Below are positions 1-64,000 of a stretch of DNA of 64,000 nt, one piece after another. Position numbers and translations under genes: made by a program. The stretch is taken from positions 1,426,001-1,490,000 of the forward strand of contig CP036201.1 in the NCBI GenBank assembly GCA_004299845.1, given 5' to 3'. Under the pieces are notes generated by a model. That model was given only the letters and a program-made list of their open reading frames with translations. It did no database searches and was not told the origin of the DNA. This DNA is from Verrucomicrobia bacterium S94. Its GTDB lineage: Bacteria; Verrucomicrobiota; Kiritimatiellia; Kiritimatiellales; Pontiellaceae. Position 1 is the first letter of the stretch, and the number at the start of each line of letters is the position of its first letter.

Positions 1-825
1 TTCTTTCTCAATTCCATCTTTCAATGTTGTGATTATCGACAAACTGGACCGTGCAGTATCCGAAAAATAATCGCCGAGGCGGTCTATTACACCGATAATG
101 GCAACCAAATTTTTAATAGTGTTCTTGTCGTATTCCTGACCGACCCTCTTTATCTGTTCCTTCTTATCGGCAGCATGTGAACTACAGAAAGGACAATTGT
201 CGGACAGTTCTGCAAAATCATAACCTTTTGTTTGCCAGTCAACCCACCCAACGCTCTGCTGACTTTGGATAAAGGGTTTATACGATTCGAGACCAGCCGG
301 GATATGTTCAATTTTATTTCCTCCAGCCAAACCTTTCATACCAGAGGATGCCTTGGAAATTCCCGTTTTGGTTAGCTTGAAAGCATTTCCCATCTCTTTG
401 AGGGTGGCAATTAATGCCTCCAACTCATCATTATTTACGAACAGTTGCTTGATTTCGGCAACAAGTTCTTCGATTTCCTGCTCCTTCTTCCTGTAAGCAT
501 CCGTCTTAATGAAAATCTCAAAGCTATTGCTGAGCAATTCATCCGGCTTGAAAACGAACTGGCTCACATATTCTTCGTTGAAGCACATGACTTGCTGAAG
601 CGTATCCAGTCCATTTACTTCCGGCCGTTTATCTTCGGGATTTCCTGCCTTCAACTTAAACGGCAAAAGCTTACCCAGATCCGAACCAGAAGCTCCAAGA
701 ACAATACCCTGCGCTATCGTGCTCTTTCCGGTTCCGTTGGGAGCAAACTTAATATTTAGTTTATTCTCAGCCAGTGTAATGTTCGCTAAATCAATATTAT
801 TGCAGTTCTTAATTTCGATGTTCAT
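1..825 (-). CDS. AAA_13/PrrC-like P-loop ATPase, 3' end outside window
   Basis: The first 275 codons of an ATPase are visible, reading leftward off the window edge. A Walker A motif (FAPNGTGKST) lies at about residues 27-36 and a CPFC zinc-type motif at about residue 208, with charged, probably coiled-coil sequence between. This arrangement (early P-loop, then coiled coil, then CPFC) is typical of the AAA_13 family, which includes the PrrC anticodon nuclease ATPase and other SMC/OLD-like defence ATPases. The ATG at 825 overlaps the stop of the four-helix gene (ATGA), so the two are probably translationally coupled. The effector part, if any, is not visible, so a defence role is inference only. 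Assignment as an SMC-like ATPase is firm; the exact subfamily is not. Confidence 0.75.
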   Translation of the reverse strand, partial: MNIEIKNCNNIDLANITLAENKLNIKFAPNGTGKSTIAQGIVLGASGSDLGKLLPFKLKAGNPEDKRPEVNGLDTLQQVMCFNEEYVSQFVFKPDELLSNSFEIFIKTDAYRKKEQEIEELVAEIKQLFVNNDELEALIATLKEMGNAFKLTKTGISKASSGMKGLAGGNKIEHIPAGLESYKPFIQSQQSVGWVDWQTKGYDFAELSDNCPFCSSHAADKKEQIKRVGQEYDKNTIKNLVAIIGVIDRLGDYFSDTARSSLSIITTLKDGIEKE

Positions 826-1070
826 AACTCATCCTTCGCAACCAGCTTACCCCACCATTTTTCAGCATCCGCAATGCTGTATTTGGTGAGAAAGTCTGCC
901 TCGCTTTGCGCACCTTCACCTTCAGCAACATTGGCTCCAACCGATGTTCCAGCGCGTAACAACTGGTTGCTGAGTGTTCGATTGATGCCCGGCTTCTCAT
1001 CCAGAACCTGACAGACTCGAATGATTCGTAATGCAAAATCTTTGGTTCTATCCGGCAGGTCCCTTTTCAT
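822..1070 (-). CDS. Truncated four-helix-bundle (S23/IVS-like) protein
   Basis: The 82-residue product begins MKRDLPDRTKDFALRII and contains LLRAGTSVGANVAEGEGA, the signature of the four-helix bundle family TIGR02436, also called the 23S rRNA intervening-sequence protein family and related to the DGR accessory protein Avd. Family members are usually about 115-125 residues. This one matches through helix 3 (EADFLTKYSIA) and then ends in a short unrelated-looking tail, so the fourth helix is missing or altered. I start at the ATG at 1070, which has an AAAGGTGAAAG ribosome site; a TTG at 1085 is also open. The stop overlaps the start of the downstream ATPase. The function of the family outside Avd is unknown. 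Confidence 0.75.
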   Translation of the reverse strand: MKRDLPDRTKDFALRIIRVCQVLDEKPGINRTLSNQLLRAGTSVGANVAEGEGAQSEADFLTKYSIADAEKWWGKLVAKDEL

Positions 1071-1147
1071 TCTTTCACCTTTCAACGTTCACCCTTCACC
1101 CTTTGTATTTTTCACCCCTCACCCTTTACACTTCACCCTTTAACACC
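1071..1147. repeat. Degenerate GGTGAA tandem repeat
   Basis: Read on the minus strand, about 75 bases consist of six imperfect GGTGA/GGTGAA units separated by 3-9 bases. They lie between the recQ stop and the four-helix start, and the last unit doubles as that gene's ribosome binding site. The units are too short and too irregular to be a CRISPR array. Confidence 0.6.
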
Positions 1148-1151
1148 CTGC

Positions 1152-3302
1152 CTAGGATTGCTGCATAAACGCCCGCACCACCCGCAGGTCGGCATAGGTG
1201 ACTTTGTTGCCGGACGCTTCGATGATCGACCGCAGTGAAGCACCGCCCATTCGCCCGAAAAGCTCTTCGCAGAGCTGACGGGTTTCGGCCGGAAGCAGCT
1301 TTTCGATTTCCAGCGTCTCCCCATCGGCCAGCAACGTTTCGATGTGCTGGGCCACCGTTGATTCCGTCAGATCGCGCACGGCGGCAATGCCCTCCAGCGA
1401 ATGCCCCGCCTTCGCCATCTTCAGCGTTTCACGCACCGTCTGGCCGGGGCGTTTTTTCTTCTTTTTGATTTTAATCGGCACCTGCAAAACCGCGCGCTGT
1501 TCCGCCTCCTCCGGGAAACGGATTTTAAACATCTCGATAATGGTCATGAAGGTGTCGCCGTATTTATCCAGTTTGGCCGCACCGACGCCGGAAATACCCG
1601 CCATCTGCTCCGGCGTATCGGGAAAATAAAGCGCCATTTCGCGCAGCGTACGATCCGAGAAAATCACAAACGGCGGAACGCCTTCCTCCTGCGCCAGCCG
1701 CTGACGCTCCGCCCGCAGCTGATCAAACAGCTTTCTGGAATAGTCGCCTGCCACTTGCGTTTTGTCCGAGGCCTGGAACGCTTTCTGACGAATCACCTCA
1801 AATTTCTTTTTGCCGAACAGCACTTGTTTGCCTTTGGGCGTCAGCGCCAGCGCGGAAAACCGCTCCGCATCCTGCACCAGGCATTCCTGTGCGAGCAGAT
1901 CGTCGATCATCCGCCGCCAGTATTTCTTGGTTTCGTCTTTGCCCACGCCGTAGGTTTTCAACTGATCGTGCCCCAGCTCGCGAATCCGCGCAGTGTTTGC
2001 TCCAACCACAATATCGGCAATATGCGCGGCGCCGAACCGTTCACCGGAACGATAGACCGCCGACATCACCTTCTGCGCCGGCACGGTTGCATCCATCCGC
2101 TCCACATCGCCCACGCAGATATCGCATGTTTCGCAGTTTTCTTTTTCGTAGTCTTCACCGAAATAACCCAGAATCGTTTTGCGGCGGCAGACATTCGCCT
2201 CGGCAAACCGGACCATTTGAAACAACTGATGCTCCGCGATTTTTCGTTCATCGGGATCCTCGGTCTGCTCGATAAAATAGCGCAGCTTCACAATGTCTGC
2301 GCGGCTGAAATAGAGGACACAGCGCGACGGCTCGCCATCGCGCCCGGCGCGGCCGGTTTCCTGATAGTAGCCCTCCATATTTTTCGGCAGATCACCGTGC
2401 AGCACAAAGCGCACATTCGACTTATCAATCCCCATACCGAACGCAATCGTGGCCACCACCACCTCGACCTCATCACGGTTGAATTTATCCTGATTGTCCT
2501 TCCGCTGCTTCGGCGTCAGTCCGGCGTGATACGCCAGTGCCTTGATCCCCTGCCCCTGCAGAAATTCCGCCGTGGATTCCACACTCTTGCGCGACGTGCG
2601 ATAAATGATCCCCGATTCGCCGGGATGCTTCCGCAGAAATTCCAGCAACTGGATTTCCAGATTATCCTTCGGTACCACCTGATAAAACAGGTTCGGACGA
2701 TCAAACGATGCCCGGGTCAGATGCGGATTACGCAGGCCGAGTTTGCGGATAATGTCTTCCGAAACCTTATGCGTCGCCGTCGCCGTGAACGCCGCAATGC
2801 CGGCCTTTGGAAAATGCTTTACGATGTTGGAAAGGGAAAGGTAATCCGGCCGGAAATCATGTCCCCATTCGGAAATACAGTGTGCTTCATCAATCGCAAA
2901 AAAACGGACTTCCGCCTTTTTCAGGGTGTCAATGAAGTCCGGCATCGCAAACCGCTCGGGCGAAACATAGAGCAGATCGAGCTGAAAATTTTCCAGGGCC
3001 TGAAAAACGCGGGCACGCTCTTTCATGCCCAGCGAGCTGTTCAGGAATTCCGCATCCAGTCCGTTGGCCTTGGCGGCATCCACCTGGTCCTTCATCAGCG
3101 AAATCAGCGGACTGATCACCACGCACAGGCCGTCGAGCATGTGGGCGGGCAGCTGATAACAGAGCGACTTTCCGCCGCCGGTCGGCATAACCGCAAACAC
3201 ATCCCGCTGTTCCAGAATGCGGGCAACAATCTCCTCCTGATTCGGCCGGAACTGCTGAAACCCGAATACCCGGTGCAACGCTTCATGCATGGTTTCGCTC
3301 AT
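1152..3302 (-). CDS. recQ: ATP-dependent DNA helicase RecQ
   Basis: 3'-5' superfamily 2 helicase for recombination and replication-fork repair. Domains run in the family order: a helicase core with MPTGGGKS Walker A at about residues 39-46 and DEAH within [17 protein letters not shown]; a conserved helicase C-terminal part with HAGL, FGMGIDK and [10 protein letters not shown]; a zinc-binding region with CETCDIC; an RQC winged helix; an HRDC domain at about residues 510-600; and a C-terminal HTH_40-like segment seen in many bacterial RecQs. About 716 residues is normal for this architecture. The ATG at 3302 places the start directly before the conserved [11 protein letters not shown] segment; an upstream in-frame ATG at 3347 would add 15 atypical residues. 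Confidence 0.95.
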
Positions 3303-3417
3303 TCCTATACCGCCTTCACGTTCGAGCTTCCCGGAATCGCCCGACACTTCGTCCCTCCTGAAAAACAGTTGGTCAACTCAATCCCTTTCATCACCGCGCT
3401 CCTTTTCGGAAGCCGGC

Positions 3418-3636
3418 TCAATCCTCATCAGGAAGGTCGTAAAACCCGGTGCCGGGTTTCAGCAGTTCCGCCTCTTTAATCAAACGGCAGAATTCCTTTT
3501 TCGACACATCATGCATAGTGCCCTCGCCGGATACCGGATCGGCCATGACCTTATATTTCACCGTCAGACGCTCCCGCTCGACGAGCCGGATATATTCGCC
3601 GTCTTTTTCCCAGATCTGTCCCTGAACCAGTTTCAT
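3418..3636 (-). CDS. Conserved hypothetical small protein, 72 aa
   Basis: Small acidic-tailed protein beginning MKLVQGQIWEKDGEYIRLVE, with no signal peptide, membrane segment or recognisable catalytic motif. The predicted pattern (short beta strands followed by a helix around KKEFCRLIKEAELL) suggests a small compact domain. Its start overlaps the stop of plsC by one base, so the two are probably co-translated. I do not recognise the family. It is kept because of the coupled arrangement and normal codon use. Confidence 0.6.
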   Translation of the reverse strand: MKLVQGQIWEKDGEYIRLVERERLTVKYKVMADPVSGEGTMHDVSKKEFCRLIKEAELLKPGTGFYDLPDED

Positions 3637-4295
3637 TAAACATCCTTCCCGTCGCGGAGATCCGCAATCCGCTGCATGATCAGCTTGGCATAATCATCGT
3701 ATGCCGCCCGACCGGTTCCCAGCGCTTTGAATTCCTCCTGCGTAATCGGTTTTCCATACGTAACCGTCAGTTTGCGCGGCTTAATAAACCGCGCCCCTTT
3801 CGGATATGCCTCAAACGTACCGTCAATATAAGCCGGCACCACAACGCAACCCGATTTTTCAATAATAAATCCGATGCCGCCCTTCGCTTCCTGCAGCTCG
3901 CCGTCTTCCGTACGCGTCCCCTCCGGAAACATCGAAACCGCCTTGCCCTCTTTCAGCGCTTTAATCGTCAGCTTCAGTGCCTTGATATCTCCGGTGCCAC
4001 GCGAAACCGGAATGCAGCCGACATGGTCCATCCACCAGGAACCGAATTTGGAATTCCACAGCGTGTCACGCGCCATAAAATGCACCGGGCGGCCGCGATA
4101 GCCGACCCCCACCACCGGCGGGTCCAGAAAACTTGCATGGTTCGAAGCCAGCAGCACCCCGCCACGATCCGGAATATTCTCCGCACCGCGAATACGCAGA
4201 CGGTGCCAGATCAGCAGAAACAGTTTGAACACGCGCGTCGATGCCTGATACACGCGCATATCGGCCATTACTTCCTGTTTGTCGGAATCAATCAT
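3636..4295 (-). CDS. plsC: 1-acyl-sn-glycerol-3-phosphate acyltransferase
   Basis: Transfers an acyl chain to lysophosphatidic acid to make phosphatidic acid at the inner membrane. The acyltransferase HX4D motif is NHASFLDPP at about residues 53-61, and the second signature PEGTR follows about 75 residues later, with FIKPRKLTVTYGKPI near the C terminus, as in the PlsC/LPLAT family. The 219-residue length is typical. An AAGGAG site 8 bases upstream supports the ATG at 4295. The gene sits directly downstream of cmk (5-base gap), a pairing common in bacteria. Confidence 0.92.
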   Translation of the reverse strand: MIDSDKQEVMADMRVYQASTRVFKLFLLIWHRLRIRGAENIPDRGGVLLASNHASFLDPPVVGVGYRGRPVHFMARDTLWNSKFGSWWMDHVGCIPVSRGTGDIKALKLTIKALKEGKAVSMFPEGTRTEDGELQEAKGGIGFIIEKSGCVVVPAYIDGTFEAYPKGARFIKPRKLTVTYGKPITQEEFKALGTGRAAYDDYAKLIMQRIADLRDGKDV

Positions 4296-4300
4296 TCAGC

Positions 4301-4960
4301 TCACTCCTTTACCGCATCGATTACAGTCCGGATCACATCTTCAAGAGTCATCGATGTGCTGTCAATCACCTGGGCGCCCGGAGCCACGGTCAACGGATCC
4401 GTCTTTCGGGTTGAATCAATCCGGTCCCGCTTTCTGAGGCTCTCCATCACCTCTTCGGCCTTTTCATTTTCACCGGCCGCCACCAGCTCGCGATAGCGCC
4501 GCATCGCCCGTTCCTCCGGATCGGCATCCAGATAAAATTTATACGGCGAATCCGGGAAAACCTTTGTTCCGATATCGCGGCCTTCCATTACCAGCGGTCC
4601 GAAGTTTTCCAGCGCCCGCAGACTCTCCACCACAAACTGCCGAACCTCCGGAATTGCAGCAACAAATGACACATTTTCCCGGACATCCTTTTCACGCAGC
4701 TCCTGCACCGGAACATCGCCATCCACGGAAAACGTCGCCGCGCCGTCCTGCACAAAAAAGTCCCATTCGGCATTTTCCATAGACGCGATCACCGCCGCGG
4801 AATCCCTGATGTCCACTCCCTTGCGGAGCACCTGCCAGGTAATCCCGCGGTACAGCGCGCCTGAATCCACATAGATAAAACCCAGTTCCTTCGCCACACC
4901 TCGGGATACCGATGATTTGCCGGAGGCCGACGGCCCGTCTATTGCAATTGTTTTGCCCAT
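4301..4960 (-). CDS. cmk: Cytidylate kinase
   Basis: Phosphorylates CMP and dCMP. The P-loop GPSASGKSSVSRGVAKELG is at about residues 8-26, followed by the CMP-binding YVDSGALYRGITW and the later MEGRDIGTKVFPD motif. The C-terminal RDRIDSTRKTDPL contains the conserved arginine and aspartate pair of the lid. Its 219 residues match the family. It is the first gene of a probable cmk-plsC-small protein unit. A GGAGAG ribosome site precedes the ATG. Confidence 0.95.
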   Translation of the reverse strand: MGKTIAIDGPSASGKSSVSRGVAKELGFIYVDSGALYRGITWQVLRKGVDIRDSAAVIASMENAEWDFFVQDGAATFSVDGDVPVQELREKDVRENVSFVAAIPEVRQFVVESLRALENFGPLVMEGRDIGTKVFPDSPYKFYLDADPEERAMRRYRELVAAGENEKAEEVMESLRKRDRIDSTRKTDPLTVAPGAQVIDSTSMTLEDVIRTVIDAVKE

Positions 4961-4983
4961 TCTCTCTCCAATCAGATTATTCG

Positions 4984-5041
4984 TCCACAGATTGCACGGA
5001 TTAAGAGGATTAAAATCAGAGAAATCCGCGTAATCTGTGGA
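4984..5041. repeat. Extragenic long hairpin repeat (TCCACAGATT type)
   Basis: The left arm (4984-5002, beginning TCCACAGATT) and the right arm (5023-5041) are inverted copies 19 bases long with two mismatches, separated by a 20-base loop. The hairpin lies between cmk and aroA on transcripts of the minus strand. No T-run follows on either strand, so it is more likely an extragenic palindrome than a simple terminator. Confidence 0.7.
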
Positions 5042-5052
5042 TCAAATTTATA

Positions 5053-6357
5053 CTACTCGACTTTTCCGCCAAGCTGTTCAAGATGCTGCCAGAATTCAGG
5101 ATATGAAGTATCCACACAGTCCACCTTATCAATCGTAATCGGTTCCGTTGCAAAACTGTTCAGAATCGCCACCGACATCGCAATACGATGGTCTCCGTGG
5201 CTGTCGATCACAACGTCGGGCGTCTTCAACCCGGTCGGCCCCGTCATCACCATACCATCCTCTTTTTCTTCAACGTTCACGCCGAAAAGCTTCAGATTCT
5301 TCACCATCTCGGCAATACGATCCGATTCCTTCACCCGCAGCTCCGCCGCGTCGCGCACATCGGTTTCGCCTTCCGCCAGCGCACCGGCGACACAGATAAT
5401 CGGAATTTCATCAATCAGGTTGGGAATCTCGTCGCCTTCAATCACAGTCCCTTTCAACTGTGCCCCGCGAACCCGGAGATTACCGATCGGATCTCCCTTC
5501 GCTTCGGTTACCGTCACTTCGATATCTGCGCCCATCCGTTTCATGACATCCAGCAGTGCTGTACGCCGCAGATTCAAGCCCACGTTTTCAATGGTCAGCT
5601 CCGCTCCCGGACGTGCCGCCACGGCCACTATCCAGAATGCGGCCGACGAAAAATCGCCCGGCACCACAAAATCGCGTGCCTTGAAATGCACCCCGTCTTT
5701 GCCCAGCCCTTCAACGGTGATTTCAAGACCGTTGATTTCAATCGGAATATCCAGCGCCTCAAACAGTTTTTCGGTATGGTCACGCGTCGGACGCGGCTCA
5801 ACAACCGTCGTTTTCCCTTCGGCAAAGAGCCCGGCCAGCAGCACACAGGATTTTACCTGGGCCGATGCCATCGGCAGCAGATAGCCGATGCCTTTCAGAT
5901 TACCGCCGGCAATCATCATCGGCAGCGTACCGCGTTTTCCGGTCAGTCCGATGCTCGCTCCCATGAGCTCCAGCGGATGACGGATCCGTCCCATCGGGCG
6001 GGAAGAAAGCGAATCGTCGCCAATCATTGCCGCTTCAATTCCGGCACCCGCCACAATTCCGGCCAGCAGGCGCGTACCCGTTCCGGAATTGCCCATATTC
6101 AACGGTTCTGTCGGCGGCTGCAGTTTGCCGGCCACACCGGTAATATAGAGTGCATCGTCTTTAAATTCCGCCTTGGCACCCATCTGCTCCATGGCCGAGA
6201 GGGTGCTTTTGGCATCCTCGCCCATCAGATACCCCGTCACTTTCGACGTTCCGTCTGCCAGCGAAGCCAGCATGGCTACGCGCTGCGAAATACTCTTGTC
6301 CCCGGGAACGCGAACGCTCCCCTCCAGCTTTGCCGGATATACTGTTTTACTGCTCAT
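5053..6357 (-). CDS. aroA: 3-phosphoshikimate 1-carboxyvinyltransferase (EPSP synthase)
   Basis: Sixth step of the shikimate pathway: shikimate 3-phosphate plus PEP gives EPSP. The sequence has the N-terminal PGDKSISQRVAMLASLADG, the PEP-binding GNSGTGTRLLAG at about residues 87-98, DLVVPGDFSSAAFW-like sequence in the centre (DFVVPGDFSSAAFW), the KESDR motif and the C-terminal HGDHRIAMS. Length (434) is normal. It lies directly upstream of nothing but a hairpin and downstream of tyrA in transcription order, so tyrA-aroA form an aromatic amino acid unit feeding tyrosine and chorismate synthesis. Confidence 0.96.
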   Translation of the reverse strand: MSSKTVYPAKLEGSVRVPGDKSISQRVAMLASLADGTSKVTGYLMGEDAKSTLSAMEQMGAKAEFKDDALYITGVAGKLQPPTEPLNMGNSGTGTRLLAGIVAGAGIEAAMIGDDSLSSRPMGRIRHPLELMGASIGLTGKRGTLPMMIAGGNLKGIGYLLPMASAQVKSCVLLAGLFAEGKTTVVEPRPTRDHTEKLFEALDIPIEINGLEITVEGLGKDGVHFKARDFVVPGDFSSAAFWIVAVAARPGAELTIENVGLNLRRTALLDVMKRMGADIEVTVTEAKGDPIGNLRVRGAQLKGTVIEGDEIPNLIDEIPIICVAGALAEGETDVRDAAELRVKESDRIAEMVKNLKLFGVNVEEKEDGMVMTGPTGLKTPDVVIDSHGDHRIAMSVAILNSFATEPITIDKVDCVDTSYPEFWQHLEQLGGKVE

Positions 6358-6369
6358 AACTATTTTCTT

Positions 6370-6430
6370 ACCACCGAGCTCACAGCGTACACAGATTTTT
6401 CCTCGGTGCTCTCTGAGTCCTCTGTGGTGA
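6370..6430. repeat. Extragenic imperfect hairpin repeat (CACCGAG type)
   Basis: Inverted arms around CCACCGAG...CTCGGTG and CCAC...GTGG fill the space between tyrA and aroA. The words (CACAG, CTCTGTG, CTCTCTGAG) resemble those of the hairpins at 35062 and 45851, suggesting a related family of extragenic palindromes. Pairing is imperfect, so this call is weaker than the other copies. Confidence 0.5.
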
Positions 6431-6434
6431 ATTA

Positions 6435-7313
6435 TTATTTTAGGAACCTATTTAATTTTAAAATCTCGTCGCGGCCGTTGCGCGCTTCTTCCAGCCATTT
6501 CCGGATATCGTTGCCGTTGCCACTGCGCAGAATTTTAATCAGCCCCTGCAGCTCGTCGTGAAAACGGTCAATCTCCTCCACCAGTGCATCGCGGTTGGTG
6601 TCGATAATATCCACCCACATATCGGCCGATCCCGAAGCAACACGAGTCGTATCCTTGAACCCTGTGCCGCAATAGTCCGCTTTTTTCGCAGGATCACCAC
6701 CGGCCACCGACCGTGCCAGTGCGGCGGCAATCATATGCGGAAGATGACTCGTCGAAGCCAGCAGCGCATCATGTTCGCATGGAGACATTGCAACCACTTC
6801 CGATCCCGCCGTTTTCCAAAGGTTGGAAACCCGTTCATCCGCTTCGGCCGGAGTGGACTCCACCGGACAGACAATACAGAGCCGTCCGTCGTACAGATCC
6901 GGATTCCCCGCTTCGATCCCGGTCTTTTCGGAACCGGCAATCGGGTGCGAACCGACAAAATATGCATCCGAAGCCTTAAAAAGCGGACACATCAGTTTCA
7001 GCAGCTCGGACTTCGTGCTTCCCACATCCGTAACCACCGCTCCGGGCTTCAGCGCCGGAACAATCTGTTCCGCCAGTTTGGCAATCGTCCAGATCGGCAC
7101 ACAGATCACCACAAGATCCGCATCGCGGACCGCCTCCTCCGGATCGGCAAACACTTCATCCGCCACACCGGATTCCAGGGCCTGAACGCGGGTTATCTCC
7201 CTCCGGGCATATCCTTTAATGCAGCCCCTGAAGCCGCGCTTTTTCAAACCGAGTGCGAGCGAAGCGCCCATCAGGCCGAGTCCGAGAATCGCTATATTTG
7301 TCTTACTGTTCAT
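6435..7313 (-). CDS. tyrA: Prephenate dehydrogenase
   Basis: NAD(P)-dependent oxidative decarboxylation of prephenate to 4-hydroxyphenylpyruvate for tyrosine. The Rossmann motif GLGLMGASLALGLKKRG is at about residues 9-25. Further matches are DVGSTKSEL, the substrate-binding HPIAGSEKTGIEAG, LPHMIAAALA and the FKDTTRVASG segment. At 292 residues it is the monofunctional form without chorismate mutase. The ATG at 7313 has an AAGGA site 5 bases upstream; a longer frame to 7400 lacks one. A TTCCA-type palindrome lies about 32 bases upstream of the start. Confidence 0.93.
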   Translation of the reverse strand: MNSKTNIAILGLGLMGASLALGLKKRGFRGCIKGYARREITRVQALESGVADEVFADPEEAVRDADLVVICVPIWTIAKLAEQIVPALKPGAVVTDVGSTKSELLKLMCPLFKASDAYFVGSHPIAGSEKTGIEAGNPDLYDGRLCIVCPVESTPAEADERVSNLWKTAGSEVVAMSPCEHDALLASTSHLPHMIAAALARSVAGGDPAKKADYCGTGFKDTTRVASGSADMWVDIIDTNRDALVEEIDRFHDELQGLIKILRSGNGNDIRKWLEEARNGRDEILKLNRFLK

Positions 7314-7344
7314 GTATCCTTCATTACTTGAAAAGAGGTGCATT

Positions 7345-7359
7345 CTCCAAGGTTTGGAA
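7345..7359. repeat. TTCCA-N5-TGGAA palindrome (one mismatch) upstream of tyrA
   Basis: CTCCA-AGGTT-TGGAA differs by one base from the perfect dyad at 22564-22578. It lies 32 bases upstream of the tyrA start, in non-coding DNA, so coding constraint does not explain it. A protein-binding site is a reasonable inference; the binding protein is unknown. Confidence 0.4.
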
Positions 7360-7431
7360 ATTAATTCAACCCTAAAGCCCCTGCCGCATGACCGCGGCAA
7401 TTATATATGACCATTTTTGTACTGTTTAAAT

Positions 7432-7459
7432 TTGACTCCAGCGCCAATCCTTCCATTAT
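7432..7459 (+). promoter_or_regulatory. Candidate sigma-70 promoter of sod
   Basis: TTGACT at 7432-7437 and CATTAT at 7454-7459 are separated by 16 bases and lie 38 bases upstream of the sod start codon. A strong GGAGG ribosome site follows at 7485-7489. Confidence 0.5.
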
Positions 7460-7496
7460 GAGTGCAGTTCAAAACGAAACTTAACGGAGGTTTATT

Positions 7497-8123
7497 ATGG
7501 CTTATGAATTACCGGCACTCCCCTACGCATATGACGCGCTCGAACCCTATATTGATGCGCGCACGATGGAAATCCATCATACGAAACACCATCAGGCCTA
7601 CATCACGAAAGTGAATGCCGCCCTCGAAGGTACCGGTCTTGAAGACACCCCGCTGAGTGAACTCTGTGCAAATCTGGACAAAGTTCCGGAAGATAAACGC
7701 GGCGCGGTTCGCAACAATGGCGGCGGTCATGCCAACCACACCTTCTTCTGGGAAATTATGATCGGTGAAAAGCAGGAGCCCACCGGCGAACTGCTCGCCG
7801 CCCTCAATGACTCCTTCGGCAGTTATGACGGCTTCAAAGAGGCCTTCAGCAACGCCGCAGCAACGCGCTTCGGCTCCGGATGGGCCTGGCTCTGCAAGCA
7901 TGATGGCGGAAAACTGTCCGTCTGCTCTACGCCGAACCAGGATAATCCGCTGATGAAAGATGTGGCCTGTGACGGTGCGCCGATTCTCGGCCTTGATGTA
8001 TGGGAGCACGCGTATTATCTGAATTATCAGAACCGACGTCCCGACTACATCAATGCCTTCTTCAATGTGATCAACTGGGATCTCGTCGGACAGTATTACG
8101 CCAAAGGGCCCAGCTGTGGATAA
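7497..8123 (+). CDS. sod: Superoxide dismutase, Fe/Mn type
   Basis: Dismutates superoxide in the cytoplasm. It has the N-terminal [12 protein letters not shown] with the first metal-ligand histidine at residue 27, [10 protein letters not shown] with the second, and [18 protein letters not shown] with the aspartate and histidine ligands near the C terminus. The 208 residues match the Fe/Mn family. The metal cannot be decided by eye. It is monocistronic, with its own candidate promoter, a GGAGG site and a strong terminator right after the stop, so it is probably regulated independently of its neighbours. Confidence 0.95.
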
Positions 8124-8146
8124 CGTCTGACTGACCCCGCAGAACA

Positions 8147-8182
8147 AACGGCGCTTTGAATCCTCAAGGCGCCGTTTTTTTA
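8147..8182 (+). terminator. Rho-independent terminator of sod
   Basis: A 13-bp stem (AACGGCGCTTTGA pairing with TCAAGGCGCCGTT, one G-T pair) is followed by a T-run. It lies 24 bases after the sod stop and just beyond the 3' end of the converging sulfatase pseudogene. Confidence 0.9.
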
Positions 8183-8187
8183 TAAAT

Positions 8188-9569
8188 TTATGGAGTTTCT
8201 GCAGGACGGTATTCCGGATTCGGCTGATCGGGAACCGGTGCACCGGTGGCTTTTCGCCATTCAACCAGCGCGTTGTGCAGTTTTTTAGTGGTTTTGACGT
8301 GCAGATGCTGAAAGTTCATCCGTTCAGCCGGATCGGCCGCCAGATCGTACAGTTCAATCCGGCCGTCTTCAAAATATTCATGCAGCTTCCAGCGGCCCAT
8401 CCGGACAGCCGATCCGGGGCGTGTGAGAAAATATTCATCGTGCGCATCGTCTGCTTTTCCGGCAAGGCTTTCCTGATAAACCGGGAAATGCCAGAAAATG
8501 GGACGTTCCGGAATGCTGCCGTGTTTTTTCAGCAACGGAATCAGACTCACTCCATCCAGCACTTTTCCTTTAGGAGCTTTCACTCCGGCGGCCTCCAGAA
8601 ACGTGGGGTAGAAATCGACCCCTGTCACCGGAACTTCACACAGAGCAGCCTGAGCCGAATGACCCGGCCAGCTGATCACCAGCGGCACTCGAATTCCTCC
8701 ATCAAAATAGGATCCTTTCCCAGAACGGAACGGGGTCTGGTCCGAAACCGCTTTCACGCCGCCGTTATCCGAAGTGAATACAATCATTGTATTATTTTTC
8801 AGGCCCAGATCCCGAACCGCATCCAGAATACGCCCGATTCCCATGTCCACCATTTCAACCATGGAGGCATACACAGGATCCACCGTAGAGGGGTCATATT
8901 TTTCAACCAGTCCGGGAACAGGCTCCCTTTCAGCATGCACGGAATAGAACTGAAGACTCATGAAGAAAGGATTCTCCTGGTTGATCTGCATAAATTTAAC
9001 CGCCTGATCGGTCAGCACATCAACCAGATGCGTACCCCTTTTATATCTTTCGTTATATTCGACCATCGGTCCCTTCCGGAACGGTACAAAATATCCCCCT
9101 CCGGAGCGCCGGACGCATCCCCGCCGATGTTGACATCAAACCCCTGCTCTGTCGGATCTTCGCCGATCTGCCATTTTCCGAGATGTATCGTTTTATAGCC
9201 CGCCGTCTTCAGTGCCTCGGCAATCGTTACATTTTCCAGAGGCAGAAACCGTCTGCTCTTCACCGGAATGATTTTCTGCTCATTCTTTTTTCCGGTGCCG
9301 GCTCCCGCCGTGATGTAGAGTCCGTGCCGCGGCGTATACTGACCGCTCATCACACTGGCCCGACTGGGGCCCCCGCAGGCTGCAGCCGAATAGGCATCGC
9401 CGAAAACCATGCCGTCTTTACAGATTCGCCGTATATTGGGCGTAATGTAGTGTTCGTTGTGGTAATCCACATCCATCATACCGAGGTCGTCGACATTAAT
9501 GAAAATGATATTGGGTTTGGCCGAAACCATTCCGGCAAGCATGCATAGTAAAAGTATTGTTTTTTTCAT
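8188..9569 (-). pseudogene. Frameshifted secreted sulfatase with displaced catalytic cysteine
   Basis: Together the two reading frames make a full-length formylglycine-type sulfatase. The N-terminal part (9569 to about 9095) has a signal peptide (MKKTILLLCMLAGMVSA), the metal-binding NVDDLG, and GKWQIGEDPTEQGFD. The C-terminal part (from about 9095 down to 8188) has SDNGG and the usual end. The frame changes at a run of five G on the minus strand (9094-9098); a sixth G would restore GGYFVPFRKGPMVEYNERYK, a normal family sequence. Separately, the active-site signature reads CGGPSR, where the family has C-x-P-S-R. The cysteine is one position too early and glycine occupies its place, so even the repaired protein would probably be inactive. 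Confidence 0.85.
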
Positions 9570-9926
9570 TTTCCAACTCCGGGTACAGCCATTATTTCAG
9601 CCGCGGTTTTGCCATGAGAGATTTTCTGGATGCTTAAATTTACAGTATTCTGTTCACCGGGATCAACCTCCGGATTACAAAGTTCCTGAAACGGCACCAG
9701 CTCGGCACATGCCGTCAGCAACCCGGCGCCATTAACCCCACATCAATTCGTCGGCTCCCGCTTACGAAACGAATTGCGGAACGTAGCAGATTGCTGAACC
9801 GACATTCAATAGACAGGGCCGCATCTTTCAGATGCAGGCAATATAATTTTCAACTCGGGTGAAGCGGATGAATTTGAGTCGGTATTAAGTTGAATCCGTC
9901 GCCCAAGTAGATTGTAAATACGCGCC
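9566..9926 (-). other. Gene-poor stretch with a possible gene remnant
   Basis: No complete gene is visible between the sulfatase pseudogene and tlyA. On the minus strand an open frame of about 56 codons without a good start (about 9745 to 9566, including ELVPFQELCNPEVDPGEQ and ending AAEIMAVPGVGK) stops four bases into the sulfatase start (ATGA overlap). That is the arrangement expected for the tail of a former upstream operon gene. I do not recognise the protein. The rest (9746-9926) shows nothing I can assign beyond the probable tlyA promoter. Confidence 0.3.
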
Positions 9927-10658
9927 ATGCCGAAACTTCGATTAGACCAGCTGCTTGTACAGCGTGAACTTGCCGACAGCCGGGAGCAGGCCCAGCGCCT
10001 GATCCGTGCCGGCATGGTTTGCGTGGGGGAACAACCGGCCTCCAAACCGGGCCATCAGTATAAAGATGATGTTATAGTAACACTGAAAGAAAAGGAAAAA
10101 TATGTCAGTCGCGGCGGTCTCAAGATCGAGGGGGCACATAAACAGTTCGGCTTCGATCTGACCGGAGCGATCTGTCTCGATATCGGCTCCTCCACCGGTG
10201 GCTTCACCGATTTTATGCTCCAGAACGGTGCTTCGAAAGTCTATGCCATCGACTGCGGAACCAATCAGCTGCACTACAAACTGAGGGTGGATGACCGCGT
10301 AGTTGTAATGGAAAACACCAATGCGCGCTACATTACTACCGATGAGGTTCCTGAACCGGCAGATTTCTGCTCTATCGACACCTCGTTCATTTCGCTAACC
10401 AACATTCTCCCTCCGCTTAAACAGCTGATCCGGCCGGGAGGTCATATTGTTTCGCTAATCAAGCCTCAGTTTGAAGCCGGCAAAAAACAGGTCGGCAAGG
10501 GCGGCGTTGTGCGTGATCCTGCCATTCATGAAGAAGTTATTGAAAAAGTTCGTAAATTCGGCACCGAAGAACTGGGATTCCAATGGCTGGATCTCTGTAC
10601 CTCTCCGATAAAAGGTCCGGCCGGGAATGTGGAATTTCTGGCCTATTGGCAGGTGTAA
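9927..10658 (+). CDS. tlyA: TlyA-family rRNA 2'-O-methyltransferase
   Basis: SAM-dependent methyltransferase of the TlyA/hemolysin A family, in which characterised members 2'-O-methylate cytidines of 16S and 23S rRNA. An N-terminal S4 RNA-binding domain (RLDQLLVQRELADSREQAQRLIRAG) is followed by an FtsJ-like fold with YVSRGGLKIEGA, the SAM motif DIGSSTGGFTDFMLQNGA, and the IKPQFEAGKKQVGKGGVV segment. Length (243) is typical. No clear ribosome site precedes the ATG. A possible promoter (TTGAAT, 17 bases, TGTAAA) ends only about 11 bases upstream of the ATG, so the mRNA may be nearly leaderless. The next gene starts within its last codons. Confidence 0.92.
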   Translation: MPKLRLDQLLVQRELADSREQAQRLIRAGMVCVGEQPASKPGHQYKDDVIVTLKEKEKYVSRGGLKIEGAHKQFGFDLTGAICLDIGSSTGGFTDFMLQNGASKVYAIDCGTNQLHYKLRVDDRVVVMENTNARYITTDEVPEPADFCSIDTSFISLTNILPPLKQLIRPGGHIVSLIKPQFEAGKKQVGKGGVVRDPAIHEEVIEKVRKFGTEELGFQWLDLCTSPIKGPAGNVEFLAYWQV

Positions 10659-12118
10659 CGGAAAATGATGAATTCACAGCACACTCTGTCCCCCGGGATC
10701 TGGATACCTCACTGCGGAACAGCACCATTGCCGGTGCAATCGGTATGTTTTTTTTCATGACGATACAGAACGGGCCGATTCCGCTGATGCTCGAAAAACT
10801 CGGCGCCGGCGGCATCGCCATCGGCCTGACGACCACGCTGTTTCAGCTCGGCATGATTATACAGGTTCCGGCAACCTTCTACACCGAGCGCCTCACCCGT
10901 CGGAAAACCTTCTTTTCGATCACCCACGGCCTGGCGCGCTCATTTCTGGCCATTCCCGGCATTTATATGCTTACAGCCAAAGAACCCCTCTCCCCGGCCA
11001 TCCTCTTAACGCTGGCCGCCATCGGTTTATTCGGTCTCGTTGCCCAGTCCAGCTCCCCGATCTGGTTCAGCTGGATGGCCGACCTCGTGCCGGGTAAGCG
11101 GAGTTCCGCGTTCTGGGCCCAGCGCCAGGGCTGGGTTATGGTCACCTCACTGACCACTGTAGCCGTCACCGGCTGGTTTCTGGATCTTTTCCCTGAACAG
11201 AGTCTGGATGGATTTGCCTGGATTCTGATCATTGCTTCCGTCTTCGGCATTCTGGATATTGTGATCCACTGGTTTGTCTTCGAACCCGAACCGCATCCTG
11301 TCAACCGCTCGCTTTCGGCCGTCAAACGAATATTCCAACCTCTGGAAAATCCGGATTTCCGCTATTTCACACTGGCCATGTGTATCTGGTTTTTCGGGCT
11401 CGGTTTTTTCGCCCCCTTCATGAATGTGTACCTGAAGACAGAATTCGCCCTCAGCTACACACACCTTTCATCCATTCAGATGGCCGGAATGATCAGTGGT
11501 GTTGTAGCCAGCTTTGTCAGCGGACACCTGATCAACCGTATGGGATTGCGTACCTATGGCCTGGCCATGGTACTCACTGTTCCGCTTTTTTCCATTGCCT
11601 GGTTTATCCTCGACGGCCAAAGCAACGGTCTGCTTCCCATTCTTGGAAAAGTTCCCCAACCCGTGGTGGTTCTGTGCTGCAGCTCCATTATTGCCGGAGG
11701 CGTGTATGCCGCAGTCGGACTGCTGCAGTTTAATCTGCTCGGCACGCTTTCCCCTCCAAACGGCCGCACCATGGCCATGGCCGTGCACTGGTCGTTGATC
11801 GGCGCAATCTCCGCTCTGGGACCGGTCGCCGGCGGCTGGGTTAAAGACTGGTTTACCGCTCACCCGCCAAACCTTACCCTGATTACCGGCACTCCCGTCA
11901 GCTGGTTTCAGGTCATCATTCTGATCCACGATGCAATCGTCTGGCTGGTGATGTTTCCTCTACTGCTGAAAATCAGCCGGAAAGAGGGTGAATGGCCCAT
12001 TCAGAAAGGCGTTGCCCACATCTTTTTTCTTGCTCCGTTGCGGGCAGCGAGAAACCTGTATACCTTCAACCCGTTGCTCATGAGAGCAAAACAAAATAAA
12101 CAAAATAAATCGTCCTAA
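10646..12118 (+). CDS. Major facilitator superfamily transporter
   Basis: Twelve-helix inner-membrane permease of about 490 residues. Hydrophobic segments run from STIAGAIGMFFFMTIQNG to VIILIHDAIVWLVMFPLLL. An MFS-type cytoplasmic loop (YTERLTRRKTFF) follows helix 2, and a substrate channel rich in proline and glycine is visible. The substrate is not recognisable. The start is uncertain: TTG at 10646 overlaps the tlyA stop by 13 bases and gives a normal N terminus, while the ATG at 10583 would overlap tlyA by 76 bases. The gene overlaps the converging small gene at 12115 by four bases. Confidence 0.85.
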   Translation: MAGVTENDEFTAHSVPRDLDTSLRNSTIAGAIGMFFFMTIQNGPIPLMLEKLGAGGIAIGLTTTLFQLGMIIQVPATFYTERLTRRKTFFSITHGLARSFLAIPGIYMLTAKEPLSPAILLTLAAIGLFGLVAQSSSPIWFSWMADLVPGKRSSAFWAQRQGWVMVTSLTTVAVTGWFLDLFPEQSLDGFAWILIIASVFGILDIVIHWFVFEPEPHPVNRSLSAVKRIFQPLENPDFRYFTLAMCIWFFGLGFFAPFMNVYLKTEFALSYTHLSSIQMAGMISGVVASFVSGHLINRMGLRTYGLAMVLTVPLFSIAWFILDGQSNGLLPILGKVPQPVVVLCCSSIIAGGVYAAVGLLQFNLLGTLSPPNGRTMAMAVHWSLIGAISALGPVAGGWVKDWFTAHPPNLTLITGTPVSWFQVIILIHDAIVWLVMFPLLLKISRKEGEWPIQKGVAHIFFLAPLRAARNLYTFNPLLMRAKQNKQNKSS

Positions 12119-12510
12119 CCCACCGGTTCATCCGAATTCAGCAGATCTTTCTCTTCCGGCCCGCTCGCAGGAATAACAACCGGCACCTCCTCAACCGGTT
12201 CAGTTTCAACCGGTTGTACATCCTCAATTGTAACGGAAAGTTCTTCCGGATTGATGCCCGAAACCGCTTCAATGGCCAGATTCCGGCCGCGCTCCCCGGA
12301 AACACCGGCCGAATCCGGCCGCGTATCCGGATGTTCGCCGACAAACCGGCGGAAGGGATCATAGAGCCACGGCACCGTTTTTTTGACGGTCGAGGCCGGA
12401 AGACTGTAGCCGCCCGCCAGCATAACCAACTGAAAAATCCCCAGTAAACCTAGGCATATCCGTGCAATTGTGGCAACCGGCACACGGCGTCTGAATTCAT
12501 CATCCTTCAT
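12115..12510 (-). CDS. Hypothetical membrane-anchored protein, about 131 aa
   Basis: One transmembrane segment (residues about 12-32, TIARICLGLLGIFQLVMLAGG) is followed by a proline- and glutamate-rich, probably periplasmic tail (EPVEEVPVVIPASGPEEKD). No family recognised. The ATG at 12510 is preferred over a TTG at 12516. The 3' end overlaps the convergent transporter by four bases, and the start faces glyS. Confidence 0.6.
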   Translation of the reverse strand: MKDDEFRRRVPVATIARICLGLLGIFQLVMLAGGYSLPASTVKKTVPWLYDPFRRFVGEHPDTRPDSAGVSGERGRNLAIEAVSGINPEELSVTIEDVQPVETEPVEEVPVVIPASGPEEKDLLNSDEPVG

Positions 12511-12610
12511 AACCAATTGGATTTATTAGAGTTTTCCCTGTTTGTACACGCTTTTCTTACCGTTCTTCTGCTTGACCGCCCATCGGCGCTTCGGCATTCT
12601 CGCCCGTCTT

Positions 12611-14148
12611 ATGAAAGCAAACGACTACGAAGTAACTATGGACGCACTTGTGAGTCTCTGCAAGCGGCGTGGGTTTATTTTCCAGACATCGGAAATTTAC
12701 GGGGAATCAACGGCTTCTGGGACTACGGTCCGCTGGGCGTGGAAATGAAACGCAATATCAAGGCCTGCTGGTGGAAATCCATGACACAGCTGCGCGAAGA
12801 TATTGTCGGCCTCGACTCTTCCATCATCATGCACCCGAAAGTATGGGAAGCCTCCGGCCATGTCGGCAATTTTAAAGACCCTATGCTCGACTGCCGCGAA
12901 ACCAAAGGCCGCTACCGTGCCGACCAGATTTTTGTACTGAAACATAAATCCGACGATAACGCGCTGATGTTTGCCTATCACGAAGGCGCACCGGCCCCGG
13001 CGGAAAAAAAGATCAAGAAAATCGCTAAAGGCGATGCGGCGGATTATGCCGAAGTCGCTCTGCTCGACATTCCGCTCGAAGCCTACGACAGACTCGTCGG
13101 TCCCGATACCGACGAACCCGGCACACTCACCGAACCGCGCGCCTTCAACCTGATGTTTAAAACCTATGTCGGTCCGGTTGAAGAAAGCTCCAACGTGGCC
13201 TACCTCCGTCCGGAAACCGCCCAGGGCATTTTCGCCCAGTTCAGCAATGTGCTTTCCACGGTCCGCAACAAAGTACCGTTCGGTATTGCGCAGATCGGCA
13301 AAGCCTTCCGTAATGAAATCAACCCGCGTAACTACACCTTCCGTTCGCGCGAGTTCGAACAGATGGAACTCGAATATTTCATTAAACCGGGCACCGACGC
13401 CGAACAGCACGAGTACTGGGTGGCGGAACGCCTCAAATGGTACGAAAAAGTCGGACTTCCCGAAGGCCGCATGCACCGCGACATTCACGAAGGCGATGCA
13501 CTCGCCCACTACGCTTCGGCCTGCACCGACATCATGTACGACTTCCCGTTCGGCACACAGGAGCTCGAAGGAATCGCCGCCCGCGGTAATTTCGACCTGA
13601 CCCAGCACCAGAATACCAGCGGCAAGAAAATGGAATACCGCGACGAAGCGACCGGCGAGACCTATATCCCGCACGTGATCGAACCGTCAGCCGGTGTTGA
13701 CCGTATTGCTCTTGCCCTGCTCTGCGAAGCCTACCGCGAAGAGTGGATCAACAAGGAAACCGGAGAAATTAAAACCGCAGAAGTCGGAGTCCGCCGTGCA
13801 CCGGAAGGCCACGAGGCCCGTACTGTTCTGCGTTTTGCACCCTGTATCGCTCCGTATAAAGTGGCCGTACTTCCGCTGGTCAAAAACAAGGAAGAGCTCG
13901 TCGCCAAAGCCCGCGAACTCTACGAACAGCTTTCCAAACGCTGGAAAGTGTTCTACGATCAGACCGGTGCCATCGGCCGCCGCTATCGTCGTCAGGACGA
14001 AATCGGAACCCCGCTCTGCGTGACCGTCGACTTTGAAACCATCGAAGACGACAATGCCGTCACGGTCCGCGACCGCGACACCATGGAGCAGATCCGCCTG
14101 CCGATCGACGAACTGGAAGCCTATATTTCCAACATCGTTGATTTTTAA
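12611..14148 (+). CDS. glyS: Glycine--tRNA ligase (class II, alpha2 type), apparent frameshift
   Basis: Charges tRNA-Gly; this is the single-chain dimeric type related to the archaeal and eukaryotic enzyme (often labelled glyQS). The N terminus MKANDYEVTMDALVSLCKRR is in one frame from 12611. After FIFQTSEIYG the family sequence continues (GINGFWDYGPLGVEMKRNIK) in the next frame. The switch is at a run of four G at 12701-12704, where five would keep the frame. Downstream the enzyme is intact: class II motif 2 (FRNEINPRNYTFRSREFEQMELEYF), motif 3 (EPSAGVDRIALAL) and the anticodon-binding domain (APYKVAVLPL). Because the gene is normally essential and no second copy is visible, a sequencing error is likely, though a real frameshift is possible. 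Confidence 0.9.
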
Positions 14149-14170
14149 TCGGCAATACACGACAGCGATA

Positions 14171-14204
14171 AAGACGGGTGCTGAACAGCATCCGTCTTTT
14201 TTAT
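14171..14204 (+). terminator. Rho-independent terminator of glyS
   Basis: A 12-bp stem (AAGACGGGTGCT pairing with AGCATCCGTCTT, one G-T pair, loop GAAC) is followed by six T, starting 22 bases after the glyS stop. Confidence 0.9.
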
Positions 14205-14302
14205 TGCTCCCCCGTATACCCATCCTCTTAATATATTCGGGAAAGGATTGATCCGCCGACCGGTATCCGCGACGGTTGCCCTGTTCCCGGTTAGAACACT
14301 AA

Positions 14303-15896
14303 CCTGATCTATTCACGCGCCCGGTATTGAGTTTGTTTTTTTGCGTTGGATGGGTGCTGGCAGGCCGCAAACGATTGATGCCTGCTTGTTTTTTCGGAGT
14401 TTGATCGGATTTGGGCAAACCTCCCCCTTACCCCTGTATTTTATTTGCGCAGGGGACCGCCGGTCTGCCGCCTATCCTGTATTTGCGAATACGGATGTTT
14501 TCAGGGTCATGATTTCTGCAAAGGCCTGGGGCATATGCAGCTTGATGCGGGTCTTCCCTGTCTCCACCCGAACACCGATTTTGAGCAGTTTCAGGCGGAG
14601 GGTTTTAAATTCGGCACGACAGAACCGCGTGCCCTTGAGTCGCACGCTGCGCAGGTGGTGCATCACGACGTAGGCCGCGGAGTGCAGGAACAGGCGAAAC
14701 TGATTGGCACTGAATCGGTGGCAGCTGGTCCGGTCCGACAGCAGGCCGTTCTTGTGATCTTTGATCATCAGCTCCATCGCGCCGCGCCCGCAGTAGACCG
14801 TTTCATAAAGATATTTCGCGCCGCTGTTTTCGAAGGAGGTAATGATAAAACGCAGATCCTCCCCGTTCGCATTGACCAGTACCCGGCAGATCACGCGGCG
14901 CGCCCGGCTCCAGGTACGGGCCTGATAAAAGGCGGATGCAAAAACACACGCTTCACGGCCGGTACATTCATGCTTTTTGCGTGCGTCAGCAAGGGCCTGT
15001 GCAAACTGTGCTTTTAAACGCGAGTTCGTCTGGAGTCCGGTGACAAAGTCCACTGATTGTGCCTCCAGCCAGTCCATGACCACGGGCTTCGTGTGGTGCG
15101 AGTCTGCACGGAAGATCAGGCGGGTGCATGGAAAGGCCGCCCGGATACGTTTTACCACCCGCTTGAGTACGCTGATAATTTCCCGGTCCGTCGGCGTCTT
15201 GCCCGGGCGAAGCACTGTGGTGATCAGCTTCCCGCTGAGTCCGTCGTACAGGTGAAACGGCATGAAGCAGTATTCATCCTCGAAGGCATTGAACAAGGCC
15301 ATCTGCTGCCGGCCATGAACATGGTCGGCGGTGGGATCCAGATCAAGCACGATGGCCGCCGGCGCATGATCAAACGATGCAATGAACTGATCCGCCAAGG
15401 CATACCCCATCCGGAGCAGCTCCCGGACAGACACGCGGTTTTCGAGCCGCGACATAGTAGGCTGCGAGGCGAGCGCACCGTCTTCGGGAAGACGGCCCGC
15501 CGCCATTTTGAACAGCGGATCGTCGCGCAAGGCGTCACAATCATTCGCGTCTTCGTAGCCGCAGCAGATCTGGGCAACACGCTGGGTCAACAACTCCTCC
15601 ATCGTATGGTCGACATACGACGGATGGCGGGGATCGTGCAACGCCCCGGCGAGCGAGCGGATGATTCCGGTCTCTTCGAGCACCTCGCGAACAAGCATCA
15701 GCCCGCCGTCCGAGCTGACCAGGGGTTCGTCAAAGACAGCGGAGACTTTACGGTTTTTAAGAGGTGAGAAAGGAAGCTGAATCTGATTATCTTTATCCAT
15801 TGTCGGCCTTGGTTGTTTTTTGCCGGGAAGCAATTCGCAATGTATTCTATTTGCGTGCATTGCGGCAACCAAGGCCGTTTTTATGAATTATTCAGG
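14303..15896 (-). mobile_element. IS1380-family insertion sequence, apparently intact (1594 bp)
   Basis: The element is bounded by imperfect inverted repeats: left CCTGATCTATTCA (14303-14315) and right TGAATTATTCAGG (15884-15896), with weaker matching inward. A 4-bp duplication CTAA flanks it on both sides (14299-14302 and 15897-15900), the duplication length known for IS1380. The single transposase is full length. The 169 bases between the left end and the transposase stop hold no gene. The element sits between the glyS terminator and a transglutaminase-like gene, in non-coding DNA, so it may have separated that gene from its promoter. Confidence 0.88.
14472..15800 (-). CDS. IS1380-family transposase
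   Basis: DDE transposase of the IS4/IS1380 superfamily. Recognisable segments are IQLPFSPLKNRKVSAVFD and SSDGGLMLVREV at the N terminus, IVLDLDPTADHVHGRQQ with the first catalytic aspartate, LIFRADSHHTKPVVMDWLE with the second, and a C-terminal YCGRGAMELMIKDHKNGLLSDR region with the glutamate of the Y-(2)-R-(3)-E-(6)-K-type motif. The product of about 443 residues is normal and uninterrupted, so it may be active. I start at MDKDNQ (15800); the frame is open to an ATG at 15872. Confidence 0.93.
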   Translation of the reverse strand: MDKDNQIQLPFSPLKNRKVSAVFDEPLVSSDGGLMLVREVLEETGIIRSLAGALHDPRHPSYVDHTMEELLTQRVAQICCGYEDANDCDALRDDPLFKMAAGRLPEDGALASQPTMSRLENRVSVRELLRMGYALADQFIASFDHAPAAIVLDLDPTADHVHGRQQMALFNAFEDEYCFMPFHLYDGLSGKLITTVLRPGKTPTDREIISVLKRVVKRIRAAFPCTRLIFRADSHHTKPVVMDWLEAQSVDFVTGLQTNSRLKAQFAQALADARKKHECTGREACVFASAFYQARTWSRARRVICRVLVNANGEDLRFIITSFENSGAKYLYETVYCGRGAMELMIKDHKNGLLSDRTSCHRFSANQFRLFLHSAAYVVMHHLRSVRLKGTRFCRAEFKTLRLKLLKIGVRVETGKTRIKLHMPQAFAEIMTLKTSVFANTG

Positions 15897-15935
15897 CTAA
15901 GCCTGATCAATGAACAAAAACTTTGAAGGGTTCCC

Positions 15936-16733
15936 ATGTGGTTACACGCATCCACTCATCTTGAATTTCAGATTCCGGTTCCAACGCCCCTGCTGCTGAT
16001 GCTCCGCCCGCGTAGCGGCGGACAGCAGTGGATCGCCCGCGAAGAGTACGTGCTGTCGCCCAGCGTTCCCGTCATAGAGTTTACCGACTGGTTCGGCAAC
16101 CTCTGCCAGCGTCTGGTGGCTCCGGCCGGATATTTTTCCATTCATACTTCAGTTGATGTTGAAACGGCGGAAGCCTGTGATGCGGCCCCCGGGGCTCCGT
16201 TTATTGAAGTGCAGCAACTCCCGGACGAAACACTGCCCTATCTATATCCCAGCCGCTTCTGCGAATCGGACCGGTTCAGCGAAATGGCCGCTTCGATCAC
16301 TGCGGGCAGTCTGTGCGGATATGACCAGTGCCGTGCGATTGTTGATTATATCCGCAATACCATTGCATACACTCCGGGAATGGGACAGCAGATCATCAGC
16401 GCCACAGAGGTCCATCAGGCGGGCCACGGCGTCTGCCGCGACCTGGCCCACCTGGGTATTGCCTGCTGTCGCGCACTGTCAATTCCCGCCCGCTTTGTCG
16501 TCGGCTATCTCGAAGGCCTGCACCCCATGGATCTGCATGCCTGGTTCGAGGCGTATGTCGGTAACCGCTGGTATACGTTTGATGCCACACAATCCAACCT
16601 GCAGGGCGGTCGCATTGCCATTGCTTTCGGACGCGACGCCGCAGACGTAGCGATCTATACCCAGTTCGGCGATCCGATTGATCTGCTCCGTATGGATATC
16701 CGGGTCGGACAGATGCCCGAACCGACCAGCTGA
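15936..16733 (+). CDS. Transglutaminase-like cysteine peptidase-fold protein
   Basis: The catalytic triad of the transglutaminase-like superfamily is complete: cysteine in [12 protein letters not shown] (about residue 169), histidine in [12 protein letters not shown], and aspartate in [10 protein letters not shown]. An N-terminal beta-rich bacterial transglutaminase-like domain ([23 protein letters not shown]) precedes it. There is no signal peptide, so it is probably cytoplasmic. At 265 residues it fits the DUF/TGc family found next to alpha-E and ATP-grasp genes in other bacteria, but those partners are absent here. The IS1380 element ends 39 bases upstream of its start. Confidence 0.85.
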
Positions 16734-16752
16734 ACCGATTGAAAGGAAAAAA

Positions 16753-17358
16753 ATGGAACTTGATTTTGATCTCCCGGAATTGAAAACCCGCGCTTATTAC
16801 ATTCTTTCATCGCTGGTGACGCCGCGGCCGATTGCCCTGGTGACGACGGTGGATAATGACGGAAATATTAACGCCGCGCCCTTCAGCTTTTTCAATCTGA
16901 TGGGATCCCGCCCGCCGATCTGCGTATTCGCGCCGGGTAACCGCGATGAGGGAACCCCTAAAGATACTGTGCTGAACATTCAGATGAACAACCAGTTTGT
17001 GGTCAATCTGGTCGATGAACCGATCGCCGAAGCCATGAATGCCTGTGCAGCATCGGTTCCCTATGGCGAAAATGAGCTGCAGTTGAGCGGTCTAACGCCC
17101 GCCGCTAGCTCCATGGTTCTTCCGCCGCGAATTGCAGAAGCTCCGGCGAGTCTGGAATGCGAGGCGTATGACACACTCGAAATCGGGAAAAACCGGATGG
17201 TGATCGGACTGATTAAGCGGGTTCATGTCCGCGACGAAATTTATGATGAAGAAACCCGGCGAATCAATACCGATCAACTGAAGATCATCGGCCGGATGTC
17301 TGCGCCGCATTGGTACTGCAAAACCACCGACCGCTTTGAAATGATCCGGCCGGACTGA
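16753..17358 (+). CDS. Flavin reductase-like FMN-binding domain protein
   Basis: About 201 residues of the flavin reductase / DIM6-NTAB split-barrel family. It has the FMN-binding YYILSSLVTPRPIALVTTVD and NAAPFSFFNLMGSRPP with the following KDTVLNIQMNNQFVVNLV. Such proteins bind FMN and reduce it or use it in oxygenase systems; the partner and substrate cannot be told. The ATG at 16753 has a GAAAGGA site and lies 19 bases after the transglutaminase-like gene, so the two are probably co-transcribed. Confidence 0.85.
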   Translation: MELDFDLPELKTRAYYILSSLVTPRPIALVTTVDNDGNINAAPFSFFNLMGSRPPICVFAPGNRDEGTPKDTVLNIQMNNQFVVNLVDEPIAEAMNACAASVPYGENELQLSGLTPAASSMVLPPRIAEAPASLECEAYDTLEIGKNRMVIGLIKRVHVRDEIYDEETRRINTDQLKIIGRMSAPHWYCKTTDRFEMIRPD

Positions 17359-17417
17359 GAACCGATCATTTAAGATTCCGGAGTTCTTTGATTCAGACGG
17401 CAGAAACGAAACGCCTG

Positions 17418-18320
17418 TCAGGACCATTTTACGGGTTCCAGAATCCGGAAAATTTCACCCGTATTTTTTTCTTCGGTTTCATCAAAAAGTTCACCCAGTA
17501 CCGCGATCGACTGTTCCGACTTCCAGGTTTTGAAGCGGTCGAGCGTCACGCCCTGATCATTCAGCCATCGGCCCACGGGGTTCGCGGACATATCAAAGTC
17601 GGCCTCATGAATGGCGCGTTCAACCAGTCCTTCCAACGGACCGGCACTGCCGTGGAGAAAGTTGTCGCGTCCGGGAAACTGAACCGGATATTCAGAATAG
17701 AGCTGACCGCGGAAACTTTCGTGTACAGCATTGCCGGCATTGGTCGCTCCAAGTATTTTTTTCCGGAAATCAGACCAGGAGGTTTCATCGGAATCAAACT
17801 CGACCACATAGTAGGTCATGACGGTATCCGGATGATAAAAGTTGGCTTCCATGGACGGGTAGAATCCGTTTATGCAATACGCATCCAGTTCTGCGACATA
17901 CCCCATGATGAATCCATCCTGAAGTTTGACGGTTTTGCCTGCGGAAAAGATGACATTCCAGAAATTGAAAAGCTGATGCGCATCGATCTTTTTTCGTTTC
18001 AGCAATTCCGCTGTCGGCAGAATCCGCCCCACAGAGACCTCTTCATCCCAGCTGCTGTCAAAGGCTTCGGCAAACCGTTCTTTACCGGCATCCGACAGGG
18101 AAATGTCTTCCGTCCATGCGGCGGTACTGTAGAGGATATAATGCTGGCGAATCACATCCCGTTCGGCCAGTTGCAGGCCGCTAACCTTTTTCGAGCAGGA
18201 TATCGTAAATCCTTTATCACCAAAAAACTGTCGGGTCAGTTCGTCCAGTTTTTCCGGCGTCAGATCGATTCCAAGGTGATGCAACGGTTTTGTAAAAAGT
18301 ACTGCCTGATTCACCGACAT
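17418..18320 (-). CDS. Double-length nucleoside diphosphate kinase-like protein
   Basis: The 300-residue product looks like an NDK fold that has been extended. The N terminus NQAVLFTKPLHHLGIDL resembles the NDK IKPDAV start. Near residues 205-250, GATNAGNAVHESFRGQLYSE and NFLHGSAGPLEGLVERA match the NDK GATNPxxAxxGTIRG and N-x-x-HGSDS-x-x-x-A-x-RE segments, with the catalytic histidine kept. Ordinary NDKs are about 140 residues, so roughly 150 residues are inserted between the two halves. Catalysis is plausible but unproven. The ATG at 18320 has an AAAGGGA ribosome site. It follows the Mla-type genes on the same strand. Confidence 0.65.
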   Translation of the reverse strand: MSVNQAVLFTKPLHHLGIDLTPEKLDELTRQFFGDKGFTISCSKKVSGLQLAERDVIRQHYILYSTAAWTEDISLSDAGKERFAEAFDSSWDEEVSVGRILPTAELLKRKKIDAHQLFNFWNVIFSAGKTVKLQDGFIMGYVAELDAYCINGFYPSMEANFYHPDTVMTYYVVEFDSDETSWSDFRKKILGATNAGNAVHESFRGQLYSEYPVQFPGRDNFLHGSAGPLEGLVERAIHEADFDMSANPVGRWLNDQGVTLDRFKTWKSEQSIAVLGELFDETEEKNTGEIFRILEPVKWS

Positions 18321-18377
18321 GATTTCCCTTTCCATTAACTGTATAAACGTATGCGGGCCTACAGTGTCTTTCAATGT

Positions 18378-18974
18378 CTATTTAGCGGAGATCGCGCTGA
18401 CCACATCTTTTTCGCACTGAATAAGAATTTTTTCAACGGCCTGATTATAGGCCCGGATATAATCCTCCGCCGCATTGGAGGCAGCGTGCACCCGCTGAGC
18501 ATAATCCTTATGCAGTAGTACTTCCCGATTTTCCCCGAACAATGAAATTTTAATGCGTAATACCGCCTCCGTCGATTTCCGGTCGCCGTAAAACTCCATA
18601 ACCGAGGCCACCAAACGGTAATTCATTTCCCGCTGATCGGAAATCGACACCTCGTTAAAACAACCGCTCTTCGAAAACCAGTCATAGAACAGGTTGCGGA
18701 AATTTTCCGCCGGCGACATTAATAATTCGGAATAATAGGTCGTGGAAAATTCGACATCGCTTTCGCGAACGGTCAGACTCCGGACGTTATAGGGCGGCAG
18801 CACATGCACATCCTCAATCCACAGTTTCCCATAGTCCGCAACGGCTTCCCTTCCGCCGGGGCGTTCCGCCTGAAGCATGAAGGTTCTGATGTCCAGATTG
18901 TCCTGCCAGATTTTCACACACCCGTTTACAGCAAGCAGTGCAAACAAAACGCTTACCCATTTCAGCATCTTCAT
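18378..18974 (-). CDS. ABC-type transport auxiliary lipoprotein (PqiC-like)
   Basis: A lipoprotein signal (LLAVNGC, cysteine at about residue 19) is followed by a domain resembling ABC_trans_aux/PqiC, with LRTFMLQ-like DIRTFMLQ, GKLWIEDVHVLPPYNVRSLTVR and FYDWFSKSGCFNEVSI. Such lipoproteins sit in the outer membrane or periplasm and work with an MCE protein in phospholipid transport. It follows mlaD by 11 bases, completing a four-gene transport set. A GGAGG site supports the start. Confidence 0.8.
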   Translation of the reverse strand: MKMLKWVSVLFALLAVNGCVKIWQDNLDIRTFMLQAERPGGREAVADYGKLWIEDVHVLPPYNVRSLTVRESDVEFSTTYYSELLMSPAENFRNLFYDWFSKSGCFNEVSISDQREMNYRLVASVMEFYGDRKSTEAVLRIKISLFGENREVLLHKDYAQRVHAASNAAEDYIRAYNQAVEKILIQCEKDVVSAISAK

Positions 18975-18985
18975 TCGAGACCTCC

Positions 18986-19855
18986 TTATCGGCTCATTTT
19001 CTGTTCCGGCGGCTCGGAAAGCAGCATGCCGGGATAGCGTTTCAGCATCCGGATCAGTTCCCCGGCTTCATCCGTGATATAACGCAGATTATCCAGAATC
19101 TGATCAATATCCTGATCGGATGAATGAATCATAGCTTCCAGCTGATCCGTCGTTGTCTTCAGATGGGCTGTAATCTCCGGGAGATCATGTGAAGCCACCC
19201 GAATATTCTCCGTGATATCTTCAGAGGCATCCGATGCATTCGCCATCAGCTTTTGTACATGCACAACGGTTTCGTTCAGATTTCCGGTCATCTCCTCAAT
19301 ATTATCCCCGATAACATCCAGATTTAATGTATTCAACTGCCCGGCCATGCGTTCCAGAGAGCGGCTCAGCAAATTCAGCGTCGAGGGAATAGACGGCACG
19401 TACAGCACCTCCGGCTCCCAGTCGATTTCCAGCGGTGGCTGGAGCGCATCCGGGAATAGATCGGCCTCCACAAAAGAGAGTCCGGTGATGCCCTGCGGCA
19501 CCAGATGCAACCGCAGCCCATTGCTGATCTGCCGCTTCAGCTCTTCTTCAAATTCAACATTCTTCAGATCCATATGCCGTTTATCCAGAGCAATCCGAAT
19601 CAGCACATACATTTTACTCGTTTCATATACGGACGAAACCAGCGACACCTGGCTCACACTGCCCACTTTCACCCCACGCAGTTTAAACGGCGTTCCGACA
19701 TCGATACCCTGCACCGACTCGTCCACATAGGTTTCAATAAAACGGTCCGGAGCCTGCAGCGCATCGGAACTCAGCAGTACCAGACCGGCCAGACCTAGCA
19801 GTACTGAAATAATGACAAACATTCCAATGGCAAAATAATGGGGTTTCGTACGCAT
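18986..19855 (-). CDS. mlaD: MlaD-family MCE domain protein
   Basis: One N-terminal membrane helix (FAIGMFVIISVLLGLAGLVLLSS) anchors a periplasmic MCE domain that starts at about residue 39 (FIETYVDESVQGIDVGTPFKLRGVKVGSV). A long helical C-terminal region with FVEADLF and heptad-like repeats follows to residue 289. In the family, MCE hexamers bind lipids between the inner and outer membranes. The longer C-terminal helix resembles tunnel-forming MCE proteins more than the short E. coli MlaD. It is in the middle of the mlaE-mlaF-mlaD-lipoprotein unit. Confidence 0.88.
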   Translation of the reverse strand: MRTKPHYFAIGMFVIISVLLGLAGLVLLSSDALQAPDRFIETYVDESVQGIDVGTPFKLRGVKVGSVSQVSLVSSVYETSKMYVLIRIALDKRHMDLKNVEFEEELKRQISNGLRLHLVPQGITGLSFVEADLFPDALQPPLEIDWEPEVLYVPSIPSTLNLLSRSLERMAGQLNTLNLDVIGDNIEEMTGNLNETVVHVQKLMANASDASEDITENIRVASHDLPEITAHLKTTTDQLEAMIHSSDQDIDQILDNLRYITDEAGELIRMLKRYPGMLLSEPPEQKMSR

Positions 19856-19867
19856 CGTATTCTCCGT

Positions 19868-20626
19868 TTAAGCAGCTCCGCCCTTGCGGTTGAAAAAATT
19901 TCTGACCCACTCATCCTTATGATTCTTCCGCAGCTCTTCGGGCTTCCCCTCAGCGGCAATTTTTTTGGTGCGGGCGTCCAGCATAATCACCCGGTCTGCA
20001 ATTTTATAAATACTTGGAAGCTCGTGCGTGACCACAACAAACGTAATATTCAGAGATCGGGACAGCTGAAGAATCAGATCATCCAGCTCATCTGCTGTCA
20101 CCGGATCCAGACCGGCGGAGGGTTCATCCAGAAAAAGGATTTCAGGATCCAGCGCCATAGCCCGCGCAATGGCCGCCCGCTTTTTCATCCCCCCGCTGAT
20201 TTCCGACGGCATATGATGCGCAAACCCGGCCAGGCCGACCAGGCTCAGCTTCATACAGGCAATCAGTTCCCGAGCCTCTTTGCCAAGGTCTGTAAATTCC
20301 TCAAGCGGCAGACAGACATTTTCCAGCAGCGTCATCGAACCGAACAACGCCCCGCTCTGATACATTACCCCGAACCGGCGAATCAGAGCATCGCGTTCTG
20401 TACCCTCAGAATGCACCATACTGACATTACCGATACGGATATCCCCCGCCGCCGGTTTATACAGCCCGATCATATGTTTCAGCAGCGTTGATTTTCCACA
20501 CCCCGATCCACCGAGAATCACAAAAATCTCCCCTCGGCGCACACTGAAAGACAGTTCATCGAGAACGAGCTGATCGCCATAGCGCGCCGTCATCTTCTCC
20601 ACCGTTATGATATGCTTCGTTTCCAT
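19868..20626 (-). CDS. mlaF: MlaF-like ABC transporter ATP-binding protein
   Basis: ATPase of the lipid ABC transporter. Walker A GGSGCGKST is at about residues 39-47, a Q-loop at YQSGALF, the signature EISGGMKKR, Walker B ILFLDEPSAGLD, and the H-loop VTHE. The ISGGMKKR variant is typical of MlaF/Ttg2A proteins. Length (252) is normal. The start overlaps the mlaE stop, indicating coupling. Confidence 0.93.
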   Translation of the reverse strand: METKHIITVEKMTARYGDQLVLDELSFSVRRGEIFVILGGSGCGKSTLLKHMIGLYKPAAGDIRIGNVSMVHSEGTERDALIRRFGVMYQSGALFGSMTLLENVCLPLEEFTDLGKEARELIACMKLSLVGLAGFAHHMPSEISGGMKKRAAIARAMALDPEILFLDEPSAGLDPVTADELDDLILQLSRSLNITFVVVTHELPSIYKIADRVIMLDARTKKIAAEGKPEELRKNHKDEWVRNFFNRKGGAA

Positions 20627-21762
20627 CAGATCCCCAGAAAGAAAAAGAGCACCGCAAAAATACCGTCTGTCAAAACAATCAGCAGAATAGAGCTCACCAC
20701 AGCACGCGTCGCCGAATGCCCGACCGCACTGGCGCCCTCGCCCGTTTTAAGTCCGCACAGACAACCTGCCGAAGCAATCAGAATACCGAACACCAGAGCT
20801 TTAAGCAGACCGCTGAGATAGTCCACCGGACCGAGAACATCCAACAGACGGTTCACATAAGTAACCAAAGGATAATCCATACCCAGCATCACCACTGCTC
20901 CGCCTGCAATACCGGCGAGATCGGCAAAAATCGTCAAAAGCGGCGTCATGAGCGAAGCGGCAAGAACACGCGGAATCACCAGAAAGCGAACCGGATCCAG
21001 CCCCATCGTAGTCAGCGCATCAAGCTCCTCATTCACCTTCATGGTTCCGAGCTCCGCCGCAAAGGCCGAACCCGTTCTTCCCGCCACCAGAATGGCCGTA
21101 ATCAGCGGGCCAAGTTCACGCGCCATCAGCAGCCCCGCAGAATCGGCAATATAAATCTCCGCACCGAACTGACGCATGAGATTCGCCCCCTGAAACGCAA
21201 TAATCAGGCCAATCAGAAAACCCAGAGTTCCGACAATCGGAAGCGCCTGCGGACCGCTCGCCTCCACCACGAGAAAAAAATCCTTCAGCCGGACCGACCC
21301 CGGACGAAGCAACGCCCGGAAAAGGGCCACCGTCAGTTCGCCGATAAATGCGATATGCTCCCGAAGCCCAATCAATGTCTCACAGAAAGCCCGGCCGATC
21401 TGCTCAACCAGATGCCCGATGTGTTTCGGCGGTTTCTCTTCAACCTGTGAAACCGTTTCCTGCGGATAGAGCGCCAACAGAGCTGAAACATTTTCAGATA
21501 AACCGGCGAACGTCACGGCGAGATCTCGCTTCACCCCTTCGCGTCGAACAGCCACCAGCAAAGCCGAGCCCGCTCCATCACAATAGGAAATTCCGTGGCC
21601 ATCCACCGTAATTTCACGAAGTGTATCCGTCCGCAGTACATCGAGCATTTTCGGCCATAGTATCGAAACAGCGCGCACATCAAGTCGACCGGAGAGGGTT
21701 AACTTCAGCCGCCCGTTTTCAACGGACGTTTCCAATCCACCCTGGAGGTCATTGCTCGACAT
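20626..21762 (-). CDS. mlaE: MlaE-family permease with N-terminal STAS-like domain
   Basis: The C-terminal two thirds is the MlaE/DUF140 permease, with FLIGLIIAFQGANLMRQFGAEI, the conserved LGPLITAILVAGRTGSAFAAELGTM and several membrane helices. The first 110 residues form a STAS/MlaB-like domain (LTLSGRLDVRAVSILWPKM, EITVDGHGISYCDGAGSALL), which in E. coli is the separate protein MlaB. The fusion brings the regulatory subunit into the permease chain and is common outside Proteobacteria. The gene heads the transport unit, 7 bases after the rhomboid-like gene. Confidence 0.92.
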   Translation of the reverse strand: MSSNDLQGGLETSVENGRLKLTLSGRLDVRAVSILWPKMLDVLRTDTLREITVDGHGISYCDGAGSALLVAVRREGVKRDLAVTFAGLSENVSALLALYPQETVSQVEEKPPKHIGHLVEQIGRAFCETLIGLREHIAFIGELTVALFRALLRPGSVRLKDFFLVVEASGPQALPIVGTLGFLIGLIIAFQGANLMRQFGAEIYIADSAGLLMARELGPLITAILVAGRTGSAFAAELGTMKVNEELDALTTMGLDPVRFLVIPRVLAASLMTPLLTIFADLAGIAGGAVVMLGMDYPLVTYVNRLLDVLGPVDYLSGLLKALVFGILIASAGCLCGLKTGEGASAVGHSATRAVVSSILLIVLTDGIFAVLFFFLGI

Positions 21763-21768
21763 GGCCGC

Positions 21769-22542
21769 TTAATGTTTGTGTGTGTTGATGTGCTCCTCGC
21801 AATAACACGCACCATCCGAGGAAGAATATCTGAACTCCAGTTCCGGATGGCTTAATTCCGTTTTTCCGCAAATCGTACAGACATGCATCGGTTCTTCAGC
21901 CGTTTTTGTTTGCTGCGCCACAAAGGCGTTTTTCCGCTGTCCGGCCTTAAATCCCCGAAGCAGATCTTTTCCGAAAAACAGGCCATAGTTAATGAATGCG
22001 GCAGTCACACCCAGACGGGCCCCGATATCGCTCGAAAACAGATTCAGAATATAAAAACCCACCGTAATCCAGGCCAGCCACTTCACCTTTACCGGAAGAA
22101 TAAAATAGATCCGGAATTCCATATTCGGAAACAGCGTTGCAAACGCCAGAAAAACGCAGCCCAGAAAATAGGTATTTGTGATGATGACGCCGGGATTGAT
22201 AAACGCCATCGCGACGGTTAAAAGATAGCCCGACAGAATGAACAGGTTAAAGCGGAATGCGCCCCACTGCTGCTCCAGTGAATTGCCGATGAGATAGAAA
22301 ACAAAAAATGCAAAAAACAGCCAGATCGGATTCAGCGTTTTCGGCAGCATCATGAACGAAAGCAGCCGCCACCACTGACCCCGATCCATCACTGAACTTC
22401 CATGCAGCAGCAGATCCATAAAGTCAGCCCGATCGGACATCAACAGAACCACACCGATCGCCTGAATCGCGATAATGTAGAGGGTCAGATGCGGGATGGC
22501 CCAGGAGCCAAAGCGTTTTTCCAGTTTTGAAATCAAATCCAT
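21769..22542 (-). CDS. Rhomboid-fold membrane protein without catalytic motif
   Basis: About six hydrophobic helices arranged as in rhomboid proteins (WWRLLSFMMLPKTLNPIWLFFAFFVFYLIG resembles the rhomboid L1 region) are followed by a soluble tail with two cysteine pairs or ligands (CTICGKTELSHPE and CYCEEH). The catalytic GxSG of rhomboid proteases is absent, so it is probably a non-proteolytic rhomboid relative. The ATG at 22542 is preferred over a TTG at 22569, which would run into the palindrome at 22564. It is transcribed just ahead of the mla genes. Confidence 0.6.
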   Translation of the reverse strand: MDLISKLEKRFGSWAIPHLTLYIIAIQAIGVVLLMSDRADFMDLLLHGSSVMDRGQWWRLLSFMMLPKTLNPIWLFFAFFVFYLIGNSLEQQWGAFRFNLFILSGYLLTVAMAFINPGVIITNTYFLGCVFLAFATLFPNMEFRIYFILPVKVKWLAWITVGFYILNLFSSDIGARLGVTAAFINYGLFFGKDLLRGFKAGQRKNAFVAQQTKTAEEPMHVCTICGKTELSHPELEFRYSSSDGACYCEEHINTHKH

Positions 22543-22563
22543 TTGAAGGAAGGTAATCAAAAC

Positions 22564-22578
22564 TTCCAATAGTTGGAA
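22564..22578. repeat. Perfect TTCCA-N5-TGGAA palindrome between divergent genes
   Basis: TTCCA-ATAGT-TGGAA lies between two divergently oriented starts (22542 minus and 22634 plus) in non-coding DNA. The outer bases extend the dyad by one pair. A similar site precedes tyrA (7345-7359). It could be an operator serving both genes. Confidence 0.45.
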
Positions 22579-22633
22579 GTTTTAGTCCTATAGAAATTCA
22601 GCCATAAAAGAAAAAAACATCGAAAGGAACGTT

Positions 22634-22858
22634 ATGAGTGCATATGACGAACGGCCGATGACGACAGGATCCTGGTTTTTAACCCTGCTGGTTCTTTCGA
22701 TCCCGGTCGTAAATGTAATCTGCCTGATCATCTGGGCCTGCGGTGCAGGCAACCGAAGTCGTGTCACCTACTGCCGTGCAACCATACTCTGGGTGCTGCT
22801 GGCCGGCGCGCTCTATTTTATTTTCTTCGTGCTGGCCGCAGGCTCAGCTGCATTTTAA
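22634..22858 (+). CDS. Small two-helix membrane protein, 74 aa
   Basis: Two transmembrane helices (WFLTLLVLSIPVVNVICLIIWACG and ATILWVLLAGALYFIFFVLAAG) are joined by a short basic loop (GNRSRVTYCRA). A GAAAGGA site supports the start. No specific family recognised; similar short two-helix proteins are common and usually annotated as hypothetical. The stop overlaps the 3' end of the converging mrp gene by four bases. Confidence 0.65.
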   Translation: MSAYDERPMTTGSWFLTLLVLSIPVVNVICLIIWACGAGNRSRVTYCRATILWVLLAGALYFIFFVLAAGSAAF

Positions 22859-24249
22859 CTTTTACAACCGCACGGGCCCGAACCGCATTCGCCGCCTTTT
22901 CCCGGGGCGCCGGTTGCCTGATTCATACTTTTATTGTGCCGCGCGTTCTTTTCGATATCCCGGAATACGGAATACGGGAAAAAGCCGGTGTTATGCCCGT
23001 CAGACCAATCAACCATCACCGCATAGTTTCCAATGAGCTCCACCTTTTCCGCGTGAATATCCATTGGAATCGTCGACGGATCAAGCAACGGCTTGCGCGT
23101 CATTTCATCAACACACAGCGCACAGTTGCAGGCCCGACGCAAAGCGGCATTGGAAACCGTCACGGTTTCGTCCGGCCATTTCAGTGTAATGGTTTTGGCA
23201 TCATGAATCACCTCCGGACGTTCAACCTTTTCCATCAGCTTTTTACCCAGCGTCCGAATAACGATATCCGTAGTTTCATTCGCAATACCGCTGGCCGTCA
23301 GATCATCAAGCGAACCGCTTAGATTTCCAGTGATCGGAAGTTCGGCAATCGTTTCCAATCCGAAACGTTCCTGCAGTTCTTTACCGCCGGATTTCCCGAA
23401 GATGTAGTGGCGTTTATCGCAGCCGTCGCAGATGAAATAAGCCATGTTTTCCACCACGCCCAGAACCGGCACATTCACTTTATCAAACATCATAATGCCC
23501 TTGCGCACATCGGTCAGCGAAAGCTGGTGCGGCGTGGTCACAATCACAGAAGCGTCGATCTGTACCGACTGAGAAATCGTCAGCTGAATATCACCGGTTC
23601 CCGGAGGCATATCGATGATCAGATAATCCAGTTCGCCCCACAGCACATTGTGCAGCAGCTGCTGCATATACTGCGAAACCATCGGCCCGCGAATAACCGC
23701 CGGCCCGTCCCCCATCAGAAAACCGAACGACATCACCTTCAGGCCGTCAGCTTCATTGGGCATAAAATGTTTCTGATCTTCGGTCGCCCGGACGCCCTGC
23801 CGATGAAGATTGAACAGCGTCGGCACAGACGGCCCGTAAATATCCGCATCCAGCAGGCCGACTTTGGCCCCGCGTGCCGCCAGTGTTTTCGCCAGCATGG
23901 CGGATACGGTTGATTTACCAACGCCGCCTTTGCAGGAACTGACAGCCAGAATATATTTCACATCTTTCAATCCGCTCTGTTCGGCATTCATCTGCCGATG
24001 CCCGCGTCTCTGTGCGGTCATTTTGACCTTAACCGTCTCCACTCCCGGAAGATCGCCGACCAGATCAATCGCCTGTTTCTGAAATACCGGACTCAGCGGA
24101 CAGGCCGGTGTGGTCAGTTCAATCGTAAAAGAAACGGCTGAACCGTTAATGGTCATATCCTGTACAAATCCCAGCGTAACAATGTCACGCTGGAAGTCCG
24201 GGTCGATAATATTACTCAGTGCGTCGAGTACCTGCTGTTCTGTAACCAT
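22855..24249 (-). CDS. mrp: Mrp/NBP35-type Fe-S carrier ATPase with MIP18 and DUF971 domains
   Basis: Three domains in one chain of about 464 residues. An N-terminal MIP18/DUF59 domain (EQQVLDALSNIIDPDFQRDI) is followed by a deviant Walker A ParA/Mrp ATPase with SSCKGGVGKSTVSAMLAK, DADIYGPSVP and IIDMPPGTGDIQL. The C-terminal DUF971/GBBH-like domain contains ITLKWPDETVTVSNAALRR, CNCALC and GFFPYSVFRDI. Mrp proteins carry and hand over Fe-S clusters, which fits its place as the last gene behind sufT. The extreme C terminus GPCGCKS adds further cysteines. The ATG at 24249 gives the normal N terminus. Confidence 0.92.
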   Translation of the reverse strand: MVTEQQVLDALSNIIDPDFQRDIVTLGFVQDMTINGSAVSFTIELTTPACPLSPVFQKQAIDLVGDLPGVETVKVKMTAQRRGHRQMNAEQSGLKDVKYILAVSSCKGGVGKSTVSAMLAKTLAARGAKVGLLDADIYGPSVPTLFNLHRQGVRATEDQKHFMPNEADGLKVMSFGFLMGDGPAVIRGPMVSQYMQQLLHNVLWGELDYLIIDMPPGTGDIQLTISQSVQIDASVIVTTPHQLSLTDVRKGIMMFDKVNVPVLGVVENMAYFICDGCDKRHYIFGKSGGKELQERFGLETIAELPITGNLSGSLDDLTASGIANETTDIVIRTLGKKLMEKVERPEVIHDAKTITLKWPDETVTVSNAALRRACNCALCVDEMTRKPLLDPSTIPMDIHAEKVELIGNYAVMVDWSDGHNTGFFPYSVFRDIEKNARHNKSMNQATGAPGKGGECGSGPCGCKS

Positions 24250-24333
24250 GGTTATTCCTAATATAGACAAAGCATTCTGCTTCGTGTGGCTCTTAAGGAG
24301 AAAACGAAGCACAGCGGCTTCGTCGGTTATTCG

Positions 24334-24684
24334 TTAAATCAAACCTAACGCAAGCAATGCAGCGGTCGACATATTGTCGCGCGTCCAGGGCGGATCAAAT
24401 ACCAGTTCAATATCCGCTTCTTCAACACCCTCCGCTTCCAGGATTGCCCGCTGAATATTACCGGGAATCCGCTCGGCTTCCGGGCAGTTCGGGGCCGTCA
24501 GCGTGATCCGCGCATAGACTTTGTTATCTTCATCGATGTCCAGATTATAGATCAGTCCCAGATCCCAGACATTCACCGGAATCTCCGGATCGAATACCAT
24601 ACGCAACTGCCGGACCACCTGCTTGTACAGTTCCGGATTATGCTCTTCGAGCTTGAAACGCTCTTTCTTCTTTTTTCCGAACAT
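24334..24684 (-). CDS. sufT: SufT-like MIP18-family Fe-S assembly factor
   Basis: 116-residue DUF59/MIP18 protein with the family core FDPEIPVNVWDLGLIYNLDI, LTAPNCPEAERIPGNI containing the conserved cysteine, and the C-terminal FDPPWTRDNMS. In Gram-positive bacteria SufT helps mature Fe-S proteins under high demand. Position 6 bases after sufU, inside the suf operon, supports the call. The basic N-terminal stretch KKKKERF is unusual but short. Confidence 0.88.
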   Translation of the reverse strand: MFGKKKKERFKLEEHNPELYKQVVRQLRMVFDPEIPVNVWDLGLIYNLDIDEDNKVYARITLTAPNCPEAERIPGNIQRAILEAEGVEEADIELVFDPPWTRDNMSTAALLALGLI

Positions 24685-24690
24685 AGAAAA

Positions 24691-25140
24691 CTACTCCGTA
24701 CTTACTTCACCGTTAAGTTTTTTAAGAGCGGCATCAAATGTATGCCACGCCAGCGTGGCACATTTCACACGAATCGGATAATCCTTTACCCCCTTGAGCA
24801 CCTCCAGCTTACCCAGCGGAACATCCTCCGGATGGGCGGCATCTTCAGTCAGCGCATGATGGAAACTGTTGAACAGCGCGTCGGCCTCTTCCTCGGTTTT
24901 TCCTTTCAGCGCGGTCGTCATCATCGAAGCCGATGACGTACAGATGGCACAGCCGGCACCGTCAAACGAAATATCCTCAACAATGCCGTCTTTGATTTTG
25001 ATGTAGACATCAATCTGGTCGCCGCAGAGCGGATTATTGCCGTGTGCAAACCCGTCGGGATCCTCCATTTTACGGAAGTTTCTCGGGTTTTTATTATGGT
25101 CGAGAATGACCTGCTGATAAAGCTCTCTTAAATTCTGCAT
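24691..25140 (-). CDS. sufU: SufU-type Fe-S assembly scaffold / sulfur acceptor
   Basis: IscU/SufU fold of 149 residues. It has LYQQVILDHNKNPRNFRKM, GDQIDVYIKIKDG with an Asp of the metal site, the first ligand region NPLCGD, DGAGCAICTSSASMM and, near the C terminus, RVKCATLAW. The long spacing and the GAGCAICTASAS-like motif are those of SufU, the zinc-dependent sulfur acceptor of SufS. The ATG at 25140 has an AAAGG site. Confidence 0.93.
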   Translation of the reverse strand: MQNLRELYQQVILDHNKNPRNFRKMEDPDGFAHGNNPLCGDQIDVYIKIKDGIVEDISFDGAGCAICTSSASMMTTALKGKTEEEADALFNSFHHALTEDAAHPEDVPLGKLEVLKGVKDYPIRVKCATLAWHTFDAALKKLNGEVSTE

Positions 25141-25234
25141 TGCATACCTTTCATGCACACATCATTGCCCCGAAAAAACGTAACGGACGCCCGCCCGGCT
25201 TTTGCTTCTATTTTTCCGCGGTCAGTACTTCTGA

Positions 25235-26467
25235 TCATTTGAACATATTAATCGTCTTCTTAATGGCATCCGTCAACACATCGATTTCCTGATAGGTGTT
25301 GTACATGGCAAACGACGCCCGGGCTGTGGCCGGTACGCCATAGCGTTCCATCACCGGCTGCGCACAATGATGACCGGCACGAACCGCCACCCCTTCCGCA
25401 TCCAGCATCTGACCGATATCGTGCGGATGAACATCGTCCAATACAAATGAAATCAGTCCTGCTTTCTGCTCCGCTTCACCGATAATGCGCAGACCATCGA
25501 TTTCTTTGAGTTTTGATGTGGCATACATCAGCAGGCCGTGTTCATGCGCCGCGATGGCGCCCACCCCGATTTTATTGACATAATCAATGGCCGCACCGAG
25601 GCCGACAACACCGGCGATGTTCGGCGTTCCCGCTTCGAATTTATAAGGCAGATCATTATAGGTTGTACCCTCAAAACTGACCGAGAGAATCATATCGCCG
25701 CCGCCCTGATACGGAGGCATGGCATTCAGCAGTTTTTCTTTTCCGTACAGAATCCCCACACCGGTCGGCCCATAGATCTTGTGCCCGGAAAAAACATAAA
25801 AATCCGCATCCAGTTCCCGGACATCCACCCGGATATGCGGCACCGCCTGGGCGCCGTCCACCAGCACCGGAACATCCAGTTCATGCGCGGCCTGAATCAG
25901 TTCTTTAACCGGATTCACGGAACCCAGCGCATTGGAAACATGGGTAACGCCCAGCAGTACGGTTTTTTCTGAAAGCAGTTTCCGAAACTGCTCCATATCG
26001 AGCTCACCCCGGTCGGAAATCGGAACAACCTTCAACGACGCCCCGGTCTGCTCACAGACCATCTGCCATGGCACAATATTGGAATGATGCTCCATATGCG
26101 TGATCAGAATTTCATCGCCGGCTTTCAGACGGGGCCGCGCATAGCTCTGAGCAACCAGATTGATAGACTCCGTGGCTCCCCGGGTAAAAATGATTTCATG
26201 GACACAGGCTGCATTCAGGAAAGTGCGTATTTTTGCGCGCGCATCATCATACAGATCCGTGGATTCCTGACTCAGCCGGTGTACGCCGCGATGCACATTC
26301 GAATAATGGTATTCATACAACTTTTTAACCGCATTGATCACTGCAGCCGGGCGCTGCGCGGAGGCCGCATTGTCGAGATACACCAGCGGTTTGTCCCACA
26401 CCGTTCTTCCAAGGATCGGAAAATCATTGCGGATCGAAGCAATGTCATACTGTGCTGAGTTGGTCAT
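25235..26467 (-). CDS. sufS: SufS cysteine desulfurase
   Basis: PLP-dependent group II cysteine desulfurase, 410 residues. Visible motifs are YLDNAASAQRPAAVI, FTRGATESINLVA, THMEHHSNIVPW, the PLP lysine in FSGHKIYGPTGVG, and the catalytic cysteine in VAVRAGHHCAQPVMERYG. It supplies persulfide sulfur to SufU for the SufBCD scaffold. It overlaps sufD by four bases (ATGA). Confidence 0.96.
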   Translation of the reverse strand: MTNSAQYDIASIRNDFPILGRTVWDKPLVYLDNAASAQRPAAVINAVKKLYEYHYSNVHRGVHRLSQESTDLYDDARAKIRTFLNAACVHEIIFTRGATESINLVAQSYARPRLKAGDEILITHMEHHSNIVPWQMVCEQTGASLKVVPISDRGELDMEQFRKLLSEKTVLLGVTHVSNALGSVNPVKELIQAAHELDVPVLVDGAQAVPHIRVDVRELDADFYVFSGHKIYGPTGVGILYGKEKLLNAMPPYQGGGDMILSVSFEGTTYNDLPYKFEAGTPNIAGVVGLGAAIDYVNKIGVGAIAAHEHGLLMYATSKLKEIDGLRIIGEAEQKAGLISFVLDDVHPHDIGQMLDAEGVAVRAGHHCAQPVMERYGVPATARASFAMYNTYQEIDVLTDAIKKTINMFK

Positions 26468-27657
26468 ACCTGAACTTTCTCGAGCCAGGCATAAACCAGC
26501 TCTTCAATGTAGGCTTTGGCTTTTTTACACTTCACTTCATCAAGCACTCCGTTGGCAAACGCCAGCACAAGCATGGCATGCCCTTTTTTCGGATCGATGC
26601 CGCGGGTCTGCAGATAATAAAGGGCCTGCTCATCCAGTTCACCGACCGTTGCTCCGTGCGTACACTTGACATCGTCGGCATAAATTTCGAGCTGCGGCAG
26701 CGTATTGACTTTAGCCTTTCGACTGAGCAGCAGATTGCCGTTATTCTGCACCGCATCCGTTTCCTGAGCATCTTGCTGCACCAGAATCCGGCCGCAGAAA
26801 ACTCCGCGCGACTGATCATCCAGAATTCCTTTATACAACTGATGACTGTTACACTTCGGCACCGCATGATCCATGAACATATGGGTATCGAAAACCTGGC
26901 TGTCTTTCAGCAGATAAAGGCCGTTGCAGATTGCCTCGCCCCCTTCGCCCATCAGTTTTCCGCGAATATCATTCCGTCCCAGGGCGGCCCCGAACGTGAC
27001 CGCATGGTTGCTGAAAACGGATTCCGTGCCGAGGTGACTTTCCAGCGTCTGAAAATGAAAGGAGGCCTCGCTTTCGCGCTGCACTTTATAGTGATCCACA
27101 AATGCCCGGTCCGCAGCAAAGACTTCCGTCACCACGTTGCTCCAGTACTGTTTTCCGGAGCGTCCGATGTATTCCTCAATCACCGTCACCTCTGCATCCT
27201 CTCCCGCTGAAATAAAATTGCGCAGGTGAAACGCCGCCCCGTCCACATCCGCCAGATGAACCACATGAATGGCCGCATCAAGCTTGGTGCCGTCTGTGAC
27301 TTCTATAAAACAGCCGTCTGAAAAATACGCGGTGTTGGATGAAACAAAGGCATTCTTCTGATTCGCCAGCGTGCCGATACGCGAATCAACCAGATCAAGA
27401 ATCGAACCGATGCAGACGCCATTCGGCAACTCATCAAAATTTGATTTTTCACGGCACAGTTTTCCGTTTTCAAAAACAACCGTGATTTTATCCAGAGCCT
27501 GAAATTCGAGATCCGACGGTTTCCAATCACTGGAAAACTCAGCATTCGCGACGCGCGAAACATCGGTGAAACGCCAGAGTTCTTCTTTGGTCGTCGGAAA
27601 ACCGACTTCCTTAAAGTCCGCCTCGGCTTTTTGTCTAAGTGTTGCGAGGTCCATCAT
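26464..27657 (-). CDS. sufD: SufD subunit of the Fe-S scaffold
   Basis: 397-residue SufD of the SufBC2D complex. It shows the SUF beta-helix core, for example GAALGRNDIRGKLMGEGGEAICNGLYL, DTHMFMDHAVPKCNSHQLYKGILDDQSRGVF and the C-terminal VKCTHGATVGELDEQALYYLQTRG. The histidine in KCTHGATVG is the conserved SufD histidine near the nascent-cluster site. It lies two bases after sufC. Confidence 0.95.
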   Translation of the reverse strand: MMDLATLRQKAEADFKEVGFPTTKEELWRFTDVSRVANAEFSSDWKPSDLEFQALDKITVVFENGKLCREKSNFDELPNGVCIGSILDLVDSRIGTLANQKNAFVSSNTAYFSDGCFIEVTDGTKLDAAIHVVHLADVDGAAFHLRNFISAGEDAEVTVIEEYIGRSGKQYWSNVVTEVFAADRAFVDHYKVQRESEASFHFQTLESHLGTESVFSNHAVTFGAALGRNDIRGKLMGEGGEAICNGLYLLKDSQVFDTHMFMDHAVPKCNSHQLYKGILDDQSRGVFCGRILVQQDAQETDAVQNNGNLLLSRKAKVNTLPQLEIYADDVKCTHGATVGELDEQALYYLQTRGIDPKKGHAMLVLAFANGVLDEVKCKKAKAYIEELVYAWLEKVQV

Positions 27658-27659
27658 TT

Positions 27660-28409
27660 CTATTCCTCAACCCAGGATGCATAACCTTCGTTTTCGAGCT
27701 CAAACGCAAGGCTTTTATCACCCGATTTCACGATTTTCCCATCAACCAGCACATGCACAAAATCAGGAATAATATAATCAAGCAGACGCTGATAGTGGGT
27801 AATTACCAGAAAACCGCGTTCTTCCGAGCGCAGAGCATTCACACCGTCGGAAACAACCCGCAGGGCATCAATATCCAGCCCCGAATCCGTCTCGTCCAGA
27901 ATACAGAGTTTCGGCTCCAGCATGGCCATCTGGAAAATTTCGTTCCGTTTTTTTTCACCGCCTGAAAAACCGGAGTTGACCGCGCGTTCCAGCAGGTCGC
28001 CCCGGATTTTAACCATTTTCTTTTTCTCTTCCACCAGATCAAGGAAATCCATGGCATCCAGCTGGTCCCTGCCCTGGAATTCACGCACGGCATTCACTGC
28101 GGCCTTCAGGAAATACATGTTGCTGATACCGGGAATTTCCACCGGATACTGAAACGCCAGAAACATTCCGGCGCGAGCTCGTTCGTGGGCGGAGAGGTCA
28201 TCAATATCGACGCCGTCGAGCAGTACCGTCCCCGCGGTTTTTTCATAGGCCTCATTGCCGGCAAGCACGTTGGATAACGTGCTTTTCCCGGCACCGTTGG
28301 GCCCCATGATGGCGTGAACTTCGCCGGGATTAATGGTAAGATTAAGCCCTTTAATGATCGGCTTTTCGGCAACACTTGCGTGCAGGTCTTTTATTTCGAG
28401 TAGTGGCAT
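27660..28409 (-). CDS. sufC: SufC ATPase of the Fe-S scaffold
   Basis: ABC-type ATPase with Walker A GPNGAGKSTLSN, signature FSGGEKKRNEIFQM, Walker B CILDETDSGLD and the H-loop VITHYQRLL. The LDETDSGLDIDAL segment is diagnostic of SufC. Length (249) is normal. It energises conformational change in SufB-SufD. Confidence 0.97.
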   Translation of the reverse strand: MPLLEIKDLHASVAEKPIIKGLNLTINPGEVHAIMGPNGAGKSTLSNVLAGNEAYEKTAGTVLLDGVDIDDLSAHERARAGMFLAFQYPVEIPGISNMYFLKAAVNAVREFQGRDQLDAMDFLDLVEEKKKMVKIRGDLLERAVNSGFSGGEKKRNEIFQMAMLEPKLCILDETDSGLDIDALRVVSDGVNALRSEERGFLVITHYQRLLDYIIPDFVHVLVDGKIVKSGDKSLAFELENEGYASWVEE

Positions 28410-28440
28410 TGGTTAGTTTTCTCCGTATTGAATCTCTGAA

Positions 28441-29895
28441 TCAGCCGACGGATCCCTCGAGACTGATTCCAAGTAGTTTCTGTGCTTCCACTGCAAATTC
28501 CATCGGCAGTTCGCGGAACACCTCTTTACAGAATCCGTTCACAATCATGTTTACAGCTTCTTCGGTATCAAGGCCGCGCTGGTTGCAGTAAAAAATCTGA
28601 TCTTCCCCGATCTTGGTGGTGGTGGCCTCGTGCTCAACCTGGGCACTCGGATTATTCACATCGATATACGGGAAGGTATGCGCACCGCAACGGTCACCGA
28701 TCAGCATCGAATCGCACTGCGAAAAGTTGCGTGCATTTTCAGCAGTTTCCTGAATCCTGACCAGACCCCGATAGCTGTTCTGTGCTTTGCCGGCCGAGAT
28801 CCCTTTAGAGATAATCGTGCTTTTGGTGTTTTTACCGATGTGGATCATTTTGGTGCCGGTATCCGCCTGCTGCATATTATTGGTCACTGCCACCGAATAG
28901 AATTCGCCGACGGAATTATCGCCTTTAAGAATACAGCTCGGATATTTCCAGGTGATGGCGGAACCGGTTTCCACCTGCGTCCACGAAATTTTAGAATTGT
29001 CACCGCGGCAATGTCCGCGCTTGGTCACAAAGTTATAAATGCCGCCTTTGCCGTCCTTATCGCCCGGATACCAGTTCTGCACGGTCGAATATTTAATGTT
29101 GGCATCTTTATGCGCAATGAGCTCAACCACGGCGGCATGCAGCTGATTTTCATCGCGCTGCGGCGCCGTACACCCTTCCAGATAACTGACCGATGCGCCT
29201 TCGTCAGCAATCAGCAGTGTACGTTCAAACTGCCCGGTATTGGCCGCATTGATCCGAAAATAGGTGGAAAGTTCCATCGGACATTTCACGCCCGGCGGAA
29301 CATAGCAGAATGAACCGTCGGAAAATACCGCCGAATTCAGTGTGGCATAATAGTTGTCTTTGTACGGCACCACAGTACCCAGATATTTTTTCACCAGTTC
29401 CGGATGCTCGGCCACCGCTTCGGAGAAGGAACAGAAAATAATCCCCATCTCTTCGAGTTTACCTTTAAAGGTCGTCGCCACGGAAACAGAGTCAAAAACA
29501 GCATCCACCGCCACAACACCGGCAAGAACCTCCTGCTCTCTCAAAGGAATTCCCAGTTTTTCATAGGTTTCCAGCAATTCCGGATCCACTTCATCAAGAC
29601 TCTTGGGACCTTCGATTTTCTGTTTCGGCGCGGAATAATAACTCAGCGCCTGGTAGTCGATCGGCGGGAAATCCACTTTTGCCCAGCTCGGCTCTTCCAG
29701 CGTCGTCCAGTGATGATAAGCCTTCACGCGCCAGTCCGTCAGCCACTCCGGTTCTTTTTTACGTTTTGAAATTTCGCGCACGATTTCCTCGCTCAGTCCG
29801 GGGGGCAGACTGTCGGACTCAATGTCCGTCACGAAACCGTATTTGTAATCCTTGTCGGTCAGCTCATCAAAAGATTTTTCGTCTTCAATTTTCAT
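28441..29895 (-). CDS. sufB: SufB subunit of the Fe-S scaffold
   Basis: 484-residue SufB, the largest scaffold subunit. The C-terminal core contains [33 protein letters not shown] and [24 protein letters not shown], then [19 protein letters not shown]. First structural gene of the operon, preceded by a 17-base dyad 22 bases from the start codon that is a good candidate for an Rrf2-type operator. Confidence 0.97.
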
Positions 29896-29916
29896 ATCGG
29901 CCTAATTTCGTACTAT

Positions 29917-29933
29917 TTTAAACTCAGTCTAAA
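29917..29933. promoter_or_regulatory. Candidate Rrf2/SufR operator upstream of sufB
   Basis: The 17-base dyad TTTAAACTCAGTCTAAA (TTTA-n-ACT-n-AGT-n-TAAA) lies between rrf2 and sufB. On the sufB strand it reads TTTAGACTGAGTTTAAA. The half-site TTTAGAC recurs upstream of the regulator gene itself (30461), which supports a shared regulator. Confidence 0.55.
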
Positions 29934-29955
29934 TAAGAGGGTGAATTTATGGAAG

Positions 29956-30360
29956 TTATTTACATCCGCCGTCGGCCATATCGCCAAGCGTCAATCCGTT
30001 CAGCGCACCGAGCACGGCATCGTTAACCCGCTGCCAGCTTGGACTGATCGGACAGTTCCGCTCGCAGCCTTCAGCACTCGAACAGTCTGTGATGGCCACG
30101 GGACCTTCAACGGCTTCTATAATTTCAGCGGCGGTAATCTCATCGGCGGATTTGGACAGCGAATAGCCACCCTTACTTCCCTGATGGGATTTCAGAATAT
30201 GACCCTGCGTCAGAATTTTAAGCACTTTACTTACGGTGGGCAGCGGAATTCCGATTGCGGCGGAAAGATCCTTGGCATTGTGCAGTTGATCTTTCTCCGC
30301 TTTGGCCATATGAGCCAGCAGAATAAACCCGTAATCCGTAATTTTCGTAATGCGTAACAT
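29956..30360 (-). CDS. Rrf2-family Fe-S-sensing regulator of the suf operon
   Basis: Winged-helix Rrf2 protein of about 134 residues. The N-terminal HTH (MLRITKITDYGFILLAHMA, LSAAIGIPLPTVSKVLKIL) is followed by the dimerisation helix and three cysteines in CSSAEGCERNC, the spacing used by IscR/SufR-type proteins to bind an iron-sulfur cluster. A cluster-dependent repressor of suf expression is the expected role. It is transcribed just ahead of sufB, with candidate operators on both sides. The ATG at 30360 starts at the conserved MLRITK. Confidence 0.92.
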   Translation of the reverse strand: MLRITKITDYGFILLAHMAKAEKDQLHNAKDLSAAIGIPLPTVSKVLKILTQGHILKSHQGSKGGYSLSKSADEITAAEIIEAVEGPVAITDCSSAEGCERNCPISPSWQRVNDAVLGALNGLTLGDMADGGCK

Positions 30361-30380
30361 GCTAATAAACCTCAAATAGG

Positions 30381-30395
30381 AGACCTAATTGGTCT
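30381..30395. promoter_or_regulatory. Palindrome upstream of the Rrf2 gene
   Basis: AGACC-TAATT-GGTCT is a perfect 5-bp inverted repeat 21 bases upstream of the regulator start codon, the same distance as the dyad upstream of sufB. Autoregulation is a reasonable inference. Confidence 0.45.
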
Positions 30396-30460
30396 TAATT
30401 GCCTCGTAACGTAACAGAAGGCCTAAACCGCGCAAGCCTTTATTAACGATAATGGTACTA

Positions 30461-30477
30461 TTTAGACCGGATTTAAT
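30461..30477. promoter_or_regulatory. Second TTTAGAC-type site upstream of the Rrf2 gene
   Basis: TTTAGACCGGATTTAAT shares TTTAGAC and TTTAA, in the same spacing, with the sufB-proximal dyad. It lies about 100 bases upstream of the regulator start codon. Confidence 0.4.
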
Positions 30478-30546
30478 TTACGAACCGTAGTCAGAAAACT
30501 TCAAACCGCTCAGACGGCACACCAGTCAGGCATCCGGTTTTCACCT

Positions 30547-31338
30547 TCAGATTTTCTTTAATTTCGCTTCATCCCAGAATCCATCCAGTTGTTTTAAACT
30601 GAAATCCCTGAATTCCCTGCCCGCTTCATGAACCCTATCTTCCACATACTGGAAACGGGCAACAAACTTATCAATATTGTGCCGCAGCAGCTCTTCCGGG
30701 TTATGGCCCAGATGACGGCTCACATTCACAACCGAAAAAAGCAGATCACCGAGTTCCTCCCGAATACCGGTTTCATTCTCAAGACGGATGGCCTCTTTCA
30801 GTTCATCAATCTCTTCATGGAGTTTGGCGAAAACATCGTCCAGCTTATCCCAGTCGAACCCCGCCCGCGCCGCGCGCTTCTGCACCTGATGTGCCTTCTG
30901 CAGTGCCGGAAGATGCTTCGGGATACCGGAAACAATCGACACTTTTTTATTTGCATCTTTCTTTTCCTGCTTTTTGATAGCATCCCAGTTTTCAAGCACT
31001 TCCCCGGAATCCGACACCGTCACCTCACCGAAAACATGCGGATGTCGACGGATCAGTTTTTCAGAAATCCCGTCCGCTACCTGATGAAACTCAAACTCAC
31101 CTTCCTCCACAGCAATCTGCGAATGAAATACCACCTGCAGCAACAGGTCGCCCAGCTCTTCTTCGAGCATGGAGGCATCACCGCTCTCAATGGCGTCAAG
31201 CACTTCATACGCCTCTTCAATCAGATCGCCTTTGATCGATTCATGCGTCTGTTCCCGATCCCACGGACACCCGTCCGGCGCCCGCAGCTTCCGCATCACC
31301 TCAAGTAATCGTTCCAGCGAATCGCCCGCTTTAGCCAT
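30547..31338 (-). CDS. mazG: MazG nucleoside triphosphate pyrophosphohydrolase
   Basis: Hydrolyses NTPs to NMP and pyrophosphate, a house-cleaning function. Two MazG domains are visible: the first with LRAPDGCPWDREQTHESIKGDLIEEAYEVLDAIE and EELGDLLLQVVFHSQIA, the second with KLHEEIDELKEAI and REELGDLLFSVVNVSRHLG. EExxE plus ExxD metal motifs are present in both. The ATG at 31338 has a GGGAG site; an ATG at 31353 does not. It lies downstream of a strong terminator that separates it from the HAD-like gene. Confidence 0.94.
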   Translation of the reverse strand: MAKAGDSLERLLEVMRKLRAPDGCPWDREQTHESIKGDLIEEAYEVLDAIESGDASMLEEELGDLLLQVVFHSQIAVEEGEFEFHQVADGISEKLIRRHPHVFGEVTVSDSGEVLENWDAIKKQEKKDANKKVSIVSGIPKHLPALQKAHQVQKRAARAGFDWDKLDDVFAKLHEEIDELKEAIRLENETGIREELGDLLFSVVNVSRHLGHNPEELLRHNIDKFVARFQYVEDRVHEAGREFRDFSLKQLDGFWDEAKLKKI

Positions 31339-31355
31339 CGTACAATCTCCCATTC

Positions 31356-31388
31356 AAAAAAAAGGCGTTCCAAACACAGGAACGCCTT
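31356..31388 (-). terminator. Rho-independent terminator of the HAD-like gene
   Basis: Read on the minus strand, a perfect 10-bp stem (AAGGCGTTCC and GGAACGCCTT) is followed by a run of eight T, 18 bases after the stop of the gene at 31407. Confidence 0.92.
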
Positions 31389-31406
31389 CAGAATAAATCC
31401 GGCTGC

Positions 31407-32096
31407 TTACATCCGCAGCGTAAGATCAAGCATCACATCCGGCTCTTCATCCGCAAGCGAATCAAGCACCATTTTAGCACCGCTGAAGTCCTGATAAGAC
31501 GTGAACTCATCCGGAACAGCAATGCAGGCAGCACCGGCAGTCAGCGCGCCTTTGCAGGCCACCTGCGAAGAAACCACGGCCACGAGCGTGGCATGTTCTT
31601 TGCCGCACTGCTTCAGCATTTTCAGCCAGTCATCGGCGCGCGGGAATGAATCCTTAACCTCTTCCGGAATCAGCAGCTCAACACCCATTTCATCAAGACC
31701 GAGCCGCGCCATCAGGGCTTTTGCATCGGATTCAGGCAGCGCCGTAAAAGCAACCACCGGAATTCCGCGGGCCATGGTGGCCAGGATCAGCTTTTCAAGC
31801 CCGGTATCCAGCTCCGCTTCGTTCGCGCAGAAAGCGGACACCTTCTTATCCACTTCAGCAACAGCCTTTTCAATGGCGTCGGCTTTTTTGCCGGCCTGCA
31901 GCAGCACAGCCGTAACCGCCGGGCGGTGTAAAGGGGACATCCCCGAACGGGCAAAAGCAATCGGTGTAAGCTCAACACCTTTGGTTCCGACCGCACTCTT
32001 GATGGATTCAAATTCAACTTTGCGCGTGGCGGTGGCTACATATTCCAGCTCGAATATAAGGGCGTGTGTCGTGCTGGCTGCTTTTTCTTCGCTCAT
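31407..32096 (-). CDS. HAD-superfamily-like protein lacking catalytic residues
   Basis: 229 residues with the length and layout of a beta-phosphoglucomutase-type HAD protein. Motif I, normally DxDGV, reads LIFELEYVA, with both aspartates replaced by glutamate. The motif III region FPRADDWLKMLKQCG keeps an R where the lysine is expected. The motif IV region, normally V-x-D-S, reads VVSSQVACKGALTAGAACIAVPDEF. The fold assignment is from these aligned positions; phosphatase activity is unlikely. It is divergent from carA and has its own terminator. Confidence 0.6.
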   Translation of the reverse strand: MSEEKAASTTHALIFELEYVATATRKVEFESIKSAVGTKGVELTPIAFARSGMSPLHRPAVTAVLLQAGKKADAIEKAVAEVDKKVSAFCANEAELDTGLEKLILATMARGIPVVAFTALPESDAKALMARLGLDEMGVELLIPEEVKDSFPRADDWLKMLKQCGKEHATLVAVVSSQVACKGALTAGAACIAVPDEFTSYQDFSGAKMVLDSLADEEPDVMLDLTLRM

Positions 32097-32398
32097 GAAA
32101 GAAACTCCGTTTCGTTTTTAATTATCCGTTTATGGGCTGCGGCGTTCCGGTTGCGAGATCAACGAACCGAAAACCGGTAACCGGCTCCCCCAGGGAGCTT
32201 TTTGTAAAAATGAGCGCGTAGTGTATGGAGCTTCACCCCTGGCGTCAACCCCCTATTTTCGGGCCTAAAACCCCCGATCCGCAACAGCCCGGACAATTCC
32301 CTTACAATAAGGGTTGCATGCCATGCATCGGACATGGATGATATGCCGAATTTTGGAAAAACAAGATCTCTAAAAGGCGGAATTTCACAGGAAAAACC
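32097..32398 (+). other. carA leader region with a terminator-like hairpin
   Basis: No gene is visible in these 302 bases between two divergent genes. On the plus strand GCTCCC-CCA-GGGAGC followed by five T (32184-32203) has the form of an intrinsic terminator although no plus-strand gene lies upstream. The preceding ACCGGTAACCGG could pair alternatively. Attenuation of carA is possible but unproven. A CCCTT-ACAAT-AAGGG hairpin is at 32299-32313. Confidence 0.4.
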
Positions 32399-33496
32399 AT
32401 GAAAAAAGCGATTATTGCACTTGAGGACGGAACGTGCTTTGAAGGCCGTGCCTTTGCCGGCTCCGGCGAATTTTACGGCGAGCTGGTCTTCAACACCTCC
32501 ATGACCGGCTACCAGGAAATCCTGACCGATCCCTCCTATCACGGACAGATTATCACCATGACCTACCCGCTGATCGGTAACTACGGCATCAACGATGAAG
32601 ACGTGGAGTCCCGGGCCATTTTTGCGCAGGGCCTTATCGTCAGTGAATGCTCACGGATTTATTCCAACTGGCGCGCTTCCAAATCCCTCAAGGAATATCT
32701 CGAGGAAAACGGAAAAATCGGTATCGATGATGTCGATACCCGCGCCATTACTCTGCACATCCGCGATAAAGGGGCTATGAAGTGCGTCGTTTCCACCGAG
32801 GATCTCGATAGAACCAGTCTCATTGAAAAAGCGAAAAAATCCGAAGGTCTGATCGGCCGCGACCTTGCCTCCGAAGTTACCATCGATTCAAAATATGTCT
32901 GGCCCGAAGGCGGGAAACCCGATGCCGTTTATAAAGTGGCCGTTATCGACTGCGGCATCAAACGTAACCAGCTGCGCATCCTTGACGACCTCGGTTGCGA
33001 ATGCACCGTCTATCCGAACAACTGCGATGCCGAAGAAATTCTTTCCGCTAAACCGGACGGCATCTTTGTTTCCAACGGCCCCGGCGATCCTGCCGGCGCA
33101 CCGGAAACCACCGAACTGGTCGGCAGACTGATCGAATCCAGAGTTCCGATGTTCGGAATCTGCTTCGGCCACCAGATGCTCGGCCGGGCGCTCGGTGCCG
33201 ATACCTTTAAACTTAAATTCGGCCACCGCGGCGGAAACCAGCCGATTCAGGATCTGCGCACCACCAAAGTGGAAATCGCCTCCCACAACCACGGCTTCTG
33301 CATCGATGCCGATACCGTCAATCCAGAGGTCGCCGAAATCACCCACCTCAATCTGAACGATAACACTGTGGCCGGTCTGAAACATAAGCAGCAGCCGCTC
33401 TTCTGTGTACAGTATCACCCGGAAGCTGCTCCCGGCCCGCACGACCCGTTCTACCTCTTCGAGGAATTCATCGAATTAATGAAGGAAAATAAATAA
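32399..33496 (+). CDS. carA: Carbamoyl phosphate synthase small subunit
   Basis: Glutaminase subunit providing ammonia to CarB for arginine and pyrimidine synthesis. An N-terminal CPSase small-chain domain ([35 protein letters not shown]) is followed by a class I glutamine amidotransferase domain with the nucleophile in [11 protein letters not shown] and the His-Glu pair in [12 protein letters not shown]. Length (365) is normal. An AGGAAA site precedes the ATG. It overlaps guaA by one base, an unusual insertion of guaA between carA and carB. Confidence 0.97.
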
Positions 33497-35043
33497 TGAA
33501 TCATCCCGAATGGATCGCCATCCTCGATTACGGCTCTCAGGTCACTCAGCTGATTGCCCGCCGCCTGCGCGAGCAGAAAATCTACTGCGAAATTGTCCGC
33601 TTCGATACCCCTGCGGAAGAGCTGAAAAAACGCTCGCCTAAAGGCATTATTCTCTCCGGCGGCCCCTGCAGTGTGCCGGATGAAGATTCGCCTAAATGCG
33701 ACCCCGCGATTTTTGAGCTCGGACTTCCAATCCTCGGAATCTGCTACGGCATGCAGCTCACAGCGCTGACGCTCGGCGGCTCGGTGCACCGCGGCACCAA
33801 AGCCGAATACGGCAAGGCTATGATGAACATCACCAAAGACTCGCCGCTCTTTAAAGGACTCGCACCGGACATTCAGGTCTGGATGAGCCACGGCGACAAA
33901 GTCGAGTCCATGCCGGAAGGTTTTGAAGTGGTGGCACAGTCCGACAACTGCCCGCTGGCCGCCATCCAGAACCTGGACCGTAAAATCTTCGGGGTGCAGT
34001 TCCATCCGGAGGTAGTGCACACCCCGCAGGGCAGAGAGATGCTCTGGAACTTCGCCTTCAAGATCTGCGGATGTTCCGGCGACTGGGAAATGTCGCGGTT
34101 TATCGAAAGTACAGTAAAAAGCATTCAGGATCAGGTCGGCGAAGACCATGTTCTGCTCGGCCTTTCCGGCGGTGTGGATTCCTCGGTCGTAGCCGCCCTG
34201 CTTCATAAAGCCATTGGCGACCAACTGCACTGCGTGTATGTCGACAACGGCCTGATGCGCTACCGTGAAACCGAAGAAATCGAGGAACTCTTCGGTAACG
34301 CCTTCGGTATCGACCTGATTATCGCCCACGCCGGCGATCTGTTCCTCAGCAAACTTAAAGGCGTTTCCGATCCGGAAGAAAAACGGAAAATCATCGGCAA
34401 TACATTCATTGATGTCTTTGCCGAAAAAGCGCGCGGCCTGAGCGACAAAGTTAAATTTCTCGGCCAGGGTACGCTCTACCCGGACGTCATCGAATCCGTC
34501 TCACCGATCGGCGGTCCGTCAGCCACCATTAAGAGCCACCACAATGTGGGCGGTCTGCCGGACGATCTCCAGTTCGAACTGGTGGAACCGCTGCGCGAAC
34601 TCTTTAAAGATGAAGTCCGCGAAGTCGGCCGGGAACTCGGCCTGCCGAGCTATGTGGTGGACCGTCAGCCCTTCCCGGGCCCGGGCCTTGCTGTTCGCAT
34701 CATCGGCGACATTACCCCCGAACGCATTGAAATCCTCCAGCAGGCCGACCTTCGCGTCCGCGAAGAAATCATGAAAATGCCGAACCACCTTGATGTCTGG
34801 CAGTATTTTGCTGTGCTTCTTCCGATCCAGTCTGTCGGCGTCATGGGCGATGACCGCACCTACGAAAACGTGGTTGCCGTCCGTGCCGTGGAAAGCCGCG
34901 ACGGCATGACGGCCGACTGGTACAAACTGCCATACGACGTGATGGATTCCATTTCCAACCGAATCATCAACGAAGTGCGTGGCGTGAATCGGGTCTGCTA
35001 CGACATCAGTTCAAAGCCTCCGTCCACCATTGAATGGGAATAA
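33496..35043 (+). CDS. guaA: GMP synthase (glutamine-hydrolysing)
   Basis: Converts XMP to GMP. The N-terminal amidotransferase domain has LGICYGMQL and FHPEVVHT; the ATP pyrophosphatase domain starts at about residue 205 with the PP-loop [17 protein letters not shown]; the C-terminal dimerisation domain has [15 protein letters not shown] and the end KPPSTIEWE. 515 residues is standard. It is embedded between carA and carB, which links purine and pyrimidine/arginine glutamine-dependent enzymes in one transcript. Confidence 0.97.
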
Positions 35044-35061
35044 ACCAGAAATGACTTTTTA

Positions 35062-35132
35062 CCTCGCAGAGCCGCAGAGAACGAAGAGTAATGTATTCTG
35101 TTTGCCTCAGCGCACTCTGCGCCTCTGCGAGG
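35062..35132. repeat. Extragenic CGCAGAG hairpin repeat between guaA and carB
   Basis: Left arm CCTCGCAGAGCCGCAGAG (35062-35079) and right arm CTCTGCGCCTCTGCGAGG (35115-35132) are complementary at 17 of 18 positions, with a 35-base loop. The arms contain the same CGCAGAG/CTCTGCG words as the sequences flanking the IS110-type element at 52063-52938. Confidence 0.8.
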
Positions 35133-35164
35133 AATCCTTATTTTAAGCTGTTGAGGAAAATAAA

Positions 35165-38100
35165 ATGCCTAAGAGAGAAGACATCCACCACATTCTGATT
35201 ATCGGCTCCGGCCCCATCGTCATCGGCCAGGCGTGTGAATTTGACTATTCAGGGACGCAGGCGTGTAAAGCACTCCGCGAAGAGGGATACACCATCTCCC
35301 TCATCAATTCCAACCCGGCGACCATTATGACCGATCCGTCGACAGCGGACCGAACCTATATCGAACCGATTACGCCCGAAGCAATCGAAAAAATCATCAT
35401 CAAAGAAAAACCGGATGCCATTCTTCCAACCCTTGGAGGCCAGACCGCACTGAACGCCGCCATGGAGCTGGTAGAACAGGGTATTCTGGAAAAATACGGC
35501 GTGGAAATGATCGGCGCCAAATACGATGCGATCATGCGCGGTGAAGAGCGCGACCTCTTTAAACAGGCCATGGCCGAAGTCGGCATCGAAACCCTGCGCA
35601 GCTACGAAGTCCATAATCTTGAAGAAGCCAGAAGAATCGCGACCGAAGAGCTTGATTTTCCGATCATCGTCCGTCCGTCGTTCACGCTGGGCGGAACCGG
35701 CGGCGGTTTTGCCAATAATATGGAAGAACTGCTGGCCATTGCTGAAGGCGGACTCAAAGCCTCGCTGACCACCGAAGTCCTGCTCGAAGAGTCGGTGCTC
35801 GGCTGGAAAGAGTATGAAATGGAGGTGATGCGTGATAACAAAGACAACTGCGTCATCATCTGTGCGATTGAAAACATGGACCCGATGGGCATTCATACCG
35901 GCGACTCGATTACCGTTGCTCCGGCCCAGACACTGACCGACCGCGAATACCAGATGATGCGCGATGCCTCACTGGCTGTGCTGCGCGTGGTCGGCGTTGA
36001 AACCGGCGGTTCCAACGTTCAGTTCTGCGTCCATCCGGAAACCGGCCGTCTGGCCGTCATCGAAATGAATCCGCGTGTTTCGCGCTCTTCCGCCCTTGCC
36101 TCCAAAGCCACCGGTTTCCCGATTGCCAAACTGGCGGCTAAACTGGCCTGCGGCTACACGCTCGATGAACTGCCGAACGATATCACCAAAGAAACACCGG
36201 CCTGCTTCGAGCCATCCATCGACTACGTCGTAACTAAAATTCCGCGCTTTACCTTTGAAAAATTCCCGGCAGCCAACCCGAAACTGGGTCCGAGTATGAA
36301 GTCGGTGGGCGAAACCATGGCCATTGGGCGCAACTTCAAAGAGTCGCTTCAAAAAGCGTTCCGATCACTGGAAATCGGTGTCGACGGACTCGACCTCAAA
36401 GCCGAAGCCAAGATTGACCAGAGCCGCCTCGACGACTATCTCAATACCACCTGTACCGAACGTACAATTGCCATTAAATCAGGGCTTAAAAAAGGATACT
36501 CGATTGAAAAAATCCAGCAAATGACCAAACTCGACCCCTGGTTCATTGATCAGATTCTACAGCTGGTTGAAATTGAAAAACAGTTGCAGAATGCCGAAGA
36601 GCTGGATTACGATCTGATGAAAACCGCAAAGAAAAACGGCTTCTCCGATGAGCAGATCGGCGCCCTGCGCGGCGTCTCCGGAAATGAGATCCGTGCCCTG
36701 CGCAAAGAGCTGGGCCTGATTCCGGTGTACAGTCTGGTGGATACCTGCGCCGGGGAATTTGCGGCGTCTACCCCCTATTTTTATTCGACCTATGGCGGTC
36801 AACTGGATGAAACCCGTAAAACCGATAAGAAAAGCGTAATCGTACTCGGCTCCGGTCCGAACCGGATCGGCCAGGGAATTGAGTTCGACTATTCCTGCGT
36901 TCACACCGTCAAGGCACTGCGCGAAATGGGCTATGAAGCGATCATGGTCAACTCCAACCCGGAGACCGTTTCAACCGACTACGATACCTCCGACAAGCTC
37001 TACTTCGAACCGCTCACTTTCGAGGATGTCATGAACATCTACGAAGCGGAACAGCCGATCGGCATGATTGTACAGATGGGCGGTCAGACACCGCTCAACC
37101 TCGCGGACCGTTTGCTGGAAGCCGGCGTTCCGATCCTTGGAACATCACCGAAGTCTATCGCGGCGGCTGAAGATCGCGAACAGTTCCGTCAGCTGCTGGA
37201 CAAGCTTGAGCTTAAACAGCCGGAATCCGCGACGGCAACCACTCTGGAAGAGGCCAAAGCTATTGCCGAAAAAATCGGTCTTCCGGTTATGATCCGTCCC
37301 TCCTTCGTACTCGGCGGCCGCGCCATGATGGTGGCTTATGAGGAAGAGGAACTTGAACCCTTCGTTCAGGCTGCTTTTGATGCCAGTCCCGACTTCCCGG
37401 TATTGATTGACCGTTTCCTTGAACATGCGATCGAGGTGGATGTTGATCTGGTTTGCGACGGCACTGATGTGTATGTCGGTGGCGTAATGGAACATGTGGA
37501 AGAAGCGGGGATTCACTCCGGCGACTCAGCCTGCTCAATCCCTCCATATACGCTTTCTGACGAGATGGTTGCCCGCATTAAAGAGGCGTGTACCGCCATG
37601 GCTATGGAGATCGGTGTCAAAGGCCTGATGAATGCGCAGATTGCAGTAAAAGACAATGAATTCTACATCATCGAAGTCAACCCGCGTGCATCCCGTACGG
37701 TGCCGTATGTGTCGAAAGCGACCAACGTTCCGATGGCAAAGCTGGCAACACAAATCGCGATGGGGAAAACGCTCAAGGAACTCGGCATGGTCGGTTTTGA
37801 ACCTAAAGTTGAATGGTATGCCGTGAAGGAAGCCGTATTCCCATTCAACCGTTTTGCCGGCGTCGATCCTATTCTCGGCCCGGAAATGAAATCCACCGGC
37901 GAAGTGATGGGCATTGATTCCAACTTCGAACTGGCCTTCTGGAAGGCGCAGGTAGCCGCCGGACAGGTACTTCCTGCAGAAGGAGCGGTTTTCCTGAGTG
38001 CCAAAGATCGCGACAAAGACTGGATCGTTGCCGTGGGTCGGGAATTTTCCGAACTCGGCTTCAGCCTTGTGGCCACCGAAGGTACCGCACAGGCACTTCA

Positions 38101-38374
38101 CAATGCCGGCCTGGAAGTAAAACTGACACACAAGCTCAGTGAAGACGGGAAAAATGTCATCGATCTGATGAAAGAAAACGGGGTGCAGCTCCTGATTAAT
38201 ACACCTAGCGGACCGGTTGCACGGGTAGACGAAATCAATATTCGTTCCGAAGCCATTCTGCGCGGCCTGCCGATCGTCACCACCCGCTCCGGCGCGGAAG
38301 CCTCCGTCAAGGCGATTAAATACATCAAGGAAAATGACTGGGATGTGCGGTCCATTCAGGATTACCACACCTGA
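35165..38374 (+). CDS. carB: Carbamoyl phosphate synthase large subunit
   Basis: Two homologous ATP-grasp halves. The first begins [25 protein letters not shown] and contains [12 protein letters not shown] and [18 protein letters not shown]. The second begins [25 protein letters not shown] and contains [12 protein letters not shown] and [20 protein letters not shown]-terminal MGS-like regulatory domain follows ([29 protein letters not shown]). 1069 residues is full length. A GAGGAAAA site supports the start. A repeat hairpin and 121 bases separate it from guaA. Confidence 0.97.
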
Positions 38375-38485
38375 TCCTACACCTTTTTATTTGATCGCAG
38401 TTCCCGCATAACAGCGGGAAGCTATTTTCAAAAGGATAGTTTTGAACACGAGACTCCGGAACCGGGTCGGAAATAATAACAAAAG

Positions 38486-38549
38486 CAGAGGGTTTTCTTT
38501 CTCCTTTTCCCTCTGTTGAAGGCGATCGCTAACCACGGTCGCCTCTTTT
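38486..38549. terminator. Paired hairpins between converging carB and waaF
   Basis: CAGAGGG (38486-38492) pairs with CCCTCTG (38509-38515). Read on the minus strand it is followed by CTTTTG, and so could end the lpxK-waaF transcript. AAGGCGA...TCGCCT (38519-38544) is followed on the plus strand by CTTTTG and could end carB. Neither has a long T-run, so both are moderate calls. Confidence 0.45.
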
Positions 38550-38577
38550 GTCCCCACAGATCCGGAAAAGACCGCAC

Positions 38578-39540
38578 TCAGATCAGTGACAGGGCTGCTT
38601 TCATAACCTGCTCGGGGGTGATGGAGGCGAGCGCTTCCATTGCCGCTTCGGAATTCCGGGCAATATCGCGGGATCTGACACTGCTGTTCTGAACCACCCT
38701 GAACTTCCGGGCCAACGGACCGGTTTTTTCCGGATCGGTGATGCCGTAAATGCCCACTACCGGGGTGTCGACCGCTGCGGCGAGATGCATGCCGCCGCTG
38801 TCGTTTGCCACGGCCAGCGTCGCGTTTTTCAACAAGGCTGCCCATTCTTTAAGGCTGGTTTTTCCTGCCACGCTTATGGTTCGGTCCCCCAGTTTTTCAA
38901 CCAGTTCTTCACAGGCATCGGCATCACCGCCGCCGCCGGCAAAAACAATCCTGAAGCGGGTTTCATTAAGAAACCGTCGCGCAAGTTCTTCGAAATGCTC
39001 CAACGGCCACATTTTGGACGCTCCCCGCGCGGCTCCCGGCATAAGCACCACATAGTTTCCACGTTCCGGAAATTTATTTTCCAGGGACAGGAATGCTTCT
39101 TCGGGGATGTTGAGCTGCGGAAGCTCCTTCACCAAATCAACCGAATCCGGTGCAACAATCGGGAAATATTCATTCGACTGATGGCCGCCGGGCACCGGCA
39201 CCACCTGAGTGAGCATTAACCGCCGATGATCCCCCCGAAATCCGATTCGTTGAGGCACTCCCGCGAGCATAGGAAGAAGTGCCGATCGGAATGAATTCGG
39301 CAGAATACAAGCCTTTTCAAATCCGTAGTCCCGTATAGCCCGAATGGTCCCACTCATTGAATCGAGTGTTAAAATCTGATCCGGAACCGCGTGCATCTCC
39401 CAGAACGGTTTCAGATAAGGCTTCACGAGAATTCCGATGTGCGCATCCGGATGTTCCTGCCTGCACGCCTGTATTGCCGGCATACTCATAATGGCATCGC
39501 CGATCCAGTTCAGTCCGACAATAAGAATGCGTTCAGCCAT
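38578..39540 (-). CDS. waaF: Lipopolysaccharide heptosyltransferase II
   Basis: GT9 glycosyltransferase adding heptose to the LPS inner core from ADP-heptose. Matches include the N-terminal ILIVGLNWIGDAIMSMPAIQACR, ILPNSFRSALLPMLAGVPQRIGFRGD, the PGAARGASKMWPLEHFEELARR nucleotide-binding segment and NDSGGMHLAAAVDTPVVGIYGITDPEKTGP. 320 residues is slightly short but complete. The start overlaps the lpxK stop by one base. Confidence 0.93.
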   Translation of the reverse strand: MAERILIVGLNWIGDAIMSMPAIQACRQEHPDAHIGILVKPYLKPFWEMHAVPDQILTLDSMSGTIRAIRDYGFEKACILPNSFRSALLPMLAGVPQRIGFRGDHRRLMLTQVVPVPGGHQSNEYFPIVAPDSVDLVKELPQLNIPEEAFLSLENKFPERGNYVVLMPGAARGASKMWPLEHFEELARRFLNETRFRIVFAGGGGDADACEELVEKLGDRTISVAGKTSLKEWAALLKNATLAVANDSGGMHLAAAVDTPVVGIYGITDPEKTGPLARKFRVVQNSSVRSRDIARNSEAAMEALASITPEQVMKAALSLI

Positions 39541-40721
39541 TAGTCATCCCGCGGAGTTTTAAAACAGATACGCATAATCCAGTCCATAAACTCTTCTTCG
39601 CCCGAAAGCATCTCAATCTCAACGCGCATATAATGGATCGGAATATCGCGGCGTTCCACAAACGGAAAACGCACCGCATCTTTTTCGGTCGTCAAAATAG
39701 CTTCTGCGCCGTGTTTTGCACTCCAGTTGATCGTATTGATAATTTCCTGCTGCGAAAAACGATGGTGGTCGGCAAACCGGCGGGTATAAACAATCTCCGC
39801 CCCGAATGCCTCCAGAGCACTCTCAAAACTTTCCGGAACCGCAATGGCCGAAACCGCCGCCACTTTCAGCCCTTTAAGTCGTTCCAGCGGATAAGTGGTA
39901 TCGCCGAAAACATCCTTCAGGTATTTGGCCGCATGACGACATTCCGAAATTTCAGCAACCGGATTAAGACGGCGCAGCTGCTCTTTAAGTTCGGGAGCGC
40001 CGCCGTCATTACATTTGGTAATGAAAATAAAACCCGCGCGTTTGATATTACGCATCGGTTCACGGAGAAGACCGCGCGGCAGCAAATGACCGTAGCCGAA
40101 CGGATTGGTACTGTCGACCAGCGCAATATCCAGCCGATGCCCGACCTTCAGATACTGGAAACCGTCATCGAGAATCAAGGTATCACAGCCCAGCTCACGG
40201 ATAGCATATTTACCGGCTTTTACACGGTCCTTATCCACCACCACCGCCACTTCCGGAAGATTTGTTGCCAGCATGTATGGCTCATCCCCGGCCGTCCAGG
40301 AATCGAGCAGGAGGCGTTTTCCGTCGGAAACAACCCGCGGCGGTGTTTCAATTTTTCCGGTCGTGATCCGCTGGATCATCTTATCCCTGAACGAAGCTTC
40401 CTTACTTTTATAACCGCGGCTCAGAATCGCCACTTTGCGTCCCTGCTGCTGCAGATTACGGGCAAACACCTCCACCACCGGCGTTTTGCCGGTTCCGCCC
40501 ACGGTTAAATTGCCCACAGAAATCACCTGACATCCCAGCGTATTCCCACGAATAATCCGGTGTTTGTAAAGCAGAATCCGCGTCTGAACAATCAAGGCAA
40601 ACAGCCACGAAAACGTCGCCATGATAACACGAAGAAGTGCTGGCCATTTGCCCACGGCCGAACCATCAATTACCGATAGTAGATACGTTTCGAGCTGTTC
40701 AGATTTTCGCTTATGCGCCAT
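39540..40721 (-). CDS. lpxK: Tetraacyldisaccharide 4'-kinase
   Basis: Phosphorylates the 4' position of the lipid A precursor at the inner membrane. It has a membrane-associated N terminus ([24 protein letters not shown]), the P-loop [33 protein letters not shown], the catalytic DDGFQYLKV and a C-terminal [11 protein letters not shown]. Length (393) is normal or slightly long. Presence of lpxK and waaF indicates a Gram-negative envelope with lipid A. Confidence 0.95.
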
Positions 40722-40866
40722 GAAAAAGAAAATGGGTTAAAAAAAATAGAGGTTCACTATACCTTTACCAATATTTTCTTCAAGACCGGACACAAAAAAC
40801 CACACCCGTACTTCCGCTTGAATATGTACAATCGTTCAGTTTAAATTCGGATCACAGAAATAAAAA

Positions 40867-42177
40867 ATGACTGCTGAATCCCCCATCATAAACCGATCTT
40901 TTCCGCAAGCCCTTCTCCATGTGGATGCCGATGCCTTTTTTACGTCGGTGGAACAGGCCATGCATCCCCATCTGAAAGGCCGGCCGGTCGTCACCGGAAA
41001 AGAACGCGGAATTATCGCCTGCGCCAGCTACGAAGCCAAGGCTCTCGGCATTCGCCGCGGAATCAGTCTCGGCGAAGCCCGTAAAATATATCCCGATCTC
41101 GTCATACTGCCGAGCGACTATGAAAGCTACAGCATCTATTCCAAGCGTCTTTTTGAAATCATGCGGCGTTTCACGCCGGAAGTTGAGGAATACTCTATTG
41201 ATGAAGCTTTTGCCGACATCACCGGGCTGAGGCGCTACCACCGCATGTCCTATCCCGAAATTGCCCGGAAAATGCAGCACAGCATTCAGACCGAACTCGA
41301 CCTTGGCATCTCCGTTGGCCTCAGCCTTTCCAAAGGGTTATGCAAAATCGCCTCGGACTACAGAAAACCGAAGGGCCTTACCGTAGTGCAGGGACGGCAT
41401 ATCCATATTTTCCTAAAACGTATTCCGCTTGAAGAAGTCTGGGGATTCGGCCGGAATACAGTGCAACTGCTGCGGAAACACGGTCTGAAAACCGCCTATG
41501 ATTTTGTTCAACGGCCGGAAAACTGGGCTAAGAAAATGCTCGGAAAACCCGGAGTCGAAATCTGGCACGAACTGCGCGGCGTTAATCTGCTGCCGGTAAC
41601 CCCCCACCCCAAACCAGCCAATGTGAGTCTCGGAAAAGGAAAAACCTTCACCGTTCCGTCAGCCGACAAAGCCTTCATCTATGCCAAACTTGTACGCAAT
41701 GCGGAATCGGCCCTGATCCGGCTGCGGCGCCACAAACAGCGTACCAAAGTAATTCACATTACCCTTCGCCTGAAAAACTTCCATGAATTCAGCCTCGGTG
41801 CCCGGCTCAACCGTGCAACCGATTCCACTCAGGAAGTCCTGCCCATGGTTAAACAGCTGTTCGAAAAAATCTACCGCCCCGGCTATGAATACCGAAGCAC
41901 TCAGATCTGTCTGACTCACCTCGAATCCGCCGAAAACACCCAGTTCGATCTGTTTGAAAACCGCCTCGAAATTGACCGCTTTGAAAAACTCTCTAAAACC
42001 ATCGATGAAATAAACGCGCGTTTCGGAAAACACAAGGTGCACACCGGAACAGCATTAAAACTCAACGATGCGCCGAAAAACGACCGTGCCGAGCTCCCCT
42101 GGCGCAAAATGCATCTGCTTCCCGGAGAAACCGCACGCCAGCGTCTGTACCTTCCACTGCTCAACATCAAGGTATAA
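40867..42177 (+). CDS. dinB: Y-family DNA polymerase (DinB/Pol IV-like)
   Basis: Translesion DNA polymerase of 436 residues. Catalytic motifs are LHVDADAFFTSVEQ, CASYEAKALGIRRGISLGEA and YSIDEAFADITG. A thumb (GFGRNTVQLLRKHGLKTAYD) and little-finger region (SLGKGKTFTVP onward) follow. It is longer than E. coli Pol IV by about 85 residues at the C terminus, and the C-terminal FDLFENRLE looks like a clamp-binding or extended tail. I see no convincing LexA box upstream. The gene converges on metK through a shared terminator. Confidence 0.9.
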   Translation: MTAESPIINRSFPQALLHVDADAFFTSVEQAMHPHLKGRPVVTGKERGIIACASYEAKALGIRRGISLGEARKIYPDLVILPSDYESYSIYSKRLFEIMRRFTPEVEEYSIDEAFADITGLRRYHRMSYPEIARKMQHSIQTELDLGISVGLSLSKGLCKIASDYRKPKGLTVVQGRHIHIFLKRIPLEEVWGFGRNTVQLLRKHGLKTAYDFVQRPENWAKKMLGKPGVEIWHELRGVNLLPVTPHPKPANVSLGKGKTFTVPSADKAFIYAKLVRNAESALIRLRRHKQRTKVIHITLRLKNFHEFSLGARLNRATDSTQEVLPMVKQLFEKIYRPGYEYRSTQICLTHLESAENTQFDLFENRLEIDRFEKLSKTIDEINARFGKHKVHTGTALKLNDAPKNDRAELPWRKMHLLPGETARQRLYLPLLNIKV

Positions 42178-42183
42178 CAGCAG

Positions 42184-42214
42184 AAAACGCGCACCCGAAA
42201 CGGGCACGCGTTTT
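42184..42214. terminator. Bidirectional terminator between dinB and metK
   Basis: AAAACGCG and CGCGTTTT arms enclose CCCG-AAA-CGGG, giving a long stem with A-run and T-run on the outer sides. It can serve the converging genes on both strands. Confidence 0.85.
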
Positions 42215-42235
42215 GTACAGCATCTGGAAATCCGC

Positions 42236-43423
42236 TTAAATATTCAGCGCTTTTTTCAGCGCATCCACCTTGTCGGTTTTCTCCCAGGGGAACTGGCCTC
42301 GTCCGAAATGCCCGTAGGCCGCCGATTCACGATAACTCCAGCCCTTCGGATACATCAGATCCAGATCCGCAATCAGCGCACTCGGGCGGAAATCAAAAAT
42401 CTCGCCGCTTTTGAGCACCGTTTCAATTTTATGATCATCCACCCTTCCGGTTCCATAGGTATCCACATTGATACTCAGCGGTTCCGGAACACCGATGGCA
42501 TAGGCGACCTGAATTTCACATTTTTCAGCCAGTCCGGCCGCCACAATATTTTTCGCGGCATAGCGGGAATAATAGGCTGCTGAACGGTCCACCTTGGATG
42601 GATCTTTACCGGAAAAAGCACCGCCGCCATGACTGCCGACACCACCATAGGTATCCACAATGATCTTACGACCGGTCAACCCGGCATCACCGTGCGGTCC
42701 GCCGATTACAAATTTTCCGGTCGGATTGATAAAATATTCCGTATCTTCTTTGAGCAGTCCTGTCGGTTCCAGCACTGCTTTGCAAACCTTGATCAGATCG
42801 TCACGAATCGTTTCCAACGGCACATCGTCGGTCTGATGCGAAATTACCACCGTTTCAATGGAAACCGGCTTCCCTCCCTGATACTGAACAGAAACCTGCG
42901 ATTTGGAATCGGGACGCAGATAGGGAATCGTTCCCGCCTTACGGATTTTCTGCAATTCGTCGAGCAGACGATGACTGAACGCAATCGGCGCAGGCATCAG
43001 TTCATCCGTTTCATTGCAGGCATAGCCGAACATCATGCCCTGGTCGCCGGCACCCTGCTCGGAAAAAAGACCTTCGCCTTCAGTTACCCCTTGGGAAATA
43101 TCGGGCGACTGACCGTGCAGCCGGTTGATGTATTCAAACGTTTTATCACAGAATTCAAGCTCTTCGCGATCGTAACCGATTTCACGGCACACTTCGCGGG
43201 CAATCGCCTCCGGATCGACATTATCCCATCCCGCACACGTAATTTCGCCGGCATTGACTACCAGATTCGTGGTTGTGAGTGTTTCGCAGGCTACGCGGCT
43301 TTTGGCGTCCTGCGCAAGGCATGCATCAAGAATGGCATCTGAAATCTGGTCACATACTTTGTCCGGATGTCCCTCGGAAACGGACTCGGATGTAAAAACG
43401 TGATCTACGCGGATTTTACTCAT
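42236..43423 (-). CDS. metK: S-adenosylmethionine synthetase
   Basis: Makes SAM from methionine and ATP. Motifs: [45 protein letters not shown], the P-loop-like [27 protein letters not shown] and C-terminal YGHFGR. Length (395) is standard. I looked for a SAM riboswitch in the 120 bases upstream and did not recognise one. Confidence 0.97.
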
Positions 43424-43585
43424 TTTCTAAACCTCTATTCGTTTATTCGGATTAATGAATATAGTTGCCGAATTTAGCGGAGCTCCTGCGGGATATCGAT
43501 ATAATTTTATAGGAAATCCCCTTTTGCCGTAGAAAGCTTGATCCCCGTCGCTTCCCCTCCTACTCTTCAGTACTGGAAAACAACT

Positions 43586-44470
43586 ATGCACGAATTTACA
43601 GAAAACGACCTCATCAACTTTCTGCCTCAGTTCGAAACCTTCGTCGGGATTGACTCCGACGGATGTGTTTTTGACACCATGGATACCAAACAGAAGGATT
43701 TCTTCCATCCCCACATCATCAGAAACTGGGGTCTGGAAGCCATCGAGACCGAAGTGCGTGCCGCAGCGGAATTCACCTTTCTCTATTCCTGCTACCGCGG
43801 ACTGAACCGCTTCCTCGGACTCTGCAGAACCTTCGAACTGCTGCTCGACTGGCCGCAGGCCTGCAATAAAGCCGCCATTCCCGATCCCGCCGATCTGCGC
43901 GCCTACTGCGACTCCGGCCTGCCGCTCAGCAACGCCACCTGTAAAGCGGAAGCGGAACGGACCGGCAGCGAACTGCTCGCCCAGGCGCATCGCTGGAGCA
44001 TTGAATTAAATAAAGATATTGATGCCAACATGCCTGATCCGCCTGCATTCGAAGGAGCGGAAGATGCACTCAAACAGATTCAGAAAAATTCCGATGCCGT
44101 GGTCATGTCCCAGACCCAGGCCGTTGCACTCCTCAAGGACTGGCACCGCGATAACCTGGCCCGATATGTCCGGGTAATTGCCGGACCGGAAATCGGATCC
44201 AAAGTGGACTGCTTCACCATGGCCGCCGCCGAACGCTATCCTGAAAAAGCCATTCTGATGATCGGCGACGCCACCGGCGACCTGACCACCGCGCAGACCC
44301 TCGGCTGCTGTTTTTATCCGATTATTCCCGGTCAGGAGATCGAAAGCTGGCAGCGGTTTATCAACGAAGCGTACGCCCGTTTTCTCGACGGGAGTTTTTC
44401 CGACGACTATCAGAAACAGCTCATTCACGAATTCAAAGCGAAACTTCCGGAAACACCGCCATGGAAATAG
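43586..44470 (+). CDS. HAD-family hydrolase
   Basis: About 294 residues. Motif I is FVGIDSDGCVFDTM, motif II DAVVMSQTQ (serine kept), motif III lysine in IGSKVDCF, and motif IV AILMIGDATGDLTTAQTLG, so all HAD phosphatase residues are present. The cap is helical and larger than usual. The substrate is unknown. The gene overlaps larB by 10 bases, implying coupling and a possible role with the nickel-pincer or a related nucleotide pathway. The ATG at 43586 gives a clean N terminus; an upstream frame to 43538 does not. Confidence 0.82.
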   Translation: MHEFTENDLINFLPQFETFVGIDSDGCVFDTMDTKQKDFFHPHIIRNWGLEAIETEVRAAAEFTFLYSCYRGLNRFLGLCRTFELLLDWPQACNKAAIPDPADLRAYCDSGLPLSNATCKAEAERTGSELLAQAHRWSIELNKDIDANMPDPPAFEGAEDALKQIQKNSDAVVMSQTQAVALLKDWHRDNLARYVRVIAGPEIGSKVDCFTMAAAERYPEKAILMIGDATGDLTTAQTLGCCFYPIIPGQEIESWQRFINEAYARFLDGSFSDDYQKQLIHEFKAKLPETPPWK

Positions 44471-45207
44471 ATAAACTCGAATCCCTGCTTACCCGGTTTA
44501 AAAACGGCGAAACGGATATGGCCTCCATCCTGTCCTCGCTGAAAGACCTTCCGTTCGAGGATATGGGTTTTGCCAAAATCGACCATCACCGTGCGCTCCG
44601 CACCGGCTACCCGGAAGTGGTGTTCTGCCAGGGAAAAACCCACGAACAGGTGGAACAGATTTTTCAGTCCCTGGAAAAACGTAATGACAATATTCTGCTG
44701 ACCCGTGCCGAACCGGAGCTTTTCCAACGCCTGGAAAAAATCAATCCGCATCTGCGTTACAACGAACTCGGACGAACCATCGTTCTGGAAAATACAGAAA
44801 AAGAAAAAACCGGCAGTGTGCTGATCATTTCAGCCGGAACCGCGGACATCCCGGTGGCGGAAGAAGCCTATGAAACCGCCTCCATTTCCGGAGCCTGCGT
44901 GGAACGGATCTACGACGCCGGCGTGGCGGGCATTCACCGCCTGCTGGCCCACAACGGAAAAATCCAGCAGGCCCGCGCCATCGTCTGCGTGGCCGGCATG
45001 GAAGGCGCGCTGCCCTCCGTCGTCGGCGGTCTCGCCCCCTGTCCGGTCATTGCCGTCCCCACCTCCGTCGGCTACGGCTCCCACCTTAACGGCCTTGCAC
45101 CGCTCTTTACGATGCTCAATTCCTGCGCACCCAACATAACCGTCGTTAACATCGACAACGGCTTCGGTGCAGGCTTTAATGCCGCCATGGTCAATGCCTT
45201 GAAATAG
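44461..45207 (+). CDS. larB: Nickel-pincer cofactor biosynthesis protein LarB
   Basis: LarB carboxylates and hydrolyses nicotinic acid adenine dinucleotide in synthesis of the nickel-pincer nucleotide. It has a PurE-like core (VLIISAGTADIPVAEEAYETA, AIVCVAGMEGALPSVVGGL, VGYGSHLNGLAPLFTMLNSCAPNITVVNIDNGFGAG) with an N-terminal FEDMGFAKIDHHRALRTGYPEVVFC extension, all typical of LarB. 248 residues is normal. larC, larE and larA are not in this window. Confidence 0.93.
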   Translation: MEIDKLESLLTRFKNGETDMASILSSLKDLPFEDMGFAKIDHHRALRTGYPEVVFCQGKTHEQVEQIFQSLEKRNDNILLTRAEPELFQRLEKINPHLRYNELGRTIVLENTEKEKTGSVLIISAGTADIPVAEEAYETASISGACVERIYDAGVAGIHRLLAHNGKIQQARAIVCVAGMEGALPSVVGGLAPCPVIAVPTSVGYGSHLNGLAPLFTMLNSCAPNITVVNIDNGFGAGFNAAMVNALK

Positions 45208-45273
45208 CGATCTGTCTTGATTGTTGCTCCCGGTTTGGAGATATTGCGCCCTTTCTAAAATAAGGAGCAATTT

Positions 45274-45840
45274 ATGATTAAGGCATGTGACCTCAAAAAA
45301 CAGCACGTAATCGACATCGACGGCGCACCGCACACCGTCGAAAATATCGCCCAGCAATCGCCCACAGCCCGCGGCGGCGGCACCATTTATAAAGTTCGGT
45401 TCCGCAACGTCTCCACCAAAAACAAGGTCGACATGACCTATCGCGCCGACGATGCCCTGCAGGAAACATCCTTCGAGACCCAGGAAGTTTCCTACGACTA
45501 TAAAAACGGCGACCGCTACGCCTTCATGGACCTGGAAACCTACGAATCCTTCGAACTGACTGAAGAGGATATTGAAGACATTCTTCCCTTCCTCATTGAA
45601 GGCATGGAAGGCATCACCGCCCTCATTTCCGAAGGCCGTATTCTGACCCTGCGCATGCCCGACACCATCGAAATGGAAATTGTCGAATGCCCCCCGGCCA
45701 TGAAAGGCGCCTCCGCCACCTCACGCACCAAACCGGCAACCATGCCGACCGGTCTCGTTATCCAGGTGCCGGAATACATCGAACCCGGTGAAGTCATCAA
45801 GATTGACACCAAAGAACGCAAATTCCTCTCCCGTGCTTAA
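45274..45840 (+). CDS. yeiP: Elongation factor P-like protein EfpL (YeiP)
   Basis: Three-domain EF-P-family protein, 188 residues, that helps ribosomes through problem sequences. The domain I tip loop reads QQSPTARGGGTIYK, with arginine at residue 33, as in the EfpL/YeiP subfamily, instead of the modifiable lysine loop of EF-P. The domain III signature PPAMKGASATSRTKPATMPTGLVIQVPEY also matches YeiP. No lysine-modification gene is nearby. A TAAGGAG site precedes the ATG. Confidence 0.9.
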   Translation: MIKACDLKKQHVIDIDGAPHTVENIAQQSPTARGGGTIYKVRFRNVSTKNKVDMTYRADDALQETSFETQEVSYDYKNGDRYAFMDLETYESFELTEEDIEDILPFLIEGMEGITALISEGRILTLRMPDTIEMEIVECPPAMKGASATSRTKPATMPTGLVIQVPEYIEPGEVIKIDTKERKFLSRA

Positions 45841-45850
45841 CCTGTAATTT

Positions 45851-45911
45851 CCCGCAGAGCGCACAGAGAATAATGAAAAAAGCTGTGCGCTCTGTCTCTC
45901 AGCACAGCGGG
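45851..45911. repeat. Extragenic hairpin repeat (CAGAGCGCACAG) between yeiP and dus
   Basis: CAGAGCGCACAG (45855-45866) and CTGTGCGCTCTG (45883-45894) form a perfect 12-bp stem with a 16-base loop; a second weaker arm CAGCACAGCGGG follows. No T-run is present, so it looks like an extragenic palindrome of the same general family as those at 6370 and 35062. Confidence 0.65.
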
Positions 45912-45920
45912 CGGTAAAAA

Positions 45921-46895
45921 ATGTCCTCTCCCAGTCCCACTTTAATTCTGGCCCCGATGCGCGGCATCACCACCATGCACTACCGTCGCGCATTTGTCCG
46001 CCATTTCCGGGGACTGGATATCGAGATGGCTCCATTCATCCCGACGGTTAACGCCGAACGCATCAATCCGAAACTGCTCAAAGATGTTCTTCCCGAAAAC
46101 CAGTCCGGACTGCCCATGATCCCGCAGGTCATCGGCAACAATGCCGACGATTTTGTGCAGATGAATATCGCCCTGGCCGACCTCGGCTACACCGAAGTCA
46201 ACTGGAATCTGGGCTGCCCCCACAAACCCATACGCAAAAAACGCCGGGGCTCCGGCCTTCTGCCTCATCCTGATACCGTCGACATCATTCTCAACGAAGT
46301 TTGCGAACGCAGCCCGGTAAGCGTATCAGTGAAAGTACGGCTCGGCGTTTCCGATAAATCAGAACTGCTGCAACTGATTCCCGTACTCAATCAATTTCCG
46401 CTCAATGAAGTCATTATCCATCCCCGCACGGCCGAACAGATGTACGAGGGCCACGTCGACCTCGACGCCTTCGAACAGGCTTTCCAGGCGCTGGAACACC
46501 CCGTTTGCTACAACGGCGACATCAACGATCCGGCGTTTTTCCAATCCCTGAAAAAACGATTTCCGACGATTCAGCGCTATATGCTCGGCCGCGGACTGCT
46601 CGCCAATCCCTTCCTCTGCGAACAGATTAAAGAAGATCCGATTTCACACATTATAATGTATGAAAAACATATTTCCAGAATCCGGGATTTTCATGATGAC
46701 CTTGTTTCACAATACGAATCCGCATTGCATGGTGATCATCCTGTACTTGGAAAAATGAAAGAATTCTGGAGCTATCAGGCCACCCATCTCTCCAACGGCC
46801 GAAAGATGTTCAAAAAGCTTAAAAAAGCACAGAAGCTCAATACCTATAAAGCGATCGTTTCCGAATTCCTCGCCGATGCGGAATGGCAGGCCTGA
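45921..46895 (+). CDS. tRNA-dihydrouridine synthase family protein
   Basis: FMN-dependent reduction of tRNA uridines. The TIM-barrel motifs are LAPMRGITTMHYRRAFV, PQVIGNNADDFV, EVNWNLGCPHKPIRKKRRGSGLL with the catalytic cysteine, VKVRLGVSD, IIHPRTAEQMY and YNGDINDP, then the FMN phosphate site MLGRGLLANPFLCEQI. 324 residues is normal. Which uridine it modifies cannot be told. Confidence 0.93.
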   Translation: MSSPSPTLILAPMRGITTMHYRRAFVRHFRGLDIEMAPFIPTVNAERINPKLLKDVLPENQSGLPMIPQVIGNNADDFVQMNIALADLGYTEVNWNLGCPHKPIRKKRRGSGLLPHPDTVDIILNEVCERSPVSVSVKVRLGVSDKSELLQLIPVLNQFPLNEVIIHPRTAEQMYEGHVDLDAFEQAFQALEHPVCYNGDINDPAFFQSLKKRFPTIQRYMLGRGLLANPFLCEQIKEDPISHIIMYEKHISRIRDFHDDLVSQYESALHGDHPVLGKMKEFWSYQATHLSNGRKMFKKLKKAQKLNTYKAIVSEFLADAEWQA

Positions 46896-46953
46896 AAAAC
46901 CGGTATTGAGAGAGGCACGCGGCTCTCCTCCAAATATGGAGAAGAAGGCAAAT

Positions 46954-47097
46954 TTATTTCCCGACTTTCGCGCGCTCTTCAGCAATAACCTGATTGCAGA
47001 TTTCGACGCATTCATCGCAGATCGCCACATTCTGTTCTGTGGCCGCCACAATAACATCGGCCTCATCTTCAGACCTTCCGCAGAATGAACAGTTCAT
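46954..47097 (-). CDS. 47-residue ClpX-type C4 zinc-finger protein
   Basis: The predicted product MNCSFCGRSEDEADVIVAAT then EQNVAICDECVEICNQVIAE is nearly the whole treble-clef zinc-binding domain found at the N terminus of ClpX (C-x2-C ... ICDECVELC), standing alone without the ATPase. A GGAG site lies 6 bases upstream of the ATG. It is too short to be noticed by length-based gene calling. It might act as an adaptor or decoy for ClpX substrates or dimerisation, but that is inference. It lies behind the tRNA-Met terminator on the same strand. Confidence 0.75.
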   Translation of the reverse strand: MNCSFCGRSEDEADVIVAATEQNVAICDECVEICNQVIAEERAKVGK

Positions 47098-47112
47098 AAC
47101 AATCTCCAGCAA

Positions 47113-47137
47113 CAAAAAAAGCCGCATATGCGGCTTG
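47113..47137 (-). terminator. Terminator of tRNA-Met
   Basis: On the minus strand the self-complementary AAGCCGCATATGCGGCTT is followed by five further T, giving an effective T-run of seven; it starts 4 bases after the encoded CCA. Confidence 0.9.
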
Positions 47138-47141
47138 AAAA

Positions 47142-47218
47142 TGGTGGCTGAGGAGGGACTTGAACCCCCGACACGCGGATTATGATTCCGCTGCTCTGAC
47201 CAACTGAGCTACTCAGCC
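47142..47218 (-). tRNA. tRNA-Met(CAT), elongator type
   Basis: A complete cloverleaf is seen on the minus strand: acceptor GGCTGAG/CTCAGCC, D-arm AGCTCAGTTGGTCAGAGC, anticodon stem GCGGA/TCCGC around the loop ATCATAA with anticodon CAT, T-arm GGGGGTTCAAGTCCCTC (five-base stem GGGGG-CTCCC with one wobble), and encoded CCA. The G1-C72 pair and the lack of three G-C pairs in the anticodon stem exclude initiator tRNA. A tRNA-Ile with modified C34 cannot be excluded from sequence alone. Confidence 0.93.
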
Positions 47219-47372
47219 ATCGGCGATAAGAGGTGAGGAAGATAGTTAAACACCCCGGCCTTGGCAAGGCCATTTCTCAAACTTTTTTTCGGCGGGTTTA
47301 CTGCGTCTTAAAATCGATGGAAAAAAGAAGAAAACACCTCAATACCGGAACCTCTGCACACGTGCTTAAACA

Positions 47373-47423
47373 GTCCGGGCAGCCGGCCGGTTCATCCCGC
47401 TGAACCACAGCCGATGCCCGGAC
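47373..47423. other. Near-perfect 51-base hairpin downstream of a sulfatase gene
   Basis: The arms GTCCGGGCA and TGCCCGGAC extend inward to GGTTCA-TCCCGC-TGAACC with few mismatches. It is about 55 bases past the sulfatase stop on the minus strand and could stabilise or end that mRNA; only a weak TGTTTA follows. The remainder of 47219-47476 shows nothing else I can assign. Confidence 0.55.
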
Positions 47424-47476
47424 GGCACACAGGACGGTTGGAATAAAAATGTACATTTCACACCCCCTGCCTATGG

Positions 47477-49165
47477 TTATTTTTCTTTCGACCAAAAGCT
47501 CTTCTTTTCCGCTCCGCTGATAACGCCGTCTCCGTTTACATCGATTTGCCGGAACGTATCGATCACAGCGTCCTGATTCCATACCCAGCCATTGGATTCC
47601 CATTTGATTTTTTCGCGGGCAATATACTGCTCCAGAGTGGAATCGCCTTTTTTGAGTTTAACGCCAGGCGATGCTGATTCAGCAGTATTCGGCAGATCCG
47701 TAATATGCGTCGGAGGTACGAGAAGCGGGGCGCCGACAGCAGGCACAAAATCACGATCAAAATTCGGCATATTGAACTTTGCCCATGCATCGCGCTGACC
47801 GGCAGCATGGAAAAAGAGCGGTTCCGCATGTGAATCCCCCCACTTCTCCGCCATTTTCACCATTTCCTGTACCCGTTCCGGATACTGCGACGCCAGATCG
47901 TTGGTTTCACCCGGATCTTCCGTGATGTTGTAAAGACGCCACGGCTGATTGCCGTATTTTGTAACCTTCCAGTCATCGCGGCGGGCCGCAATATCGGTGT
48001 AGGAACTGCGATGCCGGGCTGCAAAAATCATTTCCCCTTTTCTGGGATTTTCATTGGTTTTCAATGCCTGGAAAATATTTTCCCCATCCAGCTCCTTGCC
48101 CGCCGGAATCCGCCCGCCGGCCAGGGCCGCAAAGGTGGGATAGAAATCCAGCGACGAAACCGGAAAGTCCACTTTCCCTGCCGGAATTTTACCGGGCCAA
48201 TGCCACATCATCGGCACACGGTAACCACCCTCCCAGGTATCCCCCTTGCGTCCGCGCAACGGTTTGTTCGAAGCACCTAACGACGGTTTCCCACCGTTAT
48301 CGCTCAGAAAAATAATCAGTGTATCTTCAAACTGATCATTTTTTTTAAGCGTTTCCACAATGCGTTCAATTCCCCGGTCAACGGCATACACCATGGCCGC
48401 ATAGGTCCGCCGTTTCGGATTTAAGATATCCGAAAAAACAGCGAGATCCTCCGGCGTGGCTTCCATTGGCGCATGCGGTGCGTTATAGGCCAGATAGAGA
48501 AAGAAAGGTTCTTTTTTATCGGCGGCTTCATTGAGAAAGCGGACAGCTTCCCCGGTCAGTTCATCGGTGAGATACCCTTTTCCTTGTACCGCTTTTCCAT
48601 TGTGTTCCAACGGATGAAGATATTCATTAATCCGTTCAACGCCTCTTTTTTTCTGCCGCTGGTACGCCGGTTCATATTTTTCAGGAAAATACTGATGTCC
48701 ACCGCCGACAAATCCATAAAAATCATCAAAACCGCGTGCGTTCGGATGCGCATAGTCGGCCGTACCCAGATGCCACTTTCCAATTGCTCCGGTAAAGTAA
48801 CCCGCCTTCCGGAGCACTTCACTGATCAACGTCTCCTCGATCGGAACACCGAGATCGTCATATTCCGTCAGTCCCTCCTGATACGGCGGATGATTGAACT
48901 GGCCGCCATATTCATGCGGATAACGACCGGTCATCAATCCCATACGGCTCGGGCCGCAGAACGGATGAGCAACATAGGCCGAAGTGCAGATTGTACCGGC
49001 GTCGGCAAGCCGGTCAAGATGCGGAGTTTTGATGTCTTCGGCCCCGTTGAATCCGACGTCGGCATAACCCAGATCATCGCACATGATCACCAGAATATTC
49101 GGGCGCGGTGCAGCCCATGCGGTTCCTGTAAACAGCAGACAGATAAACAATACTTTGAGATTCAT
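47477..49165 (-). CDS. Secreted formylglycine-dependent sulfatase with EF-hand-like tail
   Basis: Signal peptide (MNLKVLFICLLFTGTAWA). Metal-binding MCDDLGYADVGFNG is followed by the formylglycine signature HPFCGPSRMGLMTG (C-x-P-S-R intact, cysteine at about residue 70), GKWHLG, and SDNGGKPSLGASN with the second metal pair. Residues about 535-555 read DVNGDGVISGAEKK, an EF-hand/dockerin-like calcium loop. Length 562 is normal for family S1. The cysteine type needs a formylglycine-generating enzyme or anaerobic maturase encoded elsewhere. The substrate, probably an algal or host sulfated glycan, cannot be read. It follows the next sulfatase by 8 bases, so they form one operon. Confidence 0.92.
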   Translation of the reverse strand: MNLKVLFICLLFTGTAWAAPRPNILVIMCDDLGYADVGFNGAEDIKTPHLDRLADAGTICTSAYVAHPFCGPSRMGLMTGRYPHEYGGQFNHPPYQEGLTEYDDLGVPIEETLISEVLRKAGYFTGAIGKWHLGTADYAHPNARGFDDFYGFVGGGHQYFPEKYEPAYQRQKKRGVERINEYLHPLEHNGKAVQGKGYLTDELTGEAVRFLNEAADKKEPFFLYLAYNAPHAPMEATPEDLAVFSDILNPKRRTYAAMVYAVDRGIERIVETLKKNDQFEDTLIIFLSDNGGKPSLGASNKPLRGRKGDTWEGGYRVPMMWHWPGKIPAGKVDFPVSSLDFYPTFAALAGGRIPAGKELDGENIFQALKTNENPRKGEMIFAARHRSSYTDIAARRDDWKVTKYGNQPWRLYNITEDPGETNDLASQYPERVQEMVKMAEKWGDSHAEPLFFHAAGQRDAWAKFNMPNFDRDFVPAVGAPLLVPPTHITDLPNTAESASPGVKLKKGDSTLEQYIAREKIKWESNGWVWNQDAVIDTFRQIDVNGDGVISGAEKKSFWSKEK

Positions 49166-49173
49166 GGCGTTCC

Positions 49174-50775
49174 TTAAAGTGCGGCGTTGAACTGACGGAT
49201 AAGCGCGTTGACCGTTTCCGGATTCTGCTGTGCAACATTGACGGTTTCATGCGGATCGGTTTCGTGATCGTAGAGTTCCACAAAAACCGGTTCCGCTTCG
49301 GGATGCCGCACATCTTTCCACAGGATAATGCGATAACGATCGGTGCGCATGGCATAGCCCATCAGATGATTTTCAAAGAGATCACGATCCCATTTATCGC
49401 CCTGCTGTTTAATAATGCGCTGTTCGACCTCTTCAATCAGCGGACCGAAAAAGGTTTCGCGCATCTGCGGCATCAACGGATTGGCCGCCCATTCACGAAG
49501 TGCCGGATTCGGAAACTGACTGAATGCGACCTGATCCCACGGCCGTTCCGGATCATCCAGCAACGGAACAAAACTTTCGCCATCCAGATGTTTCGGCAGT
49601 TCAAGACCTGCCAGTTCGCAGAGTGTCGGATACATATCCACCAGCTCCACCAGTGCATCGGTGGTTTTTCCCCGACTTCCGGCCGGCATATCCGGTGTCC
49701 AGATCAGCAGCGGAACGCGTGTGGCAATTTCATAGTTGGTTGCTTTGCCCCAGATGCCCATATCGCCGAGGTGCCAGCCGTGATCCCCCCAGACCATAAT
49801 AATGGTATTATCGCGCACACCGGCTTCGTCCAGAGCCTGAAGCACTTTACCAATCTGCGCATCGATATAACTGACGCAGCCGAGATAAGCATGTTTCAAA
49901 TTCCGGGCCAGTTCGTCATCGATATCGCCGGATTTCGGAATATCGGAACGGACTCGCAGTTCAAACGAGGCATGCAGTCCCATGGCAGCACCGTCTTTCG
50001 GTGCTGTGGTGTGCCCGGCCAGCGGAATGGCGTTGTGATCATACAGATCCCAGTATTTTTTCGGTGCGATAAATTCAAGGTGCGGCTTATAAAAACCGAC
50101 CCCCAGGAAAAACGGTTTATCACCTTCAGCCAGCTGTTTAATTTCCGCGACAGCGACGTCAGCGTTGTACCCATCGCGATAGGCATTATCCGGCACATCG
50201 GCAAATTCATAGGCCGGGCCGTGAACCAGACCGGTTTTTCCAACGCCCACCCAGTATTTCTTCTCCAGATAATCTTTGGTTTCCTTGAAAATTTTACGAT
50301 TTTCCGGCTCGGCATACGGATTGCCGACCACCGGCCGTTTTACATTGAGCTTCATTGGACGGCGGCTCCAGGAATGCTCCCAGTCGGCAAATTTTTCGCT
50401 ATGGAAAATCTTGCCGATCTGCGTGGTTTCATAGCCGTTGTTCATAAAGTGCTGTGAAAGCGTTACGATGTCGGGATTCAGCTCACGGAAATGAGCATAG
50501 TTTTCCACCACACCGATGGAGTCCGGCCGCGCTCCGCACATCAGACTGGCCCGCGATGGACCGCAGATCGGTTCCTGGCAGTAGGCCCGGTTGAACAGCA
50601 GTCCCTCTGAGGCAAGCCGGTCCAGATTCGGACTGATGGCGATTTCCGAACCGTAGCATCCCAGCTCCGGCCGCAGATCATCAACGGCGATAAAAAGAAT
50701 ATTGGGTTTTTCGGCCGCTCCGGCCCCACAGGCCAGAGACAAAAGAAGTGTTCCGATCACAGTACGTCTGTTCAT
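49174..50775 (-). CDS. Iduronate-2-sulfatase-like secreted sulfatase
   Basis: Signal peptide (RTVIGTLLLSLACGAGA) followed by NILFIAVDDLRPELGCYG, which with the signature QEPICGPSRASLMCG and the spaced GKIFH and HGWHLGDMGIWGKATNYE are typical of the iduronate-2-sulfatase subgroup of S1 sulfatases. About 533 residues. The cysteine to be converted to formylglycine is intact. ATG at 50775 has an AGAGG site 6 bases upstream; an ATG at 50781 is also possible. It heads a two-sulfatase unit directed away from an AraC regulator on the same strand. Substrate unproven. Confidence 0.9.
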   Translation of the reverse strand: MNRRTVIGTLLLSLACGAGAAEKPNILFIAVDDLRPELGCYGSEIAISPNLDRLASEGLLFNRAYCQEPICGPSRASLMCGARPDSIGVVENYAHFRELNPDIVTLSQHFMNNGYETTQIGKIFHSEKFADWEHSWSRRPMKLNVKRPVVGNPYAEPENRKIFKETKDYLEKKYWVGVGKTGLVHGPAYEFADVPDNAYRDGYNADVAVAEIKQLAEGDKPFFLGVGFYKPHLEFIAPKKYWDLYDHNAIPLAGHTTAPKDGAAMGLHASFELRVRSDIPKSGDIDDELARNLKHAYLGCVSYIDAQIGKVLQALDEAGVRDNTIIMVWGDHGWHLGDMGIWGKATNYEIATRVPLLIWTPDMPAGSRGKTTDALVELVDMYPTLCELAGLELPKHLDGESFVPLLDDPERPWDQVAFSQFPNPALREWAANPLMPQMRETFFGPLIEEVEQRIIKQQGDKWDRDLFENHLMGYAMRTDRYRIILWKDVRHPEAEPVFVELYDHETDPHETVNVAQQNPETVNALIRQFNAAL

Positions 50776-50870
50776 ATTCATCCTCTACGGGTTAAAGTAC
50801 GATTGAACAGGTCTACCGAAACAGCAGTCGGTCTGTCTCGGCCGATACTGCATTTGTCCCATCATTCATT

Positions 50871-51827
50871 CTACTTTGCCAGAGAAGGTTTCCAGTACTT
50901 TCCGCGCCCGCGGCACACTTCGCGCCGGAATTCAACCGGGGATTGGCCGGTATTCTTTTTGAACTGCCGCGAAAAACGCGGATAGTTGCTGTAGCCCACC
51001 TGATAACAGATTTCCAGTGCATTATCGGAACTGTCGCGCAACAGTTCACAGGCCTTACGAATGCGCAGACCGTTAAGATAATTCATGAACGTGGAACCGG
51101 TTTCATTTTTAAACAATCTGCAGAAATAAGGTTCCGCCGTACCGCACATACGGGCCATGGCTTCCAACGTCAGTTCCTCATCATAATGATCGTGAATATA
51201 GTTGAGCACCGCCCGCAGTCCCTGCATGCATTTCGATACCGAAACACTGACCTCCTGTTTCACCGTTCGCCGGCTCTCCAGCGCACGGTCATGCTGTTCC
51301 GACATCAGCGCCATCAGTTCCAGAAAATAAAAACGGCACAGGGCGTGGCTCTTTTCCGAGGAAGTATGCGAATGGACTTTGAGCAGTTCAAGAACGTGTT
51401 CCATGGATTGCCGCACTTCCCGCGCAAGCTCCATTTTCACGGCCGCTGATTCTTTCTCCACCAGCGACATCAGTGATTTAAAGTAGTAGACATTCGGAGA
51501 CTCCGACTGCTGAAGCATTTCCAATGACTGGATATTCAGATCCACCGCCTGCGGCAGGAAGCTGCAGAAATAGGAACAGCAGACCGCCTTTTCCTGATCG
51601 TCCAGCCTATGGAGCACATAGGGCTTGATAATGAGAATCTCTCCCTGCTTCAGGATTTCCGTCCGGCTTTTAAACCGACAGACCAGCGATCCTTTTTTCA
51701 CGTAAAGGAACTCGAAATATTCATGGCGGTGCAGCTCGTCGATCCGCAGTTCACGGTCTTCCACCCGGTCCACGTGCACCGGGAAAGACAACGCATCGAA
51801 TATCGCACCTGATTGTACCAGACTCAT
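50871..51827 (-). CDS. AraC-family transcriptional regulator
   Basis: An N-terminal cupin-like sensing domain (residues about 15-100, ELHRHEYFEFLYVKKGSLVCRF, LIIKPYVLHRL) is followed by a long helical linker and a C-terminal double HTH (LRAVLNYIHDHYDEELTLEAMA, EPYFCRLFKNETGSTFMNYL, ALEICYQVGYSNYPRFSRQFKKNTGQSP). The effector is probably a sugar released by the neighbouring sulfatase or lyase products. The ATG at 51827 has an AAGGAG site; an upstream frame to 51893 does not. It lies between the sulfatase pair and the sugar operon starting at 53089. Confidence 0.92.
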   Translation of the reverse strand: MSLVQSGAIFDALSFPVHVDRVEDRELRIDELHRHEYFEFLYVKKGSLVCRFKSRTEILKQGEILIIKPYVLHRLDDQEKAVCCSYFCSFLPQAVDLNIQSLEMLQQSESPNVYYFKSLMSLVEKESAAVKMELAREVRQSMEHVLELLKVHSHTSSEKSHALCRFYFLELMALMSEQHDRALESRRTVKQEVSVSVSKCMQGLRAVLNYIHDHYDEELTLEAMARMCGTAEPYFCRLFKNETGSTFMNYLNGLRIRKACELLRDSSDNALEICYQVGYSNYPRFSRQFKKNTGQSPVEFRREVCRGRGKYWKPSLAK

Positions 51828-52062
51828 TATACACTCCTTAGGTCCAACACTGCACCCCTCATCCGGCAGGATGAAAACAGAGGATAATCCCAAAAGGCGC
51901 TACTCGTCAGCTGAATAGGCAGATATTTTTTTGAAATCCGCTGAACACCGGTTTATTCCGTAGAAAAAACCTCGCAGGATTTCGCTCCCCGGCACATGAA
52001 TTTTCCGACCCAACCTCTGATACCATTTACTAAAAAATTCCGGTCTTAACGACAGCGTTATT

Positions 52063-52081
52063 CCGCGCAGCGACGCAGAGC
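52063..52081. repeat. Left arm of an extragenic palindrome split by the IS110-type element
   Basis: CCGCGCAGCGACGCAGAG (about 52063-52080) is the inverse of the arm found 830 bases away at 52910-52938 (CTCTGCGTCCTCGGCGCCTCTGCGCGGG), apart from an 8-base deletion. The two together resemble the intact hairpin at 35062-35132. Confidence 0.6.
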
Positions 52082-52088
52082 AACTGTG

Positions 52089-52589
52089 TCATAACTCAAC
52101 CTTTATTTCTGCTTTTCTAAGTTCGGACTGCATGTGGATGAGCATTTTCCTCATCCCTGCGACCATTGCACATTTATAGGGTTTCCCGCGCGATTGGAGT
52201 CCATCGGTATAGGCTTTGATTACAGGATTATACATCGCTGCAGTTCCGGTCGCCATATACAGCGCTTTTCTGACCTTCGCACGCCCGCTTTTGATTTTTC
52301 GCTTTCCTTTAAATCTGCCGCTGTCTCTGTTGTAGGGGGCAACGCCGGCGAGAGCAACGAGTTCATTTCTGCTGAGCATCGTGATTTCACCGAGGAAGGC
52401 CATGATCATCCATGCGCTAACTTCGCCAACGCCTTTGATGGCAGTGAGACAGGATAAACAGGCCGACAGACTCTCATCGGAGTTGATCAGTTCCCGGATG
52501 CGCTTCTCAATGGCTGTGATTTCTTTTTTCAGGACATCCAGCGATTCTTTGCTAACGTCAACCGCAATCAGGGTTAATTCATGTTTCAT
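52089..52589 (-). pseudogene. IS110-family transposase with DEDD domain deleted
   Basis: The first residues (LTLIAVDVSKESLDV) are the start of the IS110 DEDD (RuvC-like) domain. They are joined directly to a coiled-coil (LKKEITAIEKRIRELI) and an intact C-terminal Transposase_20 domain with TAIKGVGEVSAWMIMAFLGEI, ALAGVAPYNRDSGRFKGKR, KVRKALYMATGTAAMYNP and MRKMLIHMQSELRK. At 166 residues it is about half of a normal IS110 transposase, so three of the four acidic catalytic residues should be missing. The deletion keeps the frame. It can probably move only if an intact copy acts in trans. ATG at 52589 has a GGAG site. Confidence 0.85.
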
Positions 52590-52652
52590 GGTTTTTCTCC
52601 GTCTTGTAGAGGTGAGCTCAAAAGGCTCTGTCAACTGTTTGAGATAAAACCG

Positions 52653-52859
52653 GAGCAGCTTCGGAGGATCCCTGCTCTGCGATGAACGCTGCCTCCGGCA
52701 GGTTCTGGACGCAGAATGATCTCTTCCGAAACCCCGCCGAGCTTTTCGTCAAAAGCCCGGCGGTTCCCTGGTGCTCCTGAGCTTACTTAACTGAGGAGCT
52801 TTTTTCCTCCCCTTTCTCCGACGAGTAATGGTTCCCATTCTCGAAAGGGGAAAAAGCTC
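52653..52859 (-). ncRNA. Candidate bridge RNA of the IS110-type element
   Basis: Four hairpins occupy the region: 52653-52677 (GAGCAG/CTGCTC), 52685-52705 (GAAC-CTGCC/GGCAG-GTTC), 52734-52763 (12 of 13 pairs around loop CGTC) and 52796-52859 (64 bases with GAGCTTTTT outer and AATGG/CCATT inner stems). The two unpaired sides around hairpin 52685-52705 read, on the minus strand, TCTGCGTCC (52715-52707) and CGCAGAGCA (52681-52673). Both 9-base strings are found in the flanking palindrome arms (52911-52919 and 52074-52082). A loop with one guide on each side of a terminal hairpin is the architecture described for IS110 bridge RNAs. Transcription is not proven. Confidence 0.5.
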
Positions 52860-52909
52860 AAATGATGTCGGGAGAAACCTACAAGGCGCAGCCGTTTATG
52901 ACTGAATTT

Positions 52910-52938
52910 CTCTGCGTCCTCGGCGCCTCTGCGCGGGA
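52910..52938. repeat. Right arm of the split extragenic palindrome
   Basis: CTCTGCGTCCTCGGCGCCTC continued by TGCGCGGG is the counterpart of the arm at 52063-52081. The words CTCTGCG and CGCCTCTGCG recur in the repeat at 35115-35132. Confidence 0.6.
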
Positions 52939-52961
52939 TCAAATTTATACCGGATAGTTTT

Positions 52962-52981
52962 AACGTTTGGTATGAAACGTT
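52962..52981. promoter_or_regulatory. Candidate operator of the sugar operon
   Basis: AACGTTT-GGTATG-AAACGTT is a perfect 7-bp inverted repeat 108 bases upstream of the symporter gene, in otherwise AT-rich promoter-like DNA. A third AAACG word (GCAAACGTAAA) lies about 30 bases upstream of the gene. The form suits a LacI- or GntR-type dimer; the AraC regulator at 50871 is another candidate. The rest of 52939-53088 holds no gene. Confidence 0.45.
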
Positions 52982-53088
52982 CCGCTTTTGCGGACAAGTA
53001 CAATAAGCGCATATTAAATTACAAGATCAGCTATGTTTCCTTCTTTTTCTGTGTGCAAACGTAAATCTGTCAATCTGCTGGAGAAACA

Positions 53089-54114
53089 ATGAGTGAACTG
53101 ATGCTACCCATTTTTATAATTATTCTGGCCAGTATTTTCCAGGGTACCTTCGGCCTCGGAATGAAATACGTTAAACCGCTGTCCTGGGAGGCATGGTGGA
53201 TCGTGCATGCCACAGTTGCCATGGTATTCTTCCCGCTCATCTGGGCATTAATGGTTGTTCCTGATCTGGGAACCGTGCTTGCCCAAGCCCCTGCCAATGA
53301 AATTTTCTCCGGCGCGGCTCTGGGATTCGGCTGGGGAATCGGCGGAATCATGTTCGGTGTTTCCGTTGGCTATATTGGGATGTCACTCACCTACGGCATT
53401 GTCATGGGACTCTGTTCTATTGCCGGAGCACTGGTTCCGTTTTTTCTCCGTTTTGATTCCATTAACAAAGACGGTATTCCTTTCATTCTCGCGGGCCTTA
53501 CTTTGCTGGCAGTTGCGGTCTTCATTGTGACCCTCGCCGGTCTGAAACGCGATAAAGCGTTGGCCGAAGCCGGTGGCGAAATACGGGGAATTAAGAAAGG
53601 GAAAGAATTCAAACTCGGCCTGCTCATCGCATCTGTCAGTGGAATCCTCTCTGCGATGCTGGCCATCGGTTTTGACAATACCATGGAAATCGGGAAACTG
53701 GCTGAAAAAGCCGGTGCACTGCAGCGCAACACCGCTCTGGCCCGCTGGGTGGTTGTACTGGCCGGAGCCTATCTTATGAATGCCGGCTATGCTCTGTTCC
53801 TTCTGTTCAAAAACAAATCCTTTTCCTCTTTTAAATCGCCCGGCATGTTTAAAGCCCTTAAATGGTCTGTTATCGCCGGTCTACTCTGGTTTGCCGCTCT
53901 CGGAACCTATGGTCAGGGTGTTGCTCTAATGGGAAAAATCGGAACGATGATCTGCTGGCCTGTGATGCTCGGCCTTTCTTTAATCGTCAGCAATATTGCT
54001 GCAATTATTACCGGCGAATGGAAAGGCATGAAAGGGCCGTTTCAAATCATGCTCGGCGGCGTCATGGTCATTATTGCAGCTACCGTGGTTATGACCTATG
54101 CATCGACTCTTTAA
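53089..54114 (+). CDS. RhaT-family L-rhamnose/sugar-proton symporter
   Basis: Ten-helix permease of the RhaT/DMT type, 341 residues. It has the N-terminal LASIFQGTFGLGMKYVKPLSWEAWW, a glycine-rich GFGWGIGGIMFGVSVGYIGMSLTYG and paired helices to the end. RhaT proteins import 6-deoxyhexoses; in this operon the cargo is more likely the sugar or sugar acid processed by the downstream enzymes. First gene of the five-gene operon, with GGAG 6 bases before the ATG. Confidence 0.85.
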   Translation: MSELMLPIFIIILASIFQGTFGLGMKYVKPLSWEAWWIVHATVAMVFFPLIWALMVVPDLGTVLAQAPANEIFSGAALGFGWGIGGIMFGVSVGYIGMSLTYGIVMGLCSIAGALVPFFLRFDSINKDGIPFILAGLTLLAVAVFIVTLAGLKRDKALAEAGGEIRGIKKGKEFKLGLLIASVSGILSAMLAIGFDNTMEIGKLAEKAGALQRNTALARWVVVLAGAYLMNAGYALFLLFKNKSFSSFKSPGMFKALKWSVIAGLLWFAALGTYGQGVALMGKIGTMICWPVMLGLSLIVSNIAAIITGEWKGMKGPFQIMLGGVMVIIAATVVMTYASTL

Positions 54115-54128
54115 ATAACGGAAAATCC

Positions 54129-55340
54129 ATGATTGAATGTATTAGAACGTATCGACTTCAGCACAAACTGGATGAATCCTTCGGATTCTCGCAGTGGCAT
54201 TACGACACCCGCAACCAGCTGCTCGTTGAGATCATCGACGAATCGGGAGCGGTCGGATGGGGCGAATGCTACGGTCCGGCTACCATCACCCAGAACGCCA
54301 TCGATACTTTTTACGCTCCGCTACTACTGGGATGGGATCCGCTGAAAAATGAGGCCGCCTGGCAGCACTGCTGGAGGTCTTCGCTCGATTTCGCCATGAA
54401 AGGCCCCATGATGGGCGCCATCTCCGGCATCGATATGGCACTGATTGACCTTAAAGGAAAACTCCTCAAAGTTTCTGTTTCCGAACTGATGGGCGGTCGT
54501 TTACGTGATACTGTTGAATGTTATGCAACAGGCATGTATTTCCGACGGCAGCCTGAGGAGCAGCTGCTCGAAACCATTCTTCAGGAAGCCGGCATCTATG
54601 TCCGCAACGGCTACAAAGCCATGAAAATAAAAGTCGGTAAAAATATGGCTTTCGATAAAAGAATGGCGATCGCCTTTCGCGAAACCTTTCCCGAAATCCG
54701 CCTGATGGCCGACTCCAACCACGCCTACGATCTGCCGGAAGCCATCGAAATCGGGCATGTGCTCGAGGAGCACGACTACAAATGGTTCGAAGAACCGCTT
54801 TCCCCGATTCATCCGGAACTCTTTCGCCAGCTGTCAGACAAAGTGAATATTCCCATCGCAACCGGAGAATGTGAACAGACCCGTTACGGTTTTCAGAACC
54901 TGCTGAAACACGGTGGTGTTCAGATTGCCCAGCCCGACCTTGCCTACTGCGGCGGCCCCACCGAAGCGCTTAAAATCCGCAGTATTGCCGCTTCAATGGG
55001 CATCAACACCATTGCCCACTGCTGGGGCACACAGCTCAACCTGGCCAGTGCGGTTCATTTTCTGGCCACCACCTATATTGAACCGGGACGAGCTGAAATA
55101 ACACAGCCTCTGCTTGAACGAGATTTAACCCCCAACCCGATGCGTGACGAAATGTATGCCGTGGAAGTGGAGATCGAAAACGGAACTGCAAAGGTTCCTG
55201 CCGTTCCCGGTCTCGGCGTCGAACCCGACCGCATTGTGCTGGATCATTATTGTGTACAGAAAACGGAGAAAACCCATGTCGGAAACAATGTATCCCATGC
55301 TGATCAACGGAGAAAAGATCACCACACGAAAATCGTTTGA
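54129..55340 (+). CDS. Enolase-superfamily (mandelate racemase-like) cycloisomerase or sugar-acid dehydratase
   Basis: 403 residues with the full enolase-superfamily catalytic set: KIKVG (K-x-K base, about residue 165), DSNHAYD, WFEEP and GECEQ as metal ligands, and HCWGT as the second general base. The N terminus (RTYRLQHKLDESFGFSQWHY, VEIIDESGAVGWGECYGPA) is close in style to D-galactarolactone cycloisomerase, and the same subgroup includes 3,6-anhydrogalactonate cycloisomerases. The last ~22 codons run into the aldehyde dehydrogenase gene (65-base overlap) and look non-homologous, as if an earlier stop had been lost. Confidence 0.85.
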   Translation: MIECIRTYRLQHKLDESFGFSQWHYDTRNQLLVEIIDESGAVGWGECYGPATITQNAIDTFYAPLLLGWDPLKNEAAWQHCWRSSLDFAMKGPMMGAISGIDMALIDLKGKLLKVSVSELMGGRLRDTVECYATGMYFRRQPEEQLLETILQEAGIYVRNGYKAMKIKVGKNMAFDKRMAIAFRETFPEIRLMADSNHAYDLPEAIEIGHVLEEHDYKWFEEPLSPIHPELFRQLSDKVNIPIATGECEQTRYGFQNLLKHGGVQIAQPDLAYCGGPTEALKIRSIAASMGINTIAHCWGTQLNLASAVHFLATTYIEPGRAEITQPLLERDLTPNPMRDEMYAVEVEIENGTAKVPAVPGLGVEPDRIVLDHYCVQKTEKTHVGNNVSHADQRRKDHHTKIV

Positions 55341-56676
55341 TGTCCTCAATCCGGCCACCGGCCAGATTCTCGGGCAGGCTCCGGAAATTGATGCAGACAA
55401 CATTCAGTATGTGCTGAAGTCGGCGAAGGCCGGCTTTCAAATCTGGTCGGCTAAAACCCCGGCGGAACGTAAAAGCCTTATCCTGAACTATGCCGATTTG
55501 CTGGCTGCGAACAGTGAGCGTATTATCGAACTGCTTATCGCCGAAACCGGAAAACCGCGTGATAATGCGGAATACGATTTCGGTATGCTGAACAACTGCC
55601 TCCGCTTTTTCGTCGAAGAATATGAGCGTCTCGATCAGCCTGTTCTTCACGATCCCGACGGCCGGTTTCTGCACTACATCCAGCGTCAGCCGCTCGGCGT
55701 AGCCGTCGGTATGCTGGCCTGGAACTTTCCCCTGCTGAACGTCGCCTACAAAATCGGCCCCGTTCTGGCGGCCGGCTGTTCCGCCATTCTCAAACCGTCC
55801 AGCTATACTCCGCTCGCCTCCCTGGAAGTCGCTTATCTGGCCAAAGAAGCGGGCATTCCGGACGGCGTCATCAACATGATCACCGGTACCGACCACAACA
55901 TCACTAAAGGGCTGCTCAGCAGCGATATCCCATCCATGGTCACGATGATCGGTTCCACCCGTGCCGGACTGGAAGTCATGAATTCCTCCACCACCAGTAT
56001 CAAACATTTTTCGGTCGAACTCGGCGGCAACGCACCGGTAGTCGTTTATCCGGATGCCGACGTTGTTGATGCGGCAAACAAAACCGTGGATCTGAAATTC
56101 GCCAACTGCGGACAGGTCTGCGTATCCCCGAACCGCTGTTTCGTGCACGAATCGGTTTACGATGAATTTGTGTCCGCTGCGCGGGAACGCGCCTCCTCCA
56201 TCGAAATGGGTCCGCTCGTTTCCGATAAAGCACGCCGGTATGTTCTCGGCCTCGTGGAATCTGCGGTGGCTGACGGAGCGGAAATCGTCTGCGGTGGAAA
56301 AGCCGTGGAAGGCGGCGGCTTCTTTATGGAACCAACCATTCTTTCCAACGTCGTTCCCAAAATGAAAGTGGCTTACGAAGAAATTTTCGGTCCCGTTCTG
56401 CCAATCATAAAATATACGGATGCCGATGACGAAATCGCTTTGGCCAATGACACCGTTTACGGGCTCGCCGCCTACGTGTTCACCTCCAGCCTTTCCAATG
56501 GACTGCGTGCCGCGCGCGATATCCAGACCGGCAGCGTTTGTGTAAACGAACCGCACTATTCCGTTCAGCTCCCGCACGGGGGACTGAAACAGAGCGGTCT
56601 CGGCAAAGACTGTTCGCGCTACAGTCTGGAGGAATATCTCACTCTCAAACGCGTATCGGTACTGATCGATAAATAA
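55276..56676 (+). CDS. NAD(P)-dependent aldehyde dehydrogenase
   Basis: 466-residue ALDH-superfamily enzyme. It has the NAD-binding AVGMLAWNFPLLNVAYKIGPVLAAG, the general base in SVELGGNAPVVV, the catalytic cysteine in FANCGQVCVSPNRCFVHE, and EEIFGPVLPIIKYTD near the C terminus. In this context it would oxidise the aldehyde of an incoming sugar to the aldonate used by the enolase-superfamily enzyme, or lactaldehyde if the aldolase releases it. Start at MSETMYPM (55276), GGAG upstream. Confidence 0.92.
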   Translation: MSETMYPMLINGEKITTRKSFDVLNPATGQILGQAPEIDADNIQYVLKSAKAGFQIWSAKTPAERKSLILNYADLLAANSERIIELLIAETGKPRDNAEYDFGMLNNCLRFFVEEYERLDQPVLHDPDGRFLHYIQRQPLGVAVGMLAWNFPLLNVAYKIGPVLAAGCSAILKPSSYTPLASLEVAYLAKEAGIPDGVINMITGTDHNITKGLLSSDIPSMVTMIGSTRAGLEVMNSSTTSIKHFSVELGGNAPVVVYPDADVVDAANKTVDLKFANCGQVCVSPNRCFVHESVYDEFVSAARERASSIEMGPLVSDKARRYVLGLVESAVADGAEIVCGGKAVEGGGFFMEPTILSNVVPKMKVAYEEIFGPVLPIIKYTDADDEIALANDTVYGLAAYVFTSSLSNGLRAARDIQTGSVCVNEPHYSVQLPHGGLKQSGLGKDCSRYSLEEYLTLKRVSVLIDK

Positions 56677-56692
56677 CCGGAGAAAATAATCC

Positions 56693-57352
56693 ATGATCTT
56701 TCCTGAAGATATGATCCGGAGACTGGAAAAAACCGGCATCGTGGCCGGTTTCTCCATCGAAAAAACCGAACATGCCGTACCGTTGGCCAATGCCCTGCTG
56801 GAAGGAGGCATCGAAGCCATTGAACTGACTTTCCGTACTCCGACGGCACTGGATGCATTGAAAGCGATTGCCGATCAGGTTCCGGAAATGCTGATCGGTG
56901 TCGGAACCATTCTGACCCCGGAACAGGTGCAGCAGGTCAAAGAAGCCGGGGCACATTTTGCCGTTTCGCCGGGGATGAATCCGCGTGTAATCCTGACGGC
57001 CATCGATGCCGGCGTTCCCTTTGCTCCCGGCATTGCCACTCCGTCCGATCTCGAAGCCGCCATTGAACTGGGCTGCCGGTTTGTAAAATTTTTCCCGGCC
57101 GAAGCTTCCGGTGGAATCCCCTACCTGCGCAGCATGAGCGCGCCCTACAAACACCTCGGTATGCAGTATTTTCCGCTGGGCGGAATGAATTCCGTAAATA
57201 TGACGGACTATCTCAAAGAGCCTAACGTTCCAGCCATTGGTGGTTCATGGATTGTTAAACAGGATCTCGTAAATGCCGGTGATTGGGAGACCATCACAGC
57301 CCGCGCCGCAGAAGTGATTGAAACCGCACAAAAAGGATTGAAACAGGAATGA
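56693..57352 (+). CDS. eda: KDPG/KDPGal-type aldolase
   Basis: Class I aldolase of the Eda family, 219 residues. Key segments are AIELTFRTPTALDAL (glutamate base), IGVGTILTPEQVQ, FAVSPGMNP, PFAPGIATPSDLEAA and the Schiff-base lysine in CRFVKFFPAEASGG, then PLGGM. It splits 2-keto-3-deoxy-6-phospho-aldonates to pyruvate and glyceraldehyde 3-phosphate. Overlaps the kinase gene by four bases (ATGA). Confidence 0.93.
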   Translation: MIFPEDMIRRLEKTGIVAGFSIEKTEHAVPLANALLEGGIEAIELTFRTPTALDALKAIADQVPEMLIGVGTILTPEQVQQVKEAGAHFAVSPGMNPRVILTAIDAGVPFAPGIATPSDLEAAIELGCRFVKFFPAEASGGIPYLRSMSAPYKHLGMQYFPLGGMNSVNMTDYLKEPNVPAIGGSWIVKQDLVNAGDWETITARAAEVIETAQKGLKQE

Positions 57353-58440
57353 GCAAAACCGTTGTAACCTTTGGAGAAATCATGGCCCGCCTGGCAGCAC
57401 CGCAGAACCTGCGGTTGCGGCAGACCCGCGAACTGGAAGTTACCTATGCCGGAGCCGAGGCCAGTGTTGCGGCTTCCATCTGCAACTTCGGCGGCAAAGC
57501 CCGCTATGTTACGGCCCTGCCGAAACATGCGCTGGCCGAAGCCACTGTAGACTCCGTCCGCGCCGTCGGCATTGATACCGAATTTGTGTTGCGGACCGAT
57601 GACGGCCGGCTGGGTCTCTACTTTCTCGAAACCGGCGCAAATCAGCGGCCGAGCAATGTGATTTATGACCGCACCGACTCCTCGGTTTCCATCACCTCCG
57701 CAGATCAGTATGACTGGGACGGAATTTTTGAAAATGCCGGATGGCTGCATCTCAGCGGTATTACACCGGCCCTCTCGGAAAATGCGGCCGAAGCCACGCT
57801 CGCGGCCGCACAGAAGGCCAAGACCGCCGGGGCGCTGGTATCCATCGATCTCAATTTCCGCGGCAAGCTCTGGAAATGGGATGCCTCGAAAACCGCCCGC
57901 GAACTGGCGCAGGAAACCATGTGTAAAATTCTGCCGTTTACGGATGTGGTGATTGCCAACGAAGAGGACTGCCACGATGTGCTCGGCATTCGGGCGGGCG
58001 ATACCGATGTCCATGCCGGCGCGCTCGACACCGCCCGCTATCCCGATGTTGCTAAACAGGTGATCAGTCAGTTTCCCAATGTTTCTAAAGTGGCTATCAC
58101 ACTGCGCGAAAGCTACTCGGCCAACCACAACAACTGGGGGGCTATGCTTTATGATGCCGAAAGCGGAATCGCGCATTTTGCTCCGCTGGATGCCGACGGA
58201 AATTACCGTCCCTATCCGATTAAAAACATTGTTGACCGGGTCGGCGGCGGTGATTCATTTGCCGGTGGTTTGATTTTCGCGCTCACAACACCGGAACTCA
58301 GCCATCCGGCTGATGCGATCCGCTATGCCGTGGCTGCTTCGTGCCTGAAGCATTCCATCAAAGGAGACTTCAACTTTTCAACCCGTGCCGAAGTCGAAGC
58401 CCTTATGAGCGGATCGGCCTCCGGCCGCGTAGTGCGATGA
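57349..58440 (+). CDS. PfkB-family 2-keto-3-deoxy-aldonate kinase
   Basis: PfkB/ribokinase fold, 363 residues. FGEIMARLAAP at the start and YAGAEASVAASICNFG are typical of KDG kinases, with the N-terminal GAxAN-like motif, a central SIDLNFRGKLW, and the anion-hole/base motif DRVGGGDSFAGG near the C terminus. It would phosphorylate 2-keto-3-deoxy-galactonate or -gluconate before cleavage by the adjacent aldolase. Last gene of the operon, followed by a terminator. Confidence 0.92.
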   Translation: MSKTVVTFGEIMARLAAPQNLRLRQTRELEVTYAGAEASVAASICNFGGKARYVTALPKHALAEATVDSVRAVGIDTEFVLRTDDGRLGLYFLETGANQRPSNVIYDRTDSSVSITSADQYDWDGIFENAGWLHLSGITPALSENAAEATLAAAQKAKTAGALVSIDLNFRGKLWKWDASKTARELAQETMCKILPFTDVVIANEEDCHDVLGIRAGDTDVHAGALDTARYPDVAKQVISQFPNVSKVAITLRESYSANHNNWGAMLYDAESGIAHFAPLDADGNYRPYPIKNIVDRVGGGDSFAGGLIFALTTPELSHPADAIRYAVAASCLKHSIKGDFNFSTRAEVEALMSGSASGRVVR

Positions 58441-58452
58441 CTTCCGATTGTC

Positions 58453-58490
58453 CGGCCGTTTTCCTCAGACCGGGAAACGGCCGTATTTGT
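58453..58490 (+). terminator. Terminator of the RhaT-to-kinase operon
   Basis: CGGCCGTTTTCC pairs with GGGAAACGGCCG with one bulge, followed by TATTTGTT. It lies 13 bases after the kinase stop. Confidence 0.7.
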
Positions 58491-58576
58491 TAGGGCGCAA
58501 ACCGGCATAGTTTTTACGGAATCCCGCATTACCGGGAATCTTTATTCTGTTACCCTCCGTTTTTTGGAGGTTAACC

Positions 58577-59599
58577 ATGTTAAGATTATTTGTTGTACTT
58601 CTGCTCTGCGGTATCGTCGGCGGAACTTCCGCCAAACCGGCAGTCTGGATTATCAGTGACGGGGCCGATAAAACCCTTGAACGTGCACCGGGAAAACACA
58701 TTACCGATCCGGATGACATTTCGGCCATTGCGGCGTATCTGCTGATGGCCAATGAGTTTGACACCCGTGCCATCGTCGTAGGCGGCAATCTCAATTCGCA
58801 GCCGCATCAGCGTGAACTCAGCATGAAAAAATGGGCGGAGGATCTTTTTCTGAAAGCCTATCTCGCCGATCTTCCGAAACTGAATGCGGCCCTTGGCGGT
58901 TATCCGGACCGTATCCGTTTCATTGAATCCTACACCTGGAAAAACCCGGAAAAATACAATCCTCAAAAACGCTATCTTTCGCTGGAAAACTATCCCTCCG
59001 TAATGGCCCTCTTTCAGGAACTGGAAAAGACGGAAGGAAAGCTGTATATCCTCTGCTGGGGTACGCAGTCGGAACCGGCGCTGCTGATCAGCCACTGCCT
59101 GACCGCCGGCCGCAAAGATCTGTTGAAGAAAGCGGTCTTTATCTCGCACTGGACCAACTCCTATTTTCACGTCGGCACCATGGATAAACCGTGGCGCACT
59201 CATAATGCCTGGGCCGACGAAGATGCAACCGCCTATGTAAAAAAAAGGGCGGAAGCCGGTGATATCGTTTTTTACGAATGCGCCGCCATCGGACAGGCAG
59301 GCATTGTGGAAGGCAGCCCGCGCGGCGCCGCATTTTACGATCAATTTAAAGCCTCACATCTCGGGAGAGTTTACCGACACGGCAAATATGCACCCTGGCT
59401 GAAAACCGTCGATGATTCTGACTCTGCAACCTTCTGGGTGCTGCTGGGAACCTACGGAGTAACACTGAACGACATCGCCGCCGACGGTACCAATTCACCG
59501 GATACCGAAAAGCGGAACGAAGCAGCTTTTTTCAAAGCGGCTCCGGAAATGCGCAAAGAGCTGCTTCGCCGTTCCAATGCCGCAGCAGGAATCAAATAA
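58577..59599 (+). CDS. Secreted DUF1593/nucleoside-hydrolase-like protein
   Basis: Signal peptide (MLRLFVVLLLCGIVGGTSA). The mature part starts PAVWIISDGADKTL; the motif ITDPDDISAIAAYLLMANEFDTRAIVVGG resembles the DUF1593 nucleoside-hydrolase-like domain (D-x-x-DD...LL-ANEFD-x-x-x-IV). 340 residues. Family members sit in polysaccharide-utilisation loci; the enzymatic activity is not established. It precedes the second AraC regulator and may belong with the isomerase operon functionally. Confidence 0.7.
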   Translation: MLRLFVVLLLCGIVGGTSAKPAVWIISDGADKTLERAPGKHITDPDDISAIAAYLLMANEFDTRAIVVGGNLNSQPHQRELSMKKWAEDLFLKAYLADLPKLNAALGGYPDRIRFIESYTWKNPEKYNPQKRYLSLENYPSVMALFQELEKTEGKLYILCWGTQSEPALLISHCLTAGRKDLLKKAVFISHWTNSYFHVGTMDKPWRTHNAWADEDATAYVKKRAEAGDIVFYECAAIGQAGIVEGSPRGAAFYDQFKASHLGRVYRHGKYAPWLKTVDDSDSATFWVLLGTYGVTLNDIAADGTNSPDTEKRNEAAFFKAAPEMRKELLRRSNAAAGIK

Positions 59600-59648
59600 G
59601 CTCAGTCGGAATTTGACATCCGTCCGCTGATTCCCCCAAATCCCCCGC

Positions 59649-59939
59649 ATGAAAAAACGCATTATCTTCATTCTTATGTTTGTTATCATCGTCGGAATTA
59701 TCTATTTCCGTCCGACAACCGAATGGACTCAGTGCAGCAAATGCGGCGTCCAGCAGATTGAACGCGGCATCGCGCGGCGGGTCATCCCGTCGTGGTCGGT
59801 TTATGAGTTCGATGAATTCGGCACCTATGCCGAATGGAAACAGCTTCATCCTGGCGAAAACTGCAGCCATGATTTCCGGAAAGTGAAACATAAAACGCCG
59901 GCCACTACGCTCAAGGAACTGCATCAGGCGGAAGATTGA
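59649..59939 (+). CDS. Small membrane-anchored protein, 96 aa
   Basis: One N-terminal transmembrane segment (IIFILMFVIIVGIIYF) followed by a soluble region with a CSKCG pair and a later cysteine-histidine (ENCSHDF) that could bind zinc. No family recognised. No good ribosome site is visible, so the start is uncertain. Confidence 0.5.
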   Translation: MKKRIIFILMFVIIVGIIYFRPTTEWTQCSKCGVQQIERGIARRVIPSWSVYEFDEFGTYAEWKQLHPGENCSHDFRKVKHKTPATTLKELHQAED

Positions 59940-59957
59940 AATAAACCGCCTCCGGCT

Positions 59958-60812
59958 TCAGTGCTCCAGCTTTCGGAACTCCCGCGGAGACATCCCCTTG
60001 TGTTTCAGAAACTGGCGGTTAAAATTCGACAGATTCCGGAACCCCACGGAAAATGCGATTTCCGTGACCGACATATCGGTTTCAAGCAACAGCCGGCAGG
60101 CTTCACTCAAACGGAGCCGAATAACATATTCAATGAACGGAATTCCCATATATTTTTTAAAAAAACGACTGAACGCTTCGGGAGATAAATATGCAGCTGC
60201 TGCAATTTCGTTCAGACGTATGCTTTCTGTAAATTTACGATGAATAAAATCGATGGCTTTGTTCAGCCGTTCACTTTCATGGTGCACCTCGGCGCGCAGA
60301 TACTGTTTTGTGGCCAGCATCCGGTTTCGGCAGCAGGAGATCTGATCCAGAAATCCGATTAGACACGCCACACGAATTGCGGGCCGAGCCTGTAGTATCT
60401 GATCAAAAAGCGTTTGAATCCGGTCGGAATCAAAACCTATAAATTTCAGTCCCTGCGCGGATTTTCTTAAAATATTTCTTATTTCCTCCATTTCGGGCAA
60501 ATCGAAAAAAGCGGCTCCGAGACAGGTCGGGCGGAACTGTACATACAGCGAACAGACACGGTGCGACGCCGCGTCCTGCAGCGTATCGCTGAAAAAGGCG
60601 TGAGGAAGATTGGCCCCGAACAGAAAAAGTTCTCCGGCTTCGAACCGTCCGGAATAGTCCCCGGCGACCAGTCGTCCCCGCCCCTCTTTTATATAAATCA
60701 GCTCTGCTTCCTCATGAACGTGATAGGAATGCACAAAATTCCGATCTTCAAATTTATGCGCGTAGAAGGAGGATCCAACGTTTTTTCTGATATGTTCATA
60801 GGCCACTTTCAT
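59958..60812 (-). CDS. AraC-family regulator of the isomerase operon
   Basis: 284 residues: a cupin-like N-terminal domain (SYHVHEEAELIYIKEGRGRLVAG, FEAGELFLFGANLPHAFFS) and a C-terminal double HTH (IRLNEIAAAAYLSPEAFSRFFKKYMGIPFIEYVIRLRLSEAC, SVTEIAFSVGFRNLSNFNRQFLKHKGMSPREFR). It is divergent from the isomerase-kinase-aldolase operon, the usual place for its specific regulator. Confidence 0.93.
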   Translation of the reverse strand: MKVAYEHIRKNVGSSFYAHKFEDRNFVHSYHVHEEAELIYIKEGRGRLVAGDYSGRFEAGELFLFGANLPHAFFSDTLQDAASHRVCSLYVQFRPTCLGAAFFDLPEMEEIRNILRKSAQGLKFIGFDSDRIQTLFDQILQARPAIRVACLIGFLDQISCCRNRMLATKQYLRAEVHHESERLNKAIDFIHRKFTESIRLNEIAAAAYLSPEAFSRFFKKYMGIPFIEYVIRLRLSEACRLLLETDMSVTEIAFSVGFRNLSNFNRQFLKHKGMSPREFRKLEH

Positions 60813-60871
60813 AGCGGAATACCCCGTCTGTTAACCGGTTCTTTACAGGTCTACCGGTAATTTATAAATAA

Positions 60872-60894
60872 ATCAATATAGTATCATTATTGAT
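60872..60894. promoter_or_regulatory. AT-rich dyad between the AraC gene and the isomerase operon
   Basis: ATCAAT-N11-ATTGAT lies 75 bases upstream of the isomerase start and 60 upstream of the regulator start, next to TATAGTATC, a possible -10 region. Binding by the regulator is inferred from position only. Confidence 0.35.
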
Positions 60895-60968
60895 CATTCC
60901 CGGCGTAGTCTTCTGTATTCATCTCCGTATTATGGATGACTCTAATTCAATACATACAGGTAAGAATT

Positions 60969-62489
60969 ATGAATCCGAAAAATACACCCGACTTTCTGCA
61001 GCTCCCTGAAAACGGTATTGCACATCATGCGATCCGCGAATTGATCCCTCCTTTTACCAAACCCCGTAAAACCCGTTTAATTGTGCTGGGCTGCGGCGTA
61101 AGAGCTCATTTTCCGTGGGATGAGGCATGCCGCCGTTACAACGAAGCAACCGCCCGGATTGAGGCTGCGGTTGACACCCGGCTTTTCGAAATTGTCCGCG
61201 CGGAAGCTCCTTATGAAGATGCCGATCTGATGACGGCTTTTCTCAACTGTCAGTTGCATGAAGGAATTGACGGACTGATACTTTTTCACGCCTCCTATAC
61301 TACAGGTGAGCTTGGCGCCATTCTGGGACGCTGGCTCACCATAAACCATGTCCCGCTGCTGAGCTGGTCGTTCCCGGATGACCGCGGCGAACGCCTATCG
61401 GCCAACAGCATGTGCTGCCAGAATTTCCTGCTTGGAATTTTCAATACCCTGGGGGTGAAATATGCCTGGTTCCAGCAGGCGGTCGAAGCGGATATTCACC
61501 CGATGATTCCGCGTTTCGCCCGCAGTGTCCGGGCGGTATCCCGCTTTAAAACCGGGAAACTGCTGACCCTAGGAGCAGCACGCGTCCCCGGTTTCTATGA
61601 CTGCGAACTCGATGAACTAAATGTGATGAAACGGTACGGCATTCGTGTAGACCGCGTCGGAATTGATGCGGTTTTCGACCGCGCACAAAAATTCAGCGAC
61701 GCCGCTTTAAAAACGGTTCGTGATGCCCTTATAAGATCTCCGGAGTGCGCTTCCAATACTGTTCCGGATGAACAGATTTTCCAAACGCTGCGCCTGGCCT
61801 TGGGCACACTGGACCTGGCCTCCGAAAACAACTATATCGGATGCGCCGTTAAGAGCTGGCCGGAAATGTTTGATGTTTACGGCTGTGCATCGGACGGTGC
61901 GGTTTCTCTGATGAATGACTTCGGCCTGTGCACCACGGAAGAAGGTGATATGAATGGTCTGATGTCCTCCATGGCTCTCTTTCTGATTTCAGAAGGCCGG
62001 GCGATTCCGACCATGATGGATATTTCCATCGCGGATACCGAAAACAACCGCCTGGGAATCTGGCACTGTGGATCAAGTGCCACCCGCCTGCTGCGCAAAG
62101 GCACCCGGTTTGATATCCGGCAGCACTCCATCCTCGAAAATGCCGATCCGGAAACGGCTGTTGGGATGATGCTTGAGTTTCTGCTGGAACTGGGCGAAGT
62201 GACTATGGTGCGCTATCAAAGTCCGGATTCGTCCCGCATGTATGGATGGGAAGGCGATCTGCGGGAATGCGAAGCCGCTTTCCGTGGATCCTATGGAGAA
62301 CTCGAACCGAAAGCCCCGCTCACGGTGGATACCATTATGGGTACTATTTTTGATCGCGGTCTGGATCATCATTGGTCGCTGGGTTACGGCAGCTGGATGG
62401 AGGATCTCCGCATGATGAATCACTGGCTCGGTGTGGAGGAAATTCCGCATTCAAATCCAGGCGGTATGTGCGGCTTCAGCTCCTGCTGA
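60969..62489 (+). CDS. L-fucose/L-arabinose isomerase-like protein
   Basis: About 506 residues with the fold order of the fucose-isomerase family: RLIVLGCGVRAHFPWDEACRRY, GLILFHASYTTGELGAILGRWL and PLLSWSFPDD in the N-terminal domains; a C-terminal domain with SASDGAVSLM-like CASDGAVSLMNDFGLCTTEEGDMNGLMSS containing conserved acidic residues; and a C-terminal histidine-rich ending (FDRGLDHHWSLGYG). It probably isomerises an aldose to a ketose using a divalent metal. Not close enough to FucI to name the sugar. The ATG at 60969 is chosen over 60936. Confidence 0.75.
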   Translation: MNPKNTPDFLQLPENGIAHHAIRELIPPFTKPRKTRLIVLGCGVRAHFPWDEACRRYNEATARIEAAVDTRLFEIVRAEAPYEDADLMTAFLNCQLHEGIDGLILFHASYTTGELGAILGRWLTINHVPLLSWSFPDDRGERLSANSMCCQNFLLGIFNTLGVKYAWFQQAVEADIHPMIPRFARSVRAVSRFKTGKLLTLGAARVPGFYDCELDELNVMKRYGIRVDRVGIDAVFDRAQKFSDAALKTVRDALIRSPECASNTVPDEQIFQTLRLALGTLDLASENNYIGCAVKSWPEMFDVYGCASDGAVSLMNDFGLCTTEEGDMNGLMSSMALFLISEGRAIPTMMDISIADTENNRLGIWHCGSSATRLLRKGTRFDIRQHSILENADPETAVGMMLEFLLELGEVTMVRYQSPDSSRMYGWEGDLRECEAAFRGSYGELEPKAPLTVDTIMGTIFDRGLDHHWSLGYGSWMEDLRMMNHWLGVEEIPHSNPGGMCGFSSC

Positions 62490-62504
62490 TTTCAGAAAGC
62501 CTTT

Positions 62505-63455
62505 ATGATGAACACAACAACCTATGACGCTATTGTTGTCGGACTTAATGTCGTCGACATTCTCTTCGAACTGCCTGAAAAAGTGACCGAAGGCGAAAAG
62601 CACGAAGTGTCCCGTCTTCTGATTCAAGGCGGTGCACCCGCCGGAAATGCCGCCTGCGGTCTGGCCTCCATGGGCTGGAAAACCGGCTTTGTCGGCAAAC
62701 TGGGCCGGAATACACTGAGTACGGTTTCCCGCACAGAACTCCGCCGATACGGTGTTTCGGAAAGCCTGTTGCAGGAAACGCCCGAAGCACAGCCCGCAGT
62801 AGCCGTAGTTGCCATTGATCAGCAGGGAGAGCGCACCGTCTATTACAGCCTGACCGGATATAAAAAGTTAACCCCTCAGGAAATACCGGCAGAGGCCGTT
62901 AAAAACTGCCGGTTGGTACTGGTAGACGGATACGAAACGGAAGGTGCTCTGGAAACCCTCAGGATTGCCCATGAACACGGCATTCCCTCAGTACTCGATA
63001 TTGAAACCGGCGATGCGGAACTGATGCGCAAAGCGATGACACTCGGCACAGACACGATTCTTCCGCTCGCCGGTGCCCTGGAGCTCGCCGGCTGTGAAAG
63101 TATGGAGGAAACACTGCGTAAACTTTCCCGGTGGACCCCCGGCAGGGTCATAATCACTGATGGCGTAAACGGAAGCTGGGCACTGATTGAAAATGACCTT
63201 TTTCATCAGCCGGCATTCAAGGTCGAGGCCGTGGATACCACCGGGTGCGGCGATGCCTATCACGCCGGTTATGCCTCGGCCCTGCTCGATGCTCTTCCTC
63301 TGAAACTCCGTATGGAATTTGCCGCCTTTTTTGCTTCGCGTGTCGCTCTGCAGTTCGGCGGACGGACACAGCTGCCGAATGCCGCATCACTCAAAACCGA
63401 AGATTTATCCGGTTTATCTGCAGAACTTAAAAATTATATCCGAAACAAGGAGTAA
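62505..63455 (+). CDS. PfkB-family ketose kinase
   Basis: 316-residue ribokinase-fold enzyme. It starts YDAIVVGLNVVDILFELPE, has the substrate loop QGGAPAGNAACGLASMGWKTGFVGKLG, and the C-terminal DTTGCGDAYHAGYASALL with the catalytic aspartate. In E. coli the fucose route uses a different kinase family (FucK, FGGY), so this is a non-orthologous replacement if the sugar is fucose-like. It lies 15 bases after the isomerase. Confidence 0.9.
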   Translation: MMNTTTYDAIVVGLNVVDILFELPEKVTEGEKHEVSRLLIQGGAPAGNAACGLASMGWKTGFVGKLGRNTLSTVSRTELRRYGVSESLLQETPEAQPAVAVVAIDQQGERTVYYSLTGYKKLTPQEIPAEAVKNCRLVLVDGYETEGALETLRIAHEHGIPSVLDIETGDAELMRKAMTLGTDTILPLAGALELAGCESMEETLRKLSRWTPGRVIITDGVNGSWALIENDLFHQPAFKVEAVDTTGCGDAYHAGYASALLDALPLKLRMEFAAFFASRVALQFGGRTQLPNAASLKTEDLSGLSAELKNYIRNKE

Positions 63456-63458
63456 ATC

Positions 63459-64000
63459 ATGCCGCTGGTTACAATGACTGAACTGCTGGAATTAAACAAA
63501 AATGGAAACTGGGCCGTCGGCGCTGTCGATGTCATGAACCAGGATATGGTACGCGGAGTAATCGCCGGAGCCGAAAAAGTGAAGGCCCCGGTCATTCTTA
63601 TGCTGGCCGAGGTGCATGAATCGCTGGTCAGCATTGAAGAACTCGGAACCATCATGATCGACTGTGCCCGACGGGCCTCAGTTCCGGTCTGTGTACATTT
63701 CGATCACGGCGAAACCTACAGCTCGATTATCCGAGCGATGAAAGCCGGATTTACATCGGTAATGTACGACGGCTCTCATCTTCCCCTCGAAGAGAATATT
63801 CAAACGACAAAAGAGATTGTCCGGGTGGCCAAAGCGCTGGGGATATCCGTGGAAGCGGAGCTGGGACAGCTGACCCGGCCCGAGGGATGTGATGACGAAG
63901 GTATTGAAGAGAATCCCGACCTCTATACCGACCCCGAAGAAGCGGTCCGGTTTTATCATGAAACCGGGATTGATGCGCTGGCCGTTGCTTTCGGCACAGC
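63459..64000 (+). CDS. Class II ketose-bisphosphate aldolase, 3' end outside window
   Basis: The first 180 residues are visible: VTMTELLELNKNGNWAVGAVDVMNQDMVRGVIAGAE, CVHFDHGETYSS with the zinc-binding histidine, FTSVMYDGSHLPLEEN with the catalytic aspartate region, and GISVEAELGQL with the E-x-ELG motif. These are typical of the FbaA/GatY/KbaY family. With the upstream isomerase and kinase it would cleave a ketose 1-phosphate or 1,6-bisphosphate to triose units. Start at 63459 with an AAGGAG site 6 bases upstream. The C-terminal zinc ligands are not in the window. Confidence 0.92.
   Translation, partial: MPLVTMTELLELNKNGNWAVGAVDVMNQDMVRGVIAGAEKVKAPVILMLAEVHESLVSIEELGTIMIDCARRASVPVCVHFDHGETYSSIIRAMKAGFTSVMYDGSHLPLEENIQTTKEIVRVAKALGISVEAELGQLTRPEGCDDEGIEENPDLYTDPEEAVRFYHETGIDALAVAFGT

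What the first reader, a model, noticed from the sequence alone, without database searches (positions are those of the whole stretch)
52063..52938. Deleted IS110 element whose putative bridge RNA matches the palindrome it sits in
Seen: a transposase lacking most of the DEDD domain, an intact 275-base structured non-coding region upstream of it, and hairpin-repeat arms on both sides. On the minus strand, the two unpaired segments bracketing hairpin 52685-52705 contain TCTGCGTCC and CGCAGAGCA, and both 9-mers occur in the flanks (52911-52919, 52074-52082). Known: IS110 recombinases use a bridge RNA with paired guide segments in a loop, encoded 5' of the transposase in the IS110 group, and IS110-type elements often insert into REP-like palindromes. 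Inference: this is a non-autonomous, RNA-guided element that targets the genome's CGCAGAG palindromes and may be moved by a full-length relative.
Basis: partly seen in the sequence, partly recalled or inferred. Interest (0 to 1): 0.8.

Follow-up and report, generated by a model that had tools for sequence, protein, structure and literature searches.

The report
Crippled RNA-guided jumping gene in repeat
A damaged mobile element in a bacterium keeps the guide RNA that would steer it into a short repeat, intact sister copies sit in the same repeat, and the sisters carry two versions of the guide that fit different arms of that repeat.

Summary
Window 52081-52883 is an 803-base deletion derivative of a 1232-base IS110-group element, inserted at a CT core in a MITE-like repeat of about 150 bases (52021-52972). 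Nine further copies or remnants were found in the genome, three with intact recombinase genes (IS621 relatives); all ten lie in or join this repeat family. The non-coding region reads as a bridge RNA: right guide CGCAGAG matches the insertion site, and ACAGTTG and CTACAAG match the element's own abutted ends.

Two bases of the right 9-mer are the element's own end. In the predicted fold the two guides pair with each other. The window protein lacks three of four DEDD residues; movement in trans is unshown, and this deletion was found once.

New: in 228 shared non-coding bases only two positions separate A,G,H from C,D,E,F, both in the 9-base left guide. Guide 1 fits better at 25 of 27 arm-1 sites, guide 2 at 7 of 10 arm-2 sites (3 ties). 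Copies sit in the matching arm (4 of 4, 3 of 3), but E, F and G pair poorly in register. Natural retargeting is plausible, not proven.

The parts
52021..52972 (.). MITE-like repeat (about 150 bases when empty, TACCATTT..GTTTGGTA) that hosts the insertion; TGA on both outer sides (52018-52020, 52973-52975)
   Evidence: Read; flanks rejoined in a script align end to end with 35 fetched repeat loci
52081..52883 (-). IS110-group element, deletion derivative (803 of 1232 bases), between two CT cores
   Evidence: Alignment with copies C, D, E, F
52884..52885 (-). left CT core (junction of target GCTGCGC with element end TGTAGG)
52079..52080 (-). right CT core (junction of element end ACAGTTG with target CTGCG)
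52796..52859 (-). 5' stem-loop of the bridge-RNA region; GAGAAT..GTCGGA is shared with other IS110 types of the genus
52660..52731 (-). target-binding loop: stem, left guide, hairpin, right guide
   Evidence: folds; alignment of seven NCRs
52707..52715 (-). left target guide TCTGCGTCC (allele 2); copies C, D, E, F carry TCAGCGCCC
52675..52681 (-). right target guide CGCAGAG, reverse complement of core plus right target CTCTGCG
52590..52651 (-). donor-binding loop; ACAGTTG (52632-52638) and CTACAAG (52603-52609) match the abutted element ends ACAGTTG-CT-TGTAG
52089..52589 (-). in-frame deleted recombinase gene, 166 aa; keeps the first D of DEDD and the serine region, lacks E, D, D

Best explanation
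The window holds a recombinase-dead but otherwise complete IS110-group element. Its non-coding region encodes a bridge RNA whose target loop recognises a half-site (left target, CT, CTGCG) of a MITE-like repeat and whose donor loop recognises the element's own abutted ends. It entered a pre-existing repeat in arm 2 by recombination at a CT core and, before or after, lost 429 nt of the recombinase gene. The family carries two natural left-guide alleles in this genome, TCAGCGC and TCTGCGT, which on average fit opposite arms of the repeat; the window copy carries the second. Because its ends and guide region are intact, an intact sister could in principle supply recombinase in trans. Shown by sequence: anatomy, ends, cores, site, guide alleles, protein loss. 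Inferred: RNA expression, pairing in the cell, that the guide causes the site preference, and trans-mobilisation.
For: The recombinase of intact copy C matches IS621 transposase 8wt6 (E 6e-29) and ISCro4 (E 4e-28) and both Pfam IS110 domains. Rejoining the flanks of seven copies restores the repeat with one shared CT. Right guide matches core plus right target at 7 of 7 in A, B, C, D, F, G, H, I and at 6 of 7 in E; donor-loop strings match the abutted ends. Over five element types of the genus, left guides match their own left targets better than under any other assignment (27.3 matches against a mean of 14.0, rank 1 of 120 permutations; two of the five types have near-identical guides and targets). 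The only two group-separating positions in 228 shared NCR bases, 171 and 175, lie in the 9-nt left guide (two random positions would both land there with probability 0.0014, a post hoc figure). Guide 1 fits better at 25 of 27 arm-1 sites, guide 2 at 7 of 10 arm-2 sites with 3 ties, in 34 empty repeats. Guide-1 copies are in arm 1 (4 of 4), guide-2 copies in arm 2 (3 of 3, counting G by its left flank).
Against: E and F (guide 1) sit one repeat unit upstream and pair only 1 of 7 in register (5 of 7 with a one-base shift, by eye); E leaves a 7-of-7 guide-1 left target unused beside it; G pairs 2 of 7 in register. The window copy's own guide scores 5.5 at its site and also 5.5 in the other arm. 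The last guide base is C where the core has T. E and F share a rare left-flank variant and may not be independent, which weakens the 4-against-3 split (1 in 35 at best, my arithmetic). The window's two guides pair with each other in the minimum-energy fold. The RNAalifold covariation term is +0.76, unsupportive; 4 of 31 pairs have two-sided changes. No bridge-RNA match in Rfam. No expression data.
Confidence: 0.8

Rival explanations
1. The window copy is simply a decaying IS110 remnant: its insertion was guide-directed when the element was whole, and the deleted copy does nothing now. (Compatible with the anatomy and the guide reading above; it denies only present activity.)
For: Its deletion form was found once. 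The other arm-2 places B, G, H, I and the L094 remnant are also truncated. Its protein lacks E, D, D, each reported essential in IS621 (passages).
Against: Both ends, cores and the whole guide region are intact, and outside the guide it has one private substitution, position 831.
Confidence: 0.55
2. The two guide alleles are drift or gene conversion, not retargeting: the guide took the repeat's own 9-mer TCTGCGTCC, or the changes are neutral, and the arm split is an accident of few copies.
For: TCTGCGTCC is an exact 9-mer of the repeat. Only seven copies carry a guide; E, F and G pair poorly in register. Repeats with and without an arm-2 site do not differ in divergence (p 0.50), so I have no cause for a switch.
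Against: The two changes are the only group-separating ones and each allele fits one arm better across 34 empty repeats.
Confidence: 0.35
3. Target choice is set by the protein or by DNA secondary structure of the palindrome, and the guide matches are coincidental.
For: The target is palindromic; in E, F and G the left guide pairs poorly in register.
Against: Left guides track targets across element types of the genus; right-guide and donor matches as well.
Confidence: 0.05

Closest known systems
IS621 (IS110 group, E. coli)
   Same: Homologous DEDD plus serine recombinase; CT core; upstream non-coding region with target and donor loops; left guide of 7 target bases plus core; inserts in repeated palindromes, and its natural guide differs by one base from its usual natural target (passage)
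   Different: Target is a MITE-like repeat with usable sites in two opposite arms; last left-guide base is C, not T; extra hairpins in the 5' region; two guide alleles among copies in one genome
ISEc21 and other seekRNA elements
   Same: IS110-type element ISEc21 has an upstream non-coding region that is needed for movement and can act in trans (passages)
   Different: Sequences not compared here
REP-targeting IS elements (ISPsy8, ISPa11, ISPpu9, ISPpu10, ISRm19, ISRm22)
   Same: Insertion into repeated extragenic palindromes (abstract of PMC1525189)
   Different: Host repeat here has MITE-like ends; these elements were not aligned here
Four other IS110-type elements in the genus (nine copies in G002; L115 in G002; L101 in G025; L049 in G014)
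   Same: Same loop layout, shared 5' stem-loop motif, left guides that match their own targets at 4 to 7 of 7
   Different: Recombinase 37-40% identical where aligned; different targets

Membership tests
IS110 family, IS110 group | DEDD/RuvC domain plus Transposase_20 domain with serine | tested here: met
   Intact copy C: PF01548 and PF02371 over cut-off. The window copy itself has only PF02371; most of its DEDD domain is deleted
IS110 family, IS110 group | Long non-coding region 5' of the gene, short 3' end | tested here: met
   297 nt from the left end through the ATG; 8 nt between stop codon and right core
IS110 family, IS110 group | CT core at both ends, no target duplication beyond the core | tested here: met
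   Seven copies with rejoined flanks
IS110 family, IS110 group | Bridge RNA target loop matching the insertion site | tested here: met
   Right guide 7 of 7 in A, B, C, D, F, G, H, I and 6 of 7 in E; left guide in register D 7, C 6, H 6, A 5, G 2, E 1, F 1 of 7, so met for four of seven copies on the left side
IS110 family, IS110 group | Bridge RNA donor loop matching the abutted ends | tested here: met
   ACAGTTG and CTACAAG in the loop; ends ACAGTTG-CT-TGTAG
IS110 family, IS110 group | Expressed RNA that binds the recombinase and is needed for recombination | not testable with these tools
   No RNA data or assay
IS110 family, IS110 group | Conserved RNA secondary structure with covariation | tested here: inconclusive
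   31 pairs predicted, 4 with two-sided changes, covariation term +0.76 on seven sequences
MITE (host repeat) | Short, multi-copy, terminal inverted repeats, short target duplication, no gene, partner transposase | tested here: inconclusive
   43 matches in the own genome, split copies included, with 40 of 62 candidates scored; about 150 bases with imperfect TACC..GGTA ends; 3-base TNA flank repeats read by eye (TGA/TGA at the window copy) with exceptions such as L061, L066 and L070; no partner transposase was sought
Non-autonomous IS110 element | Defective recombinase, intact ends, evidence of movement in trans | tested here: inconclusive
   Defective gene and intact ends met; only one place with this deleted form found

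The most novel reading that the evidence does not exclude
Within one genome an IS110 family has naturally reprogrammed its bridge RNA: a two-base change confined to the left target guide moved it between the two opposite-strand half-sites of one MITE-like repeat, while the element ends stayed the same. The deleted window copy persists as a guide cassette whose RNA could redirect the intact sister recombinases in trans, and two remnants (G, H) keep a target loop without a donor loop.
Probability: 0.25. Interest if true: 0.7.

Novelty: new member of a known kind. Interest (0 to 1): 0.45.

Why it matters
Bridge RNAs can be reprogrammed in the laboratory and differ between elements. How guides change in nature is less clear; one paper raised near-identical versions of one IS with different targets only as a possibility and did not find it (PMC11187229 section 13, read). 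Here nearly identical copies in one genome differ in the guide, with a two-arm target whose sites can be counted, so natural retargeting can be tested directly with two guide alleles, two 14-base targets and one intact recombinase. My paper searches listed no report of this (terms: IS110 with bridge RNA; with REP and palindrom; with non-autonomous; with retarget and guide; with MITE and nested; bridge RNA with target-binding loop, natural, evolution; seekRNA; Pontiella with insertion sequence). I saw listings only for all but four papers, and the library lacks most subscription journals and all bioRxiv-only work.

Tried and rejected
Rfam 15 over 51800-53100 gave one chance snoRNA match (E 0.94, 18.4 bits against a cut-off of 48) and no bridge RNA. 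RNAalifold on seven NCRs gave no useful covariation support. The idea that the guide switch followed loss of arm-2 sites in younger repeats was tested by repeat divergence and not supported (p 0.50). Strict guide-target covariation copy by copy was considered and rejected: E and F carry guide 1 but sit at a TCTGCGTC-CT site, and G sits out of register. The idea that arm-2 elements are uniformly older was dropped: G (26 per kb) and H (31) differ most from the consensus but are short, I has 7.0 and A 7.5, and full-length D has 8.9. The genome-contig search with the recombinase found two partial relatives, one in Pontiella sulfatireligans F21 and one in a Kiritimatiellae MAG. No second genome with the whole element was found among the 27 other genus genomes held; 8 of those 27 gave partial matches. 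Searches of the own genome score a capped number of candidates (40 of 61, 40 of 62), so further small remnants or repeats may exist. Not done: custom covariance model, structure prediction, metagenome or viral scans, promoter analysis of the abutted ends.

Full report
What is there. On the minus strand of the window, 52081-52883 is an IS110-group insertion sequence reduced from 1232 to 803 bases by one in-frame deletion of 429 nt in the recombinase gene. It sits between CT cores at 52884-52885 and 52079-52080, inside a repeat whose two halves flank it (52021-52972). The repeat has imperfect inverted ends (TACC..GGTA), is about 150 bases long when empty, and has a TGA on both outer sides here. 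Thirty-five other loci of it were fetched from the same genome; one of them (L094) carries a remnant of the element's right end and 34 carry no element sequence. In the genus, 13 of the 27 other genomes held also gave matches to the repeat, many of them short or weak.

Copies. Ten places with element sequence were found in the 4.1-Mb genome: C, D and E with intact genes (309 codons from the ATG), F frameshifted, B truncated on the left, A the window copy, G, H and I reduced to the left part of the non-coding region, and the L094 remnant. The searches scored a capped number of candidates (40 of 61), so small remnants may be missing. All ten are in or joined to this repeat. For seven (A, C, D, E, F, H, I) the flanks were rejoined in a script and gave one repeat with a single CT at the junction. 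G has two flanks of the same arm type, so its host repeat is chimeric. B and L094 have lost one junction by deletion.

Family. The recombinase of copy C matches IS621 (8wt6, E 6e-29) and ISCro4 (9t56, E 4e-28) in the PDB sequence set and both Pfam IS110 domains. In the window copy the first D of DEDD and the serine region remain; the E and the two later D are gone. In IS621 mutation of any one of these residues abolished recombination (PMC11208158, passages seen), so the window protein is very probably inactive.

Guide RNA. The region from the left end to the start codon folds better than 200 shuffles in the window copy (z -5.5) and in copy C (z -4.8). It shows a 5' stem-loop, further hairpins, a loop in which two segments flank a hairpin, and a second loop before the gene. 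By comparison with IS621 (PMC11208160 sections 6, 7 and 12, read; PMC11208158 passages) the first loop holds the target guides and the second the donor guides. In the minimum-energy fold of the window copy the two target guides pair with each other. The right guide CGCAGAG is the reverse complement of CT-CTGCG at the insertion point; it matches 7 of 7 in A, B, C, D, F, G, H and I and 6 of 7 in E. The donor loop contains ACAGTTG and CTACAAG, matching the abutted ends ACAGTTG-CT-TGTAG. The left guide is TCTGCGT-CC in A, G and H and TCAGCGC-CC in C, D, E and F; B, I and L094 have lost it. The register was set by eye from the relatives, where the guide ends in CT just before the hairpin; in the window family the last base is C instead of T.

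Independent check of the pairing model. Four other IS110 types in the genus were read by eye. Left-guide matches to the 7 bases left of the core: L049 7, L101 6, L115 5, and seven G002 rows 4 to 7 (L103 and L105 were left out because they share long flanks with L100). In the window family: D 7, C 6, H 6, A 5, G 2, E 1, F 1. Averaged within families, true pairings rank first of 120 permutations (27.3 matches against a mean of 14.0). L101 and the G002 copies have near-identical guides and targets, so the five types are not fully independent. RNAalifold on seven sequences predicted 31 pairs, 4 with two-sided changes, with an unfavourable covariation term of +0.76.

Two guide alleles. In the 228-nt stretch shared with the shorter copies, 13 columns vary and only positions 171 and 175 separate A,G,H from C,D,E,F; both lie in the 9-nt left guide. 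Two random positions would both fall there with probability 0.0014, a post hoc figure. Among 34 empty repeats (L094 left out) a usable arm-1 site was found in 27 and an arm-2 site in 10, the cut-off being at least 5.5 of 7 left-target matches for either guide, a CT core and at least 4 of 5 on the right. Guide 1 fits better at 25 of 27 arm-1 sites (1 tie, 1 for guide 2); guide 2 fits better at 7 of 10 arm-2 sites (3 ties, none for guide 1). Guide-1 copies are in arm 1 (4 of 4); guide-2 copies are in arm 2 (3 of 3, G by its left flank). Against this: the window copy's guide scores the same in both arms of its own repeat; E and F use a site one repeat unit upstream that fits guide 2 better with a one-base shift, E while a 7-of-7 guide-1 left target lies beside it; and E and F share a rare flank variant, so they may not be independent. 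Retargeting is therefore a reasonable reading, not a demonstrated one.

Deletions. G, H and I keep a precise left end and jump from inside the non-coding region to the right-target core. H and I share 3-4 bases (GCT, GCTC) across the junction; for G I saw none. Such precise right breakpoints hint at failed recombinase reactions at the right junction, but short-homology deletion is enough for H and I. G and H keep the target loop and have lost the donor loop.

Verdict on the finding. The left-guide 9-mer it quoted lies in the other arm, two bases of the right 9-mer are the element's own end, the guides are not predicted to be unpaired, and movement in trans is not shown. As a type of element it is known; the guide-allele split within one genome is the part worth an experiment.

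Noticed in passing
L044 and L052 (G018), L046 (G008), L047 (G012), about 1500-1530 in each: The 28-nt hairpin GAGAATGGGAACCATTACTCGTCGGAG of the bridge-RNA 5' stem-loop recurs at 93-100% identity in other genomes of the genus with no relative of the recombinase found in these loci. Two of the places adjoin ORFs that look like IS3-type integrases by eye (not tested). In the own genome all 8 matches with up to 3 mismatches lie in copies of this element.
   Followed up: partly
L043 (G001:C7), about 1501-1628: A non-coding-region remnant of a related IS110 (83% over 129 columns) in another species, with no recombinase relative found in the locus.
   Followed up: no
window 35062-35131: A second, unoccupied palindromic repeat with the target-like string TCTGCGCCTCTGCG (C1:1461116-1461129), not in the repeat list.
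   Followed up: no
G002 (L100, L107 against L109, L111-L114): Another IS110 type of the genus also has two guide versions in one genome (left TCGCGCA with right CCTGGAG; left TGCCGCA with right TCTGGAG), inserted in GC-rich palindromes; here the two groups also differ elsewhere by about 5%.
   Followed up: partly
L094 and L036 (copy G): A repeat with a short right-end remnant of the element, and a repeat with two copies of the same arm type: signs of rearrangement inside the palindrome.
   Followed up: no
G000:C1 near 10246, 2344745, 2701255, 3198226: Four further IS110-type recombinase genes over the Pfam cut-off, outside this element family, in the same genome; their guides and targets were not examined.
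   Followed up: no
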